A DNA stretch of 64,000 nt from Flavobacterium succinicans LMG 10402 (GTDB lineage Bacteria > Bacteroidota > Bacteroidia > Flavobacteriales > Flavobacteriaceae), in the NCBI RefSeq assembly GCF_000611675.1, contig NZ_JATV01000003.1, positions 1-64,000 on the forward strand. The letters are read 5' to 3'. Below the pieces are notes generated by a model, which was given only the letters and a program-made list of their open reading frames with translations, had not been told where the DNA came from and searched no databases. Positions 1 through 64,000 of the stretch are shown piece by piece; positions within the stretch are counted from its first letter, which is position 1; each line of letters opens with the position of its first letter. Both the position numbers and the translations under genes were made by a program.

Positions 1-464
1 TGGGAAAATCCAGCTGAAAATCGCATTCAGTTCGAAGAAAAAATCCATGCGATTGATGAAAAAGTTGATCTAATTGTATTGCCTGAAATGTTTACCTCAG
101 GTTTTACCATGCGTCCAGAATTGGTTGCCGAAACGATGCAAGGGGAAACGATAGAATGGTTGCGACAATTGGCAAAAGCCAAAAATGCCGCTATCACTGG
201 AAGTTTAGTGATTGCCGAATACGGAAATTTCTATAATCGATTGGTCTTTGTTTTCCCTTTGGGAGAAGTAAAGTTGTATGACAAAAGACACTTGTTTACT
301 TTGGCGGGAGAAGATAAAAAGTATACTGCAGGCAAAGAAAAAGTCATAAAAAACCACAAGAATCCGAAGGTGTTTTTGTAGCTACTTTGGATAAAAATGC
401 ACTAGTAGAAACCAGACAAAAACTAGGTTTCTTGAAGGATAAAGATGATTTTGAAATCAAGTAA
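1..464 (+). pseudogene. nitrilase-family amidohydrolase (omega-amidase/YafV-like), internally deleted, 5' end outside window
   Basis: The first frame reads as the N-terminal half of a carbon-nitrogen hydrolase: it carries the catalytic Glu in LPEMFTSGF (about 85-111) and the catalytic Lys region LYDKRHLF (about 276-299). At about 335-345 the reading jumps to another frame, which continues as a normal C-terminus (GVFVATLDKNALVETRQKLGF, ending at the TAA at 462-464). The middle third, including the catalytic Cys and the conserved CYDLRFP-type segment seen in this family, is missing. The first frame by itself stops at 381. Full-length relatives are about 255 residues, so roughly 100 or more are gone. 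Without the Cys no amidase activity is expected. I infer a natural deletion with a frame change; an assembly collapse is the alternative. Confidence 0.8.
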
Positions 465-481
465 AGTGAGTTTAATACCTT

Positions 482-913
482 TTATTCAGGCACATGGATT
501 TCTTTTTTTGGATTTTTACAGCGTATGGTAATCTTTTGAAAAATCCATTCGTTTCCTTTTTTGTTGGCTGTAAAATCCATTTTTCCCTGATTAAGATTTC
601 CTTTGATTCTAATGGTCGAAGCTATAGAGGTATCGTTATTAGAATAAACAATATTGCCTTCCAAAATAGTTAATTTGTCGATTGCTTCAATGGTACCGAT
701 TGTAGTTTTAACATCCGAATTCGCATTGGCTATAGCAATCGCTTTTTCAAAAACTTTAGTATCAGAATAGGCTTTGATAAACTGAGGAGCTTCGTTATTT
801 AAAACTGGAATAATGGTATAAAAAGTCAAAAATAGGATTGCAATTGTAGCTGGAAGTAGCCATTTCCAATTTCGTTTCGTCCAAGAATCGTTATCAATTA
901 CATCATTGTTCAT
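482..913 (-). CDS. small membrane protein, cytochrome c oxidase assembly factor Coa1-like
   Basis: This 143-residue protein has a short charged N-terminus, one membrane segment at about residues 18-39 (WLLPATIAILFLTFYTIIPV) and a soluble C-terminal domain of alternating strands. The arrangement matches Bacteroidota proteins usually named Coa1-family, where a membrane anchor is followed by a domain with VKTTIGTIEAID and a later ILEGNIVYSN strand. No catalytic residue is evident. It lies 5 bases downstream of the lipoprotein gene on the same strand and probably shares its transcript. The family name rests on overall resemblance, so a role in oxidase assembly is only inferred. Confidence 0.55.
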   Translation of the reverse strand: MNNDVIDNDSWTKRNWKWLLPATIAILFLTFYTIIPVLNNEAPQFIKAYSDTKVFEKAIAIANANSDVKTTIGTIEAIDKLTILEGNIVYSNNDTSIASTIRIKGNLNQGKMDFTANKKGNEWIFQKITIRCKNPKKEIHVPE

Positions 914-918
914 CGCTT

Positions 919-2586
919 CTATTTTTTCTTCTTCTTATCCTTGTCCTCTTTCTTTTTAGGTTCAGGAGTGTAAGGGATGCTGAGGTCAAAAGTTTCGTTG
1001 ACGTTCCAATTTGCTCTGACATCTTTTATAATTTTCGAATAATAGATTACTTCTTCTGCTTGCCGTTTTTCTAAATAATTTCCACTATCCCATTTTCTGT
1101 TTTTGTTGTCATCATAGATAACTCTTAGGATGTAATCTTTAGGTTCTAGGAAATTGAATTCAACTTTTGTGTTTTTTTCGGAGTAATCGTAAGCAAGTAC
1201 TTCTCCTTTTTCATTTGTTAATTCAACAATGACAGGAAAACTTTTTGCGTTAGCTAAGCTTACGGTCAAATTCCCATAGTCACTTTCATTTCGGGTTTCC
1301 AATTTGTAGGTTAAAGTGTCATTTGATTTTTCAAAGAAATCTGTTAATGCGCCGGGTAACAATTGAATTTGATATTTCTCTGAGGTCTTTTTCGGAAAGT
1401 TTATTGCTAATTTCTGATTAAAATCATCATAAACAGGCGTGAAATCTGTGATTTTTGTTTTGCTGTCCGTTATGAAAATTTTGCTTTTGTCCATCTTAAC
1501 CAAAGGGGTGTTGGATTCTAAAGTAAAATGATCTCTCATGTGCAAAATACCGCTTTGAACAGCGCTAATGCTCAGAGTGTCCTTTTTTTGATTTTTGATT
1601 TTTAAGCTAAAGTCATTTTGATATACTTCTTTTTTAATATTCAATTGTAAAGAATCTATTTTTATTGGCTTGAACCAAACTTGAAGGGAATCTTTTTTGG
1701 GGAATTGGGTAACAATACTTTCGAGCGTTTCGCTATTGTTTTTCAAGATAATTTTAGGTTTTGACAGCTCAAAATCTTGCTTACCATCATAGCCTATTAC
1801 TAATCTATTCCCTGAAGCTTGGTAAGGTTTGTAGGCTTTAAAGGGGAGTACTTCTTTGAATAATTCAATTTCATACACGGTGTCGTTTGGAATGGTAACA
1901 TATTGTTTATGGAATCCGATTTTTTCCGACTTTGGGTTGAATTTATTATTGTTGTTGCGGTCTTTCATGGCAACCAAAAGATATTTACCTGCTTTAAGAT
2001 TTTCTAAACGAAAGGTTTTTAAGCTGTCCAATGTGTTGGTAATGTATCTTGGTGAGCTGGTGTAGACAACTGAATCTTTGAATTTTTCGTTCACCTCATA
2101 CAACATCACAGAAACAAAGGATTCGACTTCTTTTTCATAAGCGTCTTTTACTTTTCCGCCCAAGGCAAGCGAATCAATGTAAGGACCCGTCGAGAAAACA
2201 TATTTAAATTGGTTCAAAGGATTGCCTTCGTTGTTATCGGTAATACTTTGACCGAAATTAAAACTATAGGTTGTATTGGGTTGTAGGGTGTCTTTAATTT
2301 TAATGGTAAGGTATTTCGTTACAGTTGATGGAATAATCAGCGGTTCATTTTTCATGGGTGGCGAAACGATGAGTTGCTTTTCTATGCCTTTTAATTTTAC
2401 ATACTCATCAAAAGTGAGTTTGATTTCGTTGCCTTTAAAATTAGTACTAAAGTTTTCTGGGAAACTCATCTTTAGTGTTGGAGCAATAGTATCTTTCAGG
2501 CCGCCTGTGATACTTCCTTTTTTGGCACAACCAATACAAAGGAATAGAAGTAAAATTGAAATTAGACGATATTGGGATTGCGACAT
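919..2586 (-). CDS. lipoprotein with N-terminal bacterial Ig-like domain (Big_5/SbsA type)
   Basis: The 555-residue product begins with a lipoprotein signal (ILLLFLCIGC, lipidated Cys about residue 20). An Ig-like domain follows at about 30-135, recognisable from the opening DTIAPTLKMSFPENFS and the segment PNTTYSFNFG. Later portions look like further beta-sandwich modules; the segment KYLLVAMKDRNNNNKFNP resembles a pre-albumin-like repeat and recurs near the end as ILRVIYDDNKNRKWDSGNY. The extreme C-terminus is Lys-rich (KKKEDKDKKKKK). Proteins of this type are widespread in Flavobacteriaceae, and their function is unknown; an envelope or cell-surface location is inferred. It is the first gene of a two-gene minus-strand unit with the Coa1-like gene. 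Confidence 0.8.
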   Translation of the reverse strand: MSQSQYRLISILLLFLCIGCAKKGSITGGLKDTIAPTLKMSFPENFSTNFKGNEIKLTFDEYVKLKGIEKQLIVSPPMKNEPLIIPSTVTKYLTIKIKDTLQPNTTYSFNFGQSITDNNEGNPLNQFKYVFSTGPYIDSLALGGKVKDAYEKEVESFVSVMLYEVNEKFKDSVVYTSSPRYITNTLDSLKTFRLENLKAGKYLLVAMKDRNNNNKFNPKSEKIGFHKQYVTIPNDTVYEIELFKEVLPFKAYKPYQASGNRLVIGYDGKQDFELSKPKIILKNNSETLESIVTQFPKKDSLQVWFKPIKIDSLQLNIKKEVYQNDFSLKIKNQKKDTLSISAVQSGILHMRDHFTLESNTPLVKMDKSKIFITDSKTKITDFTPVYDDFNQKLAINFPKKTSEKYQIQLLPGALTDFFEKSNDTLTYKLETRNESDYGNLTVSLANAKSFPVIVELTNEKGEVLAYDYSEKNTKVEFNFLEPKDYILRVIYDDNKNRKWDSGNYLEKRQAEEVIYYSKIIKDVRANWNVNETFDLSIPYTPEPKKKEDKDKKKKK

Positions 2587-2747
2587 AGCAGTTTTGAATT
2601 AGGAACTACAAAATAACAATTATATTTACTGTAATCGAAATAATTTAGCGATTTATTGGTATGTCTTTTGTAGTAAAATTTAGGCTTTGGATGTTTTTGC
2701 GTGTTGGTTATTAATATATTTGTTAAGACTATTAATTCTTATGCCTT

Positions 2748-3752
2748 TTGAAAAATAAATTGGGTTTTATGCTTTTATTACTTTTGCTTTTGGCTTGCCA
2801 ACCTAGCAAAAAACCGGCTATATCCTTTTATTATTGGAAAACCATTTTTGAATTAACTCCAAAAGAACAAGAAGTATTGGCGCTAAACAACGTCCAAAAA
2901 CTCTATGTGCGTTATTTTGATCTTACTCTAGATGTTGCTGCTCATCAAGTTTATCCCGCAAGTCCGATTCATTTTACAGCATCTATTCAGCAATTTACCG
3001 TAGTTCCTGTGGTGTACATTAAGAACCAAATTTTTTTAGACACCACAATTGCAATACCTGATGTAGCTCAAAAAACATTCGATTTAATCACAAGAATTAA
3101 TGCTGCTAATGGGATAGCTTGTCAAGAGATTCAGCTGGATTGCGATTGGACATTGAGCACGAAAGAACGCTACTTGGAGTTTGTTGAGGTTTTTAAAAGA
3201 ATTTCAAAAAAAAGAATTTCAGCAACCATTCGATTGCATCAAGTAAAATATTTCAAAAAGACTAAAATACCCAATGTTGATTCGGGGGTTTTGATGTATT
3301 ACAATATGGGGAAAATTGCCCCTGATTCGCTCAATTCAATTTATGACCAAAAAATTGCCGAGAAGTATTTGGCAAGTTTAAAGAAGTATCCGCTGCAACT
3401 CAATTTTGCATTGCCTATTTATTCTTGGTTTATTCATATTCAAAACCAAAAAGTAATAGGTGTTCGTGCTAAACTGAGCGTAGCTGATTTAGTAAAGGAT
3501 GAAAATTTTAAACGTGAAAGCGAAAAATATTTTAGAGTCATACAATCAAATTACAAAAATGGAGTTTTTTATCAAGAAAATGATGTCTTGAAATTAGAAG
3601 CGATTGCTGCTTCAGATTTGTTAGAAATGGCCTCAGATTTACAAGAAAACACTAAAAAATCTCCCAACGAAATACTATTTTACGATTTAGATCAATTCAA
3701 TTTTAATAACTATGAAAAATCAATTTTTGAGCAAGTTATTGCTGTTTTTTAG
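2748..3752 (+). CDS. uncharacterised lipoprotein, possible TIM-barrel glycosidase-like fold
   Basis: The 334-residue protein starts at a TTG; the only in-frame ATG near the start, at 2769, would cut into the signal peptide. The signal MKNKLGFMLLLLLLLAC ends in a lipobox with Cys17. The central part has segments spaced like barrel strands (IQLDCDW about residue 127, SATIRLHQ about 160, VLMYYNM about 185), reminiscent of glycoside-hydrolase-like domains in which an Asp lies on a strand. I cannot assign a known family with certainty. Its 3' end overlaps the start of the next gene by 41 bases, so the two are probably translationally linked. Confidence 0.65.
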   Translation: MKNKLGFMLLLLLLLACQPSKKPAISFYYWKTIFELTPKEQEVLALNNVQKLYVRYFDLTLDVAAHQVYPASPIHFTASIQQFTVVPVVYIKNQIFLDTTIAIPDVAQKTFDLITRINAANGIACQEIQLDCDWTLSTKERYLEFVEVFKRISKKRISATIRLHQVKYFKKTKIPNVDSGVLMYYNMGKIAPDSLNSIYDQKIAEKYLASLKKYPLQLNFALPIYSWFIHIQNQKVIGVRAKLSVADLVKDENFKRESEKYFRVIQSNYKNGVFYQENDVLKLEAIAASDLLEMASDLQENTKKSPNEILFYDLDQFNFNNYEKSIFEQVIAVF

Positions 3753-6027
3753 CGCCATTTTTCTATTTGTGTATGGTATAATTTACGCTTGTGGTGGTGG
3801 TTGGGATTTTAATGATTTTTCATTTGATTCTAATTTTACTCCCGAAACCTTTGTCGATGCTTCTTACGAACCACTTTTTTTATCTGGGGATGTTTTTTAT
3901 TCCATTGGCTTTGAAGATAATTATAACACGAGGTTCAATGCATCGATTAGAACCGATTGGGAAACGTATCTAAAAGGGAAAGCCGATTCAGCCACGGTGC
4001 ATTACTTTTTGTTTGACAGTAGTGCAGTAGCGGTTCAAGACATTTATGCTTTTTATAAAACCAAAAAAAGTACTAAAAACGTGGAGATATGGGATTCCAA
4101 ATTAAAGTTAAAAGACACAAAAATTAAAAACTTTATCGATTTCTTGTATCTAGCAAAACAAATAGAAACCGTTTCCGTAAACACTGATTATTGGAGCTAT
4201 GATCCCGTTCCGGTAAAAACGTTTAAAAAAGAAGAGACAGTCAAAACCATCGAAGCTAATTATAAAAACACTAAAAATGCTTTTCTAAAAAACAGGTATT
4301 GGTTTCAAACCATGAAGGCTTATTTTTATAGTGATAATCGCAAAGAAGCTTTTGATTTTTTTCAAAAAACAGAAGCAACTGTTCCTAAAAATGAATTGTA
4401 TTATCGCGCTTTGTCTTATTTGGCTGGATTTTATTACAAAGAAAAAGAGTATGCCAAGTCTAATTATCTTTATGCGATAGTTTTTGATAAATGCCCTGAA
4501 ATGCGAATCGTTTCGGCTTACAATTTTCATCCTCAAGAGGAGAATGATTGGAACGCTTCCTTGGCTATGGCCAAAGATAATCAGGAGAAAGCAGCGCTTT
4601 GGGCGATTCAAGGGTATTACAAAGACGAGGTTCGTGCTGTGGAGAAAATTTTTGAATTAGATCCAAAATCTGCCCATTTGGATTATCTCTTGACGCGTTT
4701 GATTAACAAAACAGAACGTAATATGAATCATTCTTTTTCTAAAACAGTAGAAAGTAATGATGTAAAAAAACAAACCGTTTCTGAAAACAAATCCGATAAT
4801 AAAAAGAAGATTGATGCTGAAGTTTTAGGATTAGTGACCAAAATCGCTGGTGCTGGAACCACGGTTCAACCCTATTTGTGGGATATGGCTTTGGGGTACT
4901 TGTATACTTTAACAGAAGATTTCTCTAAGGCAGAGGCTTTTTATACGAAAGTGGAACAAAAAATGCCTGCCAAAAAACTAGCCCATTATCAGTTGCGTTT
5001 GCTTCGTTTTGTAAATAATTTGAGCAAAATAGAAAAGTTAACGGCTCAAAACGAAAAGACGATTATTAAAGATTTGAATTGGTTGTATCACGAACTGCCT
5101 AAAGAAAAAGGAATTCCAGAATTCAGATTTTGGAATGCTACCAAATGGAGTAAAAAATATTTGGCTTCACTTTATAATGCTAGCGGCAACAGAGTGATGG
5201 CTGAATTGTTTGATTATACCAATGATTATTGGAGTTGGAGTACGGGGAATTCATTTTATGACTCAAGTTTGAATTTGCTAGCTATGAAAAACTTTTTGAC
5301 AAAAACAAATAAGACTGATTTAGAGCAAGTAGGGGAAAGTATTTATGGTGTGAAATTGGCTGAAATAAATAATTTTCAGGCAGTCAAAGCTACTTTCAAA
5401 AATGATATTCCCGCAGCTATTGAGTTCATGAAGCAATCCGATTCGCTTCAAAATATCGTTTTTTATGGGAATCCTTTTAATGGTGGGATCAAAGATTGTC
5501 ACGATTGTGATCATGTGGCCTATCAAAAAAGAAAATATTCACAATTAGATTTTCTGACCACTATCAAAACGATGCAAGATAAGATTTTGGCTAAAGAAGA
5601 GGTGTATACCAATAGTTTGTTGTTAGGAAATGCCTTTTATAACATCACTCATTTTGGGAATGCCAGAATGTTTTATGAGTCTCAAATTGCAGGATATGGT
5701 TCTACTCCCTATAGTTTTAGAGCGCCAATCAAAAAAATGATTACGGATTGTAGCTTAGCCAAAATGTATTATCAAAAAGCGTTTGAGGCAGCAAAAAATA
5801 AAGAACAAAAAGCCAAATGCTTATACATGATGGCCAAATGTGAGCGAAATGAATACTACAACAAGAAGTATAGCGCGATTGAGAGTGTTTGGGAAATTCC
5901 AGAGGAAGAAGTGAATTTTATCGCATTTGATGGTTTTGTAAAGTTGAAAACAAATTATTCAGATACCAAATACTATCAAGAGGTCATTGGAGAATGCGGA
6001 TATTTCAGAACGTATGTCAATCAATAG
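3712..6027 (+). CDS. large uncharacterised secreted protein with TPR-like helical repeats
   Basis: The 771-residue protein has an N-terminal hydrophobic export segment ending in IIYACGGGWDF, where Cys27 could be lipidated. The body is rich in paired amphipathic helices with Tyr/Ala/Leu spacing (for example YYRALSYLAGFYYKEKEYAKSNYLYAIVF and LWDMALGYLYTLTEDFSKAEAFY, broken here only by description), typical of tetratricopeptide-like repeats. A cysteine pair occurs in GGIKDCHDCDHVAY. The gene overlaps the preceding lipoprotein gene. Flavobacteria commonly carry such proteins without an assigned role; a scaffold or assembly function in the envelope is inference. Confidence 0.7.
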   Translation: MKNQFLSKLLLFFSAIFLFVYGIIYACGGGWDFNDFSFDSNFTPETFVDASYEPLFLSGDVFYSIGFEDNYNTRFNASIRTDWETYLKGKADSATVHYFLFDSSAVAVQDIYAFYKTKKSTKNVEIWDSKLKLKDTKIKNFIDFLYLAKQIETVSVNTDYWSYDPVPVKTFKKEETVKTIEANYKNTKNAFLKNRYWFQTMKAYFYSDNRKEAFDFFQKTEATVPKNELYYRALSYLAGFYYKEKEYAKSNYLYAIVFDKCPEMRIVSAYNFHPQEENDWNASLAMAKDNQEKAALWAIQGYYKDEVRAVEKIFELDPKSAHLDYLLTRLINKTERNMNHSFSKTVESNDVKKQTVSENKSDNKKKIDAEVLGLVTKIAGAGTTVQPYLWDMALGYLYTLTEDFSKAEAFYTKVEQKMPAKKLAHYQLRLLRFVNNLSKIEKLTAQNEKTIIKDLNWLYHELPKEKGIPEFRFWNATKWSKKYLASLYNASGNRVMAELFDYTNDYWSWSTGNSFYDSSLNLLAMKNFLTKTNKTDLEQVGESIYGVKLAEINNFQAVKATFKNDIPAAIEFMKQSDSLQNIVFYGNPFNGGIKDCHDCDHVAYQKRKYSQLDFLTTIKTMQDKILAKEEVYTNSLLLGNAFYNITHFGNARMFYESQIAGYGSTPYSFRAPIKKMITDCSLAKMYYQKAFEAAKNKEQKAKCLYMMAKCERNEYYNKKYSAIESVWEIPEEEVNFIAFDGFVKLKTNYSDTKYYQEVIGECGYFRTYVNQ

Positions 6028-6059
6028 TTGGTATATTTGCGGCTTTAAAAGTGAGAAAA

Positions 6060-6461
6060 ATGAATAAAATTGAACACATAGGAATTGCGGTCAAAGATTT
6101 GCAAGCATCCAATTTACTTTTTGAAAAATTATTCGGAGTTCCCGCTTACAAAGAAGAAGAAGTGGTTTCTGAAGGAGTGAAAACGGCTTTTTTTCAAAAT
6201 GGGCCTAATAAAATAGAATTATTAGAAGCTACTAATCCAGAAAGTCCCATTGCTAAATTTATTGAAAAGAAGGGAGAAGGCATTCATCATATTGCCTTTG
6301 ATGTAACCGATATTGTTGCAGAAATAGCGAGATTGGAAAAAGAAGGATTTGTGGTTTTAAATCCAATACCAAAGAAAGGTGCCGACAATAAATTAGTCGC
6401 GTTTTTGCATCCTAAAACTACAAATGGCGTTTTAATAGAATTATGCCAAGAAATTAAATGA
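6060..6461 (+). CDS. mce: methylmalonyl-CoA epimerase
   Basis: A 133-residue VOC-fold enzyme that interconverts (R)- and (S)-methylmalonyl-CoA in the propionate/succinyl-CoA route. The two half-motifs for the metal site are visible: IEHIGIAVKDL at the start, GIHHIAFDV in the middle, and the terminal GVLIELCQ with its metal-binding Glu. I placed the start at the ATG at 6060 because the protein then begins exactly with the first VOC strand; the longer reading from 5994 overlaps the end of the upstream gene and adds no family-like sequence. It lies 32 bases after the TPR-like gene. Confidence 0.92.
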   Translation: MNKIEHIGIAVKDLQASNLLFEKLFGVPAYKEEEVVSEGVKTAFFQNGPNKIELLEATNPESPIAKFIEKKGEGIHHIAFDVTDIVAEIARLEKEGFVVLNPIPKKGADNKLVAFLHPKTTNGVLIELCQEIK

Positions 6462-6543
6462 TTTTTTTATTTTTTTTGAGGACTTCATTATCAGTAGATT
6501 CCGTTTTTTGATTTTATAAATGGTGATAAAATTTAAAATCCAC

Positions 6544-6560
6544 GACCAAAATATTTGGTC
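6544..6560. repeat. short inverted repeat upstream of the tRNA
   Basis: GACCAAA and TTTGGTC face each other around a 3-base centre about 40 bases before the tRNA gene. It could be a regulatory site or a weak hairpin after mce. No further support. Confidence 0.3.
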
Positions 6561-6598
6561 TAAACCAAAAAAAATAGTAATATTGCAAACTCTTAACC

Positions 6599-6672
6599 GG
6601 TCCTATAGCTCAGCTGGTTAGAGCACCTGACTCATAATCAGGTGGTCCCTGGTTCGAGCCCAGGTGGGACCA
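6599..6672 (+). tRNA. tRNA with CAT anticodon (Met, or Ile2 if modified)
   Basis: A complete cloverleaf can be read. The acceptor stem GGTCCTA pairs with TGGGACC and is followed by discriminator A. The D arm has AGCTCAGCTGGTTAGAGC. The anticodon stem ACCTGA/TCAGGT holds the loop CTCATAA with anticodon CAT. The T arm has CCTGG-TTCGAGC-CCAGG. The CCA end is not encoded. A CAT anticodon can belong to elongator methionine tRNA or to the isoleucine tRNA whose C34 becomes lysidine; I cannot decide between them by eye. It is not the initiator type, as the first acceptor pair is a normal G-C. Confidence 0.93.
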
Positions 6673-6685
6673 CATTTTGAATCAA

Positions 6686-6719
6686 GCCTCTGCTGTAGTT
6701 TACAGTAGGGGCTTTTTTT
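6686..6719 (+). terminator. intrinsic terminator after the tRNA
   Basis: GCCTCTGCTGTA pairs with TACAGTAGGGGC (12 pairs, two of them G-T) around a 3-base loop, followed directly by seven T. Confidence 0.85.
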
Positions 6720-6801
6720 CATAAAAAAAACATAAATAATATTTTTTTATACAACAAAATAGTAGTTATTTTGCGCAACAATTTCCAAACTAATAGTTTA
6801 C

Positions 6802-7035
6802 TTGAAAAGTACATATAGAAAATCATCTTATATTTTGGCTCTCTTACTTGTTTTGTGTAATGGAGGTATTTTTTTTGGTCAGCCAGCGTCTGTTCCTACT
6901 CCTTCTGGAGGAGGTATGCCGCCGCCGCCGCCGAGCTTGCCTGTTGACGATTTTATAGTTTCAATGCTGATACTGTCGATTTTTTATGGTTTGTACACCA
7001 TTAATGATAAAATAAAAACAAAAACTCCAAGATAG
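6802..7035 (+). CDS. small proline-rich membrane protein
   Basis: This 77-residue ORF starts with TTG; no in-frame ATG is available upstream. It has an N-terminal export signal (ILALLLVLCNGGIFFGQ), a Gly/Pro linker with six consecutive prolines after GGGM, the stretch LPVDD, and a C-terminal membrane segment (FIVSMLILSIFYGLYTI) with a Lys-rich cytoplasmic tail. Similar small proteins with a signal peptide, PPPPP, LPID and one membrane helix are common in Flavobacterium, where their function is unknown. The stop codon lies in the loop of the following terminator hairpin. Confidence 0.6.
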   Translation: MKSTYRKSSYILALLLVLCNGGIFFGQPASVPTPSGGGMPPPPPSLPVDDFIVSMLILSIFYGLYTINDKIKTKTPR

Positions 7036-7048
7036 CTTGGAGTTTTTG
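7024..7048. terminator. bidirectional terminator between the small membrane protein gene and riboflavin synthase
   Basis: ACTCCAAG (7024-7031) pairs with CTTGGAGT (7036-7043), with T-rich sequence on the plus side and A-rich sequence on the other side. It can serve both converging genes. The stop codon of the plus-strand gene is in the loop. Confidence 0.75.
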
Positions 7049-7070
7049 TTTTTATTGAGGATAATGTTTT

Positions 7071-7658
7071 TTAATGTAGCGAATGCAAACGTGTTACGTA
7101 CTTGCCAATAACGTCAAATTCTAAATTGACAACGGTGCCAATTTCGAAATTGTGAAAATTAGTATGTTTATAGGTGTACGGAATGATGGCGACACTAAAT
7201 TTGTTTTTTTCTGAATTCACTACAGTTAGGCTTACTCCGTTTACTGTTATTGATCCTTTTTCGATTGTGATGTTGTTTAAAGTAGTGTCGTATTCAAAAG
7301 TGTAGTACCAGCTGCCGTTGGTTTCGTAGGCTTCGATACAAGTTGCTACTTGGTCAACGTGTCCTTGTACAATGTGTCCGTCTAAGCGATCGCCTAGCTT
7401 CATGGCTCTTTCTAAATTAACTTCATCATTGATTTTCCATGACGAAATATTGGTTTTTAGAACGGTTTCGTGTATTGCTGTGACTGTGTATTCATTGTTT
7501 TGTATGGCTACTACTGTTAGGCAAATGCCATTGTGGGCAATGCTTTGGTCGATTTTAAGTGCTGAAGTTATGCTCGATGCAAGGGTAAGGTGCAGGTTGT
7601 TTTGTTCTTTTTTTATTTCTTGGACAATGCCAAGGGTTTCGATAATTCCTGTAAACAT
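7071..7658 (-). CDS. ribE: riboflavin synthase (alpha chain)
   Basis: The enzyme joins two 6,7-dimethyl-8-ribityllumazine molecules to give riboflavin. The 195-residue length is typical. Both lumazine-binding repeats are present: the first opens with MFTGIIETLG and includes IAHNGICLTV, the second has LDGHIVQGHVD followed by ITVNGVSLTVV and the family end VNLEFDVIGKYV. It is transcribed divergently from pdxA with only about 57 bases between the starts. No FMN riboswitch is visible in that short gap. Confidence 0.95.
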   Translation of the reverse strand: MFTGIIETLGIVQEIKKEQNNLHLTLASSITSALKIDQSIAHNGICLTVVAIQNNEYTVTAIHETVLKTNISSWKINDEVNLERAMKLGDRLDGHIVQGHVDQVATCIEAYETNGSWYYTFEYDTTLNNITIEKGSITVNGVSLTVVNSEKNKFSVAIIPYTYKHTNFHNFEIGTVVNLEFDVIGKYVTRLHSLH

Positions 7659-7674
7659 TCTTATTTTATTTTAC

Positions 7675-7682
7675 TAAATTTG
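7675..7682 (+). promoter_or_regulatory. -7 promoter box for pdxA
   Basis: TAAATTTG matches the Bacteroidota TAnnTTTG box and lies 33 bases before the pdxA ATG. Confidence 0.6.
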
Positions 7683-7715
7683 CACTTCAAAATTAGCAAT
7701 AAAAAACGGGAGCTC

Positions 7716-8759
7716 ATGAATAAAAGTGCAGAAAATATAATAGTTGGAATTTCAATTGGAGATCTGAACGGTATTGGAAGCGAAGTGGTCTTAAAAACTT
7801 TTGAAGATTCAAGAATGTTAGAGTTTTGTACGCCTGTGATTTTTGCGAATGTAAGAATTGTATCCTTTTTGAAAAAAAGTTTTGAATCTACTTCAAGTAT
7901 TCAAGGAATTGATAAATTAGATCAGATAGTTTTAGGTAAGATTAATGTTTATAACCTATGGCGCGAAGGAGTTGATTTGAATTTAGGTGCCAATGATGAT
8001 AAAGTAGGCGAGTATGCTGTAAAGTCTTTTGTAGCGGCGACCAAAGCACTCAAAGAAGGGATTGTAGATGTGCTTGTAACGGCGCCTATTAATAAATATA
8101 ATATACAGTCGGAGGACTTTAAGTTTCCAGGACATACCGATTATTTGGCTCAGGAATTAGAGGGAGATGCCTTGATGTTGATGGTGAATGATAGTTTGAG
8201 AGTGGGATTGCTTACGGATCATGTGCCGATAAATGAGGTGGCAAAACACTTGACCGAAGCCTTGATTGTAAAAAAAATAGAGACTATTAAGCAATCGCTG
8301 ATTAAAGATTTTAGTATAAATACGCCAAAAATTGCAGTTCTTGGTTTGAATCCGCATTGTGGTGATGGAGGTGTTATTGGTTCTGAGGATGAAACCCTGC
8401 TTAAGCCTACCATAAAAAAGTTATTTGATAAAGGGACCATGGTTTTTGGTCCGTTTTCAGCAGATAGTTTTTTTGGGAGCAATCAATATGAAAAATATGA
8501 TGCGATTATTGCGGCCTATCACGATCAAGGATTGATTCCGTTCAAGACCTTGTCTTTTGGACGTGGTGTGAATTATACCGCTGGACTTGATAAAATCCGA
8601 ACTTCACCAGATCATGGAACAGCGTATGATATAGCTGGAAAAAATCAGGCGGATTTTACATCGTTTAAAGAGGCGGTTTATTTGGCTTTAGATATCTATA
8701 AATCAAGAATACAACATCAAGAGGTGGTTTTAAATCCTTTGAAAACAAAAGAAAAATAG
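7716..8759 (+). CDS. pdxA: 4-hydroxythreonine-4-phosphate dehydrogenase
   Basis: The 347-residue enzyme oxidises 4-phosphohydroxy-threonine in pyridoxal phosphate synthesis. Family marks are the opening GISIGDLNGIGSEV, the metal-ligand His in FPGHTDYLA, LGLNPHCGDGG, and the late AAYHDQGLIPFK. The ATG at 7716 gives the normal N-terminus and sits behind a good promoter box; a longer reading from 7590 would run through the riboflavin synthase start region and is rejected. It is divergent from ribE, so two cofactor-synthesis genes share a control region. Confidence 0.95.
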   Translation: MNKSAENIIVGISIGDLNGIGSEVVLKTFEDSRMLEFCTPVIFANVRIVSFLKKSFESTSSIQGIDKLDQIVLGKINVYNLWREGVDLNLGANDDKVGEYAVKSFVAATKALKEGIVDVLVTAPINKYNIQSEDFKFPGHTDYLAQELEGDALMLMVNDSLRVGLLTDHVPINEVAKHLTEALIVKKIETIKQSLIKDFSINTPKIAVLGLNPHCGDGGVIGSEDETLLKPTIKKLFDKGTMVFGPFSADSFFGSNQYEKYDAIIAAYHDQGLIPFKTLSFGRGVNYTAGLDKIRTSPDHGTAYDIAGKNQADFTSFKEAVYLALDIYKSRIQHQEVVLNPLKTKEK

Positions 8760-8808
8760 TTATAAACAAAAAAAGGTAAATAACATTATTAGATTTATAA
8801 TAATTTTA

Positions 8809-8816
8809 TATCTTTG
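8809..8816 (+). promoter_or_regulatory. -7 promoter box for the DUF177-rpmF operon
   Basis: TATCTTTG matches TAnnTTTG. It overlaps the first codons of a longer possible reading of the DUF177 gene, which supports the ATG at 8862 as the true start. Confidence 0.7.
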
Positions 8817-8861
8817 CACCCCGATTCAGGTAATTACTTAATTGGGAAAATTATTGATGCC

Positions 8862-9425
8862 ATGAACAAGAGAAAAGAATTCGTAATTCCATTTGTGGGA
8901 TTGAAACTGGGAAAACATCAATTTGAATACCAAATCAATCGAGCGTTCTTTGAGATCTTTGACTTTAATGAATTTGAAAAATCAAACATCAAAGTAAAGG
9001 TGGTTTTAGAAAAAAAAGCCAATTTATTAGAGTTAGATTTTAAACACAAAGGCACCATTGAGGTAGCCTGTGATTTAACTGGAGAAGAGTTTGATTTGCC
9101 AGTTAAAGGCAAGATTAAGCTTATTGTACGTTTTGGAGAAACGTTTAACAATGATAATGAGGAATTATTAATTCTTCCATTCGGGGAATTTGAAATTGAT
9201 ATTGCACAATATATTTATGAAATGATTGTGTTGTCAGTTCCTTTAAGACGAGTACATCCAGGAGTAAAAGAAGGTACTTTACAATCAGAAGCTTTAGAGA
9301 AGCTAAGTGAATTGTCGGTGAAAAAAGAAGTGAAAGAAAAGAACAACAAGAATACAGAACAACAGAATAAAGACAATATTGACCCAAGATGGGACAAATT
9401 AAAGCAACTATTAACGGATAAATAA
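8862..9425 (+). CDS. DUF177 (YceD-family) protein
   Basis: A 187-residue protein of the YceD family, which is nearly always encoded immediately before rpmF and is thought to be tied to ribosome or 23S rRNA biology. Visible family traits are a central beta-rich part with CDLTGEEFDLPVKGKIKLIVRFGE and the later EFEIDIAQYIYEMIVLSVPLRRVHP, then a Lys/Asn/Gln-rich linker and the end DPRWDKLKQLL. The neighbour nine bases downstream is rpmF, as expected. The function in Bacteroidota has not been shown as far as I know. Confidence 0.88.
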   Translation: MNKRKEFVIPFVGLKLGKHQFEYQINRAFFEIFDFNEFEKSNIKVKVVLEKKANLLELDFKHKGTIEVACDLTGEEFDLPVKGKIKLIVRFGETFNNDNEELLILPFGEFEIDIAQYIYEMIVLSVPLRRVHPGVKEGTLQSEALEKLSELSVKKEVKEKNNKNTEQQNKDNIDPRWDKLKQLLTDK

Positions 9426-9434
9426 TATAGTAAA

Positions 9435-9629
9435 ATGGCACATCCTAAAAGAAAAATCTCGAAAACAAGAAGAGATAAGAGAAGAACACATTACAAAGCA
9501 ACTGTAGCTCAAATCGCTACTTGTCCTATTACAGGAGAAGCACATTTATACCACAGAGCTTACTGGCACGAAGGTAAAATGTATTACAGAGGGCAAGTTG
9601 TTATAGATAAGTCTGTAGCTGTTGCTTAA
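9435..9629 (+). CDS. rpmF: 50S ribosomal protein L32
   Basis: A 64-residue basic protein beginning [19 protein letters not shown], the standard L32 N-terminus, with a C-terminal portion [18 protein letters not shown] typical of Bacteroidota. The zinc-binding cysteines of some L32 proteins are reduced to a single Cys ([10 protein letters not shown]), so this is a form without a complete zinc site. It is cotranscribed with the DUF177 gene and followed by a terminator. Confidence 0.97.
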
Positions 9630-9654
9630 TATGTTTTAAAAAAAGAAATGATAG

Positions 9655-9682
9655 AACTCTCACTTTGTGGGAGTTTTTTTTA
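9655..9682 (+). terminator. intrinsic terminator after rpmF
   Basis: ACTCTCAC (9656-9663) pairs with GTGGGAGT (9667-9674), followed by an eight-T run. Confidence 0.85.
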
Positions 9683-9803
9683 TTGTTTATAATTTTTGTA
9701 AATAAGAAATTTCAAAACAATAGGTTTAGAATAAATTTTGTAATTTTCGGGTCTTTTAAATAAAAAAATCAAATAGTGATATTTGGTTGAAATAGTCTAT
9801 ATA

Positions 9804-10802
9804 ATGAATACAATTACCGCAGCAATTACCGCAGTAGGAGGGTATGTTCCTGACTTTGTACTTTCCAATAAAGTGTTGGAAACTATGGTGGATACTAACG
9901 ATGAATGGATCACTACTCGTACAGGAATTAAAGAAAGAAGAATATTAAAAGAAGAAGGAAAAGGAACTTCTTTCTTGGCTGTAAAAGCCGCTCAAGATTT
10001 AATAACAAAAGCCAATATTGATCCGCTCGAAATTGATATGATCATAATGGCCACAGCAACACCTGATATGCCAGTGGCGTCTACAGGAGTATATGTAGCT
10101 ACAGAAATTGGAGCCACTAACGCTTTTGCATACGATTTACAAGCCGCTTGCTCTAGCTTTTTGTATGGAATGTCTACCGCAGCAGCCTACATTCAATCTG
10201 GTAGGTATAAAAAAGTTTTATTAATAGGTGCTGATAAAATGTCTTCGATAATCGACTATACCGACAGAGCCACATGTATTATTTTTGGTGATGGTGCTGG
10301 CGCGGTTTTATTCGAGCCCAATTATGAAGGATATGGTTTGAAAGATGAATATTTAAGAAGCGACGGCGTGGGTCGTGATTTCTTGAAAATTCCAGCAGGG
10401 GGTTCAATTCTTAGAACTTCTGCTCAAACGGTAGAAGAAAACATGCACAATATCATTCAAGACGGAAAAACGGTGTTTAAATATGCTGTAACTAACATGG
10501 CTGATGCAAGTGATTTGATCTTGCAAAGAAATAATTTGACGAATGAAAATGTAGATTGGTTGGTACCTCACCAAGCCAACAGAAGAATTATTGATGCTAC
10601 AGCCAACAGAATGAATCTTGAAGAAGAAAAAGTATTGGTAAATATTGAACGCTACGGAAATACCACATCGGCTACTTTACCTTTAGTGCTTCATGATTTT
10701 GAAAAGAAACTAAAAAAAGGAGATAATATTATATTTGCTGCTTTCGGAGGAGGATTTACGTGGGGATCTATTTATTTAAAATGGGCCTACGACACAAAAT
10801 AA
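9804..10802 (+). CDS. fabH: 3-oxoacyl-ACP synthase III
   Basis: FabH condenses acetyl-CoA with malonyl-ACP to start fatty-acid synthesis. The 332-residue length is normal. The catalytic triad is visible: Cys116 in LQAACSSFLYG, His in WLVPHQANRRI and Asn in RYGNTTSATLP. The ATG at 9804 gives the usual start; the reading from 9783 adds seven unrelated residues. It is followed after 23 bases by accB and then accC, so malonyl-CoA supply and its first use are encoded together. Confidence 0.96.
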   Translation: MNTITAAITAVGGYVPDFVLSNKVLETMVDTNDEWITTRTGIKERRILKEEGKGTSFLAVKAAQDLITKANIDPLEIDMIIMATATPDMPVASTGVYVATEIGATNAFAYDLQAACSSFLYGMSTAAAYIQSGRYKKVLLIGADKMSSIIDYTDRATCIIFGDGAGAVLFEPNYEGYGLKDEYLRSDGVGRDFLKIPAGGSILRTSAQTVEENMHNIIQDGKTVFKYAVTNMADASDLILQRNNLTNENVDWLVPHQANRRIIDATANRMNLEEEKVLVNIERYGNTTSATLPLVLHDFEKKLKKGDNIIFAAFGGGFTWGSIYLKWAYDTK

Positions 10803-10825
10803 ATTAAAACTAAAACAAAACAATT

Positions 10826-11311
10826 ATGGATTTAAAAGAAATTCAAAACCTAATCAAATTTGTAGCAAATTCTGGAGTTGCTGAAGTTAAATTAGAAATG
10901 GATGATGTAAAAATCACGATTAGAACTACACTTGAAGGTAACGTAACTGAAACTACTTATGTGCAACAGTTACCTACTCAAGGAGCGCTTCAGCCAGCAC
11001 AAGCAGTTATACCACAGGCTGTTCCAGTAGCTGTTCCAGTAGAAGCACCAGCTCCATCAGAAGAGTCGAAATATGTTATCATTAAGTCTCCTATTATTGG
11101 AACGTTCTACAGAAAACCATCACCAGACAAACCCGTTTTTGCTGAGGTAGGAAGTACTATTGCCAAAGGAGATGTGCTTTGTGTTATCGAAGCGATGAAA
11201 CTTTTCAATGAAATTGAATCTGAAATTTCTGGAAAAATAGTAAAAATCTTAGTAGACGATATGTCTCCTGTAGAGTTTGACCAACCTTTATTCCTAGTTG
11301 ATCCATCATAA
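10826..11311 (+). CDS. accB: acetyl-CoA carboxylase biotin carboxyl carrier protein
   Basis: This 161-residue protein carries the biotin on Lys125 in the motif EAMKLFNEIESE. The N-terminal part (about 1-45) is a small helical/strand domain, followed by a Pro/Ala/Gln/Val-rich linker (about 48-78) and the biotinyl domain (about 82-160). It supplies the mobile carboxyl group between AccC, encoded next, and the AccD carboxyltransferase encoded about 15 kb away. Confidence 0.96.
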   Translation: MDLKEIQNLIKFVANSGVAEVKLEMDDVKITIRTTLEGNVTETTYVQQLPTQGALQPAQAVIPQAVPVAVPVEAPAPSEESKYVIIKSPIIGTFYRKPSPDKPVFAEVGSTIAKGDVLCVIEAMKLFNEIESEISGKIVKILVDDMSPVEFDQPLFLVDPS

Positions 11312-11395
11312 TTTTTAAAAATTCCAATAGACAAATCACAAAATCCAAGGAATTGGAATTTGAAGATTGGAATTTGTAATTTTAAAAAAAAGAAG

Positions 11396-12742
11396 ATGTT
11401 TAAAAAAATATTAATAGCAAATAGAGGCGAAATTGCTCTTAGGGTTATTAGAACGTGTAAAGAAATGGGCATTAAAACAGTAGCGGTTTACTCTACTGCT
11501 GATGCGGATAGTTTACATGTTAAGTTTGCTGATGAAGCCGTTTGTATCGGACCAGCTCCAAGTAACTTATCGTATTTGAAAATGCCAAATATAATTGCAG
11601 CTGCCGAAATTACCAACGCAGATGCCATTCACCCTGGTTACGGTTTTCTTTCTGAAAACGCTAAGTTTTCTAAAATATGTCAAGAACACGGTATTAAATT
11701 TATTGGTGCTGCACCAGAAATGATTGATCGTATGGGAGATAAAGCTTCTGCAAAAGCGACTATGATCGAAGCAGGAGTACCTTGTGTACCAGGTTCTGTT
11801 GGAATTCTTGAATCGTATGAGCAAGCGGCAGAATTAGCGGACCAATTCGGATACCCTGTAATGTTGAAAGCAACAGCCGGTGGTGGTGGAAAAGGAATGC
11901 GTGCGGTTTGGAAGCAAGAAGATCTATTGAAAGCTTGGGAAGGCGCTCGTCAAGAATCAGCCGCTGCTTTCGGAAATGACGGGATGTACTTAGAGAAATT
12001 AATCGAAGAACCTCGTCATATCGAAATTCAAGTAGTGGGAGATGCTTACGGTAAAGCGTGTCACCTTTCTGAAAGAGATTGTTCTGTACAACGTCGTCAC
12101 CAAAAATTGACAGAAGAAACACCTTCTCCATTTATGACCGATGAATTGAGAGAAAAAATGGGAGATGCAGCAGTTAAAGCAGCAGAATACATTAAATATG
12201 AAGGTGCTGGTACGGTAGAGTTTTTAGTAGACAAGCACCGTAATTTCTACTTTATGGAGATGAATACTCGTATCCAAGTAGAACACCCAATTACAGAACA
12301 AGTAGTGGATTACGACTTAATCCGCGAACAAATCTTAGTAGCGGCAGGCGTGCCAATTTCTGGAAAAAACTATTATCCAAATTTACACGCGATTGAGTGT
12401 CGTATCAATGCGGAAGATCCATTTAATGATTTCCGTCCTTCTCCAGGGAAAATTACAACCTTACATATGCCAGGCGGACACGGCGTGCGTTTAGATACAC
12501 ACGTGTATTCTGGATATACTATTCCACCAAATTACGATTCGATGATTGCAAAGTTGATTACTACGGCACAAACTCGTGAAGAAGCGATTAGCAAAATGCG
12601 TAGAGCTTTGGATGAATTCGTAATTGAAGGGATCAAAACTACCATTCCTTTCCACAGACAGTTAATGGATGATCCTCGTTATATCGCAGGAGATTACACT
12701 ACTGCATTTATGGATACTTTTAAAATGAATGATCCAGAATAG
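11396..12742 (+). CDS. accC: acetyl-CoA carboxylase biotin carboxylase subunit
   Basis: This 448-residue ATP-grasp enzyme carboxylates the biotin on AccB. The start [19 protein letters not shown] is diagnostic. The ATP-binding glycine loop [11 protein letters not shown], the catalytic [14 protein letters not shown] and the C-terminal biotin-carboxylase domain ([11 protein letters not shown]) are all present. The ATG at 11396 is chosen over a reading from 11360 because it starts exactly at the family N-terminus. The gap to accB is 84 bases. Confidence 0.96.
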
Positions 12743-12759
12743 CCAAAGGCGAACTATTT

Positions 12760-12797
12760 TAAAAAAAGCGATTGTACTTATTACAGTCGCTTTTTTT
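12760..12797. terminator. terminator after accC
   Basis: AGCGATTGTA (12767-12776) pairs with TACAGTCGCT (12782-12791) with one G-T pair; seven T follow and seven A precede. On the other strand it lies just after the remnant AraC gene, so it can stop transcription from both sides. Confidence 0.85.
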
Positions 12798-13489
12798 AGT
12801 TTAGATCTTCGGGTAGCGCTAGTAACAATTGCTTTGGGGTACTACCAAAATGTTTTTTGAAGGTAGTTATAAAATGAGAAACACTTTTGTAACCAAGATA
12901 TCCTGAAACCTCGCTGATTGTTTTTTTATCTAAAGGCAATTTGCGCGCTCGTTGCATTCTCAATTGGGTGATAAAGGAATGAATGGTGCTATTATAGCGT
13001 TGTTAGAATCCTTTTTTTAGTTTGCATTCATTCAATAATACCGCTCTTGACAATTGTTTGATGGAGGGATTTTGAAGATAATTTTTTTCCAAAATAATTT
13101 AGCATCACTTAGTTTTTCTATTTCTTCATTATGTTGTGAAGACCAACTTTCTTTTCACTTTCGCAAATTTGAGTCGTCAAAAACAGGGCTTTAAGTTTTG
13201 ACAGTAAATAATAATGGACTAAAGCTCCTTCGTGTGAATTGGTTACTATTTCTTCTAAAATGGAGATCATTTCATAATTAACGTGGATTTTATAAGTACC
13301 TAATTCAACAGGCCTGTTTTGTATTACTTCATTGTAAAAAGGATGACTTTTAGCCCAGTGTTCATTTTTTAATAACCCAAGATAGAATTTTTTGGATAAG
13401 AGTATTCTAGTGTAATGTAGTTTTTCGTCATGGCTTGACATTTGCATTTCTGCATCGTAATGCTTGAGATATCCTAATTTAGTACTTGT
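12796..13489 (-). pseudogene. AraC-family transcriptional regulator, eroded
   Basis: Read on the minus strand, a chain of frames matches an AraC/XylS regulator. The first piece (13447-13118) resembles the end of the sensing domain (LHYTRILLSKKFYLGLLKNEHWAK and IHVNYEMISILEEIV). A frame change near 13133 leads into the linker NEEIEKLSDAKLF. A second frame change at 13091-13094 (one base short in an A/T run) leads to the first helix-turn-helix, PSIKQLSRAVLLNECKLKKGF. A TAA at 13005-13003 replaces the expected Lys codon before QRYN. The second helix-turn-helix (TISEVSGYLGYKSVSHFITTF) and the end KHFGSTPKQLLLALPEDLN are intact. Everything before about 13489 is missing. Four separate lesions make a sequencing artefact unlikely. 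Confidence 0.85.
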
Positions 13490-13498
13490 TTATAAATG

Positions 13499-13540
13499 AA
13501 AAAGGAGTCTGAGGTTAAATTCAGACTCCTTTTTTTTTGG
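13499..13540. terminator. bidirectional terminator beside the C1 peptidase gene
   Basis: AGGAGTCTGA (13503-13512) pairs perfectly with TCAGACTCCT (13521-13530); A-rich sequence lies on one side and nine T on the other. It is positioned to end the minus-strand peptidase transcript. Confidence 0.85.
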
Positions 13541-13553
13541 TATTTAAAAAGTA

Positions 13554-14750
13554 TTATACTCCAAGTTTCTTGGCAAGATCAGCAGAAAGTGCTGTTTTGT
13601 TTACCATAAAAGCCGTTGTTTTATATTTCACGTAATTTTTAGTCACATATAAAAAACCTTTGTAATCATTGGTGGCTCCCCAAGAATTTTTTACGATATA
13701 ATATTCTTTACCAGTTTGATCTTTTGCAAGTCCAACAATATGCATGGCATGATCGTCAGTAGTTTGATAATTATCAAAGGCTTTTTGACGTAATTCTGGA
13801 GTGATTTCTAGCTCAGGTTTTGGACCATTAAAAAGGTTTTCTTTTTCTTCATTGCTCATTTCGTCCATTTTTTTGGTAGGAACGAAAGCAATGCCATTTT
13901 TCCAACTAAAGCTTTTTTCACTAACATCAGAAGCCCAAGCTACTGTGTATCCGTTTTTCAAAGCATGATCGATGATGTCGGTCATTTCGTCCATTTTTAC
14001 GTTGTATACTTGATCAAAAGACCAGTTGTCTGGAACCATCAACATGGTTTTGGTATAGTAAGGTGCGTCTGTAAAAGAGGAAATTTCAATATATTCATCT
14101 GGATTAATTCCTACCACTTCTTTGGCGAAGGATTGAGGCGTGTAATTTTTGCCTTTGTAATTAAAATTTTTAGGAGCTTCACCTAGATAAGAGTCAATTA
14201 CTGCGGTATATGCTTTTTCCCAATTTGGAGTCAATTCTCCGTTTGGATTTTTTACTACTGCTGCTAAAACACCTTCTATGATGGCTGCCATTTCAGCAAA
14301 CTTATTTTTGGTAGTTCCATAGTTTAAACCAGTATAAACTTCTTGAGGTACCGCACCATATTTTCGGTACATATTGATTACATCATGACAGGCGCCGCCA
14401 TCGCCAAGTGCTACAGCTCCGTGCATGCGTACATAATTTTTTCCTTTTTCGATGTAGGCATTACGAGCCGAGAATATTTGAGCCAACTCTACGGGTTGCT
14501 TCCCTAAACGAATCATTTCAGATTCTAAGTACGAATTGGTAGAATAACTCCAACAAGTTCCTGAAGAACCTTGGTTTTTTACCGAGGTAGTCGCTAAGTT
14601 GATAACATCTTTGAATTTGAAACTCTCTTTGCTTTTCTCGCTAGCATTTATTTTTAATGAATTGACTAGACCGTCTTGTGCGGTAACCGTATTTATGCTC
14701 AATGAAACAGCTGAGGCTACCAATAAATTTTTAATTGAAAATAGGGACAT
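13554..14750 (-). CDS. secreted C1 cysteine peptidase (aminopeptidase C/bleomycin hydrolase type)
   Basis: The 398-residue protein has an export signal ending at about residue 24 (VSLSINTVTAQ). The papain-fold catalytic residues are all visible: Gln60 of the oxyanion hole, Cys66 in GSSGTCWSYS, His in TDDHAMHIVG and Asn in IVKNSWG. The lack of a long propeptide and the bleomycin-hydrolase-like central insertion (about residues 150-260) point to the PepC group. In contrast to the classical cytosolic PepC, a signal peptide suggests action in the periplasm or outside. It stands alone between two terminator/AT-rich regions. Confidence 0.88.
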   Translation of the reverse strand: MSLFSIKNLLVASAVSLSINTVTAQDGLVNSLKINASEKSKESFKFKDVINLATTSVKNQGSSGTCWSYSTNSYLESEMIRLGKQPVELAQIFSARNAYIEKGKNYVRMHGAVALGDGGACHDVINMYRKYGAVPQEVYTGLNYGTTKNKFAEMAAIIEGVLAAVVKNPNGELTPNWEKAYTAVIDSYLGEAPKNFNYKGKNYTPQSFAKEVVGINPDEYIEISSFTDAPYYTKTMLMVPDNWSFDQVYNVKMDEMTDIIDHALKNGYTVAWASDVSEKSFSWKNGIAFVPTKKMDEMSNEEKENLFNGPKPELEITPELRQKAFDNYQTTDDHAMHIVGLAKDQTGKEYYIVKNSWGATNDYKGFLYVTKNYVKYKTTAFMVNKTALSADLAKKLGV

Positions 14751-14828
14751 TTTTTTCTGTTATTTTTAAATTTAGAATGAGATTAAATGATGTTTCGTTA
14801 CTCAAAATAAAGAAGCAACGATTTTAAT

Positions 14829-16730
14829 TTATAAGGTTTCTTTCAACCATTTATAGAATTCTTTTTGCCAAACTTGGGCATTTTGTGGTTTCAACACCCA
14901 GTGGTTTTCTTCCGGGAAGTATAAAAAGCGGCTTTTGACACCTCTTAATTGTGCCGCCTGAAAGGCTTCTTGTGATTGCCCAATTGGCACTCTAAAATCA
15001 GTTCCTCCTTGTATAATTAATATTGGAGTATTCCATTTGTCTACTAAAGTAATTGGGTTAAAAGTAGTGTATGATTTTTGCGCCACTTTATTGTCTTTTT
15101 CCCAATATGCACCTCCAAAATCCCAGTTGTTAAAGAAGACTTCTTCGGTGGTGCCAAACATACTCTGCGTATTGAAAACACCATCGTGAGCTATAAAAGT
15201 CTTGAAACGATTGTTGTGAATTCCAGCCAAATAAAACACAGAATAGCCACCATAGCTAGCGCCTACACATCCCAAACGGGATTTGTCTACATACGATTCT
15301 TTGGCAACATCATCAATGGCTGATAAATAATCGTCCATCACTTGTCCGCCCCAGTCACCTGATATTTTTTCGTTCCATTCTTGTCCGTGGCCGTACATTC
15401 CTCTACGGTTTGGAGCTACTACTACATAGCCTTGTGCTGCCATCAAAGAGAAATTCCAACGGAAGGAATAACTTTGTGTTAAAGGAGATTGTGGTCCACC
15501 TTGGCAGTATAACAATGTCGGGTATTTTTTAGTTGCATCGAAATTCGGAGGTAAAATCACCCAAACCAACATTTTTTTGCCATCGGTTGTTGTGACATAG
15601 CGACGTTCGGTTTTGCTTAACGCTAAAGTGTTGTAGGTTGCGGTGTTGATATCAGACAATTGTTTCCAAGTGTTTTTCTTTAAATTATAAGAAAAAATTT
15701 CTGCAGCGTGATTCATATCGGTTCTCGTTACCAAAACTTGGTCGCCGGAAAAGCCAATAATATCACTTACGTCGAAATCACCTTTGGTAATTTGGCGTAC
15801 TGTTACCGCTATTCTAGTCATTCCCGGGAAGTTTACCACAAATAATTGCTTGGTACCGTCTACTGCAGCTACAAAATAGACGTTCTTTCCGTCTTGACTC
15901 CACATAAATTGGTCTACACTTTCGTCCCAATTGGCGGTAAGGTTCATTTTCATGCCTTTGAAATCTACAATGATGTCATTTTTATCGGCTTCATAACCAT
16001 CACGTTTCATTTGCAACCAAGTCAAGTGACCCGCTGGCGAGAATTGAGGCGCCGTGTCGTACCCTAAATTGCCTTCGGTTCGGTTGATGGTTTTACCAGT
16101 TTCGAGTTGGTATTCGTAAATATCTGTATTCGTAGAAATAGCATATTGTGTGCCTGCTTTTTTCTTGCATACATACAAAATGCTTTTGCTATCTGGTGAC
16201 CAAGTATAATCTTCGTCTCCACCAAAAGGTTTTTGTGGGCTATCGAAATTTTCACCTTTTAGGATATCGATTCCTGTGGCGCCTTCTTTGTTTTCTTTAT
16301 AAAACACGTGGTTGAATTTACCTTCATTCCAAGTGTCCCAGTGGCGGTAATCTAGACCGTTGTAGATTTGTACATTCGATTTTTCCAGTTCGGGATAGAA
16401 ATCTTTTCCGTGTACTTTGTCGATTTTTACTTCTTCGTTATAGACAAGATATTTTCCGTCGGGCGAGCTGTTTTTGTCGTTTAGCAGCCCTTTGGTGTCT
16501 TTAATTTCGATGGCATTGCCGCCTTCGATGGGAAGCGAATACAACTTAGAGCTGGATTTGTTTTCAGCCACAGAGGGTGTGCTAACTTTATAAATGACGT
16601 TTTTTCCGTCTTTTGAAAGGCCTAGAGGTGTTATGCGACCTAGTTTCCAGAGCAGCTCGGGAGTCAGTGTGTTTTGAGCCATTGTTGTCAAACTCATCAG
16701 GGATAGGGTTAATAAAAGAATCTTTTTCAT
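14829..16730 (-). CDS. S9-family serine peptidase (acylaminoacyl/dipeptidyl peptidase)
   Basis: The protein is about 633 residues from the ATG at 16730, which gives a clean signal peptide (MKKILLLTLSLMSLTTMAQ); an earlier in-frame start at 16763 adds 11 residues before it. The N-terminal two thirds form a beta-propeller with repeated strand motifs such as YTWSPDSKSILYV and FMWSQDGKNVYFV. The C-terminal alpha/beta-hydrolase domain shows Ser in GASYGGYS, Asp in QGGTDFRVP and His in EENHWVLKP. It releases short peptides in the periplasm, by analogy to family members. There is a second S9 peptidase at 52.9-55.1 kb, of the DPP-IV subgroup. Confidence 0.92.
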   Translation of the reverse strand: MKKILLLTLSLMSLTTMAQNTLTPELLWKLGRITPLGLSKDGKNVIYKVSTPSVAENKSSSKLYSLPIEGGNAIEIKDTKGLLNDKNSSPDGKYLVYNEEVKIDKVHGKDFYPELEKSNVQIYNGLDYRHWDTWNEGKFNHVFYKENKEGATGIDILKGENFDSPQKPFGGDEDYTWSPDSKSILYVCKKKAGTQYAISTNTDIYEYQLETGKTINRTEGNLGYDTAPQFSPAGHLTWLQMKRDGYEADKNDIIVDFKGMKMNLTANWDESVDQFMWSQDGKNVYFVAAVDGTKQLFVVNFPGMTRIAVTVRQITKGDFDVSDIIGFSGDQVLVTRTDMNHAAEIFSYNLKKNTWKQLSDINTATYNTLALSKTERRYVTTTDGKKMLVWVILPPNFDATKKYPTLLYCQGGPQSPLTQSYSFRWNFSLMAAQGYVVVAPNRRGMYGHGQEWNEKISGDWGGQVMDDYLSAIDDVAKESYVDKSRLGCVGASYGGYSVFYLAGIHNNRFKTFIAHDGVFNTQSMFGTTEEVFFNNWDFGGAYWEKDNKVAQKSYTTFNPITLVDKWNTPILIIQGGTDFRVPIGQSQEAFQAAQLRGVKSRFLYFPEENHWVLKPQNAQVWQKEFYKWLKETL

Positions 16731-16901
16731 TGTTTTCAATTTTAAAAACGTAAAAATAATCATTTAAATCGACTTGTTTTGGATTGCTGAGCGTTCGCTT
16801 TAAAAAAGAAGGTAGATATGAATGACACTAATCGAAGTACATATAATATTAATAGATTCGTGAAAATGTAACTATTCAGGTATTTTTTTGGACATTAATT
16901 G

Positions 16902-16921
16902 CCTCCAACTTTAGTTGGAGG
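16902..16921. repeat. perfect short inverted repeat
   Basis: CCTCCAACT and AGTTGGAGG face each other across two T. This small hairpin lies about 50 bases before dispersed-repeat copy A and may belong to a composite intergenic element. Confidence 0.6.
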
Positions 16922-16967
16922 GGTGAATTTTTTCAAAAGCAAATATCTTGTGGTGCACTTAGTTTTA

Positions 16968-17045
16968 GCCCAGATGGGAACGGCATCCTTTTCTATTTTT
17001 CTTTAAAATAGAAAAGATACAGTGGACAGCTGGAAATAGCTCCTA
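16968..17045 (+). repeat. dispersed intergenic repeat, copy A
   Basis: The copy reads GCCCAGATGGGAACGGCATCC, then a 12-base inverted repeat CTTTTCTATTTT/AAAATAGAAAAG, then GATACAGTGGACAGCTGG. Copies B and C carry the same outer blocks (CGGCATCCTTT on one side, AAAGATAyAGyG on the other) around a variable hairpin. Confidence 0.8.
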
Positions 17046-17077
17046 AAAAATAGTATTTTTATAAAAATTTTCGAAAG

Positions 17078-18190
17078 ATGCATTTGAGTTATTGGGAAAT
17101 AAAAAATTGGTTTACCGACGTAGATTACACGATTGTCGGCAGTGGCATTGTTGGTTTGCATGCCGCGTTGCGATTGAGAGAGCGATTTCCTACCGCTAAA
17201 ATCTTGGTGTTAGAGAAAGGAATGTTGCCACAAGGTGCCAGTACCAAAAACGCTGGATTTGCTTGTTTTGGAAGTCTTTCGGAGATTGTCGAAGATTTGA
17301 AAACGCATTCCGAAGAGGAGGTAATTGCTTTGGTGCAAAAGCGTTGGTCGGGTTTGCAATTGTTGCGCAAACGGATTCCTGATGCGGTTTTGGATTACAA
17401 ACCTTTTGGCGGCTATGAATTGTTTTTGGAAGACGAAGAGAGTTTGTACACTGAGTGTGTCAACAAAATGCCTTTTGTCAATGAAATTTTGAATCCCATT
17501 TTTAGAGGTGGCGTTTTTACGAAAGAAGTGGATCGTTTTGGATTTAAAGGGACAAAAGAATACCTGATTTTTAATCCTTTTGAAGGACAAATTGATACCG
17601 GAAATATGATGCAAGAATTGTTGCGTCAAGCTGTAGCGGCCAATATTTTGATTCTGAACCAGCAAACGGTTACGGGGTTTGGGGATAAGGGTTCAGGTGT
17701 TGAAGTAGCCTTAGGGGATTTTAGTTTTACGACCCAAAAGTTATTGTTTGCTACCAACGGTTTTGCTGCCGAACTCACGCAAGGTCAAGTAAAACCCGCA
17801 CGAGCTCAGGTGCTGATTACAGAACCTATTCCGAATTTGGACATTAAAGGAACTTTTCATTTGGATCGCGGTTATTATTATTTTAGAAATATTGGTGACC
17901 GAATTTTATTAGGCGGTGGACGAAACTTAGCTTTTGAAGAAGAAACCACCACCGAAATGGGGCAAACCGAAATTATTCAAAAAAAATTGGAACAGTTGTT
18001 AAAAGAAGTAATTTTGCCGAATCAAGAATTTGAAATTGCACACAGTTGGAGCGGTATTATGGGTATAGGCGCAAGCAAGAATCCGATAGTAACCAACCTG
18101 TCCCAAAATGTATATTGTGGCGTCCGAATGGGCGGAATGGGTGTGGCAATTGGCAGTTTAATAGGAACCGAATTAGCAGATTTAGTATAA
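17078..18190 (+). CDS. FAD-dependent oxidoreductase (DAO/glycine oxidase-like)
   Basis: The 370-residue protein has an N-terminal FAD dinucleotide fold (YTIVGSGIVGLHAALRLRE, about residues 17-35) followed by LVLEKGMLPQGASTKNAGFAC, the typical DAO-family segment. The C-terminal part has GLL-type flavin contacts in YYYFRNIGDRILLGGGRNL and HSWSGIMGIGASKNPIV. Substrate cannot be told from sequence; amino acids or amines are typical. Its stop codon overlaps the ATG of the transglycosylase gene (TAATG), so they form an operon, though a functional link is not obvious. Confidence 0.88.
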   Translation: MHLSYWEIKNWFTDVDYTIVGSGIVGLHAALRLRERFPTAKILVLEKGMLPQGASTKNAGFACFGSLSEIVEDLKTHSEEEVIALVQKRWSGLQLLRKRIPDAVLDYKPFGGYELFLEDEESLYTECVNKMPFVNEILNPIFRGGVFTKEVDRFGFKGTKEYLIFNPFEGQIDTGNMMQELLRQAVAANILILNQQTVTGFGDKGSGVEVALGDFSFTTQKLLFATNGFAAELTQGQVKPARAQVLITEPIPNLDIKGTFHLDRGYYYFRNIGDRILLGGGRNLAFEEETTTEMGQTEIIQKKLEQLLKEVILPNQEFEIAHSWSGIMGIGASKNPIVTNLSQNVYCGVRMGGMGVAIGSLIGTELADLV

Positions 18191-18939
18191 TGGCAACCAA
18201 AATTACCCCAAAAAAGACAACTTCAAAAAAACCGGTGAAGAAACAAGAATCTAGTTTTGGAAGTACAATAAAACGCTTTCTTTTCAAGGCGCTAATATGG
18301 TTCTTTGGGCTTTCTGTTTTTTTTGTGGTGCTGTTTAAATTCGTTCCTGTTCCTTTTACACCGCTTATGGTGATTCGTTATTTTGAAAATGTTGCTGACG
18401 GAAAAGAGAATCATTTTAGTCACGATTGGGAACCCATCGAAAATATTTCTATGAATTTGCAAAAAGCCGTAATCGCTAGCGAAGACGGTACCTTTTTGAC
18501 CCACAATGGTTTTGATTTTTTGGCGATGCAAAAAGCCTATAAAAGCAACGAAAGAGGACGAAAAATAAAAGGCGGAAGCACCATTTCGCAGCAAACCGCC
18601 AAAAATGTCTTTTTGTGGCAAGGTAGAAGTTACTTGCGCAAAGGCTTAGAAGCTTATTTTACCGTACTAATCGAAATGATTTGGGGTAAAAAGCGCATTA
18701 TGGAAGTCTATTTGAACAGCATCGAAATGGGCGATGGCGTGTATGGCGCCCATGCTGCGACCCAATATTGGTACCGAAAAGACGCCTCGAGTTTGACCAA
18801 AATGCAAGCCGCAGGAATTGCCGCTATTTTACCCAACCCGCGCAAATACAAAGCGACAAGTTCCTCTTCTTACATCAACAATCGAAAAGCCAAAATTGTT
18901 CGTGTAATGGGGCATGTAGGAACTATAAACTACAAATGA
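18190..18939 (+). CDS. mtgA: monofunctional biosynthetic peptidoglycan transglycosylase
   Basis: This 249-residue glycosyltransferase family 51 enzyme polymerises lipid II into glycan strands. A basic cytoplasmic tail is followed by one membrane helix (about residues 35-58) and the GT51 domain. The catalytic Glu lies in VIASEDGTFLTHNGFD, and the second motif is KGGSTISQQTAKN followed by LRKGLEAYFTVLIE and YLNSIEMGDGVYGAHAA. There is no penicillin-binding domain, as expected for MtgA. I chose the ATG at 18190, which overlaps the previous stop codon; a longer reading from 18046 lies inside the upstream gene. Confidence 0.93.
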   Translation: MATKITPKKTTSKKPVKKQESSFGSTIKRFLFKALIWFFGLSVFFVVLFKFVPVPFTPLMVIRYFENVADGKENHFSHDWEPIENISMNLQKAVIASEDGTFLTHNGFDFLAMQKAYKSNERGRKIKGGSTISQQTAKNVFLWQGRSYLRKGLEAYFTVLIEMIWGKKRIMEVYLNSIEMGDGVYGAHAATQYWYRKDASSLTKMQAAGIAAILPNPRKYKATSSSSYINNRKAKIVRVMGHVGTINYK

Positions 18940-19880
18940 GACAGTTAAAACTCTTGTTTTTACTGCTCTTTGTGATGCCTTTTTTGGGTTTTGCCCAAAC
19001 TTTCGATAGGCAGCAAGTGGGAATAGAGTTAGACAATGATTTGTATGCTTCTTTAAAGAATGACCGCTATTACACCAATGGAATTACACTGTTTTATGCG
19101 TATTTAAATCAAAAACAATCCTCAACTTTATTAAAAAAGACTACGGAATTCCGATTAGGGCAATACATTTATACTCCCAGAACCCGATTGGCCAACGCCA
19201 TTAAAGACAACGATCGCCCTTTTGCAGGGTATTTGTTTGGAGAGGTCAATCAAACCTTTTTTATGGCCAACCATACCGTTTATCAAGGAGCGGTGCAAAT
19301 AGGTTATGTAGGCCCCAACTCCTATGCCGAAGAAATGCAAAACGGATTGCACGATGCCTTTTCGTTGCGCCATGTGCAAGGTTGGCAAAACCAAATCAAA
19401 AATACCTTTGCGTTGCAGACTCAATTTCGCTTTTCCCAAAAGCTTTTTCCAAACGCCACTGCGACTCATTTTGATGTTCATTTTCAAGGACAAGCGACTT
19501 TAGGAACTGTGCAAACTGGTCTTAATTCTGGTTTTTTTGCAAGAATAGGTTTGAAAAATTTGCAACCCATAGCCCATTCTAATTTTTATAGTGGCGGAGT
19601 TTTAGGCATTACCAATACAGAGGAATTGTATTTTTTTATCCACCCTAGTTTGCAGTACCAAGCCTATGACGCAACGGTTCAAGGCGGCTTTTTTGGGACA
19701 CAAAGCCCCGTAGAATTAGACCTAATTCGTTGGCGCTGGCACACTGCCGTGGGCATCAAGTATCGCTACAACCATTTCAATTGTCAGTATACTTTTTTTT
19801 ACCGCTCCAAAGAGGTCAACCATCCGGTAAACATCCCCTATTATTATGGGGCGATTGGGCTTACTTACAGCTTTAGGTAA
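18936..19880 (+). CDS. LpxR-like lipid A deacylase family outer-membrane protein (DUF2219)
   Basis: The 314-residue protein has a signal peptide (LLFLLLFVMPFLGFAQ) and then alternating beta strands of a 12-strand-type barrel. Family residues include the Asn-Asp pair in VGIELDNDLYAS, YTNGITLFY, and the segment SLRHVQGWQNQI, which carries a conserved His and the GW-NQ motif. LpxR removes the 3'-acyloxyacyl group of lipid A in Salmonella; activity here is inferred. The start codon overlaps the mtgA stop (ATGA), making it the third gene of the oxidoreductase-mtgA operon. Confidence 0.85.
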   Translation: MRQLKLLFLLLFVMPFLGFAQTFDRQQVGIELDNDLYASLKNDRYYTNGITLFYAYLNQKQSSTLLKKTTEFRLGQYIYTPRTRLANAIKDNDRPFAGYLFGEVNQTFFMANHTVYQGAVQIGYVGPNSYAEEMQNGLHDAFSLRHVQGWQNQIKNTFALQTQFRFSQKLFPNATATHFDVHFQGQATLGTVQTGLNSGFFARIGLKNLQPIAHSNFYSGGVLGITNTEELYFFIHPSLQYQAYDATVQGGFFGTQSPVELDLIRWRWHTAVGIKYRYNHFNCQYTFFYRSKEVNHPVNIPYYYGAIGLTYSFR

Positions 19881-19925
19881 TTGATAAGGAGCATAACGTT
19901 TCCTTTTCATCACAACGCCTCGTCC

Positions 19926-19994
19926 TGCTCTCCGCTATATCTTTGCTTTTTGAAAAAAAAAGCAAAGGATGCCGCTGCGATCAGGGCTCATAAA
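19926..19994 (-). repeat. dispersed intergenic repeat, copy B
   Basis: On the minus strand it reads AGCCCTGATCGCAGCGGCATCC, then TTTGCTTTTT...AAAAAGCAAA as hairpin arms, then GATATAGCGGAGAGCAGGACG. The outer blocks match copy A, and the hairpin arms match copy C (TTTGCTTTTTTT). It lies between convergent genes, about 45 bases after the LpxR-like gene. Confidence 0.8.
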
Positions 19995-20090
19995 GGACTT
20001 TTTGTTTTTTAGAAGAGCTATTTTTTTTAAAAAAAAAGTAGGAGTTAAATAAATACTTAATCTCTACTGTGAAGCTGGCATCAAAAACAA

Positions 20091-20117
20091 AAAAACATCC
20101 CGCAAAGGATGTTTTTT
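20091..20117. terminator. bidirectional terminator
   Basis: AAAAACATCC (20091-20100) pairs with GGATGTTTTT (20107-20116). It ends both the LpxR-side transcript and the minus-strand membrane protein gene. Confidence 0.8.
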
Positions 20118-20147
20118 ATTTGTAAAAAATGACTTGTAAAAGTGGGC

Positions 20148-20465
20148 TTACTCTTGCAACAGTATTTGTGACAACAATAATAAAATACCAATAAACAATA
20201 TCGATCCCGTTACAGTAATGATAATGTTAGATATTTTTTTTGAGTAAAACTCAAAGTAGCCTTTAATACCAAATACCACAAAGATACTAAAGGCCAAAAA
20301 AATTAAAATTTCCAAAAACAAATTTAATCCTAAGAACGTAGTTTGCGCTTCAAAAAAAGAACCATTCCCGAAGGAAATAGTTTCAAAACTGCTAACAAGA
20401 ACAAATGCGATTATTAGCGCAAGTATAAACCATTTGAGTTGTGCCATTAAACGAATACTTATCAT
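20148..20465 (-). CDS. small membrane protein of unknown function
   Basis: The 105-residue protein has three predicted membrane segments (about residues 10-28, 46-68 and 80-102), with Ser/Lys-rich short loops. A second in-frame Met at position 7 (20447) is an equally good start. I do not recognise a family. It is monocistronic, divergent from ubiE. Confidence 0.6.
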   Translation of the reverse strand: MISIRLMAQLKWFILALIIAFVLVSSFETISFGNGSFFEAQTTFLGLNLFLEILIFLAFSIFVVFGIKGYFEFYSKKISNIIITVTGSILFIGILLLLSQILLQE

Positions 20466-20634
20466 TTATTTTTCTTTACTTGGCAAATTTGACTATAATT
20501 TCAGTGCCATACAATACCCACTTTTAGTGATATTTGCGTTTTTTTTGTTAAAATTTGATTTTTTTAATTGTCATTAAATTCATAGCCATTTTGGATTGCC
20601 TTGAAAAGCAATTCGCTGTTAATACAGTTTATAG

Positions 20635-20642
20635 TATATTTG
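20635..20642 (+). promoter_or_regulatory. -7 promoter box for ubiE
   Basis: TATATTTG matches TAnnTTTG, 13 bases before the ATG. The resulting 5' leader would be very short. Confidence 0.6.
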
Positions 20643-20655
20643 TGCAAATTAAAAA

Positions 20656-21390
20656 ATGATGTCCGAAAAAATAACTCCCTATAAAGATTCGCAACTTAGC
20701 AAAAAAGAACAAGTTGCTACTATGTTCAATACCATTTCAGGAAATTATGATAATTTAAATCGAGTAATTTCTTTTGGTATCGATATAAAATGGCGCAAAA
20801 AAGTATTGGATTTGGTTGCCAAATCGAATCCTAAAACCATACTTGACATTGCTACAGGTACAGGTGATTTGGCTATTTTAATGGCACAAACCCCTGAAAG
20901 TAAAATTATTGGATTGGATATCTCTGAAGGAATGTTGGCTGTTGGTGTTGAAAAAATTGCCGCAAAACAATTGTCTGATCGTATTGAAATGCTCTTAGGT
21001 GATTCAGAAAACATGCCTTTTGAAGACAACTATTTTGATGCCATAACCGTAGCTTTTGGCGTTCGAAATTTTGAAAATTTAGAAAAAGGATTGACTGAAA
21101 TTCTGCGAGTGTTGAAACCCGGCGGAACTTTTGTGATTTTGGAAACCTCTGTTCCGGAAAAAACACCGTTCAAGCAAGGGTATCATTTTTACAGTAAAAA
21201 TATCTTGCCACTCATTGGTAAATTGTTTTCTAAAGACAATACAGCGTATGGTTATCTGTCTGAATCCTCTGCTGCTTTTCCTTATGGTGAAAGACTAAAC
21301 AATATTTTGCGAAAAACGGGGTTTATAGAGGTAAAAGATATGCCGCAAACTTTAGGTGTGGCAACAATCTATTATGCCACCAAAAAATAA
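20656..21390 (+). CDS. ubiE: demethylmenaquinone methyltransferase
   Basis: The 244-residue SAM-dependent enzyme makes the last methylation in menaquinone synthesis (the menG role in Bacteroidota). The SAM-binding motif I is [14 protein letters not shown], and the family signatures [19 protein letters not shown] and [26 protein letters not shown] are present. The porT-like gene follows after 21 bases, a common flavobacterial order. Confidence 0.95.
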
Positions 21391-21411
21391 TTAGACACCC
21401 GCTGTTTCCCT

Positions 21412-22131
21412 ATGAAGAAAATAACTGTATTCCTTTTTTTGATGTCTTTTGCTCTTGCCTCCGCTCAGTGGAATAAACGCCTCTTTAGCAAAGACCCCAT
21501 CATCAATTTAGAAAATTTTCAAAAGCAAAAATTGCATTTTGGATTTTATATGGGTTTTAATGCCTATGATTTCAAAATGGATTACAAGAATAATTTACCA
21601 GATGTTTTGGTAAAAAGAAGTACAGGTTTTAACGTTGGCTTAGTTTCTGACTTGCGTTTACAAGAATACATTAATTTGCGCTTCGAACCGGGATTGTATT
21701 ACACCAAGCGTGATTTGTATTATCCAAGTGATTACTTTCCGTTTACGCCCACGGCATCTGATCAATTACGTGAAGTGAATAGCACGTATATTCATTTTCC
21801 GTTGTTGGTTAAATTTTCGTCTTTACGAACAGGTAATGTTAGGCCATATTTACTTGGTGGAGGCTCGTTAACTTTAAATTTATCTAGTAATGCCAAGTCA
21901 ATTGATGATAATGCAGAAGGTAAGTTTAGGGTAAAAGCATGGACACCCAACTATGAACTGGGTTTTGGGATTGATATTTTTTCAGAATATTTTATCTTTT
22001 CACCCTCCATTCGAGGCGTTTTTGGAATTAGTGACGAGTTAATTAGAGATAAAGACCCTAATAGTCCTTGGACCAATAACATCGAATCCATTAAGAGTAG
22101 AGCCGTTTTTATCAACTTTACGTTTCATTAA
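21412..22131 (+). CDS. porT: PorT/SprT-type outer-membrane protein of the type IX secretion system
   Basis: This 239-residue protein has a signal peptide ending at about residue 19 (LMSFALASAQ) and an eight-strand-type beta-barrel pattern (GFNVGLVSDLRLQEYINLRFEPGLYYTKRD, here described as strands 3-5; HFPLLVKFSS; PYLLGGGSLTLNLS). The position right after ubiE matches the porT (sprT) locus of flavobacteria. PorT is required for type IX secretion and gliding in its relatives. I am fairly confident because of both barrel pattern and location, but other small outer-membrane barrels look similar. Confidence 0.75.
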   Translation: MKKITVFLFLMSFALASAQWNKRLFSKDPIINLENFQKQKLHFGFYMGFNAYDFKMDYKNNLPDVLVKRSTGFNVGLVSDLRLQEYINLRFEPGLYYTKRDLYYPSDYFPFTPTASDQLREVNSTYIHFPLLVKFSSLRTGNVRPYLLGGGSLTLNLSSNAKSIDDNAEGKFRVKAWTPNYELGFGIDIFSEYFIFSPSIRGVFGISDELIRDKDPNSPWTNNIESIKSRAVFINFTFH

Positions 22132-22862
22132 GAAGTACAGCCGCGCTTAAATTCGCTCAAAACAATGGCAGTGGCAGTGGCTACATTTAAACTTTCGGTT
22201 TGTTGTAAATCACCAAATCTAGGGATTGTAATGCGTTGTGTTACTAGGGCTTCAATTTCTGCAGAAATTCCATTCGCTTCGTTACCTAAAACAATAATGC
22301 CTTCGGTAGGAAGTGTTGAAGTATAAAGGTTGTCACCTTCCATAAAGGTTCCGAAAATTGGCAGTGAAGTGGTCTTGAGATAGTCCGTTAGATTTAAATA
22401 ATTTACGGCTACGCGGGCTATAGATCCCATAGTTGCTTGTACAACTTTCGGGTTGTATAAATCGACAGTTTCTGCGGAGCAGACTACTTGGGTAATGCCA
22501 AACCAGTCGCAAAGTCTCAAAATGGTTCCCATGTTTCCAGGATCACGAATCGTGTCTAAAGCGACAATGAGTCCTGTATTGATGACTGCTTTTTCTTTTG
22601 GGATTTTAAATACAGCCAAGCAGGTATTAGGAGTGGTTAAAGCGCTGATTTTTTTTAGTTCACTTTCAGTAATTAGGCTTTTTTTAGAAGGTAAAACAGT
22701 TTCAAAATGATCCACTGTAACATACAAATGCTCTAATTCAAAATTAGAATGCAATAATTCTTGAATCCCTTTTACGCCTTCGGCAATAAATAATTGATGG
22801 GCGTTTCTAAACTTTTTTTGATGCAAACTTGAGATAAGTTTTATTTGGTTTTTACTAACCAT
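22128..22862 (-). CDS. TrmH/SpoU-family RNA 2'-O-methyltransferase
   Basis: The product is about 244 residues from the ATG at 22862; a longer frame from 23039 runs through the opposite gene and is rejected. The knotted SPOUT fold signatures are visible: LDTIRDPGNMGTILRLCDWFG, then IIVLGNEANGISAEI and the final QQTESLNVATATAIVLSEF. An N-terminal RNA-binding part (HQKKFRNAHQLFIAEGVKG) is typical of the rRNA-modifying members. Its 3' end overlaps the porT stop region, and it is divergent from the TamL-like gene. Confidence 0.92.
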   Translation of the reverse strand: MVSKNQIKLISSLHQKKFRNAHQLFIAEGVKGIQELLHSNFELEHLYVTVDHFETVLPSKKSLITESELKKISALTTPNTCLAVFKIPKEKAVINTGLIVALDTIRDPGNMGTILRLCDWFGITQVVCSAETVDLYNPKVVQATMGSIARVAVNYLNLTDYLKTTSLPIFGTFMEGDNLYTSTLPTEGIIVLGNEANGISAEIEALVTQRITIPRFGDLQQTESLNVATATAIVLSEFKRGCTS

Positions 22863-22871
22863 AAAAAAATG

Positions 22872-22879
22872 TACTTTTG
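22872..22879 (+). promoter_or_regulatory. -7 promoter box for the TamL-like gene
   Basis: TACTTTTG matches TAnnTTTG. It lies 20 bases before a TTG start. Confidence 0.55.
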
Positions 22880-22899
22880 AATTAAATTTATATGAACAC

Positions 22900-25455
22900 T
22901 TGAAAAAGAATTCCACAAAAGTAGTTGCATTTCTTCTAATTGCAATATTTATTTCGGCATGTAATGCTGTAAAACGGGTTCCTGAGGGCAAATTTTTACT
23001 AACTAAAAACCAAATTATAGTAAATGATAAGCCGATCAAGGAGTCAACGGCCTTCGATCAAATGTATCAAGTACCTAACGGAACATTTGGAGGGTTTAGG
23101 TTACGACTGGCCTTATATAACATGGCCAATTTAAATCCCGATTCTACGTACCAAGCTAAATTTGTCAACAAACCCGGGAAATATGAACGAAGCGCAAAAT
23201 GGTTGTCAGCAAAGCAAGTAGATCGTTTGGGGGAGTCGTTCTATTATAAAGGAATTCATCAGTTTTTAAAGAAAGTAGGTGAGCCACCTGTGATTATTGA
23301 TACCATTAAAACGCAGAAAACGGTAAATAGGTTGAATAATTATTATTTTAACCAAGGATATTTTAAGGCAAAAACAACCTATTCAATAGATACTTTAAGT
23401 GCTAAAAAGGCTAGGGTACAATACAAAGTTAATTTATCGGAACCTTTTATTTTGGATTCTATTACCCAGTCAATTGCTTCTCCAGCATTGGATTCTTTGT
23501 TCAATGTAGCAAAAGGGAATCGTTTAATTCAGCCCGGAAAACAATATAAGACCAGTGATTTTGAAGAAGAAAAAAATAGAATCAGTACCTATTTTCGAAA
23601 CAGTGGCGCTTACTTGTTTCAACCTAACTATGTGCTTTTCGATATCGATACAATAGGTAAAAAGAACAAAGCCAATGTAGATTTGATAATAAATAATTAT
23701 TCCTATCAGAAGAATGATTCGACCTATACGGCTCCTTTTAAATTGTTTTCCATTAGTGATGTGAAAATTTTTACTGATTTTTCAGCTAAGAACTCACCTG
23801 AGACGGTTACCGATAGTTTAGAGTACCATGGCTTTAAATTGTACAGTCATGGTAAATTGCGATACAGGCCTGCAGCAATAACAGATGCAGTGTTTATTAC
23901 CAAAGGAACTTCTTTTGCGGATACTAAGACCGTTTTGACCAACAGATCGTTGAATAACTTGAAAATTTTTGGTTATCCTAGTATACAGTATGAAGTGGAT
24001 AAAAGAGATACTACGGCCCAATCCTTGATTGCCAAAGTGTATTTGTCGCCCAAGAAAAAGTTTAGTTTTGGCACTACTTTGGATTTTACCCATTCTAATA
24101 TTCAAGATTTTGGTATAGGAGGAAGCATCACCGAAACCATTCGGAACGTATTCAATAGAGCCGAAACATTAGAGATTGGTTTTCGTGGAAATATTGGATC
24201 TTCCAAAGATTTTGCTAATCCTAATGATGCGTTTTTTAATGTTACGGAATTCGGAATCAATTTGAAGTTGAATTTTCCTAGGATTTTCTTGCCCTTTAAT
24301 ACCGATAAAATTATTCCCAAACGAATGATTCCGTATACGCAGATTTCTTCAGGGTTTAATAAGCAAAGGAATATTGGTCTAGATAAAGAAAATTTCACCA
24401 CATTGATTACCTATAATTGGAATCCTATAAAAAACAATACCGCTAGAGTTGATTTGGTCAATGTGCAATTTGTTCGCAATTTAAATCCAGCCAATTATTT
24501 TAATGTTTATGGTTCTTCTTACAATGCTTTAAATGCTATTGCTAAAACCTATAATACCGAAGCTAAATATTTTGATGACAATAAAAATTTGATCATTAAT
24601 TCTGGAACAACGGGATTTACGGATGATGTTTTAAACTTAAAAACGGCTATTGGGTATGAGGATAGTGAGTATAAGGAGGTGTTAGGGATTGAAGAACGAA
24701 GGTTGCGATTGACGGAAAATGATTTTATTCTGGGGACGAGCTACACCTTTACTCAATCTACCAAGAAAGACATTCAGGATAATGATTTTTATCAATTTAA
24801 AACTAAAATCGAATCAGCGGGAACCTTATTAAGTTTGATAGCAAAAGCCAGTAAGTTGCCTAAAAATGCTACAGGACAATATGAACTTTTCAATTTGCCC
24901 TATTCGGAATATTTGAAATTAGAATTGGATTATATTAAGCACTGGGATTTTTCCAAGGAAAACGTGGTGGCTTTTAGGAGCTTTTTCGGTATTGCAGTGC
25001 CGTTTGGTAATGCCGATTACGTGCCGTTTTCAAGAAGTTATTTTTCAGGTGGAACAAATGATAATAGAGCTTGGCAACCTTATAGTTTAGGTCCTGGGAG
25101 TACGGGATCGGTATTGGATTTTAATGAAGCTAATATGAAAATCGCCATAAGTGCCGAGTTTCGTTTTAAAATATTAGGAAGCGTAAAAGGGGCTGTTTTT
25201 GCCGATGCTGGAAATATTTGGAACGTGCTCGATGGTATGAATGTTGAGTCGGCGCGATTTTCGGGTATAAAAGATCTTACTGAAATTGCTTTAGGTACTG
25301 GTTTTGGTTTGCGCTATGATTTGAATTTTTTTGTTGTTCGTTTTGATTTAGGCTTCAAAACCTATAATCCGGGATATGCCGAAGGAAGTCGTTGGTTTAA
25401 AGACTTTAATTTTACCAAATCTGTCTTAAATTTTGGGATAAATTACCCTTTCTAA
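22900..25455 (+). CDS. TamL-like BamA/Omp85-family lipoprotein
   Basis: The 851-residue protein starts at TTG; the nearby ATG at 22892 is out of frame and stops after three codons. A lipoprotein signal (VVAFLLIAIFISAC, Cys about 21) is followed by an N-terminal segment NAVKRVPEGKFLLTKNQI. POTRA-type domains follow up to about residue 470, then a 16-strand-type surface-antigen barrel containing the conserved RSYFSGGTNDNRAW in place of the classical VRGY loop motif, and the C-terminal strand LNFGINYPF. Lipidated BamA-type proteins of this build are called TamL in Bacteroidota and pair with TamB. It probably inserts outer-membrane or surface proteins. Confidence 0.88.
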   Translation: MKKNSTKVVAFLLIAIFISACNAVKRVPEGKFLLTKNQIIVNDKPIKESTAFDQMYQVPNGTFGGFRLRLALYNMANLNPDSTYQAKFVNKPGKYERSAKWLSAKQVDRLGESFYYKGIHQFLKKVGEPPVIIDTIKTQKTVNRLNNYYFNQGYFKAKTTYSIDTLSAKKARVQYKVNLSEPFILDSITQSIASPALDSLFNVAKGNRLIQPGKQYKTSDFEEEKNRISTYFRNSGAYLFQPNYVLFDIDTIGKKNKANVDLIINNYSYQKNDSTYTAPFKLFSISDVKIFTDFSAKNSPETVTDSLEYHGFKLYSHGKLRYRPAAITDAVFITKGTSFADTKTVLTNRSLNNLKIFGYPSIQYEVDKRDTTAQSLIAKVYLSPKKKFSFGTTLDFTHSNIQDFGIGGSITETIRNVFNRAETLEIGFRGNIGSSKDFANPNDAFFNVTEFGINLKLNFPRIFLPFNTDKIIPKRMIPYTQISSGFNKQRNIGLDKENFTTLITYNWNPIKNNTARVDLVNVQFVRNLNPANYFNVYGSSYNALNAIAKTYNTEAKYFDDNKNLIINSGTTGFTDDVLNLKTAIGYEDSEYKEVLGIEERRLRLTENDFILGTSYTFTQSTKKDIQDNDFYQFKTKIESAGTLLSLIAKASKLPKNATGQYELFNLPYSEYLKLELDYIKHWDFSKENVVAFRSFFGIAVPFGNADYVPFSRSYFSGGTNDNRAWQPYSLGPGSTGSVLDFNEANMKIAISAEFRFKILGSVKGAVFADAGNIWNVLDGMNVESARFSGIKDLTEIALGTGFGLRYDLNFFVVRFDLGFKTYNPGYAEGSRWFKDFNFTKSVLNFGINYPF

Positions 25456-25468
25456 AAATAGAAATGCT

Positions 25469-25476
25469 TATTTTTG
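25469..25476 (+). promoter_or_regulatory. -7 promoter box for fbaA
   Basis: TATTTTTG matches TAnnTTTG, 41 bases before the ATG. Confidence 0.6.
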
Positions 25477-25516
25477 TGAACCTTTAAAAAAATAAAATAA
25501 CTTAAAATTTAACAAA

Positions 25517-26584
25517 ATGGCACACAACATAAAACCAGGAGTTGCTACTGGAGATCAAGTACAAGAAATTTTTAGATATGCAAAAGAAAAAGGATTTGCA
25601 CTTCCAGCAGTAAACGTAACTGGTTCTAGCACAATTAATGGAGTTTTGGAAACTGCAGCAAAATTAAATGCTCCAGTAATTATTCAATTTTCTAATGGTG
25701 GAGCGCAGTTTAATGCAGGTAAAGGGTTGTCTAACGCTGGTGAAAAAGCTGCTATTGCAGGAGCTATTGCAGGAGCAAAACACATTCATACTTTAGCAGA
25801 AGCTTACGGAGCAACAGTTATTCTTCACACGGATCACTGCGCTAAAAAATTATTACCTTGGATTGATGGTTTATTAGATGCTTCAGAAGAACATTTTGCT
25901 GCAACTGGAAAATCATTGTTTTCATCTCACATGATCGATTTATCTGAAGAGCCAATCGAAGAAAACATCGAAATTTGTAAAGAATATTTAGCTCGTATGA
26001 GTAAAATTGGAATGACTTTAGAAATTGAACTTGGAATTACAGGTGGTGAAGAAGATGGTGTAGATAACTCAGATGTTGACAGTTCTAAATTATACACTCA
26101 GCCTTCTGAAGTAGCTTATTCTTACGAAGAATTATCGAAAGTAAGTCCACGTTTTACCATTGCAGCTTCATTTGGAAACGTTCACGGAGTTTACAAACCA
26201 GGAAACGTAAAATTGACTCCAAAAATCTTGAAAAACTCTCAAGAATACGTTCAAGAAAAATTCAAAACTGAAGCAAATCCAGTTGATTTTGTATTCCACG
26301 GTGGATCAGGTTCTACATTAGAAGAAATTAGAGAAGCAATTGGGTACGGTGTAGTGAAAATGAATATTGATACAGATTTACAATTTGCTTATACTGAAGG
26401 AATCCGTGATTATATGGTAAAAAACATCGAGTACTTGAAAACTCAAATTGGTAACCCAGAAGGTGCTGATGTTCCAAACAAAAAATTCTACGATCCAAGA
26501 AGATGGGTTAGAGAAAGTGAAGTAACGTTCAATGCAAGATTAGAGCAGTCATTTGCGGATCTGAACAACGTAAATACACTTTAA
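25517..26584 (+). CDS. fbaA: class II fructose-bisphosphate aldolase
   Basis: This 355-residue zinc enzyme splits fructose 1,6-bisphosphate in glycolysis and forms it in gluconeogenesis. Zinc and catalytic segments are visible: LHTDHCAKKLLPW, SSHMIDLSEEP, EIELGITGGEEDGVDNS, NVHGVYKPGNV and VFHGGSGSTLEEI. Its codon use is more even and strongly biased than in its neighbours, as expected for a highly expressed gene. It has its own promoter and terminator. Confidence 0.97.
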   Translation: MAHNIKPGVATGDQVQEIFRYAKEKGFALPAVNVTGSSTINGVLETAAKLNAPVIIQFSNGGAQFNAGKGLSNAGEKAAIAGAIAGAKHIHTLAEAYGATVILHTDHCAKKLLPWIDGLLDASEEHFAATGKSLFSSHMIDLSEEPIEENIEICKEYLARMSKIGMTLEIELGITGGEEDGVDNSDVDSSKLYTQPSEVAYSYEELSKVSPRFTIAASFGNVHGVYKPGNVKLTPKILKNSQEYVQEKFKTEANPVDFVFHGGSGSTLEEIREAIGYGVVKMNIDTDLQFAYTEGIRDYMVKNIEYLKTQIGNPEGADVPNKKFYDPRRWVRESEVTFNARLEQSFADLNNVNTL

Positions 26585-26597
26585 TTTTAGATTAATT

Positions 26598-26650
26598 AAA
26601 AGTTGTAATGTTTCTGGTAATTGTACTAAGGAATATTGCAACTTTTTTTA
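26598..26650 (+). terminator. terminator after fbaA
   Basis: AAAAGTTG (26598-26605) pairs with CAACTTTT (26639-26646) over a long imperfect loop, followed by further T. The long loop makes it less certain than the other terminators. Confidence 0.55.
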
Positions 26651-26664
26651 TTGCATTTTTTTTA

Positions 26665-26672
26665 TAGTTTTG
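26665..26672 (+). promoter_or_regulatory. -7 promoter box for accD
   Basis: TAGTTTTG matches TAnnTTTG, 26 bases before the ATG. Confidence 0.6.
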
Positions 26673-26698
26673 TACGCTCAACACTGAATACTTAATAA

Positions 26699-27553
26699 AT
26701 GGCTTGGTTTAAAAGAAAAGAAAAAGGGATAACTACTGCTACCGAGGACAAAATGGACGTTCCAAAGGGGCTTTGGTATAAATCACCGACCGGAAAAATA
26801 ATTGATGCTGATGAGTTAGCACGTAATTTGTTTGTGAGTCCAGAGGATGATTTTCATGTACGAATTGGTAGCGCTACCTATTTTGAAATTTTATTTGACA
26901 ATAACGAATTTGTTGAGTTGGATGCCAACATGACCTCGAAAGATCCATTACATTTTGAAGATACGAAAAAGTATGCGGATCGATTGAAAGAAGTGATGTC
27001 TAAAACACAACTTAAAGACGCTGTTCGAACAGGAGTTGGAAAATCTAAAGGGAAAGACCTTGTGGTTTGTGCTATGGATTTTGCCTTTATCGGAGGTTCT
27101 ATGGGAGCTGTTGTGGGTGAAAAAATTGCTAGAGGAATTGATCACGCCATCCAAAACAAATTGCCATTCGTTATGATTTCAAAATCTGGGGGTGCGCGAA
27201 TGATGGAGGCTGCTTTTTCATTAATGCAATTGGCTAAAACTTCAGTAAAATTAGCACAATTAGCCGAAGCTGGTTTGCCTTATATTTCACTTTGTACAGA
27301 TCCAACCACAGGAGGAACTACTGCTTCCTATGCCATGTTAGGAGATATCAATATCTCTGAACCAGGCGCTTTGATTGGGTTCGCAGGACCGCGTGTGGTA
27401 AGAGATACTACAGGTAAAGATTTGCCAGAAGGATTTCAAACGGCTGAATTTTTGTTGGAGCATGGTTTCTTAGATTTTATTTCTCCAAGAAAAGAGCTAA
27501 AAGACAAGATTAATTTGTATATCGATTTGATTCAAAATAACGAAGTACGATAA
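26699..27553 (+). CDS. accD: acetyl-CoA carboxylase carboxyltransferase subunit beta (no zinc ribbon)
   Basis: This 284-residue carboxyltransferase half transfers the carboxyl group from biotin to acetyl-CoA. The crotonase-like core is clear: [52 protein letters not shown] and [12 protein letters not shown]. In well-studied AccD the N-terminus has a four-cysteine zinc ribbon; here the aligned stretch is [20 protein letters not shown] followed by [12 protein letters not shown], with none of the cysteines. As I recall, other flavobacterial AccD share this, so it appears to be a lineage trait and not damage. Confidence 0.94.
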
Positions 27554-27570
27554 ATTATCTTTTATAAAAA

Positions 27571-27607
27571 TTAAAGCCGTTCTGTACAAATAGAACGGCT
27601 TTTTTTA
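27571..27607 (+). terminator. terminator after accD
   Basis: AAAGCCGTTCT (27573-27583) pairs perfectly with AGAACGGCTTT (27592-27602), followed by T. Confidence 0.88.
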
Positions 27608-27651
27608 TGGGTGTGTGAATCTGATTGTTGAGATAGAATCTTTACTGTTTC

Positions 27652-28899
27652 TTACATTCCGGTGCGAATGGCTTCCACAGGATCTAAATTGGCTGCTGAA
27701 ATTGCAGGCAAAATTCCAGAAAGCAAACCAATAAAAGCCGCTAGACCTGTTCCCAATGCAATGTTCCCGAATCCCAAAACAAACTCAAAATCTAAGGCGT
27801 TGGTTAGTACTATTGAAATAATCCAAACAAAGAGTAATCCAATTAGTCCGCCAAATAAAGAAAGGATGATCGCTTCGAATAAAAATTGAAACAAAATAAA
27901 GCGGTTTTTGGCGCCTAACGATTTTTGGATACCGATAAGGTTGGTTCTTTCTTTTACAGAAACAAACATAATATTGGCAATGCCAAACCCTCCTACCAAT
28001 AATGAAAAGCCACTAATAATCCAACCTACTACATTCATTTGGCCAATGATTCCGTCAATAAAATCGGTAAAACCAGAAAATACATTGATGAAGAAATTAT
28101 CAATTTCACTTGCTTTTAAACCGCGTAAAGTTCTAAGTTTTTGGGTAATTTCACCTTTGTAAGCCTCCATGTCTACACCGCTTTCAGGTTTAAAAATGAT
28201 GACATTGGTCAAGCCATCATTATTATCGCCAAACAATTGACGTACAAAATTAACCGGAATAAATGCCGAAGTGTCGTCTTCGTCAAAAATACCAGACCCT
28301 TTTTTCTTTAATACACCAATAACTGAGAAGCGTTTGCCGTACAAACGAATGGTTTTGCCTATAGGATCGCTATTTTCAAACAACGAACTGGCTACTTCGT
28401 GGCCTAGAACAATTACAGCAGCGCCTGAATTAGCTTCGGATTCATTATAAAAACGACCTTGTTCAAATTCTAATCCTTGTATGTCAATAAATTCATGCGA
28501 AACGGGTACGATATTCACATCGCTGACAGTTTTAGATTCATGTTTGATGGATTCTCTTTTGGTAAAAATTTGATACCCCATTTGCTCGGTTTGGGTCATG
28601 GCTCCCTTCATGTAGATGTATTCGTCGTATTTTACATTGGGGAATTGTTCTCGTTTCCATTGTGGGATGTCAGTGGGTCCAAATGAAAATTTCATCAAAT
28701 AAATGGTGTTTTTGTCCAAACTGCTCAAATCTTTTGATATTTTTCGGTCCAAAGAATCCACTGCAGCCAAAACGGCTATAATTGAAAATATACCAATGGT
28801 TACGCCTAACAAGGAAAGTAAAGTCCTCAATTTATTGGCCAATAAGGCATTCATGGCAAAGCGAAAACTTTCTTTCAACAATCGTAAATAAACCAGCAT
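27652..28899 (-). CDS. ABC transporter permease, MacB/FtsX family
   Basis: The 415-residue protein has the MacB-type plan. One N-terminal membrane helix lies in the segment LRTLLSLLGVTIGIFSIIAVLAAVDS, then comes a large periplasmic domain (about 45-280), then three C-terminal helices including GFSLLVGGFGIANIMFVSV and the FtsX signature KERTNLIGIQKSLGAKNRFI, with the end AANLDPVEAIRTGM. Such permeases act as mechanotransmission proteins for efflux or lipoprotein handling. No ATPase or membrane-fusion gene is adjacent, so its partners must lie elsewhere. Confidence 0.9.
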   Translation of the reverse strand: MLVYLRLLKESFRFAMNALLANKLRTLLSLLGVTIGIFSIIAVLAAVDSLDRKISKDLSSLDKNTIYLMKFSFGPTDIPQWKREQFPNVKYDEYIYMKGAMTQTEQMGYQIFTKRESIKHESKTVSDVNIVPVSHEFIDIQGLEFEQGRFYNESEANSGAAVIVLGHEVASSLFENSDPIGKTIRLYGKRFSVIGVLKKKGSGIFDEDDTSAFIPVNFVRQLFGDNNDGLTNVIIFKPESGVDMEAYKGEITQKLRTLRGLKASEIDNFFINVFSGFTDFIDGIIGQMNVVGWIISGFSLLVGGFGIANIMFVSVKERTNLIGIQKSLGAKNRFILFQFLFEAIILSLFGGLIGLLFVWIISIVLTNALDFEFVLGFGNIALGTGLAAFIGLLSGILPAISAANLDPVEAIRTGM

Positions 28900-29021
28900 A
28901 TTTTTAGAATTGAATTAGTGTAAATTGAGTTTAAATTTTGGTTCAAACTGCTATTTTGATAGGTACGAATTTAATTAAAAATGTTACATAAATTCCGTAG
29001 ATTTTATTTGTAAAAATTAAC

Positions 29022-29029
29022 TATTTTTG
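29022..29029 (+). promoter_or_regulatory. -7 promoter box for purH
   Basis: TATTTTTG matches TAnnTTTG, 23 bases before the ATG. Confidence 0.6.
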
Positions 29030-29051
29030 CGCTTTCAAAAAACTACTACAC

Positions 29052-30578
29052 ATGAACACTACTAAAAAAATACAATCGGCCTTAATTTCAGTATTTTCTA
29101 AAGAAGGATTGGAGCCAATTGTTAGAAAATTACACGAACAAAATGTTGTTTTTTATTCTACCGGAGGAACGGAGGATTTTATCAAAAATCTTGGAATTCC
29201 AGTAATTCCAGTGGAAGACGTTACTTCCTATCCTTCTATACTTGGTGGAAGAGTAAAAACTTTGCATCCTAAAGTGTTTGGAGGGATTTTGAATCGTCAA
29301 GATCATGAAGGTGATGTGCAACAAATGCAAGAATATGATATTCCTCAAATAGATTTAGTAATTGTTGATTTGTATCCTTTTGAAAAAACAGTGGCGTCTG
29401 GTGCAAGTGAGGCCGATATTATTGAGAAAATTGATATCGGTGGTATTTCATTGATTCGTGCTGGAGCCAAAAACTTTAAAGACACAGTAATTGTATCTTC
29501 AATGGATCAATATGGTTTGTTTTTAGATATGATTACGAATCAAAATGGAACTACAACATTAGAAGATAGAAAGGTATTGGCGACCAAAGCATTTCATGTT
29601 TCTTCGCATTATGATGGAGCTATTTTTAATTATTTCAATACAGACGAAACGATTTATAAAGAAAGTATTGCAGACGGTCAAGTATTGCGTTATGGTGAAA
29701 ATCCACATCAAAAAGGATTTTTCTTCGGAGATTTTGACGCCATGTTTACCAAAGTTCATGGAAAAGAGTTGTCCTATAATAATTTATTAGACGTAGATGC
29801 TGCAGTAAACTTAATCAATGAGTTTAAAACGGATGGGCCTACTTTTGCGATTTTAAAACACAATAACGCTTGTGGTTTGGCTACTAGAGCTACTATTAGC
29901 GAGGCGTATGATGCGGCTTTGGCTTGTGATCCTACTTCTGCATTTGGCGGGGTTTTGATTTCAAATACACCAATAGATGTGGCTACAGCTTCAGAAATTA
30001 CAAAATTATTTTGTGAGGTAGTGATCGCGCCAGCTTATGAGCCAGAAGCTTTGACTATTTTACAAGAAAAGAAAAACAGAATCATTTTAGTTCAAAACGA
30101 CGTGGAGCTACCTTCAAGACAAGTACGTACTTGTTTGAACGGGTTATTGATTCAAGATCGAAACAATGTTACAGATCAAGCATCAGATTTGAAAACAGTA
30201 ACAACTACAGCACCAACTGAGCAAGAAGTAAAAGATTTGATTTTTGCATCTAAAGTGTGTAAAAACACCAAATCAAACACGATTGTTTTTGCTAAAAACG
30301 GCACACTTATTGCTTCTGGCACTGGTCAAACGTCTAGAGTAGACGCCTTGATGCAAGCGGTTGAAAAGGCCAAAGCATTCGGTTTTAGTTTAGAAGGGGC
30401 TTCAATGGCAAGTGATGCTTTCTTTCCTTTTCCTGATTGTGTAGAATTGGCGAAAAATGCTGGAATTACAGCAGTGATTCAACCAGGAGGATCAATTAAA
30501 GATGAGTTAAGTATTAACTACTGCAATGAGAACAATCTTGCAATGGTATTTACTGGAACCCGTCATTTCAAACATTAA
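29052..30578 (+). CDS. purH: bifunctional AICAR formyltransferase/IMP cyclohydrolase
   Basis: This 508-residue enzyme makes the last two steps of IMP synthesis. The N-terminal cyclohydrolase domain shows ALISVFSKEGLEPIVRKL, STGGTEDFIKNLGIPV and GGRVKTLHPKVFGGIL. The C-terminal transformylase domain has RYGENPHQKG, the catalytic Lys-His in AILKHNNACGLAT, and the end FPDCVELAKNAGITAVIQPG. Length and domain order are normal. The rod-shape operon begins 44 bases downstream with its own promoter. Confidence 0.97.
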   Translation: MNTTKKIQSALISVFSKEGLEPIVRKLHEQNVVFYSTGGTEDFIKNLGIPVIPVEDVTSYPSILGGRVKTLHPKVFGGILNRQDHEGDVQQMQEYDIPQIDLVIVDLYPFEKTVASGASEADIIEKIDIGGISLIRAGAKNFKDTVIVSSMDQYGLFLDMITNQNGTTTLEDRKVLATKAFHVSSHYDGAIFNYFNTDETIYKESIADGQVLRYGENPHQKGFFFGDFDAMFTKVHGKELSYNNLLDVDAAVNLINEFKTDGPTFAILKHNNACGLATRATISEAYDAALACDPTSAFGGVLISNTPIDVATASEITKLFCEVVIAPAYEPEALTILQEKKNRIILVQNDVELPSRQVRTCLNGLLIQDRNNVTDQASDLKTVTTTAPTEQEVKDLIFASKVCKNTKSNTIVFAKNGTLIASGTGQTSRVDALMQAVEKAKAFGFSLEGASMASDAFFPFPDCVELAKNAGITAVIQPGGSIKDELSINYCNENNLAMVFTGTRHFKH

Positions 30579-30584
30579 TTTGTT

Positions 30585-30592
30585 TAACTTTG
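30585..30592 (+). promoter_or_regulatory. -7 promoter box for the mreB operon
   Basis: TAACTTTG matches TAnnTTTG directly after the purH stop, 30 bases before the mreB ATG. Confidence 0.55.
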
Positions 30593-30622
30593 TTATTTAA
30601 TTTTTACAATACATAAAAACGT

Positions 30623-31651
30623 ATGGGATTTTTTGATTTCATGACTGAGGATATCGCGATAGACCTTGGTACCGCAAACACTTTGATCATTCATAATGAC
30701 AAAGTAGTGATTGATAGTCCTTCTATTGTGGCTCGAGATAGGATATCAGGCAAAATTATTGCTGTGGGAAAAGAGGCCAATATGATGCAAGGGAAAACGC
30801 ATGAAAACATAAAAACAATTAGACCTTTGAAAGATGGTGTAATTGCGGATTTTGATGCTTCAGAGAAAATGATCAGTATGTTCATCAAAAGTATACCTGC
30901 ACTTAATAAAAAAATGTTTACGCCTGCACTGCGCATGATCGTATGTATCCCTTCTGGAATTACCGAAGTAGAAATGCGTGCGGTAAAAGAATCTTGTGAG
31001 CGTGTGAACGGAAAAGAAGTATACTTAATTCACGAACCAATGGCTGCAGCCATAGGTATCGGTATTGATATTATGCAGCCAAAAGGAAACATGATTGTCG
31101 ATATCGGTGGAGGTACTACTGAAATAGCAGTGATTGCCTTAGGAGGTATTGTTTGCGACAAATCGGTAAAAATTGCGGGTGATGTGTTTACCAATGATAT
31201 CGTGTATTACATGCGTACACAACACAATTTATTTGTTGGAGAAAGTACAGCAGAAAAAATAAAAATTCAAATTGGAGCTGCTGTTGAAGATTTAGAAACA
31301 CCTCCAGAGGATATGTCTGTACAAGGTCGTGATTTGTTGACAGGTAAACCAAAACAAGTAGAAGTTTCGTACCGTGAAATTGCTAAAGCTTTGGATAAAT
31401 CCATTCAACGTATTGAGGACGCTGTGATGGAAACTCTTTCACAAACGCCTCCTGAATTGGCAGCTGATATCTACAACACTGGAATTTATTTAGCCGGTGG
31501 AGGATCCATGTTGAGAGGATTAGACAAAAGAATTTCTCAAAAAACAGATTTGCCAGTATACATCGCCGAAGATCCTTTACGAGCAGTAGTTCGTGGAACA
31601 GGGATGGCATTAAAAAACATTACCAAGTTTAAAAGTATTTTAATCAAATAA
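30623..31651 (+). CDS. mreB: rod shape-determining protein MreB
   Basis: This 342-residue actin homologue forms the cytoskeletal filaments that direct lateral wall growth. Diagnostic are the start MGFFDFMTEDIAIDLGTANT with phosphate loop 1, PLKDGVIADFDASEKM, the second nucleotide motif NMIVDIGGGTTEIAVIALGG, and the adenosine motif GIYLAGGGSMLRGLD. It leads a five-gene operon mreB-mreC-mreD-mrdA-rodA, which is the complete elongasome core. Confidence 0.98.
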   Translation: MGFFDFMTEDIAIDLGTANTLIIHNDKVVIDSPSIVARDRISGKIIAVGKEANMMQGKTHENIKTIRPLKDGVIADFDASEKMISMFIKSIPALNKKMFTPALRMIVCIPSGITEVEMRAVKESCERVNGKEVYLIHEPMAAAIGIGIDIMQPKGNMIVDIGGGTTEIAVIALGGIVCDKSVKIAGDVFTNDIVYYMRTQHNLFVGESTAEKIKIQIGAAVEDLETPPEDMSVQGRDLLTGKPKQVEVSYREIAKALDKSIQRIEDAVMETLSQTPPELAADIYNTGIYLAGGGSMLRGLDKRISQKTDLPVYIAEDPLRAVVRGTGMALKNITKFKSILIK

Positions 31652-31712
31652 GTTTTTATACTTCATTATAATTATTTTTTCGCTTCTAATTACTTAACCT
31701 TTTTATTTCAAA

Positions 31713-32546
31713 ATGCAGCAAATATTTAATTTTATTACAAGAAATAGTTATAGATTACTGTTCTTGCTGCTTTTAGGTATTTCATTAGCGCTTACTATTC
31801 AATTTCATTCTTTTCACAGGAGTAAAATTATTAGTTCGGCCAATGTAATTAGTGGTAGTGTCTATCAAGAAGTGAATAATGCCAAGGAATATCTTAACCT
31901 GAAAAAGGAAAATGATGAACTTGCTTTAGAAAACGCAAGATTACGAAGTGCTCTTTTTCAGGTTAAAGATTCTTCATTTATGACTAAAATGGACAGTATC
32001 AAAGGTGTTAAGCCTTCGGATATTGTAGTGGCCAAAGTCATAAAAAATTCGTACAGCGTTTACGAAAACTATCTTACCTTGGATGCAGGACAAAAAGACG
32101 GTATAAAACCGGATATGGGAGTTATCAATAGCCAAGGAATTGTTGGTATTATTGATGATACTTCTCAAAATTACGCTACAGTGGCCAGTATCTTGAATAA
32201 AAAATCAAGAATCAATGCAAAAATCAAGAAATCCAATCACTTTGGTTCCTTAATTTGGAATGGAAAAAGTACGGGTTTTGTGCAATTGATCGATGTGCCT
32301 AGACTTGCCGATATTAAAAAAGGAGATACTGTAGTTACTGGAGGACAATCGGTCATTTTTCCTGAAAATATTAATATTGGAACGATTCACAGAGTTTTCC
32401 GTGATAAAGATAACCAAACCAATTTCTATACTTTAGAAATAAAATTATTCAATGACATGACTAATCTAGGTCATGTTTATATCCTAAAAAACAAAGGTAC
32501 CGAAGAGATGAAGGCCTTAGAAAACCAAAGAAAAAAGGATGAGTAG
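31713..32546 (+). CDS. mreC: rod shape-determining protein MreC
   Basis: The 277-residue protein has one N-terminal membrane helix (about 14-32), a coiled coil (about 50-85; EYLNLKKENDELALENARLRSAL-type heptads) and a periplasmic double beta-barrel domain containing AKVIKNSYSVYENYLTLDAGQKDGIKPDMGV-like strands. It links MreB to the wall synthases. Its end overlaps mreD by 8 bases. Confidence 0.94.
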   Translation: MQQIFNFITRNSYRLLFLLLLGISLALTIQFHSFHRSKIISSANVISGSVYQEVNNAKEYLNLKKENDELALENARLRSALFQVKDSSFMTKMDSIKGVKPSDIVVAKVIKNSYSVYENYLTLDAGQKDGIKPDMGVINSQGIVGIIDDTSQNYATVASILNKKSRINAKIKKSNHFGSLIWNGKSTGFVQLIDVPRLADIKKGDTVVTGGQSVIFPENINIGTIHRVFRDKDNQTNFYTLEIKLFNDMTNLGHVYILKNKGTEEMKALENQRKKDE

Positions 32547-33045
32547 TACATTGTTCGTAAATATCTTCCGCTTTTTATTATTATTGGCAATACAAATTAT
32601 TGTTTTTAATAATATGAATTTCTATGGGTATATCAGCCCGTTTCCTTATATACTTTTCATTATTTTGTATCCTGTTAATGGGAACAAGGCCGCTTTGTTA
32701 GTGTCCAGTTTTTTTCTGGGATTACTGTTAGATATGTTTTCTAATTCAGGAGGTGTACATGCTACTTCTTGTTTGGTTTTGGCTTATATGCGACCTTTGA
32801 TTTTCAAATTCTCCTTTGGGTTGAGTTATGAATATCAAACTGTAAAATTGAACGATGTGCTAACGCCCGAACGTTTTTCCTTTTTATTAATAGCTACAAT
32901 TACGCATCATTTAGTATTGTTTACCTTAGAAGCGTTTGAGTTTAGTTTTATTTTAGATGTATTATTGCGCACCTTATTAAGTTCCACTTTTACTTTATTG
33001 TTATCGATTATCATCATATATCTTGTTAAGCCAAATAAACGATGA
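32539..33045 (+). CDS. mreD: rod shape-determining protein MreD
   Basis: A 168-residue polytopic protein with about five membrane segments (IFRFLLLLAIQIIVFNN, FPYILFIILYPV, ALLVSSFFLGLLLDMF and two later). The motif GLLLDMFSNSGGVHA is typical of Bacteroidota MreD. It overlaps mreC by 8 bases and mrdA by 4, showing tight translational coupling. Confidence 0.92.
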   Translation: MSSTLFVNIFRFLLLLAIQIIVFNNMNFYGYISPFPYILFIILYPVNGNKAALLVSSFFLGLLLDMFSNSGGVHATSCLVLAYMRPLIFKFSFGLSYEYQTVKLNDVLTPERFSFLLIATITHHLVLFTLEAFEFSFILDVLLRTLLSSTFTLLLSIIIIYLVKPNKR

Positions 33046-34994
33046 GAAAAATTTTATTGCCGACCCTTATAATAATTGGAGCAATTTTGCTTTTAGTTCG
33101 AATTTTCTATCTTCAAATTATTGATGATACTTTCAAATTGAAGTCAGAAAATAATGCGATTAAAATAAAGTACGATTATCCGGAACGAGGTTATATTTAC
33201 GATAGATTTGGAAAACTCATGGTAGCCAATCAAGCTTCGTATGACATCATGGTTATTCCTCGTGAAGTAAAGAAAATGGATACGCTTGAGTTTTGTAGAC
33301 TCTTGAATATTGAAAAAGCGGATTTTATAAAAAGTATAGAAAAAGCTATTATTTATAGTCCAAGACTTCCATCAGTGTTTTTGGCACAATTAAATAAATC
33401 TGAATTTGCAGCTTTCCAAGAGAAAATTCGAAATTATGAGGGGTTTTATTTTCAAAAACGATCACTTAGGGATTACGAAGTAGATTATGGAGCTAATATT
33501 TTCGGTTTTATTACTCAGGTAAATGAAAATATTATAAAGAAAAATCCATATTATAAAAGTGGAGATTTAATCGGAAAACAAGGAGTTGAAGAGAGTTATG
33601 AAGAAATTCTTAGAGGAGTAAAAGGAGTTACCTATATTCAAAAAGACAAATACAATCGAGAAATTGGTTCTTACAAAGATGGTCGATTTGATACAGTTGC
33701 TGAGCCTGGAAAAGACATTACTCTTACCATAGATGCTGCGATTCAAAAATATGGCGAACAATTGATGGTCAACAAAAGAGGAGGAATAGTGGCTATAGAA
33801 CCTGGTTCAGGTGAGATTTTAGCACTAATTACTGCGCCATCTTATGATCCAGGGATTTTGGTAGGAAGACAGCGTTCCAAAAATTATACAAAGTTGTACC
33901 GAGATTCAATTGCAAAACCTTTGTATGATAGAGGCTTATTAGCAGAATATCCTCCCGGTTCTCCTTTTAAAATAATGACCGGATTGGTAGCTTTACAAGA
34001 GCAAGTGGTTGACGAAAATACCGCAGTAGCTTGTAATCATGGTTTTAGTTATGCTAGAGGTCGTTTCATGCGTTGCCATTGTCGAGGTGGTATGCTACAA
34101 TTGCATCGTGGGATTTATGAATCGTGCAACGCTTATTTTGGTACAGCTTATATGCGAACCATCAATAAGTATGCTAAGCCAAGTTATGCAGTAGATGTTT
34201 GGAGTAATCATGTTAAAAGTTTTGGATTAGGTCAGTTTATGGGATATGATTTGCCAACGGGTAGAAGAGGTAAGATCCCCACATCTGCCACTTACAAACG
34301 AATGTATCCTAATGGTGGCTGGAGAAGTACAGCTATTGTTTCTAATGCCATCGGACAAGGAGAAGTTTTGATGACACCCATTCAGTTGGCCAATATGATG
34401 GCAACGGTAGCCAATGAAGGATATTATTACACGCCTCATATCATTAAGAAAATTGCGGACACCCCTATTGATAAAAAGTTTACCACAAAGCATATTACTA
34501 CTATTGATAAGAAGTATTTCAAGCCTATTATCAGCGGCTTGTTTGATGTGTACAATATGGGAACAGCGTCAAGCCTTAGAGTGGAGGGCATTGATATTTG
34601 CGGTAAAACGGGAACTGCCGAAAATTTTGCAAAAATCAATGGAGTTCGTACTCAATTGAAAGATCACTCTATTTTTGTGGCTTTTGCTCCTAAAGATAAT
34701 CCTAAAATTGCCATAGCAGTAATGATTGAGAATGGTGGCTTTGGTTCTACTATAGCTGGGCCAATCGCGAGTTTAATGATTGAAAAATATTTGAAGAAAA
34801 AAATATCTAGAACCGATTTAGAAACTAGAGTTCTTAATATTAGCCTTCAAGGGCAATATGCAAAATTAGGTGGTTTGAATGATGAGGTTAAAAAAGAATT
34901 GAGACGCAAAGATTCTATCGCACAATTGAAGTTGAAAAAGCTAGATCCAGCACCTTTGACCGTAGTCAAAAAAGACAGTACTAAGAAAAACTAA
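33042..34994 (+). CDS. mrdA: penicillin-binding protein 2 (elongation transpeptidase)
   Basis: This 650-residue class B PBP cross-links lateral-wall peptidoglycan. It has an N-terminal membrane helix, a dimerisation/pedestal domain with PERGYIYDRFGKLMVANQ and YGANIFGFITQV, and the transpeptidase domain. The active-site motifs are the SxxK in YPPGSPFKIM, SxN in GIYESCNAYFGT and KTG in ICGKTGTAENFA. The SxxK reads SPFK where SxFK with Thr or Ala is more usual in the second place. The Lys-rich tail after the domain is common in flavobacteria. It works with RodA, encoded next. Confidence 0.96.
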   Translation: MRKILLPTLIIIGAILLLVRIFYLQIIDDTFKLKSENNAIKIKYDYPERGYIYDRFGKLMVANQASYDIMVIPREVKKMDTLEFCRLLNIEKADFIKSIEKAIIYSPRLPSVFLAQLNKSEFAAFQEKIRNYEGFYFQKRSLRDYEVDYGANIFGFITQVNENIIKKNPYYKSGDLIGKQGVEESYEEILRGVKGVTYIQKDKYNREIGSYKDGRFDTVAEPGKDITLTIDAAIQKYGEQLMVNKRGGIVAIEPGSGEILALITAPSYDPGILVGRQRSKNYTKLYRDSIAKPLYDRGLLAEYPPGSPFKIMTGLVALQEQVVDENTAVACNHGFSYARGRFMRCHCRGGMLQLHRGIYESCNAYFGTAYMRTINKYAKPSYAVDVWSNHVKSFGLGQFMGYDLPTGRRGKIPTSATYKRMYPNGGWRSTAIVSNAIGQGEVLMTPIQLANMMATVANEGYYYTPHIIKKIADTPIDKKFTTKHITTIDKKYFKPIISGLFDVYNMGTASSLRVEGIDICGKTGTAENFAKINGVRTQLKDHSIFVAFAPKDNPKIAIAVMIENGGFGSTIAGPIASLMIEKYLKKKISRTDLETRVLNISLQGQYAKLGGLNDEVKKELRRKDSIAQLKLKKLDPAPLTVVKKDSTKKN

Positions 34995-35009
34995 AGCATC
35001 GGGCATACA

Positions 35010-36245
35010 ATGAAAAACCAAAGTGTAACCAGTAATATCGATTGGATTTGTGTCATCATCTATATACTATTAGTTGTTTTAGGATGGCTCAATATTTATT
35101 CGTCTTCTTTGTCATCTGAAGACGGAACTTCCGATAAACAATTGTTTTTTATTTTATTTGCTATTCCGTTGATTTTTACTGTACTGTCTGTTGATGGTAA
35201 GTTTTATGAAAAATATGCCTCAATTATATTTGTCGTAGCTTTAGTTGCTTTGCTAGGGTTGTTTGCCTTTGGAAAAACTATAGCAGGCCAACGTTGTTGG
35301 TACGCGATTGGTGGATTTACTTTGCAACCTTCTGAATTTGCAAAAGCAGCTACAGGATTGGCATTGGCCAAATATTTAAGTGATCCTTTAATCAATCTAA
35401 AAGACTTGAATAGGCAGTTTCAAGCATTAGCAATTGTTTTTTTACCCATTCTTTTGATACTGCCTCAGCCAGATCCAGGAAGTGCGCTTGTTTTTTGTAT
35501 ATTCTTTATTGTGCTGTATCGTGAAGGATTGCCAGGATGGTATATTTGGACAGGATTTTCTTTGATTTTTCTATTTGTATTAACGCTTGTTTTAGAATCT
35601 TATATGGTGGTGATTCTTTCGGCCTTGGTCTTGGTTGGAGTTCATTTCAAATCCCGTTTGGCTGAAAGAAATGTACTGAGAAGTGTTATTTTATTGGCGC
35701 TTATTACGGGTTTCGTGTTTTCAGTGAGTTATGTATTTGATCATGTTTTTAAACAACATCATAGAGATCGATTCAATATATTATTGGGAAAAACAGTAGA
35801 TATGAAAGGGATTGGATACAATACCAATCAGTCTGAAATTGCTATTGGCTCTGGTGGATGGCTCGGAAAGGGCTTTTTAGAAGGTACTCAAACTAAAGGT
35901 GGCTTTGTTCCTGAACAGCACACCGATTATATTTTTACTACTGTTGGCGAGGAATGGGGATTTTTAGGTGCTACTGTAGTTATTGGGTTATTTGTGATTC
36001 TTTTATTACGCATTATATATTTGGCCGAAAGACAAAAAACCAAGTTTAGTCGTGTGTATGGCTACTCGGTTGCGGCTATTATTTTTCTACACTTTTTTGT
36101 CAATATTGCCATGGTAGCCGGGATTTTTCCAACCATTGGGATTCCCTTGCCTTTCTTTTCTTATGGTGGTTCAGGACTTTGGGCTTTTACTATTTTGCTG
36201 TTTATTTTTATCAAAATGGATGCCAATAAAGTAAATGAATGGTAG
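35010..36245 (+). CDS. rodA: SEDS-family peptidoglycan glycosyltransferase RodA
   Basis: The 411-residue protein has about ten membrane segments. SEDS signatures are visible: GFTLQPSEFAKAATGLALAKYLSD, LPQPDPGSALVF with the catalytic Asp region, GFVPEQHTDYIFTTVGEEWGF, and GIFPTIGIPLPFFSYGGSGL. It polymerises glycan strands together with PBP2. It is the last gene of the rod-shape operon. Confidence 0.97.
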   Translation: MKNQSVTSNIDWICVIIYILLVVLGWLNIYSSSLSSEDGTSDKQLFFILFAIPLIFTVLSVDGKFYEKYASIIFVVALVALLGLFAFGKTIAGQRCWYAIGGFTLQPSEFAKAATGLALAKYLSDPLINLKDLNRQFQALAIVFLPILLILPQPDPGSALVFCIFFIVLYREGLPGWYIWTGFSLIFLFVLTLVLESYMVVILSALVLVGVHFKSRLAERNVLRSVILLALITGFVFSVSYVFDHVFKQHHRDRFNILLGKTVDMKGIGYNTNQSEIAIGSGGWLGKGFLEGTQTKGGFVPEQHTDYIFTTVGEEWGFLGATVVIGLFVILLLRIIYLAERQKTKFSRVYGYSVAAIIFLHFFVNIAMVAGIFPTIGIPLPFFSYGGSGLWAFTILLFIFIKMDANKVNEW

Positions 36246-36458
36246 TTTAAACCTAATGTTCTTGATTGCGGTATTTAGGTTAGAGATTACTTCACTCATG
36301 CTATTTTCATAGGAGTTCAGTGAACTTCGTTTGCAGTGAAAATCCTTTATGAGGCTTTTTTTCTGCCTCAAAAAGATTGTAACGTAATGCCCGACCTGAT
36401 TGGGGAACGGCAAAATAGTGAGATTAAAAAAGTGCTGTTTGTAATAAGTATGCGGTAG
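36246..36458. other. non-coding gap with hairpin between rodA and the nuclease gene
   Basis: About 210 bases with no gene that I can support. It contains GAGGC and GCCTC arms around a T-rich loop near 36350-36369, which could terminate transcription after rodA, and a segment resembling degenerate intergenic repeats of flavobacteria (AGATTACTTCACTC and AAGATTGTAACG). I cannot find a second copy in this window. Confidence 0.4.
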
Positions 36459-37283
36459 TTAGTTAAAACTCCAAACTTTGTAGCTAGTTTGTTTTTCGAG
36501 TGATTGCTCGATTTCATCAGGTAATTTAGGGAAGAAATCGATGCCTGTCATTTGTTCGATTTTATCTACGGAGACTACAAAATCATACAGTGGTTTTTTA
36601 CTTTCGGCATTAGGTAGCAAGAAGGCTATCATTCGAAACTTACCTTTGTTTTCTTCTAAAATAATTTTGTAAAAATAGTTAGGAACTGCTACTTTTTCAG
36701 TGCCAATGGTTTTTAAGTTGGGAGCCAAAACGCCACCTGTAACTACATAAAGGCGATCGTGTTTTACGGCCCAATATCGTATTTTTTCTTCCAGACGATT
36801 CCATATACCACTATTGAACTCATGGTTTTGAGGAGAAACGTTCGAGGTCAAAAAAGTACTTTCATAAGCTTGTTTATTGTATTCTCGATCGGCTGCTGGA
36901 CATAAATGACCTTTATCGTATCCTGAGTTTTTATAGTTCCGCCAATCTGCAGATCCGGTTGTTACTTTTTTATCTTGAATAAAATAGGGGCGTTTGTAAT
37001 TGTAATTAACGATTTGCTCTTTTGTTAATTCATAAGCCACCCATTCGGCTTGTTCGTATTTTTCATGATACGATAATGTATAATAGTCATGATTAATGAT
37101 AACATTAGTAGTCGAAGTAGGGGGATATATGATGTTTTTTTTCTTTTGTGGAGGCGATGGTATAGGTGATGATGGATTGCTGTATTTATTGACTTCATCA
37201 ATTGTTAGCATGGGTTCTGTCTTATCGATACAAGATAGAAAGAGGAGTGCCAACTGGAGTATTGTTGTTTTAAAAGCTACCAT
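36459..37283 (-). CDS. secreted DNA/RNA non-specific endonuclease (NUC1 family)
   Basis: The 274-residue protein begins with a hydrophobic signal that ends in LALLFLSC, so it may be a lipoprotein. A Pro/Ser-rich linker (about 30-55) leads to the beta-beta-alpha-metal nuclease domain. The catalytic motif DRGH is present as DKGH in SGYDKGHLCPAAD, and the metal-binding Asn is in FLTSNVSPQNHEFN. It probably degrades extracellular or periplasmic nucleic acids for nutrition. It is monocistronic. Confidence 0.9.
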   Translation of the reverse strand: MVAFKTTILQLALLFLSCIDKTEPMLTIDEVNKYSNPSSPIPSPPQKKKNIIYPPTSTTNVIINHDYYTLSYHEKYEQAEWVAYELTKEQIVNYNYKRPYFIQDKKVTTGSADWRNYKNSGYDKGHLCPAADREYNKQAYESTFLTSNVSPQNHEFNSGIWNRLEEKIRYWAVKHDRLYVVTGGVLAPNLKTIGTEKVAVPNYFYKIILEENKGKFRMIAFLLPNAESKKPLYDFVVSVDKIEQMTGIDFFPKLPDEIEQSLEKQTSYKVWSFN

Positions 37284-37292
37284 AGTGTTATA

Positions 37293-37335
37293 AAAAAAAA
37301 CGACTCAAAAGTAGTTTGCTTTGAGTCGTTTGTTT
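37293..37335. terminator. terminator between the nuclease and S41 protease genes
   Basis: AACGACTCAAA (37299-37309) pairs perfectly with TTTGAGTCGTT (37320-37330); A-rich sequence on the left serves as the T tract for leftward transcription, which starts the nuclease gene anew. Confidence 0.8.
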
Positions 37336-37348
37336 GGTGAATATTCTG

Positions 37349-39607
37349 TTAGGATTTTGCTAATTTGTTTTTCAATGTTTTGGCAGGAATTGTTTTTACA
37401 AGGTTTTTGGGTTGTAAATCATCTAAAACATTCAAAGCCTCTTCAACATAAATATCTTTAGAAAGACTTTCATGCCATCTTTCTCTTTTTTCTTTTAGCG
37501 TAGGATCTTTTTGGTATTCTTCCAATTCATGTGGTAATGAGCTGAATTTTAATTGACTTTTATAGTCGTAAATCGGTTTGTATTTTTTAGCGGTTTCCTC
37601 CACTTTATTTTGCTCCGATTTGAAAGTGTCAATGTTTAAACTGTAAGTATTGTCATTACTTTTACTGTCAATCCATTTGGCATTTTCTTCAATTAATTTA
37701 AATTGAGGATTGGCCGCAATTCTTGCTTTACTGTTGGCAATGGCTTTTTCGAAATGTTGCGTCATTTTCCATGGCGTATAAGGAGCTGCGTCAATTTTAT
37801 CCCATGGCATGGCGTTTTCTAAATCACGTTCTCCCATTTTAAGATAGGCATAACGATCGGGCATTACTACATCGCTACTTACACCTTCGCGTTGTGTAGA
37901 TCCTCCGTTGATTCTGTAGAATTTTTGAGTCGTAATTTTTAAAGCTCCCAAATCACCAACCGAGCTATTTCTTACAAATTGATTCAAATCATGTACATTT
38001 TGAACTGTGCCTTTGCCATAGGTTTGTTTGCTACCAATGATAATACCACGTTTGTAATCTTGAATAGCTGCTGCTAAAATTTCAGAGGCTGAAGCTGAAA
38101 AACCATTGACCATAATTACCAACGGTCCATCCCATTCTATTTTAGGATCGGTATCGTACAATACTTCTTTTTTCTTTCCAGCAGATTTTACTTGAACAAT
38201 TGGACCTTCGTGAATAAATAATCCAGCAATATCCACCACGGTTGAAAGCGATCCTCCACCGTCATCTCTTACATCCAAAACAATTCCGTTTACTTTGGCT
38301 TGTTTTAAACGTTCTACTTCTAGGGCAATGTCTTTTCCAGCATCGCGGCCGTCACGATTTTCAAAATCAATGTAGAATTTAGGCAAGTAAATTACACCAT
38401 ATTTTAGTCCGTTTTTTTCTACTATACTTGATTTGGCATAGGTTTCTTCAATTTCTACTACATCTCGAACAATAGAAATGTTTTTGATGGTACCGTCTAC
38501 TTTTTTTACGGTTAAGCGTACAATAGTTCCCTTTGGCCCTTTGATTTTTTTGACAACATCATCCAAACGCATGCCGACTACGTCAACAGGTTCAGCACTT
38601 GCTTGTCCAACTTTTAGGATAAGATCTCCTGCTTCTAATTGGCGGCCTCTCCAAGCTGGACCTCCTGAAATCAATTCGCTGATTTCAGTAAAATCATTTT
38701 TCTTTTGCAAACGTGCTCCAATTCCTTCTAATTTTCCGCTCATACTAACATCAAAACGTTCTTTTTCTTCAGGAGCAAAATAACTAGTGTGCGGGTCAAA
38801 ACGAGACATGATGGCGTTGATGTATACTGTAAACCAATCATCTCGAGTCAAATCTTTTATAAATCCAAAGGATTCGTCTAGTGATTTTTCGATGTTGCTT
38901 CTGCTTTCAACCTCTAATTCTGCAAAAGTTTTGATTTTTACATTTTTCTCAGCTTTTGAGCTTGCATCCATCCCCAATTCTGAACTTAGTTCGCTAGGTT
39001 TCGTTTTTTCTGTAGCTTGCTCACTTGATGTTGTTGCTGGTGTATCGGAAGGTTTTGTTTTGCTTTCTTGCACACGTAAACGCTCAGTTATGGAGGATAA
39101 AGCAGATAATTTCATCTGTTTGCGCCATCTTTCCACCAATTCTTTTTGGTTGGTAGCATACGGCATTTTCTCGTAGTCCGTATCAAAACTTTCTTCTATG
39201 GTAAAGTTATTGGGTGTAGCCAATAATGTTTTGTAGATTTTTTTGCTTTCTTCCATTCTTGTCATCAAGCGGGAGTAGGTCAATTCAAAAAATGTCAATT
39301 CTTTGTTATTGATCTGGTCGTCTAAATCCAATTCATATTTAGCAAATTCGTCGATATCGCTTTGCAAAAAGAAGCGTTTTGAAGGATCTAAGGCTTGTAT
39401 GTAGTCCTTGTATATTCCTTTGGAGAATTCATCGTCCATAGTTGCGGGATCATAATGCCCTTTTTCAATTACAAAGGTCAGTAATTCTAGTAAAAGGCGA
39501 TCCTTTTCTGGATCGTCTGCGTTCATTCTTGAACCATTTATTTTAAACGCAAACAGCGCACCTGACAAGAATAATACAGCCAGAATAATTTTAAAATTCT
39601 TTTTCAT
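37349..39607 (-). CDS. prc: S41 C-terminal processing (tail-specific) protease
   Basis: The product is about 752 residues from the ATG at 39607, which gives the signal peptide MKKNFKIILAVLFLSGALFAF; another in-frame ATG at 39628 adds seven residues. The domain order is that of Prc: an N-terminal helical domain, a PDZ domain (KLEGIGARLQKKNDFTEI, GRQLEAGDLILKVG), the protease core with Ser in VNGFSASASEILAAA and Lys in GSKQTYGKGTVQ, and a C-terminal helical domain. A Ser/Thr/Glu-rich linker of about 35 residues near position 200 is unusual but looks like a flexible insertion. It trims or degrades envelope proteins. Confidence 0.93.
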   Translation of the reverse strand: MKKNFKIILAVLFLSGALFAFKINGSRMNADDPEKDRLLLELLTFVIEKGHYDPATMDDEFSKGIYKDYIQALDPSKRFFLQSDIDEFAKYELDLDDQINNKELTFFELTYSRLMTRMEESKKIYKTLLATPNNFTIEESFDTDYEKMPYATNQKELVERWRKQMKLSALSSITERLRVQESKTKPSDTPATTSSEQATEKTKPSELSSELGMDASSKAEKNVKIKTFAELEVESRSNIEKSLDESFGFIKDLTRDDWFTVYINAIMSRFDPHTSYFAPEEKERFDVSMSGKLEGIGARLQKKNDFTEISELISGGPAWRGRQLEAGDLILKVGQASAEPVDVVGMRLDDVVKKIKGPKGTIVRLTVKKVDGTIKNISIVRDVVEIEETYAKSSIVEKNGLKYGVIYLPKFYIDFENRDGRDAGKDIALEVERLKQAKVNGIVLDVRDDGGGSLSTVVDIAGLFIHEGPIVQVKSAGKKKEVLYDTDPKIEWDGPLVIMVNGFSASASEILAAAIQDYKRGIIIGSKQTYGKGTVQNVHDLNQFVRNSSVGDLGALKITTQKFYRINGGSTQREGVSSDVVMPDRYAYLKMGERDLENAMPWDKIDAAPYTPWKMTQHFEKAIANSKARIAANPQFKLIEENAKWIDSKSNDNTYSLNIDTFKSEQNKVEETAKKYKPIYDYKSQLKFSSLPHELEEYQKDPTLKEKRERWHESLSKDIYVEEALNVLDDLQPKNLVKTIPAKTLKNKLAKS

Positions 39608-39780
39608 ATAGGTAATAATTGCATTCATGACATGAAAGTCTAATTAATGTAAAGATAAAACCAAGAAACATTGGCTCACTATAAATTTTTGTTAAAGATA
39701 TAAAAATGTTGATTGGATTTATTTTTTATGATAAAAGTTAACAAAAAGAAGATTTGAAGTTTTTTTAAGAAGCTGGATGC

Positions 39781-39788
39781 TATATTTG
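39781..39788 (+). promoter_or_regulatory. -7 promoter box for surE
   Basis: TATATTTG matches TAnnTTTG, 20 bases before the ATG. A TTTG that could serve as the -33 element lies at 39753-39756, a rather long spacing. Confidence 0.6.
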
Positions 39789-39807
39789 TTGTTCTAAAAC
39801 AACTGCA

Positions 39808-40587
39808 ATGAATCGAAAAAAACCACTTATACTTGTCACTAATGATGATGGGGTAACCGCGCCAGGAATTAAAGCCTTAATCAGTGTGATGGCCGAAATC
39901 GGAGATGTTATAGTTGTGGCGCCTGATAAGCCACAAAGTGCCATGGGACATGCTATTACCATCAATAGCACCTTATATTTAAATAAACTTTCGAAAGAAG
40001 GGGATTCAGTTACGCAATACAGTTGTTCGGGTACGCCAGTAGATTGTGTGAAATTGGCAACCAATGAAATATTGAAACAAAAACCGGATTTGTGTGTTTC
40101 GGGGATCAATCATGGATCCAATTCGTCTATCAATGTGATTTATTCAGGTACTATGAGTGCTGCCGTTGAGGCCGGAATTGAAGGAATTCCAGCCATTGGA
40201 TTTTCGTTATTAGATTATAATTGGGAGGCTGATTTTAGCCCTATTTTACCTTTTGTAAAAAAAATTGCCCTGGAAACCTTGGAAAAAGGACTTCCTTGTG
40301 GCGTAATTTTAAATGTGAATTTCCCTAAATTAGCTCAAGAAGAAATCAAAGGAATTAAAGTATGCCGACAAGCTAAAGCCCAATGGGTGGAGAAATTTGA
40401 CAAAAGAACCAACCCTTTTGGAAAAGATTACTATTGGCTTAGCGGTGAATTTGTGAATCAAGATAAAGGAGAGGATACCGATGAATGGGCTTTGGGGCAA
40501 GGCTATATTTCAGTGGTTCCTGTTCAATTTGATTTGACTGCACATCATGCTATACAACCTCTTAATACCTGGAATTGGAATGAATAA
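39808..40587 (+). CDS. surE: 5'/3'-nucleotidase SurE
   Basis: This 259-residue metal-dependent phosphatase acts on nucleoside monophosphates. The metal site is formed by LVTNDDGVTAPG at the start, with Ser in PDKPQSAMGHAIT and Asn in VSGINHGSNSS. The end overlaps the following membrane protein gene by 8 bases. In other flavobacteria, lpxB follows this pair; here two extra genes intervene. Confidence 0.96.
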   Translation: MNRKKPLILVTNDDGVTAPGIKALISVMAEIGDVIVVAPDKPQSAMGHAITINSTLYLNKLSKEGDSVTQYSCSGTPVDCVKLATNEILKQKPDLCVSGINHGSNSSINVIYSGTMSAAVEAGIEGIPAIGFSLLDYNWEADFSPILPFVKKIALETLEKGLPCGVILNVNFPKLAQEEIKGIKVCRQAKAQWVEKFDKRTNPFGKDYYWLSGEFVNQDKGEDTDEWALGQGYISVVPVQFDLTAHHAIQPLNTWNWNE

Positions 40588-40855
40588 AGTAACTTTTTTT
40601 TATGGTTTAGCCCTAGGTTTATTAGTGGCTTTTGTTGGTTGTTTTCTGTTTGTTACTTTTTTTACTGATTATGAATTTACAACCGGAGTTGCATTTTTAA
40701 AAGCGCAAGGTTTTTTAGGGAAATTAATAGCGATAGGATCGTTGCTAGATTTAGCGCTTTTTGGTATTTTACTCAAGTTGAATAAAGAATTGATGGCTCG
40801 AGGGGTTGTTTTTTCTGTTTTTATCTTAGCGTTAGCTACCTTGTTTTTTTTGTAG
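40580..40855 (+). CDS. small membrane protein downstream of surE
   Basis: A 91-residue protein with three membrane segments (about 5-25, 45-65 and 70-90). The ATG at 40580 overlaps the surE stop region by 8 bases, which favours this start over the in-frame reading from 40547. It belongs to the surE transcript; its function is unknown. Confidence 0.7.
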   Translation: MNKVTFFYGLALGLLVAFVGCFLFVTFFTDYEFTTGVAFLKAQGFLGKLIAIGSLLDLALFGILLKLNKELMARGVVFSVFILALATLFFL

Positions 40856-41063
40856 TCAAAAGATTTCTTTTTTGTTTGTCATAGGTTTGATGCGAAGTGA
40901 GTTAGAATTTTAGGATGGTGAAAAAAGAGGGGTTTTAGCTTTTTGTGTAAATTCTTAATAAGAAAAGATTGTAGATTATTTAAGTATTTGTTAAAGAATA
41001 AGTTAATTATTTATTTTAATTTTATACTTTGTAATAATTTATGTTTCACTTAATATTTAAAAT

Positions 41064-42050
41064 ATGAAAAATCTATATTTATCTAAAAGTTTAATTAAAA
41101 CTTTGTTCGTATTTTCTCTCTTTTTTACGATTTCTTTGATTTATGCTCAAACTACTCCAAAAAAGAATGACATCATCCCAATTGATTCTACTTATTTTGC
41201 CAAAGACCGACTGAAAGGAAAGGTAGTTATTATAACTGGAGCAGCCCGAGGTATTGGTCGAGCAACAGCAATTAGGGCATCCAAAGAAGGCGCATCTGTA
41301 GTGATTGCAGATTGGTTAGAAAAAGAAGGAATGGCTACAGCCAAAACAATCGAAGCCAATGGTGGGAAAGTTTTATTTGTAAAAACAGATATTAGAAGCA
41401 CCGAAGATTGTAATAAATTGGTAGCCGAAACGATTAAAAAATTCGGAAAATTAGACGGAGCAGTATTGAATGCTGGCGTTATGGATGGAATACATTCTGG
41501 AGATCCTTTAAATTATGACAAACAAACGGCTCTACTTCCAGCAGCGGTTGATGCAGCTACTGACGAATATTGGGATTTTGTTATTGATGTTAATACTACT
41601 GGGACATTTAAATCTATGCGTTCTGTATTAAAGCAATTGTTAAAAGAAGGTAAAGGAGGTGCCTTAGTTACCGTTGGTTCTATAGCCGGACTAACAGGTT
41701 TAGCAGGAAATCCAGCTTATGTTGCTAGTAAATATGCAGTAAATGGATTGACCAAAAGTGCTGCTATTGATTATGCTCCATTTGGAATTCGCGTGAACTC
41801 CGTAAACATGGCAGCAACCAAAACTCCAATGACTGATAAAGCCTTCGAATTTGTAAAAGAAGTGAAAAAAAGAGGGATTACCGGAATGGGTGGAGCCAAA
41901 ACAGAAAGTTTATTAATGCTCAATGATAGCAAACATAGAATGTCTACTCCTTGGGAACAAGCCTCAGTTATTTTATTCCTTTTGTCTGATGAGGCCTCAA
42001 ATTTAACAGGAGGGACTTACGCCACTGATGGTGGATGGACCGCCTATTAA
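41064..42050 (+). CDS. short-chain dehydrogenase/reductase with N-terminal signal peptide
   Basis: The 328-residue protein is a classical SDR placed behind an export-like signal (TLFVFSLFFTISLIYAQ, about residues 13-29). The Rossmann glycine motif is TGAARGIGRA, the NAG motif is LNAGVM, and the catalytic Ser (VGSIAGLTG), Tyr and Lys (YVASKYAVNG) are intact. An acidic residue after the second strand (VIADW) suggests NAD(H). About 30 extra residues are present around DPLNYDKQTALLPAAVDAATDEYWDF. SDRs are normally cytoplasmic because they need NAD(P); the signal is therefore odd. It sits 11 bases before an outer-membrane barrel gene, and both interrupt the expected surE-lpxB order. Confidence 0.85.
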   Translation: MKNLYLSKSLIKTLFVFSLFFTISLIYAQTTPKKNDIIPIDSTYFAKDRLKGKVVIITGAARGIGRATAIRASKEGASVVIADWLEKEGMATAKTIEANGGKVLFVKTDIRSTEDCNKLVAETIKKFGKLDGAVLNAGVMDGIHSGDPLNYDKQTALLPAAVDAATDEYWDFVIDVNTTGTFKSMRSVLKQLLKEGKGGALVTVGSIAGLTGLAGNPAYVASKYAVNGLTKSAAIDYAPFGIRVNSVNMAATKTPMTDKAFEFVKEVKKRGITGMGGAKTESLLMLNDSKHRMSTPWEQASVILFLLSDEASNLTGGTYATDGGWTAY

Positions 42051-42061
42051 TCTGAGATAAC

Positions 42062-43777
42062 ATGCTAAAAAAATATAGCTTATTGCTATTATTGGTTCTT
42101 TTTGGAGCCAATATGGCCTTTGCTCAAGAAAGCGGTAACTTTTTGGAAGGAGAAAATATTCAATCGGTTTTTATTGAATTTGAAAATCCCTTGGAGGACG
42201 AACAAAGTCAAAAAAATTTAAAAGCTAAAATTGACATGCTTTTTCCAGTGTACCCACAAAGTACCGTGCGAACCATTTTACTGGATGCTTATGCGGCCAA
42301 AGTGAGACAATTGCCGGAGGTTGAAAACGCTTTTTATGAAGTTAGACCTTCTCTTACAGGTGATATTATCGTTACTTTGAAAGTGAAGTTGAGTAGCGAC
42401 CTAAAAGACAAACCTGCCAAGAGTGGAGTTTTAGTGGGAGGTAATGACTTTCCAATGCTGTATATGGATAATAAATCGTTGCTCACTACTCGATTTGCCT
42501 TGGCCGAAATGTTGTATTCCAATAACAATTCTTGGTACGGTAGGGATGATGCTATGTTACAGGGTAATCCACTTGTAAATGGACCTGCTGGTAAAGGGTA
42601 CACGGGTTGGGGAGAAGCGTGGGCTTCGGCAGGCTTGTACGGTATCACTACATTGTCTAATAAACGCAATATTTATTTGTATGGTGGCGCAAGTGTCATA
42701 ATGAGTGGAACAGCGGGTAGGGAATTGTTTACTGATGTGTCCCGAATTTATACTGCTTTTGATGATGCTTATGTTGGTTTTTTTGGGACAAAATCCTTAA
42801 AAAACGGGAATTTATTTAGTTATAACTTTTCGGTGGGGAGACAGCAGTTTACTATTGGTAATGGTTTTATTATCAGAAATACTGCTTCTAACGGAGGAGA
42901 TAGAGCCGGGTTACAACTCAATCCAAGATGGGCAGCCGATTATTTAGGATTGGCTACCATCAAGTACAACAATTGGATGTTGCAAGTTTTTCAAATCAAT
43001 CCGGATGAATTACCTGTTATCGATTCTCGAACCGTGATCAATGGATTCAATACCGAATACGGTAATAATCTTGGGCATAAATTAGGGTTTACCTATTTGA
43101 ATGTTTCTCGATCAGACTTTGGCTACTACACACCTACGGGTGATGTGTTTAGACGTAACGGACTTAATGTGTATAACATAAGGTATTTCAAAAATTTAAC
43201 GCAAGGAAGGCCAGGTCTTTTAATTAAAACCGAGTTGGCTCACGAAACGAATGCAAATTTTGATATGTCGGCCTTTGCGGGTTATGCTGAAGTAGGTTGG
43301 AGTTTTGCCAAAGCCAAAGCGTCTCCTACTTTCATGTATCGTTTTTCCTATTTTTCTGGAGACGATCCTACTACCAAAACATTCGAAAGGTGGGATCCAT
43401 TATTGACAGGAGGAAATGGAGAAGATTGGGTATTGGGGGCTAATCATTTTAAAATTGTGCAAAACAGTAATTTAATCGCTCATAAAGTGCAAGCCAGTTT
43501 GCGAGTAAGTAAAAAAGTAGAATTGGTGCCGCAGTATTTTTATTTTCAAGCCGCTAACAACAACAATGTAGGAGGAAACCCTGCTTTGAGTTATATGCCT
43601 AAAAAAGAATACGGTCAGGAAGTCAACTTAACTTGGAAATATTTTCATTCTAGAAAATGGTATTTTCATGGACATTTTGCACAAACTTTTCCTGGAGCTG
43701 GTGTAAAAGAAGCCTTAGGAGGCGATGCCAAATCTTGGTTTAGTGCCATGTTATTTTTCAGATATTCGTTAAATTAA
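42062..43777 (+). CDS. outer-membrane beta-barrel protein, alginate-export-like, with N-terminal POTRA-like domain
   Basis: The 571-residue protein has a signal peptide (LLLLLVLFGANMAFAQ). Residues about 30-115 form a small alpha/beta domain (IQSVFIEFENPL, VRTILLDAYAAKVRQLPEVENAFYEV-type pattern, DIIVTLKVKLSSD) that looks POTRA-like. The remainder is a porin-type barrel: SVGRQQFTIGNGFIIRN, LNPRWAADYLGLATIKYNNWMLQVF-type strands and the ending AMLFFRYSLN with aromatic/Asn C-terminus. The core resembles alginate-export-family porins. It is cotranscribed with the exported SDR. A transport or surface role in the use of a specific carbon compound is inference. Confidence 0.75.
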   Translation: MLKKYSLLLLLVLFGANMAFAQESGNFLEGENIQSVFIEFENPLEDEQSQKNLKAKIDMLFPVYPQSTVRTILLDAYAAKVRQLPEVENAFYEVRPSLTGDIIVTLKVKLSSDLKDKPAKSGVLVGGNDFPMLYMDNKSLLTTRFALAEMLYSNNNSWYGRDDAMLQGNPLVNGPAGKGYTGWGEAWASAGLYGITTLSNKRNIYLYGGASVIMSGTAGRELFTDVSRIYTAFDDAYVGFFGTKSLKNGNLFSYNFSVGRQQFTIGNGFIIRNTASNGGDRAGLQLNPRWAADYLGLATIKYNNWMLQVFQINPDELPVIDSRTVINGFNTEYGNNLGHKLGFTYLNVSRSDFGYYTPTGDVFRRNGLNVYNIRYFKNLTQGRPGLLIKTELAHETNANFDMSAFAGYAEVGWSFAKAKASPTFMYRFSYFSGDDPTTKTFERWDPLLTGGNGEDWVLGANHFKIVQNSNLIAHKVQASLRVSKKVELVPQYFYFQAANNNNVGGNPALSYMPKKEYGQEVNLTWKYFHSRKWYFHGHFAQTFPGAGVKEALGGDAKSWFSAMLFFRYSLN

Positions 43778-43821
43778 ATCGAGTACAAAATGCGAGAATA
43801 GACTCGTTTTACTTCATATCA

Positions 43822-43866
43822 TTAGCAAGAGGCAAGGGTTTTTATTACCTTTGCCTCTTGTTGTTT
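43822..43866 (+). terminator. terminator after the SDR/barrel pair
   Basis: CAAGAGGCAA (43826-43835) pairs perfectly with TTGCCTCTTG (43851-43860), with T-rich sequence after it. Confidence 0.75.
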
Positions 43867-43985
43867 AGAGTAGTTTTTTATTATTTTTAGCGACCCAAAC
43901 AGTGTTCTTGAATGCACTCTGATCATTTATCATGGTAGATTCGTTTGGACATTCTTTTAGTACCATACCTTTCAATTATTTATTT

Positions 43986-45098
43986 ATGAAATATTACATT
44001 ATTGCAGGAGAAGCTTCGGGAGATTTGCACGGTTCAAATTTGATGAAATCCATTTATCAAGAAGATCCAGCGGCCAATATTCGTTTTTGGGGAGGTGATT
44101 TGATGCAAAATGTTGGAGGTACTTTGGTAAAGCATTACCGAGATTTAGCCTTTATGGGGTTCGCCGAAGTGCTTTTTAATTTAAAAACCATTCTGAATAA
44201 TATTAAACTTTGTAAAAGCGATATCTTGGCATTCCAGCCAGATGTGCTTGTTTTTATTGATTACCCTGGGTTCAATTTGAGAATAGCCAAATGGTCAAAA
44301 GCCTTAGGTTTTAAAAATCATTATTATATTTCTCCTCAAATTTGGGCTTGGAAGGAAAGTAGAATTAAGGAAATCAAACGAGATATTGATAAAATGTACG
44401 TGATTCTTCCGTTTGAAAAGACATTTTACGAAGACAAGCATCATTTCCCAGTGGCTTTTGTAGGGCACCCATTAATCGATGCGATTCAAGCACATCCTTT
44501 GGTAGATGATGTTACCTTTAGAAAAGCAAACGAGCTAAATGATTTGCCCATTATTGCTATTTTACCCGGTAGTCGAAAACAAGAAATCACCAAAATGCTT
44601 AGTGTTATGTTAAGTGTGGTTGATGATTTTAAAGGGTATCAATTTGTCATAGCTGGTGCACCTAGTCAGGATTTTTCTTTTTATCAACAGTTTATTACCT
44701 CGGATAATATTAAATTCTTGTCTAATAAAACCTATGATTTGTTGCAGCACGCCACCGCTGCATTGGTTACTTCTGGGACAGCTACTCTAGAAACGGCCTT
44801 GTTTAAAGTGCCTGAAGTGGTGTGTTATAAAGGCAATTGGATTTCGTACCAAATTGCCAAAAGAATCATTACACTCAAATATATTTCGTTAGTCAACTTA
44901 ATCATGGATGCTGAAGTGGTTACTGAATTGATTCAAGAAGATTGTACTTCCTCAAGAATTAAGCAGGAATTAGACAAGATTTTGCAAGCCGACCATCGTA
45001 AAAAAGTGCTGGACAATTATGCCATTCTAGAAGAAAAATTAGGAGGCAAAGGCGCAAGTAGTACTACCGCACGCTTGATTGTAAAGGAGTTAAAATAA
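43986..45098 (+). CDS. lpxB: lipid-A-disaccharide synthase
   Basis: The 370-residue glycosyltransferase family 19 enzyme joins lipid X with UDP-diacylglucosamine. The ATG at 43986 gives MKYYIIAGEASGDLHGSNLM, the standard start; the frame is open from 43932 but the added residues are not family-like. Further motifs are VFIDYPGFNLRIAKWSK, YYISPQIWAWKESRI and LPGSRKQEITKML. It stands directly before comEC. Confidence 0.95.
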   Translation: MKYYIIAGEASGDLHGSNLMKSIYQEDPAANIRFWGGDLMQNVGGTLVKHYRDLAFMGFAEVLFNLKTILNNIKLCKSDILAFQPDVLVFIDYPGFNLRIAKWSKALGFKNHYYISPQIWAWKESRIKEIKRDIDKMYVILPFEKTFYEDKHHFPVAFVGHPLIDAIQAHPLVDDVTFRKANELNDLPIIAILPGSRKQEITKMLSVMLSVVDDFKGYQFVIAGAPSQDFSFYQQFITSDNIKFLSNKTYDLLQHATAALVTSGTATLETALFKVPEVVCYKGNWISYQIAKRIITLKYISLVNLIMDAEVVTELIQEDCTSSRIKQELDKILQADHRKKVLDNYAILEEKLGGKGASSTTARLIVKELK

Positions 45099-45140
45099 TT
45101 TAATTCTTTAAATTCTTACTAAAATTTGTATTTTAGTAGG

Positions 45141-47180
45141 ATGAACTTACTACGTTTCCCGCTTTTCAAATTCAGTATTGGCTTTCTAATAGGTCTAGTA
45201 TCGGCCTATCATGTGTCGTTTACTTTCTTTTTTTTGATGGGCTTGACAGTTGTTGCTGTCCTTCTTTTTTGTATTGCCTATTTTTTGGTTACCAAAAATG
45301 ACGTGTACCATTGGGTTTTTGATGGATCGGCACTTTGGCTTTCTATTGTGATAGGCATTAATGTTTTAACTTTACATACCCAAAGTAATTCCCCTTTTCA
45401 TTACAATCAAGATCCATCTATTTATAAAAGTCCCCACGAGATTAAGGTGGTGATCAAAGAAAAACTAAAGAGTAACACGTTCAGCGATCGTTTTATTGTT
45501 TCGGTTGAAAGTATCAATGAACGCCATCAAACGGGGTTATTACTGCTGTACTTACAAAAAAACAATAATGCAAAACAGCCTATAGTTGGGACACGACTTC
45601 GCTTTAATTCGGTGATAGTTCATCATGCATTGAATAAAAATCCCAACCAATTTGACTATGCTACTTATTTAAAAAACAAACAAATCTATGCCCAAATCTA
45701 CTTGGTTCCCGAGGAGATCAGCTATCTGTCTACCCCAGAGAAATCCGTGTGGTATTTTGCCTCTAGTATAAGGGACAAAATCGTAGATAATCTTCATAAA
45801 AGTGGTTTTGATCCTAAAGCTTTGCCTGTTGCCATGGCCTTAATTTTGGGGCAGCAGCAAGATATTGACCCTAATATTGCCAAAGATTATCAATATGCTG
45901 GAGCGGTACATATATTGTCGGTTTCTGGATTGCATATCGGAAGTCTAGTTTTTTTTATCCACTTTTTGCTAGGGCCGATTCCTAATACCAAAAATGGACG
46001 TTTGTTAAAGTTGATAATTTCCTTATCACTGTTGACTCTCTTTGGTATTTTGGCAGGTTTAGCAGCGTCGGTAGTGCGTTCGATCACTATGTTTGCGATT
46101 CTTGCGATTGGACAGTATTTGAACAGAAGTACTTCTATTTTTCATACTTTAATGGTTTCCATGGTATTGATTTTACTATTTCAGCCCTATTTTCTTTTCG
46201 ATGTGGGATTTCAATTGAGTTATGTGGCTCTTTTTTTTATTGTTTGGTTGCAACCCATGCTTACCTTGTTGTGGTCTCCTAAACATAAGATACTTCAATT
46301 TTTTTGGGACTTATTGACGGTTTCATTTGCGGCACAGATTGGAACATTTCCATTGAGCGTGTATTATTTTCATCAATTTCCAGGTTTGTTTTTTGTGACT
46401 AATTTACTCGTGCTTCCACTTATAGGAGTAATCATGTTTCTGGGTGTTGTGGTAGTAATTATCGCTTATTTTAGTACTGTACCTTTTTGGATTTTCAAAC
46501 CACTAGAAATGGGGATTTCGTTTATGAATGCCATCATTCATCAGGTGGCTTCTTTTGAAAGTTTTATTTTTGTAGATATTCCCTTTAATGCTTGGTTGTT
46601 CTGGACAAGTTTTATGTTGATTTTTGCCTTTGTGTTCTGGGTCAAAAGGATTACGTTTTACCGAACAGTAGCAATTTTATTTGCCATAATCCTTTTTCAG
46701 ATTTCCTTTTTTATTATCAAATTGAAGTACGAGTCAACCCAAGAATGGATAGTATTAAACACCACTAAACAAACGATTGTTTGCGAACGCGTGGGGCAAA
46801 AAGTGGCAGTGTTTGCGAATCAAAAAGACAGAGAAAATATCCTCAAAAATACGGCAGTTCGGAATTATGTAACCGCCACATTCAGTGCTGTTTCAAAAAT
46901 CACTCCCTTAGGTAATGTGGCTTACTTTCTAGGGAATCGTATTCTTATACTGGATAGTACAGTGGTAAAAATCCCCTTGATGCCTGTTGATATTGTACTC
47001 ATTACTCATTCGCCAAAAGTCAATTTTGATCGCTTGTTGCAAAGTTGTAATCCCAAAAAAGTAGTGGTCGACGCTTCCAATTATAAGTCGCTAGTGACAA
47101 TGTGGAAAAAATCGTGTAAACAAAAAAATATCCCTATTCACGTGACTAGTGAAAAGGGATACTTTGCGTTGAAAAAATAA
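45141..47180 (+). CDS. comEC: ComEC/Rec2-family DNA-channel protein
   Basis: The product is 679 residues from the ATG at 45141; a TTG reading from 45126 adds five residues. The N-terminal part has two membrane helices and a DUF4131/OB-like soluble segment. The competence domain (about 230-520) contains AVHILSVSGLHIGSLVFFIHF and AASVVRSITMFAILAIGQY with multiple helices. The C-terminal beta-lactamase-like part (about 545-679) lacks the metal-binding HxHxDH motif, leaving only VDIVLITHSPKVNFDRLLQ and related strands. Classical ComEC uses this domain as a nuclease; a channel-only role is likely here. DNA uptake is inferred from family membership only. Confidence 0.88.
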   Translation: MNLLRFPLFKFSIGFLIGLVSAYHVSFTFFFLMGLTVVAVLLFCIAYFLVTKNDVYHWVFDGSALWLSIVIGINVLTLHTQSNSPFHYNQDPSIYKSPHEIKVVIKEKLKSNTFSDRFIVSVESINERHQTGLLLLYLQKNNNAKQPIVGTRLRFNSVIVHHALNKNPNQFDYATYLKNKQIYAQIYLVPEEISYLSTPEKSVWYFASSIRDKIVDNLHKSGFDPKALPVAMALILGQQQDIDPNIAKDYQYAGAVHILSVSGLHIGSLVFFIHFLLGPIPNTKNGRLLKLIISLSLLTLFGILAGLAASVVRSITMFAILAIGQYLNRSTSIFHTLMVSMVLILLFQPYFLFDVGFQLSYVALFFIVWLQPMLTLLWSPKHKILQFFWDLLTVSFAAQIGTFPLSVYYFHQFPGLFFVTNLLVLPLIGVIMFLGVVVVIIAYFSTVPFWIFKPLEMGISFMNAIIHQVASFESFIFVDIPFNAWLFWTSFMLIFAFVFWVKRITFYRTVAILFAIILFQISFFIIKLKYESTQEWIVLNTTKQTIVCERVGQKVAVFANQKDRENILKNTAVRNYVTATFSAVSKITPLGNVAYFLGNRILILDSTVVKIPLMPVDIVLITHSPKVNFDRLLQSCNPKKVVVDASNYKSLVTMWKKSCKQKNIPIHVTSEKGYFALKK

Positions 47181-47200
47181 TTAACTAGAATGGTATGTAC

Positions 47201-47695
47201 TTACGCTTTTTTCTTTCCTAAGAAACCATTGGCTACAGCTAACCATGCCGAAGGACCTCCTGCAACATAGCCAGTACTACCAAGACCCTCAAAATTTGTT
47301 TTACCGTTTTTTGTGGTCGCTTTTGCAAAGTGAAGGGTTGGATAACCTTGTATGCCAAACGCTTGTTCTAATTCCGCGTTTTGTTTTTTGATTTCCGCGG
47401 TTTGGTACTGTTTTCTTGGATAATCTAATTCAACTAATACAACATTTTCTTTAGCCCAAGTAGTAAATTCAGGTGTTTTTAAGACCTCTTTTTGTAAACG
47501 AATACACCATCCACACCAATCACTTCCTGTAAAGAAAAGTAACAAGGGTTTATTTTTTTTGTGGCTCTCTGTAATGGCTTCTTTCATATCAGTGTGCCAT
47601 TTTAATTCATTTGATTGATTTTTATTGCCTTTACTTTGTGAGTGACCTTCTAAGGTGCAAAAAGTAACCAATAAAATGAGAATTATTTTTTTCAT
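47201..47695 (-). CDS. secreted thioredoxin-like protein
   Basis: The 164-residue protein has a signal peptide (LILLVTFCTLEGHSQ) and a thioredoxin-fold domain. The active-site motif is CGWC in GSDWCGWCIRLQKEV, unlike the CGPC of thioredoxin; it resembles the Thioredoxin_7 group. The cis-Pro is in IQGYPTLHF. A role in disulfide handling in the periplasm is expected. It converges with comEC and lies upstream of the POT cluster only in the genome order, on the same strand as it. Confidence 0.88.
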   Translation of the reverse strand: MKKIILILLVTFCTLEGHSQSKGNKNQSNELKWHTDMKEAITESHKKNKPLLLFFTGSDWCGWCIRLQKEVLKTPEFTTWAKENVVLVELDYPRKQYQTAEIKKQNAELEQAFGIQGYPTLHFAKATTKNGKTNFEGLGSTGYVAGGPSAWLAVANGFLGKKKA

Positions 47696-47747
47696 AGTGA
47701 TTTAGTTTTGTACAAATGTAAAAATATTTTTGAGGTGTAAATGTCGG

Positions 47748-49259
47748 CTATTTTACTTCTTGCATTAATTTTCTAACCAAGGGCGAGAGCAAAATTAATA
47801 AAACACCAGCAATTAAGGCATAAATGGCCAATTGCAAATAGCCATTAGCATACACATTCAGTTTATCAATATTTGATGCGTTTTCAGAAGCTTCGGCAAT
47901 ATTTGCGCCTAAAATTCCAGCGAAGTACTGTCCATAAGCACTGGCCAAAAACCACATACCCATAATGACTGCTTGTGTTTTGGCCGGAGATAATTTGGTC
48001 ATAGCAGACATACCAATGGGTGATAAACATAATTCACCCAACGTAATCACAAACCATCCAAAAGTAAAAATCCCTAAAGAAGTTCTTCCAAAACCATCTG
48101 CAAAAAACTTGGTGTAATAAAACACCCAGAACCCTCCAGCTAAGAACAAAAAGGCGAGTCCAAATTTCACCACTGTATTGGGTTCAATTTTTCTTTTGTT
48201 GAGCCATAGCCAAACAAGTCCTACTAAGGCGGCAAAGCCAATTACGAAGAAAGAATTGGCAGAGTTGTTCACGCCATTTGGACTTAATACAACACCTCCG
48301 ATAGTGTTGTTCAAATTATTCACGGCAAACAAGCTCAGTGAACCACCACTTTGTTCGAAAAAAGCCCAAAAGAAGACTGAGAAAAGAATGAAAATCAAAG
48401 CAGCCCATAATTTCTTGTTTTCGGCTACTGAGAAATTTTTCATTTCGTAAAACAAATACATTATCGAGGCAGGGCCAATGAAAATCATAAAATAATCGGT
48501 ATAGGTCGTATTGGCGACCATCACAATAATCAAAGGGATGATAAGTAATGAGCCAGCATACGTTATCCATTCTAATTTTTTTCTTTTGGCAACAAGTATT
48601 TCTTTTAAAGGTGAAAGTCCGATAGGGCCTAAACTTTTTTGGGTTTGGGTAAAAGTCAATAAACTAATAATCATTACGATGGCTGCAAAACCAAAACCTA
48701 CGTTCCAACGCAAGTGTTCTGGAACAATAGCTTGCCACATAGATCCTTCGGCCACGGCGATACAAATATATCCACCAATTAAGGCGCCTAAATTTACGCC
48801 CATGTAAAAAAACGAGAATCCTGCATCACGTCGTGGATCATTTTCGGGGTATAATTGCCCTACCATTGAAGAAATATTAGGCTTAAAAAAACCGGTACCT
48901 ACTATGGTAAAACCTAGGCCAGTAAAGAAAAAATTCTTCGGATCTAGTGCCAAAATAACACTGCCAATTATCATTAGAATCCCGCCCCAAAAGAGTGATT
49001 TTCGAAGGCCTAAAATTTTATCAGCAAACAATCCGCCGATAAAAGTAAAGGCATATACCCAAGCTTGCGTAGCACCATATTGTAAATTGGCCACACGTTC
49101 ATTCATTCCTAAATGGCCAACCATAAAGACGACCAACATGCCTCGCATACCATAGAAACAAAAGCGCTCCCACATTTCGCTGAAGAATAAATACCACAAT
49201 TGTTTCGGGTATTTTCCTTTAAAATTTTGTATTTCTTCTAACGTTATATTCGATTTCAT
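47748..49259 (-). CDS. POT/PTR2-family proton-dependent peptide transporter (1)
   Basis: The 503-residue transporter has about 12-14 membrane segments. POT markers are the ExxER motif in FSEMWERFCFYGMRGMLV, GGLFADKILGLRKSL and the PTR2 second signature FSFFYMGVNLGALIGG. It probably imports di- and tripeptides with protons. It is the last of three POT genes in tandem, 19 bases after the second copy, and the three differ in sequence, so they are not recent duplicates. Confidence 0.93.
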   Translation of the reverse strand: MKSNITLEEIQNFKGKYPKQLWYLFFSEMWERFCFYGMRGMLVVFMVGHLGMNERVANLQYGATQAWVYAFTFIGGLFADKILGLRKSLFWGGILMIIGSVILALDPKNFFFTGLGFTIVGTGFFKPNISSMVGQLYPENDPRRDAGFSFFYMGVNLGALIGGYICIAVAEGSMWQAIVPEHLRWNVGFGFAAIVMIISLLTFTQTQKSLGPIGLSPLKEILVAKRKKLEWITYAGSLLIIPLIIVMVANTTYTDYFMIFIGPASIMYLFYEMKNFSVAENKKLWAALIFILFSVFFWAFFEQSGGSLSLFAVNNLNNTIGGVVLSPNGVNNSANSFFVIGFAALVGLVWLWLNKRKIEPNTVVKFGLAFLFLAGGFWVFYYTKFFADGFGRTSLGIFTFGWFVITLGELCLSPIGMSAMTKLSPAKTQAVIMGMWFLASAYGQYFAGILGANIAEASENASNIDKLNVYANGYLQLAIYALIAGVLLILLSPLVRKLMQEVK

Positions 49260-49278
49260 GTAATTCTTTTCCGTATTA

Positions 49279-50931
49279 TTAATTTATTCCTTTCTCTTTC
49301 ATTACCGCATTAAGACGCTTTAAGATTAGTAATCCCAAAGCTGTAGCAAAAAGTAATAATAAAGCATTTACAAGGAAAAAATTAGCCTTGTTTTCATAAT
49401 CATACCACATACTTGCCAATACTCCCGAGAGTTTGTTTCCAATTGAAATTGATAAAAAGAAACCACCCATCATTAAGGCCGTAAGGCGAGGTGGGCTTAA
49501 TTTTGAAACGATAGAAAGTCCCATAGGAGACAAACATAATTCGCCTATTGTAATTACTCCATAGGTACCAACCAACCACCAAGGCGACACTTTAACCGCT
49601 CCGTTGCTGCCAAAATAGACGGCCAAAGCCATTACCAAACACGACAAAGAGGAAATAAATAATCCCAATACAATTTTGGATGGTGTACTTGGTTCTCTGC
49701 CTTTTCTTCGCATGAAGGCAAAAAAGCCAACGACAAATGGCGTCAAAATTATAATCCAACCCGGATTAATAGATTGAAATAATTCGGTATTGATTAACGA
49801 AACTTTCGCGTCAGGCTGTGCGTCTAAACTAGCTTTTTGAGCCTCAGAGATGTTCGAAAAGTATACTTCCTTACCTTGTACTTTTACTGGATTGTTATTG
49901 GCGTCTTTTACAGCTTGAAATTGTGCATCGTATTGCTGCACTTCTTTCGTAGCATAATCTTTTTCTTCAACCAAATAAATTGCTGATAAGGCCTTTTCAG
50001 TGGATCCTGTAACTTGTCTATCGGTATAATAATTGGCCCAACGCGTTAGTGCCGTTCCGTTTTGTTTGAACACAGCCCAAAACAACATACCCACTGCAAA
50101 AATAGCCAGTAAGGCGCCCAAAGGACGTTTGTCTTCTTTGTTGGCTTTCGCATACAAACTAATATAAAAAATGATCACAGGCACACATGCAAAAATAAAC
50201 GCATCGGTCGAATCGCTCTTGAAAATAGTACCAGGAATCATCCAACCAATAGCACCACAAATAATAGCAGGTAAGAAAACCACTCCTAATATACGGCTTA
50301 ATGAAATATCGCCTTCCTGGACAGGTTTCATTACATTGGCACTTTCGAGATGTTTGCGACCAAACGAAAAGATGATTAATCCCAGCAACATTCCTACACC
50401 AGCAGTAAAAAAGGCCGCGCCCCAACCGTATTGATTGCGCATAAAAGCAGCAATAATATTACAGATGAATGCCCCCAAATTGATCCCCATATAGAAAATG
50501 TTGTATCCAGCATCCTTGTTGGCTTTGTATTCTTCAGTCGAATATAAATTCCCAACCAAAGTCGAAATACTAGGTTTGAAAAATCCGTTACCAATAATAA
50601 TCAAAGCCATCGAAATGTAAAAAATCGTCACATCATGAAAGCCAAGGCCAATATATCCAATGGCCATCAAAAAACCACCCAAATAAATCGCTTTGAAATA
50701 ACCCAAAAAGCGGTCGGCTAAATAGCCTCCCAAAAACGGTGTCAAATAGGTTAAGGCAATATAAGTACCAAAAATATCATCTGCATTTTTGTCCGAAAAA
50801 GCCAAACCTCCAGTCGAGGCAGGATCGATCATATAAAGTACAAAAATTCCGATAATTAGATAGTACCCAAAACGTTCCCACATTTCGGTAAAAAACAAAA
50901 AGGCTAATCCTTTGGGGTGTTTATTATTCAT
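49279..50931 (-). CDS. POT/PTR2-family proton-dependent peptide transporter (2)
   Basis: The product is about 550 residues from the ATG at 50931; a TTG reading to 50958 adds nine residues. ExxER is present in FTEMWERFGYYLIIGIFV, followed by GGYLADRFLGYFKAIYLGG and AGYNIFYMGINLGAFICN. A periplasmic/loop insertion of about 75 residues (ALTRWANYYTDRQV to KVSLINTELFQSIN) distinguishes it from copy 1 and is typical of the larger flavobacterial POT proteins. It probably shares a transcript with copy 1. Confidence 0.93.
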   Translation of the reverse strand: MNNKHPKGLAFLFFTEMWERFGYYLIIGIFVLYMIDPASTGGLAFSDKNADDIFGTYIALTYLTPFLGGYLADRFLGYFKAIYLGGFLMAIGYIGLGFHDVTIFYISMALIIIGNGFFKPSISTLVGNLYSTEEYKANKDAGYNIFYMGINLGAFICNIIAAFMRNQYGWGAAFFTAGVGMLLGLIIFSFGRKHLESANVMKPVQEGDISLSRILGVVFLPAIICGAIGWMIPGTIFKSDSTDAFIFACVPVIIFYISLYAKANKEDKRPLGALLAIFAVGMLFWAVFKQNGTALTRWANYYTDRQVTGSTEKALSAIYLVEEKDYATKEVQQYDAQFQAVKDANNNPVKVQGKEVYFSNISEAQKASLDAQPDAKVSLINTELFQSINPGWIIILTPFVVGFFAFMRRKGREPSTPSKIVLGLFISSLSCLVMALAVYFGSNGAVKVSPWWLVGTYGVITIGELCLSPMGLSIVSKLSPPRLTALMMGGFFLSISIGNKLSGVLASMWYDYENKANFFLVNALLLLFATALGLLILKRLNAVMKEKGIN

Positions 50932-51035
50932 AACAAAATCATTAAAATTCAATATCAAAAATACATTTGTGTTTCCTCAAAACCATTGTAAATTCCTCTT
51001 TTTAGAAGCAGTAGTATATGGTTTTAAAGAAAATA

Positions 51036-51103
51036 CCGTCCCGGTCTTCGCTATATCTTTGTCTAAAAAAAGCAAAGGATGCCGCTGCGATTGGGGCTAA
51101 TGT
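51036..51103 (-). repeat. dispersed intergenic repeat, copy C
   Basis: On the minus strand it reads AGCCCCAATCGCAGCGGCATCC, then TTTGCTTTTTTT and a partial opposite arm ACAAAGATATAGCG, then AAGACCGGGACGG. It matches copy B most closely. It sits between the second and third POT genes. Confidence 0.8.
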
Positions 51104-51149
51104 TAAACCATTTTTTTTAGAACACCAATAGCTACTGAGGCTCATATAT

Positions 51150-51190
51150 ATTAAAAACACCTACTTAGTCTCTAAGCAGGTGTTTTTAAT
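51150..51190 (-). terminator. terminator after the third POT gene
   Basis: AAAAACACCTACTTAG and CTAAGCAGGTGTTTTT face each other with one mismatch around a short loop, just downstream of the minus-strand transporter stop. A-rich sequence on the left provides the T tract. Confidence 0.8.
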
Positions 51191-51202
51191 GGGTAACAAT
51201 AC

Positions 51203-52879
51203 TTAACGAATACCGTGCATCATCTTTTTCAAAAATGGAGTCAAGGCAAATAGAATCAAGGAAGCGATTCCAGTTAAAACCACAAATACCATAAAGAATT
51301 CGAAAAGGTTATGAATTTCAAAACCTGCAAAAACAGGATTATTTGGACTGATTTGATTAGTGTCTAATAACTGTAATTGTTCTGCTGTTGGTACTACTTT
51401 TTTGTCCAAAACAGCTTGCAAATCGATACCTAATTCTTTTGCTTTATTAAATTTGTCTCCTGTAGCTGGCAAGATAGAACCTAGTGTTCCAGCCAAAGCA
51501 TAACCTGCAGCATTCGATAAAAAGAATACCCCGTACAGTAATGAAGAGAAACGTTTTGGAGATAATTTTCCAACCAATGATAATCCAATTGGTGATAAAC
51601 ACAACTCAGCACAAGTTTGAATCAAGTACAATAAAATCAACCAATAGATGGCTAATAAACCATTGTTACCTAAATCTTTTACATTGTGAGCAATAATAAA
51701 ATAACTGATAGCGATTAATCCTAAACCAAAAGCTTGTTTCATTGGAGAAATAGGTTCTCTTCCTTTTTCTCTTAATTTATCCCAAAGTAAACTAAACGGA
51801 ACGGCAAACATCACCACAAATAATCCATTAAAAATTTGAACCATCGAAGGAGGCATATTCCAACCAAAAAAGTTCCTGTCGGTTTGGTTATCAGCAATAA
51901 AAGTTAAGGAAGAACCGGCTTGTTCAAAAGCAGCCCAGAAGAAAATCACGAAAAAGGCAACAATATAAATAACCAAAATACGATCACGTTCCACCTTGGT
52001 CAAAGAAGTATCTGAGATGATTAGACCAGCCAAAGCCAATCCACTAGCATAAATGATAGAATAAATAATATTTTGACCTAAATAAAAATGGAAAGCCAAT
52101 CCTAAACCTACAAATCCTAGGATAGCTAAAAGTAGCGCTTTTGATGAGAATACAGCAACTTGAGATTCTCCTTCTTCAAAATCGCCTGCTTCATTTTTAG
52201 AAGGTAAGCCTCCAATAGGTCTTCCTTCTGGTGTCACTACATATTTATCTTTCAAGAAATAAAATACGGCTGTACCTAAAATCATCGCAATCGAAGCGGC
52301 TAAAAATCCCCATTTGAACGCATGAATATCTCGCAATCCATCAACATCTTTAACATCACCAATAAGTGGGCAAATCAATTGACCTAAAAAGGCCCCTAAG
52401 TTAATTCCCATATAGAAAATAGTAAAAGCGGTATCCAATTTGCTTTTTTCTTGTTTTGGATACAAACTCCCCACCATACTTGAAATGTTTGGCTTAAAGA
52501 ATCCGTTTCCGAAAATGATAATTCCTAATGCTACCCATAATAAAGTATTAGCCAAAGATCGATTAGGTTCAAATATACTAGCACTAAAAAACAAAAGCAA
52601 TTGTCCAATGGCCATCATTAAACCGCCTAACATAATACAGTTCCTGTTGCCAAAAAAACGATCCGCAATAAAACCACCCAACATAGGAGTTAAGTAACAC
52701 AATCCAAGGAAACCACCATAAATTAAGGAAGCATCGGCTTCTTTCATCAATAAGGCATTCACCATAAATAGCGTTAAAATGGCACGCATTCCATAGAAGT
52801 TGAATCGTTCCCACATTTCTGTTCCAAACAATACCCAAAGTCCTTTTGGATGTGCTGTTTTTACTTGTGTTTCTGTCAT
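51203..52879 (-). CDS. POT/PTR2-family proton-dependent peptide transporter (3)
   Basis: The 558-residue transporter carries ExxER in FGTEMWERFNFYGMRAILT, GGFIADRFFGNRNCIMLGG and FTIFYMGINLGAFLGQ. A loop near residue 480-520 (DLQAVLDKKVVPTAEQLQLL) is unique to this copy. It lies 33 bases downstream of the DPP-IV-type peptidase gene on the same strand, so peptide release and uptake are probably expressed together. Confidence 0.93.
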   Translation of the reverse strand: MTETQVKTAHPKGLWVLFGTEMWERFNFYGMRAILTLFMVNALLMKEADASLIYGGFLGLCYLTPMLGGFIADRFFGNRNCIMLGGLMMAIGQLLLFFSASIFEPNRSLANTLLWVALGIIIFGNGFFKPNISSMVGSLYPKQEKSKLDTAFTIFYMGINLGAFLGQLICPLIGDVKDVDGLRDIHAFKWGFLAASIAMILGTAVFYFLKDKYVVTPEGRPIGGLPSKNEAGDFEEGESQVAVFSSKALLLAILGFVGLGLAFHFYLGQNIIYSIIYASGLALAGLIISDTSLTKVERDRILVIYIVAFFVIFFWAAFEQAGSSLTFIADNQTDRNFFGWNMPPSMVQIFNGLFVVMFAVPFSLLWDKLREKGREPISPMKQAFGLGLIAISYFIIAHNVKDLGNNGLLAIYWLILLYLIQTCAELCLSPIGLSLVGKLSPKRFSSLLYGVFFLSNAAGYALAGTLGSILPATGDKFNKAKELGIDLQAVLDKKVVPTAEQLQLLDTNQISPNNPVFAGFEIHNLFEFFMVFVVLTGIASLILFALTPFLKKMMHGIR

Positions 52880-52912
52880 TTTTGTTTTTATATTAAGTTT
52901 GTTAGGTTTATG

Positions 52913-55084
52913 TTATAAATTTTCAAGTATAAAATTAGTCATTTTGTTATACAGTTGAATTCGAGTTGCACCTCCAAAAATGCCGTGATTTTTATCAGGG
53001 TAAATTTGCGAATCGAATTGTTTGTTGGCTTGAATCAACGCTTCCATCATTTGCATGGTGTTTTGAACGTGAACATTATCATCTGCTGATCCATGAATTA
53101 ATAAATATTTCCCTTTTAACTTTTGAACATGATTAATAGGAGAGTTGTTATCATATCCTGTCGGATTTTCTTGTGGGGTTTGCATGTAGCGTTCGGTATA
53201 GATACTGTCGTAAAAACGCCAATTGGTTACCGGAGCCACGGCAATCGCCATTTTGAACACATCATTTCCTTTCAAAATACAATTGGAAGCCATGAATCCT
53301 CCATACGACCAGCCAAAAATACCAATTCTGGATGGATCTACAAAAGCATACTTGCCAATGGTTTTGGCAGCATCAATTTGATCGATAACTTCGTATTTTC
53401 CTAATTCTTTTTGGGTTACTTTTTTAAATTCAGCTCCTTTAAAACCAGTTCCTCTGCCATCCACACAAGCTACGATGTATCCTTTTTGAGTCAAGGATAA
53501 AAACCAATAATCATTAGCATCTAACCAATCATTGGCTACTTGTTGTGAGCCTGGTCCTGAATATTGAAACATAAATACTGGGTACTTTTTGTTCGGATCA
53601 AAATCTTTGGGTTTAAAAAGCCACATGTTTAGCTCTACACCTTTTTCTGTTTTTAACACCGAAAATTCTTTAGTAGGTAATTGGTAGGCTTTTAATTTAT
53701 TAGATAATGCTTCGTTATTTTCTATCACTTGTACTAGTTTTCCCGATTTGCTTTCGTTTAAAGAATAAACAGGAGGTTGCGTTGCGCTTGAAAAACTATG
53801 GATAAAATATTGAAAATTTGGACTAAAAGTAGCTGAGCTTGTTCCCGTATTTGAGGTTAATCGAACTTTGTTTTTGCCATCTAAACCTATGCGATACACG
53901 TCGCGGTTGATTGAGCCATTTTCAACAGATTGGTAAAAAATAGTTTTGGTTTTTTCGTCGAAGCCATAGTAATTAGTTACTTCCCAATTGCCTTTGGTGA
54001 CTTGGTTTTTTAACTTGCCAGCAGCATCGTAAACATAAATATGATTGAAACCATCTTTTTCGCTGGTCCAGATAAAACTGTTGTCTTTTAGAAAGGTTAG
54101 GTTGTCTGTAACATCAATATATGCGTTGTCTTTTTCGTTCAAAACTACTTTAGAAACTCCTGAATTACCATCGATAAACAATAAATCTAAGTTGTTTTGA
54201 TGACGGTTCAAGACTTGCGCCGATAATACGTTAGCGTCGTTTGTCCACTGTAATCGCGCAATGTAAAAATCAGAGTAAGTGCTTAGGTCAACTTTTTTCT
54301 TTGCTTGCGTGTTTACATCATAAAGGTGCAAGGAAACAACGGCATTTTTTTCTCCCGCTTTTGGGTATTTGAAGGTTTGTGTTGTAGGATATAAATTTTT
54401 CTCAAAAATGCTCATCGAGAATTCTGGAACTTCCGATTCGTCGAATCGAATAAAGGCTATTTTTTTGCTATCGGCACTCCAATCAAAGGCTTTTACAAAG
54501 GCAAATTCTTCCTCGTAAACCCAGTCGGTAATTCCGTTGATGATGCTATTCTTTTTTCCATCTGAAGTAATTGATGTTGTCGTTTTTGAAGCGATGTCGT
54601 AAACAAACAAATTATTGTCTTTTGCATAAGCAATTTTTTTTCCGTCTGGTGAAAAAGTAGGCTCTTGCACAGGAAAATCAAATAATCGCACCAGTTGATT
54701 GGTTTCGATATTGAATAAAAAACACGTAGCGGTAAAAGAATGGCGGAAAATAGGTGTAGTGCCGTTGGCAATTAGGATTGATTTTTCGTCTTGGCTAAAA
54801 CTGTAGCTATCAATGCCGTCATTTAGTAGAGGAAAATCTTTGGTGTCTAATAAAGTGCGAACTTTTTGAAGAGAAGCATAGTTGTACAAATCGATTTGCT
54901 TGCTTCTGTTTTCTCTGTTGCTATTCAAAACCGTGTATTGGTTTGTGTTTTTCATAGCCTGTAAAGCGTCCATTCCTTTGGCTCTAAACGCCCCTGAATA
55001 AATGGATTCTACTGTTATTTTTTGTTGTCCTAAAACGGTGAACACACTAACGAAAAATAAGAGAGACAATAGTTTTAATTTCAT
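52913..55084 (-). CDS. DPP-IV-type S9 dipeptidyl peptidase, secreted
   Basis: The 723-residue protein has a signal peptide (LLSLLFFVSVFTVLGQ). The eight-blade propeller includes the DPP-IV N-terminus anchor Glu pair in DWVYEEEFAFVKAFDWSADS, which binds the free amino group of the substrate. The hydrolase domain has Ser in FGWSYGGFMASN, Asp in HGSADDNVHVQN and His in YPDKNHGIFGG. It removes N-terminal dipeptides, often Xaa-Pro. It heads the cluster with the POT transporter genes, which take up just such products. Confidence 0.95.
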   Translation of the reverse strand: MKLKLLSLLFFVSVFTVLGQQKITVESIYSGAFRAKGMDALQAMKNTNQYTVLNSNRENRSKQIDLYNYASLQKVRTLLDTKDFPLLNDGIDSYSFSQDEKSILIANGTTPIFRHSFTATCFLFNIETNQLVRLFDFPVQEPTFSPDGKKIAYAKDNNLFVYDIASKTTTSITSDGKKNSIINGITDWVYEEEFAFVKAFDWSADSKKIAFIRFDESEVPEFSMSIFEKNLYPTTQTFKYPKAGEKNAVVSLHLYDVNTQAKKKVDLSTYSDFYIARLQWTNDANVLSAQVLNRHQNNLDLLFIDGNSGVSKVVLNEKDNAYIDVTDNLTFLKDNSFIWTSEKDGFNHIYVYDAAGKLKNQVTKGNWEVTNYYGFDEKTKTIFYQSVENGSINRDVYRIGLDGKNKVRLTSNTGTSSATFSPNFQYFIHSFSSATQPPVYSLNESKSGKLVQVIENNEALSNKLKAYQLPTKEFSVLKTEKGVELNMWLFKPKDFDPNKKYPVFMFQYSGPGSQQVANDWLDANDYWFLSLTQKGYIVACVDGRGTGFKGAEFKKVTQKELGKYEVIDQIDAAKTIGKYAFVDPSRIGIFGWSYGGFMASNCILKGNDVFKMAIAVAPVTNWRFYDSIYTERYMQTPQENPTGYDNNSPINHVQKLKGKYLLIHGSADDNVHVQNTMQMMEALIQANKQFDSQIYPDKNHGIFGGATRIQLYNKMTNFILENL

Positions 55085-55291
55085 AAAATTTCAGAGATTA
55101 TTTGTGCTAATTACTGTTGTTGGTTTTTACTACAAAACCGACTGTACTTTTGAGTTATATTTAAAACGACGCCAATTTTAATAAAAAAAAAGCAATAAAT
55201 GGTCATTTGGTGTGTTAAAACTTAGTAATAAATATAAAGTAACTTATTGAATAATGTGTCTTTCTGAACTCTTAAAAAAAAACCAAAACCG

Positions 55292-55299
55292 TATATTTG
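55292..55299 (+). promoter_or_regulatory. -7 promoter box for the HMG-CoA reductase gene
   Basis: TATATTTG matches TAnnTTTG, 27 bases before the ATG at 55326. It lies inside a longer possible reading from 55254, which argues against that start. Confidence 0.65.
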
Positions 55300-55325
55300 C
55301 GAAAATTAATTTTAATTGCTTGAAA

Positions 55326-56648
55326 ATGAATAATACTATCGCTGGATTTTCTAAATTGTCTAAGGATGAAAAAATAAACTGGATTGCTAATCATTATTTT
55401 GCCACTCCTGACGAAGCGATTGAAACGGTTAAGAAATATTGGAATTCAGACAAAGTGTTGCAGCAATTGCATGATGAATTTATTGAAAACACGATATCTA
55501 ATTTTTATGTACCTCTTGGGGTTGCGCCAAATTTTTTAATTAATGGAAGGAACTATACCATTCCTATGGCTATTGAAGAAAGTTCTGTAGTGGCAGCTGC
55601 TTCAAAATCAGCTAAATTTTGGGCTACTCGCGGTGGTTTTACAACAACAGTTGTTGCTACCGAAAAAATTGGACAAGTACATTTTTTATTTTCGGGAGAT
55701 GAATCGAAATTGACTTCCTTTTTTACTAACATTAAATCCTCTTTCTTTTCAGATACAGTGACGTTGACCCAAAACATGCGACAACGAGGAGGTGGTATTT
55801 TGAATATTGAATTGAGAAACAAAACTGATTTGATTCCAAATTATTATCAATTGCATGTCACTTTTGAAACCAAGGATAGTATGGGAGCTAATTTTATTAA
55901 TTCCTGCTTGGAACAATTGGCTAAAACCTTGAAGAATCAAGCAAACTCCTATGATTTGTTTTCTACCGAGGAAAAAGAAATCGAAGTGATTATGAGTATA
56001 CTTTCGAATTTTGTTCCCAATTGTTTAGTGCGAGCTGAAGTGTCTTGCCCGGTTGAAGATTTGAAAGAAAAACATATTGAAAATCCCGAAGTATTTGCGC
56101 AACGATTTGTTCAGGCCGTTCGTATTGCTGAAGTGGAGCCGTATCGCGCCGTAACCCACAACAAAGGAATCATGAACGGCATCGATGCTGTGGTGATCGC
56201 CACCGGTAATGATTTTAGAGCCGTTGAAGCGGGTGTTCATGCGTATGCCGCCAAAAATGGAGGGTATTCAAGCTTATCACACGCAACCATAGAAAATGGG
56301 CATTTTCGATTTTGGTTGGAAATTCCTTTAGCATTGGGCACCGTTGGCGGACTAACCGGTTTGCATCCTTTGGTAAAATTTTGTTTGGAAATGCTTGAAA
56401 AACCATCGGCCCAAGAGTTGATGGAAGTTGTAGCAGTAGCAGGTTTGGCACAGAATTTCGCAGCCTTGCGCTCTTTGACTACAACTGGTATCCAAGAAGG
56501 ACATATGAAAATGCATTTGAATAACATATTGAATCAGTTTCAAGTAACTTCTGATGAGCGTAATAGCATCAAACAACATTTTAAAAATGAAACCATTTCT
56601 CATAGTGCAGTAGTTCGTTTTATCGAAGATTTACGAAATAAGCAATAA
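55326..56648 (+). CDS. mvaA: hydroxymethylglutaryl-CoA reductase, class II (degradative type)
   Basis: The 440-residue enzyme reduces HMG-CoA to mevalonate, or runs in reverse in degradative hosts. Substrate and catalytic motifs are ENTISNFYVPLGVAPNFLING (catalytic Glu), ETKDSMGANFIN, YRAVTHNKGIMNGIDAVV (Lys and Asp) and LGTVGGLTGLHP. Class II length and lack of a membrane anchor fit. Start at 55326 is supported by the promoter box. With the GHMP kinase 4 bases downstream, it makes a mevalonate unit, though the other mevalonate genes are not in this window. Confidence 0.93.
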   Translation: MNNTIAGFSKLSKDEKINWIANHYFATPDEAIETVKKYWNSDKVLQQLHDEFIENTISNFYVPLGVAPNFLINGRNYTIPMAIEESSVVAAASKSAKFWATRGGFTTTVVATEKIGQVHFLFSGDESKLTSFFTNIKSSFFSDTVTLTQNMRQRGGGILNIELRNKTDLIPNYYQLHVTFETKDSMGANFINSCLEQLAKTLKNQANSYDLFSTEEKEIEVIMSILSNFVPNCLVRAEVSCPVEDLKEKHIENPEVFAQRFVQAVRIAEVEPYRAVTHNKGIMNGIDAVVIATGNDFRAVEAGVHAYAAKNGGYSSLSHATIENGHFRFWLEIPLALGTVGGLTGLHPLVKFCLEMLEKPSAQELMEVVAVAGLAQNFAALRSLTTTGIQEGHMKMHLNNILNQFQVTSDERNSIKQHFKNETISHSAVVRFIEDLRNKQ

Positions 56649-56652
56649 CGTC

Positions 56653-57567
56653 ATGAAGCACTCTTTTTATAGTAACGGGAAATTATTGTTAACAGGCGAA
56701 TATCTGGTCTTGGATGGCGCCAGCGCTTTGGCTTTGCCTACAAAAATGGGACAAAGTTTACAGCTAATACCACAAGAGAACAAAAGCATACATTGGAAAA
56801 GTTTTGATGCTGATGGAAGCCTTTGGTTAGAAGAAAAGTTTGAAATTGCCGATTTTTTAAATTTCAAACCTGATGCTGAGGATTCAGTTAAAAACACCTT
56901 GTTGCACATTCTTCATCATGCGACGCTTTTAAAGGGGAAAGATTTTTCGTTTAACTCAGGTTTTCAAATCGAGACGCGACTCACTTTTCCTAGAAAATGG
57001 GGTTTAGGAACGTCTTCAACCTTGATTAATAATATAGCACAATGGTTTCAAGTTGATGCTTTTGAATTACTCAAGAATAGTTTTGGCGGTAGTGGTTATG
57101 ATATTGCTTGTGCTCAAAATGACACGCCTATTTTTTATCGTTTAGAAGAAGGCTTGCCAAGCGTAACACCTATAACATTTGCGCCGAAATTTACTTCTAA
57201 TTTGTATTTTGTGTATCTCAATCAAAAACAAAGCAGCAAAGAGGCTATTGCGGCTTACTTTAATAAGAAGCATCAAAATCTGAATGATAATATCAAAAAA
57301 ATAAACCAGTTAACTTTGGCTGTTGCTACAGCTCAAGATCTGCTTTCTTTTTCTCGAGCCTTACAAGTGCATGAAAACGAATTGAGTACTATTTTAGAGA
57401 TGTTGACGGTTCAAGAAGCTCTTTTTGCTGATTTTGAAGGTGTCATTAAAAGTCTAGGGGCTTGGGGAGGCGATTTTGTTTTAGTTGCTTCAGAAGATAA
57501 TCCAACGAACTATTTTGTTGAGCGAGGATTTGATACTGTTATTCCATATAAAAAAATGATTTTATAA
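56653..57567 (+). CDS. GYDIA-family GHMP kinase
   Basis: The 304-residue protein belongs to the galactokinase/homoserine/mevalonate kinase superfamily. The N-terminal SNGKLLLTGEYLVLDGASA is like that of mevalonate kinase, the ATP loop is KWGLGTSSTLI, and the name-giving motif is in FGGSGYDIACAQNDTP. The late glycine loop is LGAWGGDFVLVASED. It lies 4 bases after the HMG-CoA reductase gene, so a role as mevalonate kinase or mevalonate-pathway kinase is likely but not proved. Confidence 0.9.
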   Translation: MKHSFYSNGKLLLTGEYLVLDGASALALPTKMGQSLQLIPQENKSIHWKSFDADGSLWLEEKFEIADFLNFKPDAEDSVKNTLLHILHHATLLKGKDFSFNSGFQIETRLTFPRKWGLGTSSTLINNIAQWFQVDAFELLKNSFGGSGYDIACAQNDTPIFYRLEEGLPSVTPITFAPKFTSNLYFVYLNQKQSSKEAIAAYFNKKHQNLNDNIKKINQLTLAVATAQDLLSFSRALQVHENELSTILEMLTVQEALFADFEGVIKSLGAWGGDFVLVASEDNPTNYFVERGFDTVIPYKKMIL

Positions 57568-57570
57568 AAA

Positions 57571-57611
57571 CACACACCCGTTTCTAGTAGTTAGAAACGG
57601 GTGTTTTTTAG
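57571..57611 (+). terminator. terminator after the GHMP kinase gene
   Basis: ACACCCGTTTCTA (57574-57586) pairs perfectly with TAGAAACGGGTGT (57592-57604), followed by six T. Confidence 0.9.
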
Positions 57612-57654
57612 GAATGCTAAATCAATAGCAGCTGTAATGTTTTCGATAAGAAAT

Positions 57655-58089
57655 TTATCTTCTGGCCCAAACATCTACTTCTGCTCGGCTACCTATTAAG
57701 TTTCTAGTTCTGTATTCAAAACGAATTTTGTCTATTCTTCTTTTGAAAGATAGGTTGATAACTCTAGATTCTCCGCCATCTTTAATGTTGTTTCGCAATT
57801 CTACATCTTGCTTTTGTCCATTTTCAAAATAGATCGTCATTTTATTAAAGTTGACGGTATTTTTTCTAACCATGACTTTAAGTGCAGAATAACTACTTCT
57901 GCTTGATGGTCTAAAATCATCTTTTTCACCTGTTTTTTGTACGGTTTGTGTTCCGATTTTTTCCCATTGGCCGATTTTATTGGATGATCCCCAATTTTTG
58001 TTTTTGTCTCTGTTGCCTTGAGCTTCTACGGATGGTGCAAAAAGAGCTAATCCTAATGTGATTACCGCTAGTTTAAAATATTTTTTCAT
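57655..58089 (-). CDS. secreted protein, DUF2541-like
   Basis: The 144-residue protein has a signal peptide ending at about residue 24 (LGLALFAPSVEAQ), a short Asn/Lys-rich stretch (GNRDKNKNWGSSNK) and a beta-rich domain (VNFNKMTIYFENGQKQDVEL, VINLSFKRRIDKIRFEYRT, AEVDVWARR). This strand pattern resembles DUF2541 proteins of unknown role. It stands alone between two terminators. Confidence 0.6.
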   Translation of the reverse strand: MKKYFKLAVITLGLALFAPSVEAQGNRDKNKNWGSSNKIGQWEKIGTQTVQKTGEKDDFRPSSRSSYSALKVMVRKNTVNFNKMTIYFENGQKQDVELRNNIKDGGESRVINLSFKRRIDKIRFEYRTRNLIGSRAEVDVWARR

Positions 58090-58282
58090 TTTATTGTTTA
58101 AGTATTAGACTTCTATTGTTAAATATTTGACAAATGTAATAAAATACCGAAACCCGTGGTTGTTATTAATTTTAAATTAACAATATTAAGTGGTTTTTAA
58201 TAATTATATCGATTTTTTTTCTTTTTTAAAATTTGATTTAGATTAAAAGTGATTTTGTCTAATTTACAAATAAAGAGGAGAT

Positions 58283-58326
58283 AAAAAAAAGCCTTCTCGT
58301 TTTTACTACAACAAGAAGGCTTTTGA
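58283..58326. terminator. terminator after metK
   Basis: AAAAGCCTTCT (58287-58297) pairs perfectly with AGAAGGCTTTT (58314-58324). A-rich sequence on the left is the T tract for the leftward metK transcript. Confidence 0.85.
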
Positions 58327-58352
58327 TTTGATTTTATTGAAATGCTTTGATC

Positions 58353-59603
58353 TTACAATCCGAAAGCAGCTTTTACTTGGTCTACAAAATCTAATTTTTC
58401 CCAAGTAAACAAATCTACAGTAACGGTTTTTGTTAATCCGCCTGGAGCAGAGAACGTTTTGGTTACGGTTTCTGGAGTACGTCCCATATGTCCGTAAGCC
58501 GCTGTTTCGCTATAAATAGGGTTTCTTAATTTCAATCGTTGTTCGATGAAGTATGGACGCATATCAAAAATTTCTTCAACTTTCTTAGCGATTTCACCGT
58601 TAGTCAAATTCACTTTTGAAGTTCCGTAAGTTTCGATGAAAATCCCCATTGGTTTAGCTACACCAATCGCGTAAGAGACTTGTACTAAAATTTCGTCAGC
58701 TACACCAGCAGCTACTAAATTTTTAGCAATATGACGAGTTGCATAAGCCGCACTACGGTCTACTTTACTTGGGTCTTTTCCTGAGAAAGCACCACCACCG
58801 TGAGCGCCTTTTCCACCGTAAGTGTCTACAATGATTTTTCTTCCAGTTAAACCAGTATCGCCGTGAGGTCCTCCAATAACGAATTTTCCTGTTGGGTTGA
58901 TGTGGTATTGGATTTTATCATTGAACAAATGAGCGTGCTCTGGATTTTTAACGATAATTCTAGGAATCAAAATATCAACTATATCTTTTTTGATTTTAGC
59001 TAACATAGCAGTTTCTTCATCGAAATCGTCATGTTGTGTAGAGATCACAATCGCATCGATACGAGTTGGTTTGTTATCATCGCTGTATTCTAAAGTTACT
59101 TGAGACTTAGCATCAGGACGCAAATAGGTGATTTCATTATTTTCGCGTCTCAATATTGCTAATTCTTGTAGCAATTTGTGCGATAAATCTAGTGCCAATG
59201 GCATGTAGTTTTCGGTTTCATTGGTAGCGTAACCAAACATCATTCCTTGGTCACCCGCTCCTTGCTCTTCCTTGCTAGCTCTATCAACTCCTTGATTAAT
59301 ATCAGCTGATTGTTCGTGAATAGCCGAAAGAATACCACAAGAATTGGCTTCAAACATGTATTCGCTTTTAGTGTATCCAATCTTACGAATTACTTCACGA
59401 GCAATTTGTTGTACATCTAAGTACGTATTTGATTTTACTTCACCAGCCAAAATTACTTGACCTGTAGTTACTAAAGTTTCACATGCTACTTTGGAGTCTG
59501 CATCAAAAGCTAAAAAGTTATCAATTAATGCGTCTGAAATTTGATCAGCAACTTTGTCTGGATGTCCTTCACTTACAGACTCTGACGTAAATAAATAAGC
59601 CAT
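58353..59603 (-). CDS. metK: S-adenosylmethionine synthetase
   Basis: The 416-residue enzyme makes SAM from methionine and ATP. Hallmarks are [34 protein letters not shown] (the flexible-loop region precedes it), [20 protein letters not shown] and [19 protein letters not shown]. Upstream, on the same strand, lies a long leader (59604-59775) with a promoter box, a candidate SAM-II-type riboswitch and a terminator-like hairpin, described separately. Confidence 0.97.
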
Positions 59604-59650
59604 AATAATTTGTATTTTAATAAATTAAGCGAGAAAAGTGAGATTGCTTG

Positions 59651-59682
59651 AAAAAACTAAAGGGGGAGTGTTCCTGCTTTAG
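59651..59682 (-). terminator. terminator-like hairpin in the metK leader
   Basis: On the minus strand CTAAAG (59682-59677) pairs with CTTTAG (59662-59657), with a further GGA/TCC inner stem, and six T follow (59656-59651). The 5' arm overlaps the 3' pseudoknot strand of the candidate SAM-II element, so the two structures exclude each other. Confidence 0.6.
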
Positions 59683-59768
59683 CATTTTTTTTATACCGAA
59701 ATAAGTATCAGTATTCATAATGAATGGTTCATTATGAAGAGGTTGCAATCAGTTCAAATTTTTCCTCT
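59673..59768 (-). promoter_or_regulatory. candidate SAM-II riboswitch with long loop, upstream of metK
   Basis: On the minus strand, P1 is AGAGG (59768-59764) with CCTCT (59742-59738). The P1 loop carries AAATTT, then GAACTGA, then TTGCAA, the same order as UGAUUU-...-UUGCAA in the classical metA (SAM-II) RNA. The 3' part AATGCTAAAGCAGG matches the conserved AAUG..GCUAAA..GG tail, and GCA of TTGCA can pair with TGC of this tail, CTG with CAG. Between them two extra hairpins occur: a perfect 11-base inverted repeat (59714-59724 with 59728-59738) and TACTGATA/TTTCGGTA (59694-59713). SAM-II forms with enlarged loops are, to my recollection, known in Bacteroidota. The fit is by eye only. Confidence 0.65.
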
Positions 59769-59779
59769 GTATTCGGGCG

Positions 59780-59787
59780 CAAAGGTA
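59780..59787 (-). promoter_or_regulatory. -7 promoter box for metK
   Basis: On the minus strand TACCTTTG matches TAnnTTTG. Transcription would begin a few bases before the candidate SAM-II element, leaving a leader of about 170 bases. Confidence 0.65.
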
Positions 59788-59908
59788 TGAAACCATTTTT
59801 AATTTCAAATTAATCTTTACTTTTTTTTAAAACTTGTTAGGTTTGTGTTGCTCTGGAGGTCAATTTGTTAGTTTTGCAGTAAACGCTTCTTAAAACTTTG
59901 TAAAATGT

Positions 59909-59939
59909 TTTGCGGTTTGAAAAAAACATTGCACATTTG
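59909..59939 (+). promoter_or_regulatory. possible promoter of the metY leader
   Basis: TTTG at 59909-59912 and CACATTTG at 59932-59939 are separated by 19 bases and approximate the Bacteroidota -33/-7 pair (the TA of the -7 box is CA). Confidence 0.4.
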
Positions 59940-59960
59940 TGAAAACAAAAAACAAATAAA

Positions 59961-60035
59961 ATGAATTTAGTCTCTTGTAAAATGATGAAAGCCATTCAGG
60001 ATCATTCCTGCGGGTTGCCTATTGCACGTATTTAA
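59961..60035 (+). CDS. leader peptide 1 (Cys/Met codons), upstream of metY
   Basis: This 24-codon ORF reads MNLVSCKMMKAI followed by QDHSCGLPIARI and stop. It has two Cys and two adjacent internal Met codons and is followed 18 bases later by a strong intrinsic terminator. Codons TGC GGG of the ORF contain GCGGG (60010-60014), which can pair with CCCGC (60062-60066) in the left arm and loop of the terminator, a possible antiterminator exposed when a ribosome stalls earlier. This layout suggests attenuation; translation is not shown. Confidence 0.55.
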   Translation: MNLVSCKMMKAIQDHSCGLPIARI

Positions 60036-60053
60036 ACTCATTCAAAATATAGC

Positions 60054-60086
60054 AAAAGCCTCCCGCCAAAAACGGGAGGCTTTTTT
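60054..60086 (+). terminator. terminator 1 in the metY leader (attenuator)
   Basis: AAAAGCCTCCCG (60054-60065) pairs perfectly with CGGGAGGCTTTT (60073-60084) and ends in T. It lies 18 bases after leader ORF 1 and before any full gene, as expected for an attenuator. Confidence 0.85.
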
Positions 60087-60124
60087 ATTTATACAAAAAA
60101 AATAATAATTAAAATTTGAATCTT

Positions 60125-60220
60125 ATGAAACAGATCATCCAACAACAGTCCAAATCTCTAAATGTCAAGTCTATTAAGAATGCCAAGGCAATGGTTATGT
60201 GTATGATTGAGATGTGCTGA
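60125..60220 (+). CDS. leader peptide 2 (Met/Cys-rich end), upstream of metY
   Basis: This 31-codon ORF begins MKQIIQQQSKSLNV and ends AMVMCMIEMC directly before TGA: four Met and two Cys among the last ten residues. A second intrinsic terminator begins 31 bases downstream, and metY, which makes homocysteine or methionine precursors, starts at 60329. Clustered codons for the pathway product just before the stop are the hallmark of ribosome-mediated attenuation. I could not find an obvious antiterminator for this second unit by eye. Confidence 0.65.
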   Translation: MKQIIQQQSKSLNVKSIKNAKAMVMCMIEMC

Positions 60221-60251
60221 TTCTGAAAGTAAGTTTATAAATAATTTTTTT

Positions 60252-60287
60252 AAACCCTTTTGGAACTATTTCTAAAAGGGTTTTTTG
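60252..60287 (+). terminator. terminator 2 in the metY leader (attenuator)
   Basis: AAACCCTTTT (60252-60261) pairs with AAAAGGGTTT (60274-60283), followed by T, 43 bases before the metY ATG. Confidence 0.8.
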
Positions 60288-60328
60288 TTACCAAAACGAT
60301 TAAAAATACAATTAAAAAAAATTAAAAA

Positions 60329-61609
60329 ATGAGTACTACTAAATTCGCCACCAAGGCACTACATACAGGACACGATACGACTAAGACTGCTGGAACACGT
60401 GCGGTTCCTATTTTTCAAACCAGTTCTTATGTTTTTAATAATTCTGAACACGCTTCTAATTTATTCAGTTTGTCAGAAGCGGGGTTTATTTACACTCGAT
60501 TGAATAACCCAACAAATGATATTTTAGAACAACGTTTAGCAGCGTTGGAAGGAGGTATTGGAGCTGTAGTTACCGCATCGGGTACAGCTGCAATAGCTAC
60601 AACTTTATTGGTACTCTTAAAAGCTGGGGATCATATTGTAGCTTCCAACAGTTTGTATGGAGGGACATATAATCTTTTGAGTGTGACTTTGCCAAGACTT
60701 GGAATTACTACGACTTTCGTTGATCCATCGGAAGCGGTGAATTTTACTAAAGCCGCTACAGAAAATACGAAAGTCTTTTTTGCCGAATCGTTAGGGAATC
60801 CAAAATTAGATGTTTTGGATCTAAAAGCTATTGTAGTTGAGGCTCAATCGCTTAAAATTCCTTTCATCGTGGATAACACTGTTCCTTCTCCTTATTTGCT
60901 CAATCCGATTGAGTTTGGCGCGAATATTGTAATTCACTCTTTAACGAAATACATTTCTGGAAATGGAACTTCGTTGGGAGGTGTAATTATAGATGCTGGA
61001 ACTTTTGACTGGAGCAGCGGAAAGTTTCCTGAGTTTACAGAACCTTCTGCAGGCTATCACGGTTTAGTGTATCACGAAGCGTTAGGGAATGCTGCTTTTA
61101 TCGCCAAAGTTCGTATCGAAGGATTACGAGATTACGGAGCAGCACTGAGTCCGTTCAATGCTTTTCAAATCATTCAAGGCCTAGAAACTTTGCCCATCCG
61201 AGTCCAGAAGCACAGCGAAAACGCCTTGGCCTTGGCCCAATGGTTAGAGCAAGAAGATGCCGTTGCTTGGGTCAATTATCCAGGTTTGTCCTCGAGTAAA
61301 TATTACGATTTGGTAACGCGCTATTTACCTAATGGTCAGAGTGGTATCGTAACTTTCGGACTCAAAGGAGGATTCGAAGCAGCGAAAAAAGTAGCCGATG
61401 AAACGAAGCTTTTTTCACTCTTGGCCAACATTGGAGATACGAAGTCGTTAATCATTCATCCAGCGAGTACCACACATCAACAATTGTCCGATGAAGACCA
61501 AGTAACAACAGGAGTGACCAAAGATTTGATTCGACTCTCGGTCGGATTAGAAGACATAGAAGATTTAAAAGCCGATTTAAAAGCTGTGTTCGATAGCTTT
61601 TCAGATTAA
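60329..61609 (+). CDS. metY: O-acetylhomoserine sulfhydrylase (aminocarboxypropyltransferase)
   Basis: The 426-residue PLP enzyme converts O-acetylhomoserine and sulfide to homocysteine. The Cys/Met-metabolism fold is clear: RAVPIFQTSSYVFNN, YTRLNNPTNDILEQRLAALEGG, ASGTAAIATTLLVL, ESLGNPKLDVLDL, and the PLP Lys in SLTKYISGNGTSLGG. The MetY-type segment FSLLANIGDTKSLIIHPASTTH is present. It stands behind two Met/Cys leader ORFs with terminators and before metX, which makes its substrate. Confidence 0.95.
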   Translation: MSTTKFATKALHTGHDTTKTAGTRAVPIFQTSSYVFNNSEHASNLFSLSEAGFIYTRLNNPTNDILEQRLAALEGGIGAVVTASGTAAIATTLLVLLKAGDHIVASNSLYGGTYNLLSVTLPRLGITTTFVDPSEAVNFTKAATENTKVFFAESLGNPKLDVLDLKAIVVEAQSLKIPFIVDNTVPSPYLLNPIEFGANIVIHSLTKYISGNGTSLGGVIIDAGTFDWSSGKFPEFTEPSAGYHGLVYHEALGNAAFIAKVRIEGLRDYGAALSPFNAFQIIQGLETLPIRVQKHSENALALAQWLEQEDAVAWVNYPGLSSSKYYDLVTRYLPNGQSGIVTFGLKGGFEAAKKVADETKLFSLLANIGDTKSLIIHPASTTHQQLSDEDQVTTGVTKDLIRLSVGLEDIEDLKADLKAVFDSFSD

Positions 61610-61639
61610 AAAAAGATAAACATATAAAAAACAATCATC

Positions 61640-61849
61640 ATGATAACAAATATAACCTTCCGCACAATAGTTTCTTTCTTTAGTAGAAAAAACATCAAAA
61701 ACAAAATAGAAAAAGTAGACCAAACCGTACACGAGTTGATTCATCCACGTTTTATCATGGATAAATCAGAAGAAACAGTAAACAAAGATGCCAAAAAATC
61801 AATGTTGTTTCATATGTATTCTAACGAAAACGATACGCTTTTCATTTAA
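61640..61849 (+). CDS. small protein of unknown function between metY and metX
   Basis: The 69-residue ORF begins 30 bases after the metY stop and is followed by a good terminator. It has a basic N-terminal part (FFSRKNIKNKIEKVDQTVHEL) and an acidic C-terminus (MYSNENDTLFI). I recognise no domain; no signal or membrane helix is clear. Its position before the terminator suggests cotranscription with metY. Confidence 0.5.
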   Translation: MITNITFRTIVSFFSRKNIKNKIEKVDQTVHELIHPRFIMDKSEETVNKDAKKSMLFHMYSNENDTLFI

Positions 61850-61871
61850 AGAATATACCATTCAATAAGCT

Positions 61872-61918
61872 AACAACAACCAAGTTCACAATTGATTTGT
61901 AACTTGGTTGTTGTTTTA
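61872..61918 (+). terminator. terminator of the metY transcript
   Basis: CAACAACCAAGTT (61874-61886) pairs perfectly with AACTTGGTTGTTG (61901-61913), followed by T. Confidence 0.88.
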
Positions 61919-61983
61919 AAAATTTGCGTGTTAAAAAAATAAATAGTTACTTTGCAGCTTTAAGTTCACAAACGTATTGAAAT

Positions 61984-62084
61984 GTTATAAAGAAAGGCGG
62001 AGGGATTAGACCCAATGAAGCCTTAGCAACCCTTCGGAAATCGAAGAAGGTGCTACATTCTATTCGCCTAGCGAAAAAGATAAC
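61984..62084 (+). promoter_or_regulatory. SAM-I (S-box) riboswitch upstream of metX
   Basis: The conserved S-box core is clear: AAGAAAGGCGGAGGGA, then ATGAAGCCTTAGCAACCC, then GAAGGTGCTACATTC, with P1 GTTAT (61984-61988) closing with ATAAC (62080-62084). It binds SAM to turn off methionine genes. A short CTAGT/ACTAG hairpin followed by five T (62099-62117) just downstream could be the expression platform, though the stem is short. Confidence 0.92.
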
Positions 62085-62098
62085 GCAACAAAATACCT

Positions 62099-62117
62099 CT
62101 AGTCTCCACTAGTTTTT
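62099..62117 (+). terminator. possible SAM-I expression platform
   Basis: CTAGT (62099-62103) pairs with ACTAG (62108-62112) and five T follow. The 5-pair stem is weak; it is reported because of its place between the aptamer and metX. Confidence 0.4.
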
Positions 62118-62157
62118 CTTTCTAATATTCCAAATACAAATCAACAACATCAAAGAT

Positions 62158-63129
62158 TTGAGATTGGAAAATAAACCCAACATACTTACCCTTACTAATT
62201 TTACCACCGAAAGTGGTGCTTTTTATGCTACCCTAAACTTAAGTTATCAAGTTTTTGGACCCGCTTTGCATACCGCTCCAATTGTGGTAGTAAATCACGC
62301 GTTGACAGGAAACTCACAAGTGATTGGCGCAACAGGCTGGTGGAACGATTTAATTGGACCTGCAAAAACTATCGACACTCAAAAATATACGGTTCTCGCC
62401 TTTAATGTTCCAGGCAATGGTTTTGATGGGAGTGTAATTGAATCCTATTTGGATTTTACCGCTCGCGATGTGGCACAGCTTTTTAATTTAGGTTTGCAAC
62501 AACTCGAGATTAATCGTGTTTATGCCATTGTTGGAGGTTCTGTTGGTGGAGGAATTGCTTGGGAAATGGCTGCTTTATCGCCACAACTCGCTCAGCATTT
62601 AATTCCAATTGCAACGGATTGGAAGGCGACCGATTGGTTGATGGCCAATTGCTATTTGCAAGAACAAATTCTTAATCACTCCTCTCGCCCTATTGAAGAC
62701 GCAAGAATACACGCTATGTTGTGTTACCGCACTCCAGCATCGTTTGAAGCTAAATTCAACCGAACGATTAATAGCGAATTGGGTGTTTTTAATATCGAAA
62801 GTTGGTTGGCGCATCACGGAGAGAAATTGCAACAACGGTTTCAATTGGCTTCTTATAAATTGATGAATCAGTTGTTGAAAACCATTGATATCACTCGCGG
62901 AAGAGGTTCTTTTGAAAGTGTGGTAGCGCCCATAACGGCAAACATTCATATCATCGGAATCAATACCGACTTGTTTTTTACCCCAACGGAAAATCGAAAA
63001 ACAAATCTAGAATTGCAACAATTACAGCACCAAGTATCGTATCAGGAAATTGATTCTATTCACGGACACGATGCTTTTTTAATAGAATTCCAACAGTTGA
63101 ATCGTTTGCTTGCAACGGTTTTTGAATAG
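62158..63129 (+). CDS. metX: homoserine O-acetyltransferase
   Basis: The 323-residue alpha/beta-hydrolase acetylates homoserine. The start appears to be TTG at 62158; no in-frame ATG occurs before the conserved part. Motifs are VVNHALTGNSQV, the nucleophile Ser in VGGSVGGGIAWEMA, Asp in GINTDLFF and His in SIHGHDAFLIE. The SAM-I riboswitch about 70 bases upstream controls it. It is shorter than the 350-380 residues of many MetX, as usual in flavobacteria. Confidence 0.92.
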   Translation: MRLENKPNILTLTNFTTESGAFYATLNLSYQVFGPALHTAPIVVVNHALTGNSQVIGATGWWNDLIGPAKTIDTQKYTVLAFNVPGNGFDGSVIESYLDFTARDVAQLFNLGLQQLEINRVYAIVGGSVGGGIAWEMAALSPQLAQHLIPIATDWKATDWLMANCYLQEQILNHSSRPIEDARIHAMLCYRTPASFEAKFNRTINSELGVFNIESWLAHHGEKLQQRFQLASYKLMNQLLKTIDITRGRGSFESVVAPITANIHIIGINTDLFFTPTENRKTNLELQQLQHQVSYQEIDSIHGHDAFLIEFQQLNRLLATVFE

Positions 63130-63356
63130 TTGAAGAAATGAGATTCCACTAAAAGTTCTTTTGGAATTTTGCGTGAGGGATAGCAGCTGGCTACCAAAGT
63201 AGCGCGTATAGCCCGACGCTGTTACAAAAAGGGGCTTTGTAAACGGTGCTATAAATAAGCCCCTTTTTGTAACAGGGTCACGCCCAAATTAAAATGAGGG
63301 GAAATATAAAAATGAAGTAAATAAAAGGAGTTGAATGACTCGTAAAATATAATAAA
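63130..63356. other. intergenic region between metX and thrA
   Basis: The region holds no coding sequence that I recognise; most of it is the inverted-repeat element at 63171-63283. The remaining about 70 bases before thrA are AT-rich and may contain the thrA promoter. Confidence 0.6.
63171..63283 (+). repeat. large nested inverted-repeat element, divergent member of the dispersed repeat family
   Basis: The outer ends GCGTGA (63171-63176) and TCACGC (63278-63283) are complementary. Inside, a perfect 19-base inverted repeat occurs at 63219-63237 and 63257-63275. The left part reads, on the minus strand, CGCTACTTTGGTAGCCAGCTGCTATCCC, comparable to CGCTATATCTTTG...GGATGCCGCTGCGATC of copies B and C. 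I infer a divergent fourth copy fused to a strong hairpin. It could form a stable RNA hairpin after metX. Confidence 0.6.
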
Positions 63357-64000
63357 ATGAAGATATTAAAATTCGGAGGAAAATCATTGGCCAATGGAGA
63401 AGGACTTCAAAAAGTTTTGGCAATCCTTACTGATAAAGTGTTGAAGGGTGAAGAATTTGCCGTTGTAGTTTCGGCAAGAGGGAATGCAACGGATGAGTTG
63501 GAAGATTTGTTAGCGATTGCGTCTAAGAATGAAAACTACAAACCTTTGTTCGAGAAATTTAAAGCTTATCAACAAGCGGATTTCTCAACGGTGGATTTGT
63601 CGGAGGAATTTACCGTGCTCGAAAAATTGTTCGAAGGAGTAAGTTTGATTGGCGATTATAGCGAAAAAATCAAAGACCAAGTCTTGTCGCAAGGCGAATT
63701 GCTATCGGCCAAATTGATTACGGCTATTTTGAAGCAAAAAGGAGTCAATGCCAATTTTGCTGACGCTAGAGCATTGATAAAAACCGATGGAAAATTTGGT
63801 GATGCGCAACCTATTGAGCAAATTTCTAAGAAAAATGTGGTGCAGTTTTTTAAACAACACAGCGATAAAGTCAACATAATTACTGGTTTTATTGGTTCAA
63901 ATAACAAAAACGAGGCGACTACTTTGGGAAGAAACGGAAGTAACTACACGGCATCACTTTTTGCGAATTATTTGAATGCATCCGAATTGCAGAATTTTAC
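63357..64000 (+). CDS. thrA: bifunctional aspartokinase/homoserine dehydrogenase, 5' part
   Basis: The frame runs open to the window end (214 codons). It starts MKILKFGGKSLANGEGLQKV, the aspartokinase KFGGxS motif, and continues with AVVVSARGNATDEL, LSQGELLSAKLITAIL and TGFIGSNNKNEATTLGRNGSNYTA. The GRNGSNYTA form (where mono-functional enzymes have GRGGSD) is typical of the ThrA/MetL bifunctional type. It supplies homoserine for metX. The homoserine dehydrogenase half would lie beyond the window. Confidence 0.88.
   Translation, partial: MKILKFGGKSLANGEGLQKVLAILTDKVLKGEEFAVVVSARGNATDELEDLLAIASKNENYKPLFEKFKAYQQADFSTVDLSEEFTVLEKLFEGVSLIGDYSEKIKDQVLSQGELLSAKLITAILKQKGVNANFADARALIKTDGKFGDAQPIEQISKKNVVQFFKQHSDKVNIITGFIGSNNKNEATTLGRNGSNYTASLFANYLNASELQNF

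Follow-up and report, generated by a model that had tools for sequence, protein, structure and literature searches.

Two leader units with methionine and cysteine codons before metY of Flavobacterium succinicans: predicted tandem transcription attenuators conserved in the genus

The metY gene of Flavobacterium succinicans LMG 10402 is preceded by two complete leader units, and from comparison with related genomes it is very likely that these are two ribosome-mediated Met/Cys transcription attenuators which control metY in series. Each unit is composed of a short leader ORF containing a run of codons for amino acids of the pathway of the downstream gene, an intrinsic terminator after the ORF, and an antiterminator which is exclusive of the terminator and whose pairing is conserved. 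Ribosome-mediated attenuation had been proposed in an earlier note on this DNA, and this reading is now supported by the conservation of its parts and by the recurrence of the units before other Met/Cys genes. The whole stretch of DNA analysed, referred to here as the window, comprises 64,000 nt (contig NZ_JATV01000003.1, positions 1 to 64,000).

The gene order in the window is metK on the minus strand, a 0.7-kb intergenic region, and on the plus strand metY, a 69-aa ORF and a metX-like gene. The genes and RNA elements of the locus are the following:

58353-59603, minus strand: metK, which passes the NCBIfam cut-off
59669-59773, minus strand: SAM-II (long loop) before metK, at the Rfam gathering score (RF01726 tested)
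59909-59939, plus strand: candidate promoter seen in the sequence, composed of TTTG (59909-59912), 19 nt and CACATTTG (59932-59939)
59961-60035, plus strand: leader ORF 1, 24 codons, translation MNLVSCKMMKAIQDHSCGLPIARI and stop, with Cys and Met control codons (SCKMM), conserved in relatives
59997-60010, plus strand: small hairpin CAGGA/TCCTG (region 1:2), located past the control codons of unit 1, from covariation in 72 sequences
60010-60014, plus strand: GCGGG, antiterminator strand (region 2) of unit 1 within ORF 1, able to pair with CCCGC at 60062-60066
60054-60084, plus strand: intrinsic terminator of unit 1 (regions 3 and 4), by pattern scan, 18 nt after stop 1
60125-60220, plus strand: leader ORF 2, 31 codons, translation MKQIIQQQSKSLNVKSIKNAKAMVMCMIEMC and stop, the final residues being AMVMCMIEMC
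60221-60229, plus strand: TTCTGAAAG, antiterminator strand of unit 2, directly after stop 2, able to pair with CTTTTGGAA at 60257-60265
60252-60283, plus strand: intrinsic terminator of unit 2, by pattern scan, 31 nt after stop 2
60329-61609, plus strand: metY, O-acetylhomoserine sulfhydrylase (homocysteine synthase), the gene under predicted control (NCBIfam TIGR01326, 621 bits versus a cut-off of 495)
61640-61849, plus strand: 69-aa ORF ending in KSMLFHMYSNENDTLFI, 30 nt after metY
61982-62086, plus strand: SAM-I before metX, at the Rfam gathering score (RF00162 tested)
from 62158, plus strand: metX-like gene, whose best NCBIfam families are MetX but below their cut-offs

Both ORFs lie where the earlier note had placed them, ahead of a homocysteine-forming gene which NCBIfam identifies as metY, and translation bears out the dense run of Met and Cys codons at the end of ORF 2. 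The candidate promoter resembles the Bacteroidota promoter type TTTG/TAnnTTTG, and deviates from the TAnnTTTG consensus at the first base. With the SAM-II of metK on one side of the metY leader and the SAM-I of metX on the other, three apparently different RNA sensors of one pathway are found within 2.5 kb. The 69-aa ORF has no Pfam family above its cut-off and probably shares the operon with metY. ORFs resembling it (ending LLFxMYSxENETLFI or LLFQMYDLEEEDLFV) are present between leaders and metY or metX in relatives, and the ORF behind metY could encode a small protein of the methionine regulon that has escaped annotation.

A pattern scan of both strands of 59500-60800 detects five terminator-like sites versus a shuffle mean of 0.6, and the strongest on the plus strand are the terminators of unit 1 and unit 2. 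The terminators had been described as lying within 20-35 bases of their ORFs; both are present, and the distance holds for unit 2 (31 nt) and is somewhat shorter in unit 1 (18 nt). The pairing of GCGGG with CCCGC of terminator 1, earlier suggested as a plausible antiterminator, is possible and covaries in relatives. Unit 2 has an antiterminator which is absent from the earlier note, the duplex of TTCTGAAAG and CTTTTGGAA, with nine positions of which two are G-U. When folded up to the 3' arm of the terminator, the window sequence adopts the antiterminator (-16.0 kcal/mol for unit 1 and -9.2 kcal/mol for unit 2), and when the full stretch is folded it adopts the terminator (-29.2 and -19.1 kcal/mol, respectively).

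Of 150 genomes of the genus, 84 have a MetY match at E <= 1e-100, and the upstream DNA of 86 loci was examined. A strict unit is an ORF of 12-60 codons which starts with ATG, has no fewer than three Met/Cys codons beyond the start and no less than 15% Met/Cys, and is followed by a terminator no more than 60 nt past the stop. Such units are present within 700 nt of metY in 79 of the 86 loci (37 with two, 42 with one, 7 with none). The same definition is satisfied by 0/258 dinucleotide-preserving shuffles, 0/86 reverse complements and 1/82 stretches further upstream, and since the shuffles and reverse complements yield none, a chance origin of the units is excluded. One locus without a strict unit, L042, has one by a looser definition. 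Among 80 named records, nearly all Flavobacterium, 27 have two units, 47 one and 6 none; the closest of these is F. succinicans DD5b, whose MetY is 98% identical. The two samples overlap, and taken together (L006-L171) they comprise 146 distinct 400-nt upstream sequences; within 1000 nt, two units are present in 58 of these, a single unit in 76 and no unit in 12. The earlier note had made its reading depend on conservation of the ORF codons and terminators. As established by sequence comparison, leader ORFs, in-frame control codons, terminators and covarying antiterminators are conserved, with compensatory changes, as are the order of the units and their recurrence at Met/Cys genes.

Outside the genus the units are rare. 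They are found in 9 of 88 loci of the family sample (L172, a repeat of this genus, being left out), in 4 of 16 loci of the order sample, including L261 which is of this genus, and in 1 of 22 loci of the phylum sample, L277, likewise of this genus. Three loci of the same order but outside the family (L267, L268, L270) carry other short Met-rich ORFs with terminators before metY, e.g. MNYLNMYMRMLMPRLT up to its stop, which are possibly independent or older Met attenuators.

The arrangement of two units in series, claimed for the window, is confirmed there and in 37 of the 86 genus loci and is not universal, 42 loci having one unit and 7 none. For the counts of tandems, types and cysH loci a looser unit definition was used, the shuffle control applying to the strict definition only, and unit types were assigned by terminator sequence. 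By this looser definition units are present in 170 of 293 loci and two units in 81; their order is type 1 then type 2 in 80 loci, with a median of 108 nt from stop 1 to start 2, and type 1 twice in L267. F. soyangense (L096) and F. psychrotolerans (L097) are two species that carry both units. Loci with a single unit have either type 1 only (34) or type 2 only (55), and a relaxed look for the missing partner up to 1500 nt upstream, less DNA being available for several loci, recovered it in 1 of 89 (L075). An exact TAnnTTTG is present no more than 90 nt upstream of unit 1 in 18 of 70 distinct two-unit loci, versus 4.4 expected from mononucleotide shuffles, and absent there in the other 52; in the last 90 nt before unit 2 it is present in 1 of 70, versus 2.4 expected. 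Since only unit 1 is preceded by an enrichment of the motif, the two units probably share a single transcript.

The occurrence of single units of either type, and a unit 1 which appears degraded in L099 (F. psychrophilum), could be taken to mean that only one unit is functional in the window organism and that the other is a decaying copy. This is unlikely, since both units of the window keep ORF, control codons, terminator and antiterminator, and since the two closest relatives of the genus sample (L007, L008) retain both units with base changes.

In nearly every one of the units listed, the 5' arm of the terminator has a complementary strand, located either where the ORF ends or just past the stop. 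Examples are GCAGAGG with CCTCTGC and TGTGGG with CCCACA for unit 1, and TTACCAAAAG with CTTTTGGTAA and TTTCCAAAAG with CTTTTGGAAA for unit 2; in some divergent loci (L085, L086, L088-L090) the best match is shorter, with 5-6 pairs. Cognate duplexes are more stable than partner-swapped ones, both for unit 1 (-12.05 versus -9.77 kcal/mol, 99 distinct) and for unit 2 (-12.15 versus -10.89 kcal/mol, 103 distinct), and in each case 0/5000 permutations are as good.

Covariation was analysed in two alignments. Alignment A2 of unit 1 holds 72 of 78 selected sequences, six rows (L099, L107, two of L267, L268 and L270) being left out because they looked degraded or were hard to align, while alignment A1 of unit 2 holds all 60 selected sequences. 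The terminators covary, with double changes in 7/9 consensus pairs of unit 1 and 7/12 of unit 2. The antiterminator columns of unit 1 have 95.1% of cells paired, 23 double-change cells and a covariation of 0.248, those of unit 2 90.7%, 18 and 0.204, and each of these values is reached by 0/500 shuffles. A weaker measure is how many pairs show a double change, a value matched by 45/500 shuffles for unit 1 and 150/500 for unit 2; further pair types are matched by 3/500 and 97/500, respectively. In slid antiterminator alignments, in which the relatedness of the sequences is kept, the paired cells do not exceed 64.6% for unit 1 and 66.7% for unit 2, and unit 1 slid by +2 still shows 19 double-change cells.

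The small hairpin of unit 1 has double changes in all six pairs, with 69.7% of cells paired in the 72 sequences. Its covariation score and double-change cells are matched by 0/500 shuffles and its further pair types by 438/500; the register is loose, since a slide of -1 still gives 66.0% and 0.175 versus 0.208. In the window fold it forms together with the antiterminator (-19.7), the two not being mutually exclusive, and it could be a pausing hairpin. A pause hairpin proposed from the sequence for unit 2 is not supported, its double-change cells being matched by 121/500 shuffles.

Control codons are concentrated in the reading frame of the leader ORFs. The fraction of Met/Cys codons is 0.234 in frame versus 0.102 and 0.052 in the other frames for unit 1 (91 distinct peptides), and 0.364 versus 0.103 and 0.024 for unit 2 (104 distinct peptides), a comparison which is partly true by construction because the peptides were chosen for Met/Cys; the shuffle control is free of this. 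Leader peptides in the genus span from MNFTMCNMCMMMWNNPQRKPIA to MIFNTNTMMMAMMMMNMMMFTTPYCLKSTS, each up to its stop. Several more divergent loci (L083, L084, L086, L088-L090) have codon runs of nearly pure Met, so that Met looks like the constant signal.

Being very Met/Cys-rich and conserved, the leader peptides might themselves be the active products, acting by nascent-chain arrest or as metal-binding peptides rather than through stalling at the codon level. This is very unlikely. The part past the control codons shifts in frame and sequence (PQR, SAE and SCG endings) while the RNA pairing is kept, and the order and number of M and C vary among the runs. The GCAGAG motif of unit 1 is read in two frames, in 36 and 21 of 94 distinct leaders (8 are without the motif forms sought), and is therefore kept as RNA and not as peptide. 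Among the identified targets, moreover, Met/Cys biosynthesis genes predominate, and one is a TonB receptor.

The best-known regulators of methionine genes are SAM-sensing riboswitches. In the family sample 59 of 71 loci scanned (of 89) have a same-strand SAM-I located 85-282 nt ahead of metY; nine of the 71 have leader units, without SAM-I directly before metY; the SAM-I of L173 is downstream of metY. Three scanned loci have neither SAM-I nor units (L175, L220, L234), and in L234 a SAM-II match is found just upstream of metY. The probability of this exclusion by chance is 3e-9 if loci are assumed to be independent, which they are not, so the value serves as a guide only. SAM-I in the relatives and the leader units have the same gene, the same place and presumably the same output; SAM-I differs in sensing SAM by an aptamer, and it is absent before metY in the window. 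These sequences suggest that SAM sensing has been replaced by charged-tRNA sensing at metY.

It could be argued from the SAM-I of the relatives, and from the SAM-I before metX and the SAM-II before metK in the window, that the RNA of the metY leader itself senses a metabolite, as a SAM or Met riboswitch, and that the ORFs are incidental. This reading is highly improbable and was rejected as a candidate, no Rfam match covering the leader: 59909-60328 has no Rfam family at the gathering score, the SAM riboswitches (RF00162, RF01726) included. Against it are also the enrichment of Met/Cys codons in one frame only, the RNAalifold consensus structure, which is composed of the terminators only, the further pairings tested being the antiterminators and the short hairpin, and the absence of SAM-I immediately ahead of metY in all nine family loci scanned that carry units. 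T-box and Bacteroid-trp (RF01692) have no match in the window at the Rfam gathering score. That the leader is made of two unrelated short ORFs and terminators with no regulation has a negligible probability, since, common as short ORFs are in A+T-rich intergenic DNA, the idea is refuted by the conservation, the covarying cognate antiterminators and the in-frame Met/Cys enrichment.

In the mechanism which we infer for tandem attenuation, RNA polymerase would start upstream of unit 1, at one promoter shared by both units, and a ribosome would translate each nascent leader ORF. With Met-tRNA and Cys-tRNA well charged the ribosome would reach the stop, its footprint lying over region 2; with region 2 covered the terminator would form, and transcription would stop in the cell, first at unit 1 and then a second time at unit 2. 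With poorly charged tRNAs the ribosome would lag on the Met/Cys codons, the free region 2 would capture the 5' arm of the terminator, and the polymerase would continue. Full transcription of metY would need antitermination at both units, and the two responses should multiply. As predicted from the sequences, the paired units probably switch metY on when the cell is short of Met or Cys.

The spacing of the parts bears on this mechanism. With the usual footprint, a ribosome at the stop should cover region 2 and one stalled early in the codon run should not. In 113 of 116 rows of unit 1, the start of region 2 has a median distance of 12 nt from the last Met/Cys codon ahead of it and of 21 nt to the end of the stop codon. 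In unit 2 the medians are 3 nt from the last Met/Cys codon to region 2 and 12 nt from region 2 to the stop end (135 rows), and of 103 distinct units 83 have region 2 within the ORF, 17 have it past the stop and in 3 it spans the stop. Because the median gap is only 3 nt, a ribosome stalled on the final codon of unit 2 would cover region 2, and only the earlier Met/Cys codons of this unit appear to suit a stalling that frees region 2.

To survey other genes, covariance models of both units were searched in 61 genomes of the genus, and 20 regions with strong matches were examined. Matches were obtained in 59/61 and 57/61 genomes, weak ones included, of which four were examined, and these are not counts of true units. 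The weak matches L423 (in the own genome of the window organism), L425 and L426 (E 2e-6 to 4e-5) have no leader unit on either strand, and the weak match L424 (E 1.9e-8) held a true pair.

The strong matches include several other loci of the pathway. By the finder, metX-thrA is preceded by a pair in L334 and by one unit in L333; this thrA passes the NCBIfam cut-off, and metX is the best family of its gene but below the cut-off. L338 and L376, which are one locus, have unit(s) before a 67-aa ORF followed by SAM-I and metX. L335 has unit(s) before cysH-cysD-cysN and a serine O-acetyltransferase gene (cysE), behind which lies a cysK-like ORF truncated at the locus end, and also before a cystathionine-synthase-like gene. 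In L339 unit(s) precede a hom-like ORF, which is followed by a SAM-I match and a metH-like ORF. In four loci (L323, L324, L326, L327) the two units are 3.2-3.3 kb apart, with unit 1 upstream and a 948-aa ORF between them; this ORF is a TonB-dependent receptor (NCBIfam) in L327, and in these loci unit 1 alone might control an outer-membrane transporter. In the cluster of L325 metY is present twice, both copies having a tandem pair of their own, and MetX-like ORFs lie between and after them.

The cysH loci, 30 best matches of one search and 20 of another, were analysed by the looser definition, and nine of these 50 have a unit (L343-L350, L355), seven of the nine having two. The ratio of Met to Cys is 41:51 before cysH (15 peptides, L343-L350) versus 864:653 before metY (Fisher p = 0.02, the sequences being related). 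Leaders of cysH are strongly Cys-biased in L343, L346 and L350 and overall only mildly richer in Cys, and Cys is on this account less sure than Met as a sensed signal. The cysH of the window organism itself (L403) has no leader unit by the finder.

These data could be brought together in a two-stage, charged-tRNA-sensing regulon for sulphur amino acids in Flavobacterium, a picture for which belief and doubt are about evenly balanced. The module would have taken metY over from an ancestral SAM-I, spread to metX-thrA, to the hom-like and metH-like ORFs and to cysH-cysD-cysN-cysE in relatives, with a retuned mix of Met and Cys codons, and would respond multiplicatively and more steeply than a single attenuator. 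One bacterial group appears to sense charged tRNA where its relatives sense a metabolite at the same gene, and many of its members have retained both attenuators complete and in the same order. This raises the questions why there are two serial stages, whether the codon mix sets the amino acid sensed, as in the metY versus cysH leaders, and how evolution replaces a riboswitch.

Leaders of the ribosome-mediated type are known for trp, his, leu, thr, phe and ilv. The metY leader shares with these a leader ORF with control codons, an antiterminator alternating with a terminator and a cognate biosynthetic gene, and differs in its Met/Cys codons, its two complete serial units and its Bacteroidota host. 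Polycysteine ORFs of mycobacteria were reportedly described by Canestrari in 2020. Bacteroid-trp (RF01692) is likewise a described amino-acid leader RNA of Bacteroidota, but for tryptophan; it has an Rfam match in one relative, L348.

For the general model of ribosome-mediated amino-acid attenuators see PMC1183508. The precedent for tandem attenuators is Salmonella mgtCBR, whose units sense ATP and proline charging (PMC3641672); there too the leader has two short ORFs, each acting on transcription, which for metY is predicted, but the signals are different, and in the present case Met and Cys codons are found in both units, ahead of genes for sulphur amino acids. Parts of PMC1262725 describe cysteine leader peptides for Mycobacterium, Propionibacterium and Bifidobacterium, the Mycobacterium cys leaders being without a conserved terminator hairpin, and the same parts give no RNA element for methionine operons of Actinobacteria; a passage of PMC8632094 places uORFC-8-2 before cysS in Rhodobacterales. 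As far as these excerpts go, the Flavobacterium units are similar in being short ORFs with Cys codons, there before cysteine genes, and differ in having more Met than Cys codons, clear intrinsic terminators and often a paired arrangement. For amino-acid operons of F. psychrophilum, passages of PMC9723704 report "strong clues" of upstream attenuation by leader peptides, with pheA and hisG among the conserved elements. A search of the full-text literature, with most subscription journals outside its scope, brought up neither a Met leader nor a tandem Met/Cys leader described for Bacteroidota, nor a published account of leader-peptide attenuation by Met codons, and such leaders are not described in the passages concerned of PMC2965389, PMC7366714, PMC8632094, PMC2864571 and PMC13236596.

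Elsewhere in the window three matches to Flavo-1 RNA are present, at 16963-17040 on the plus strand and at 19917-19992 and 51033-51102 on the minus strand.
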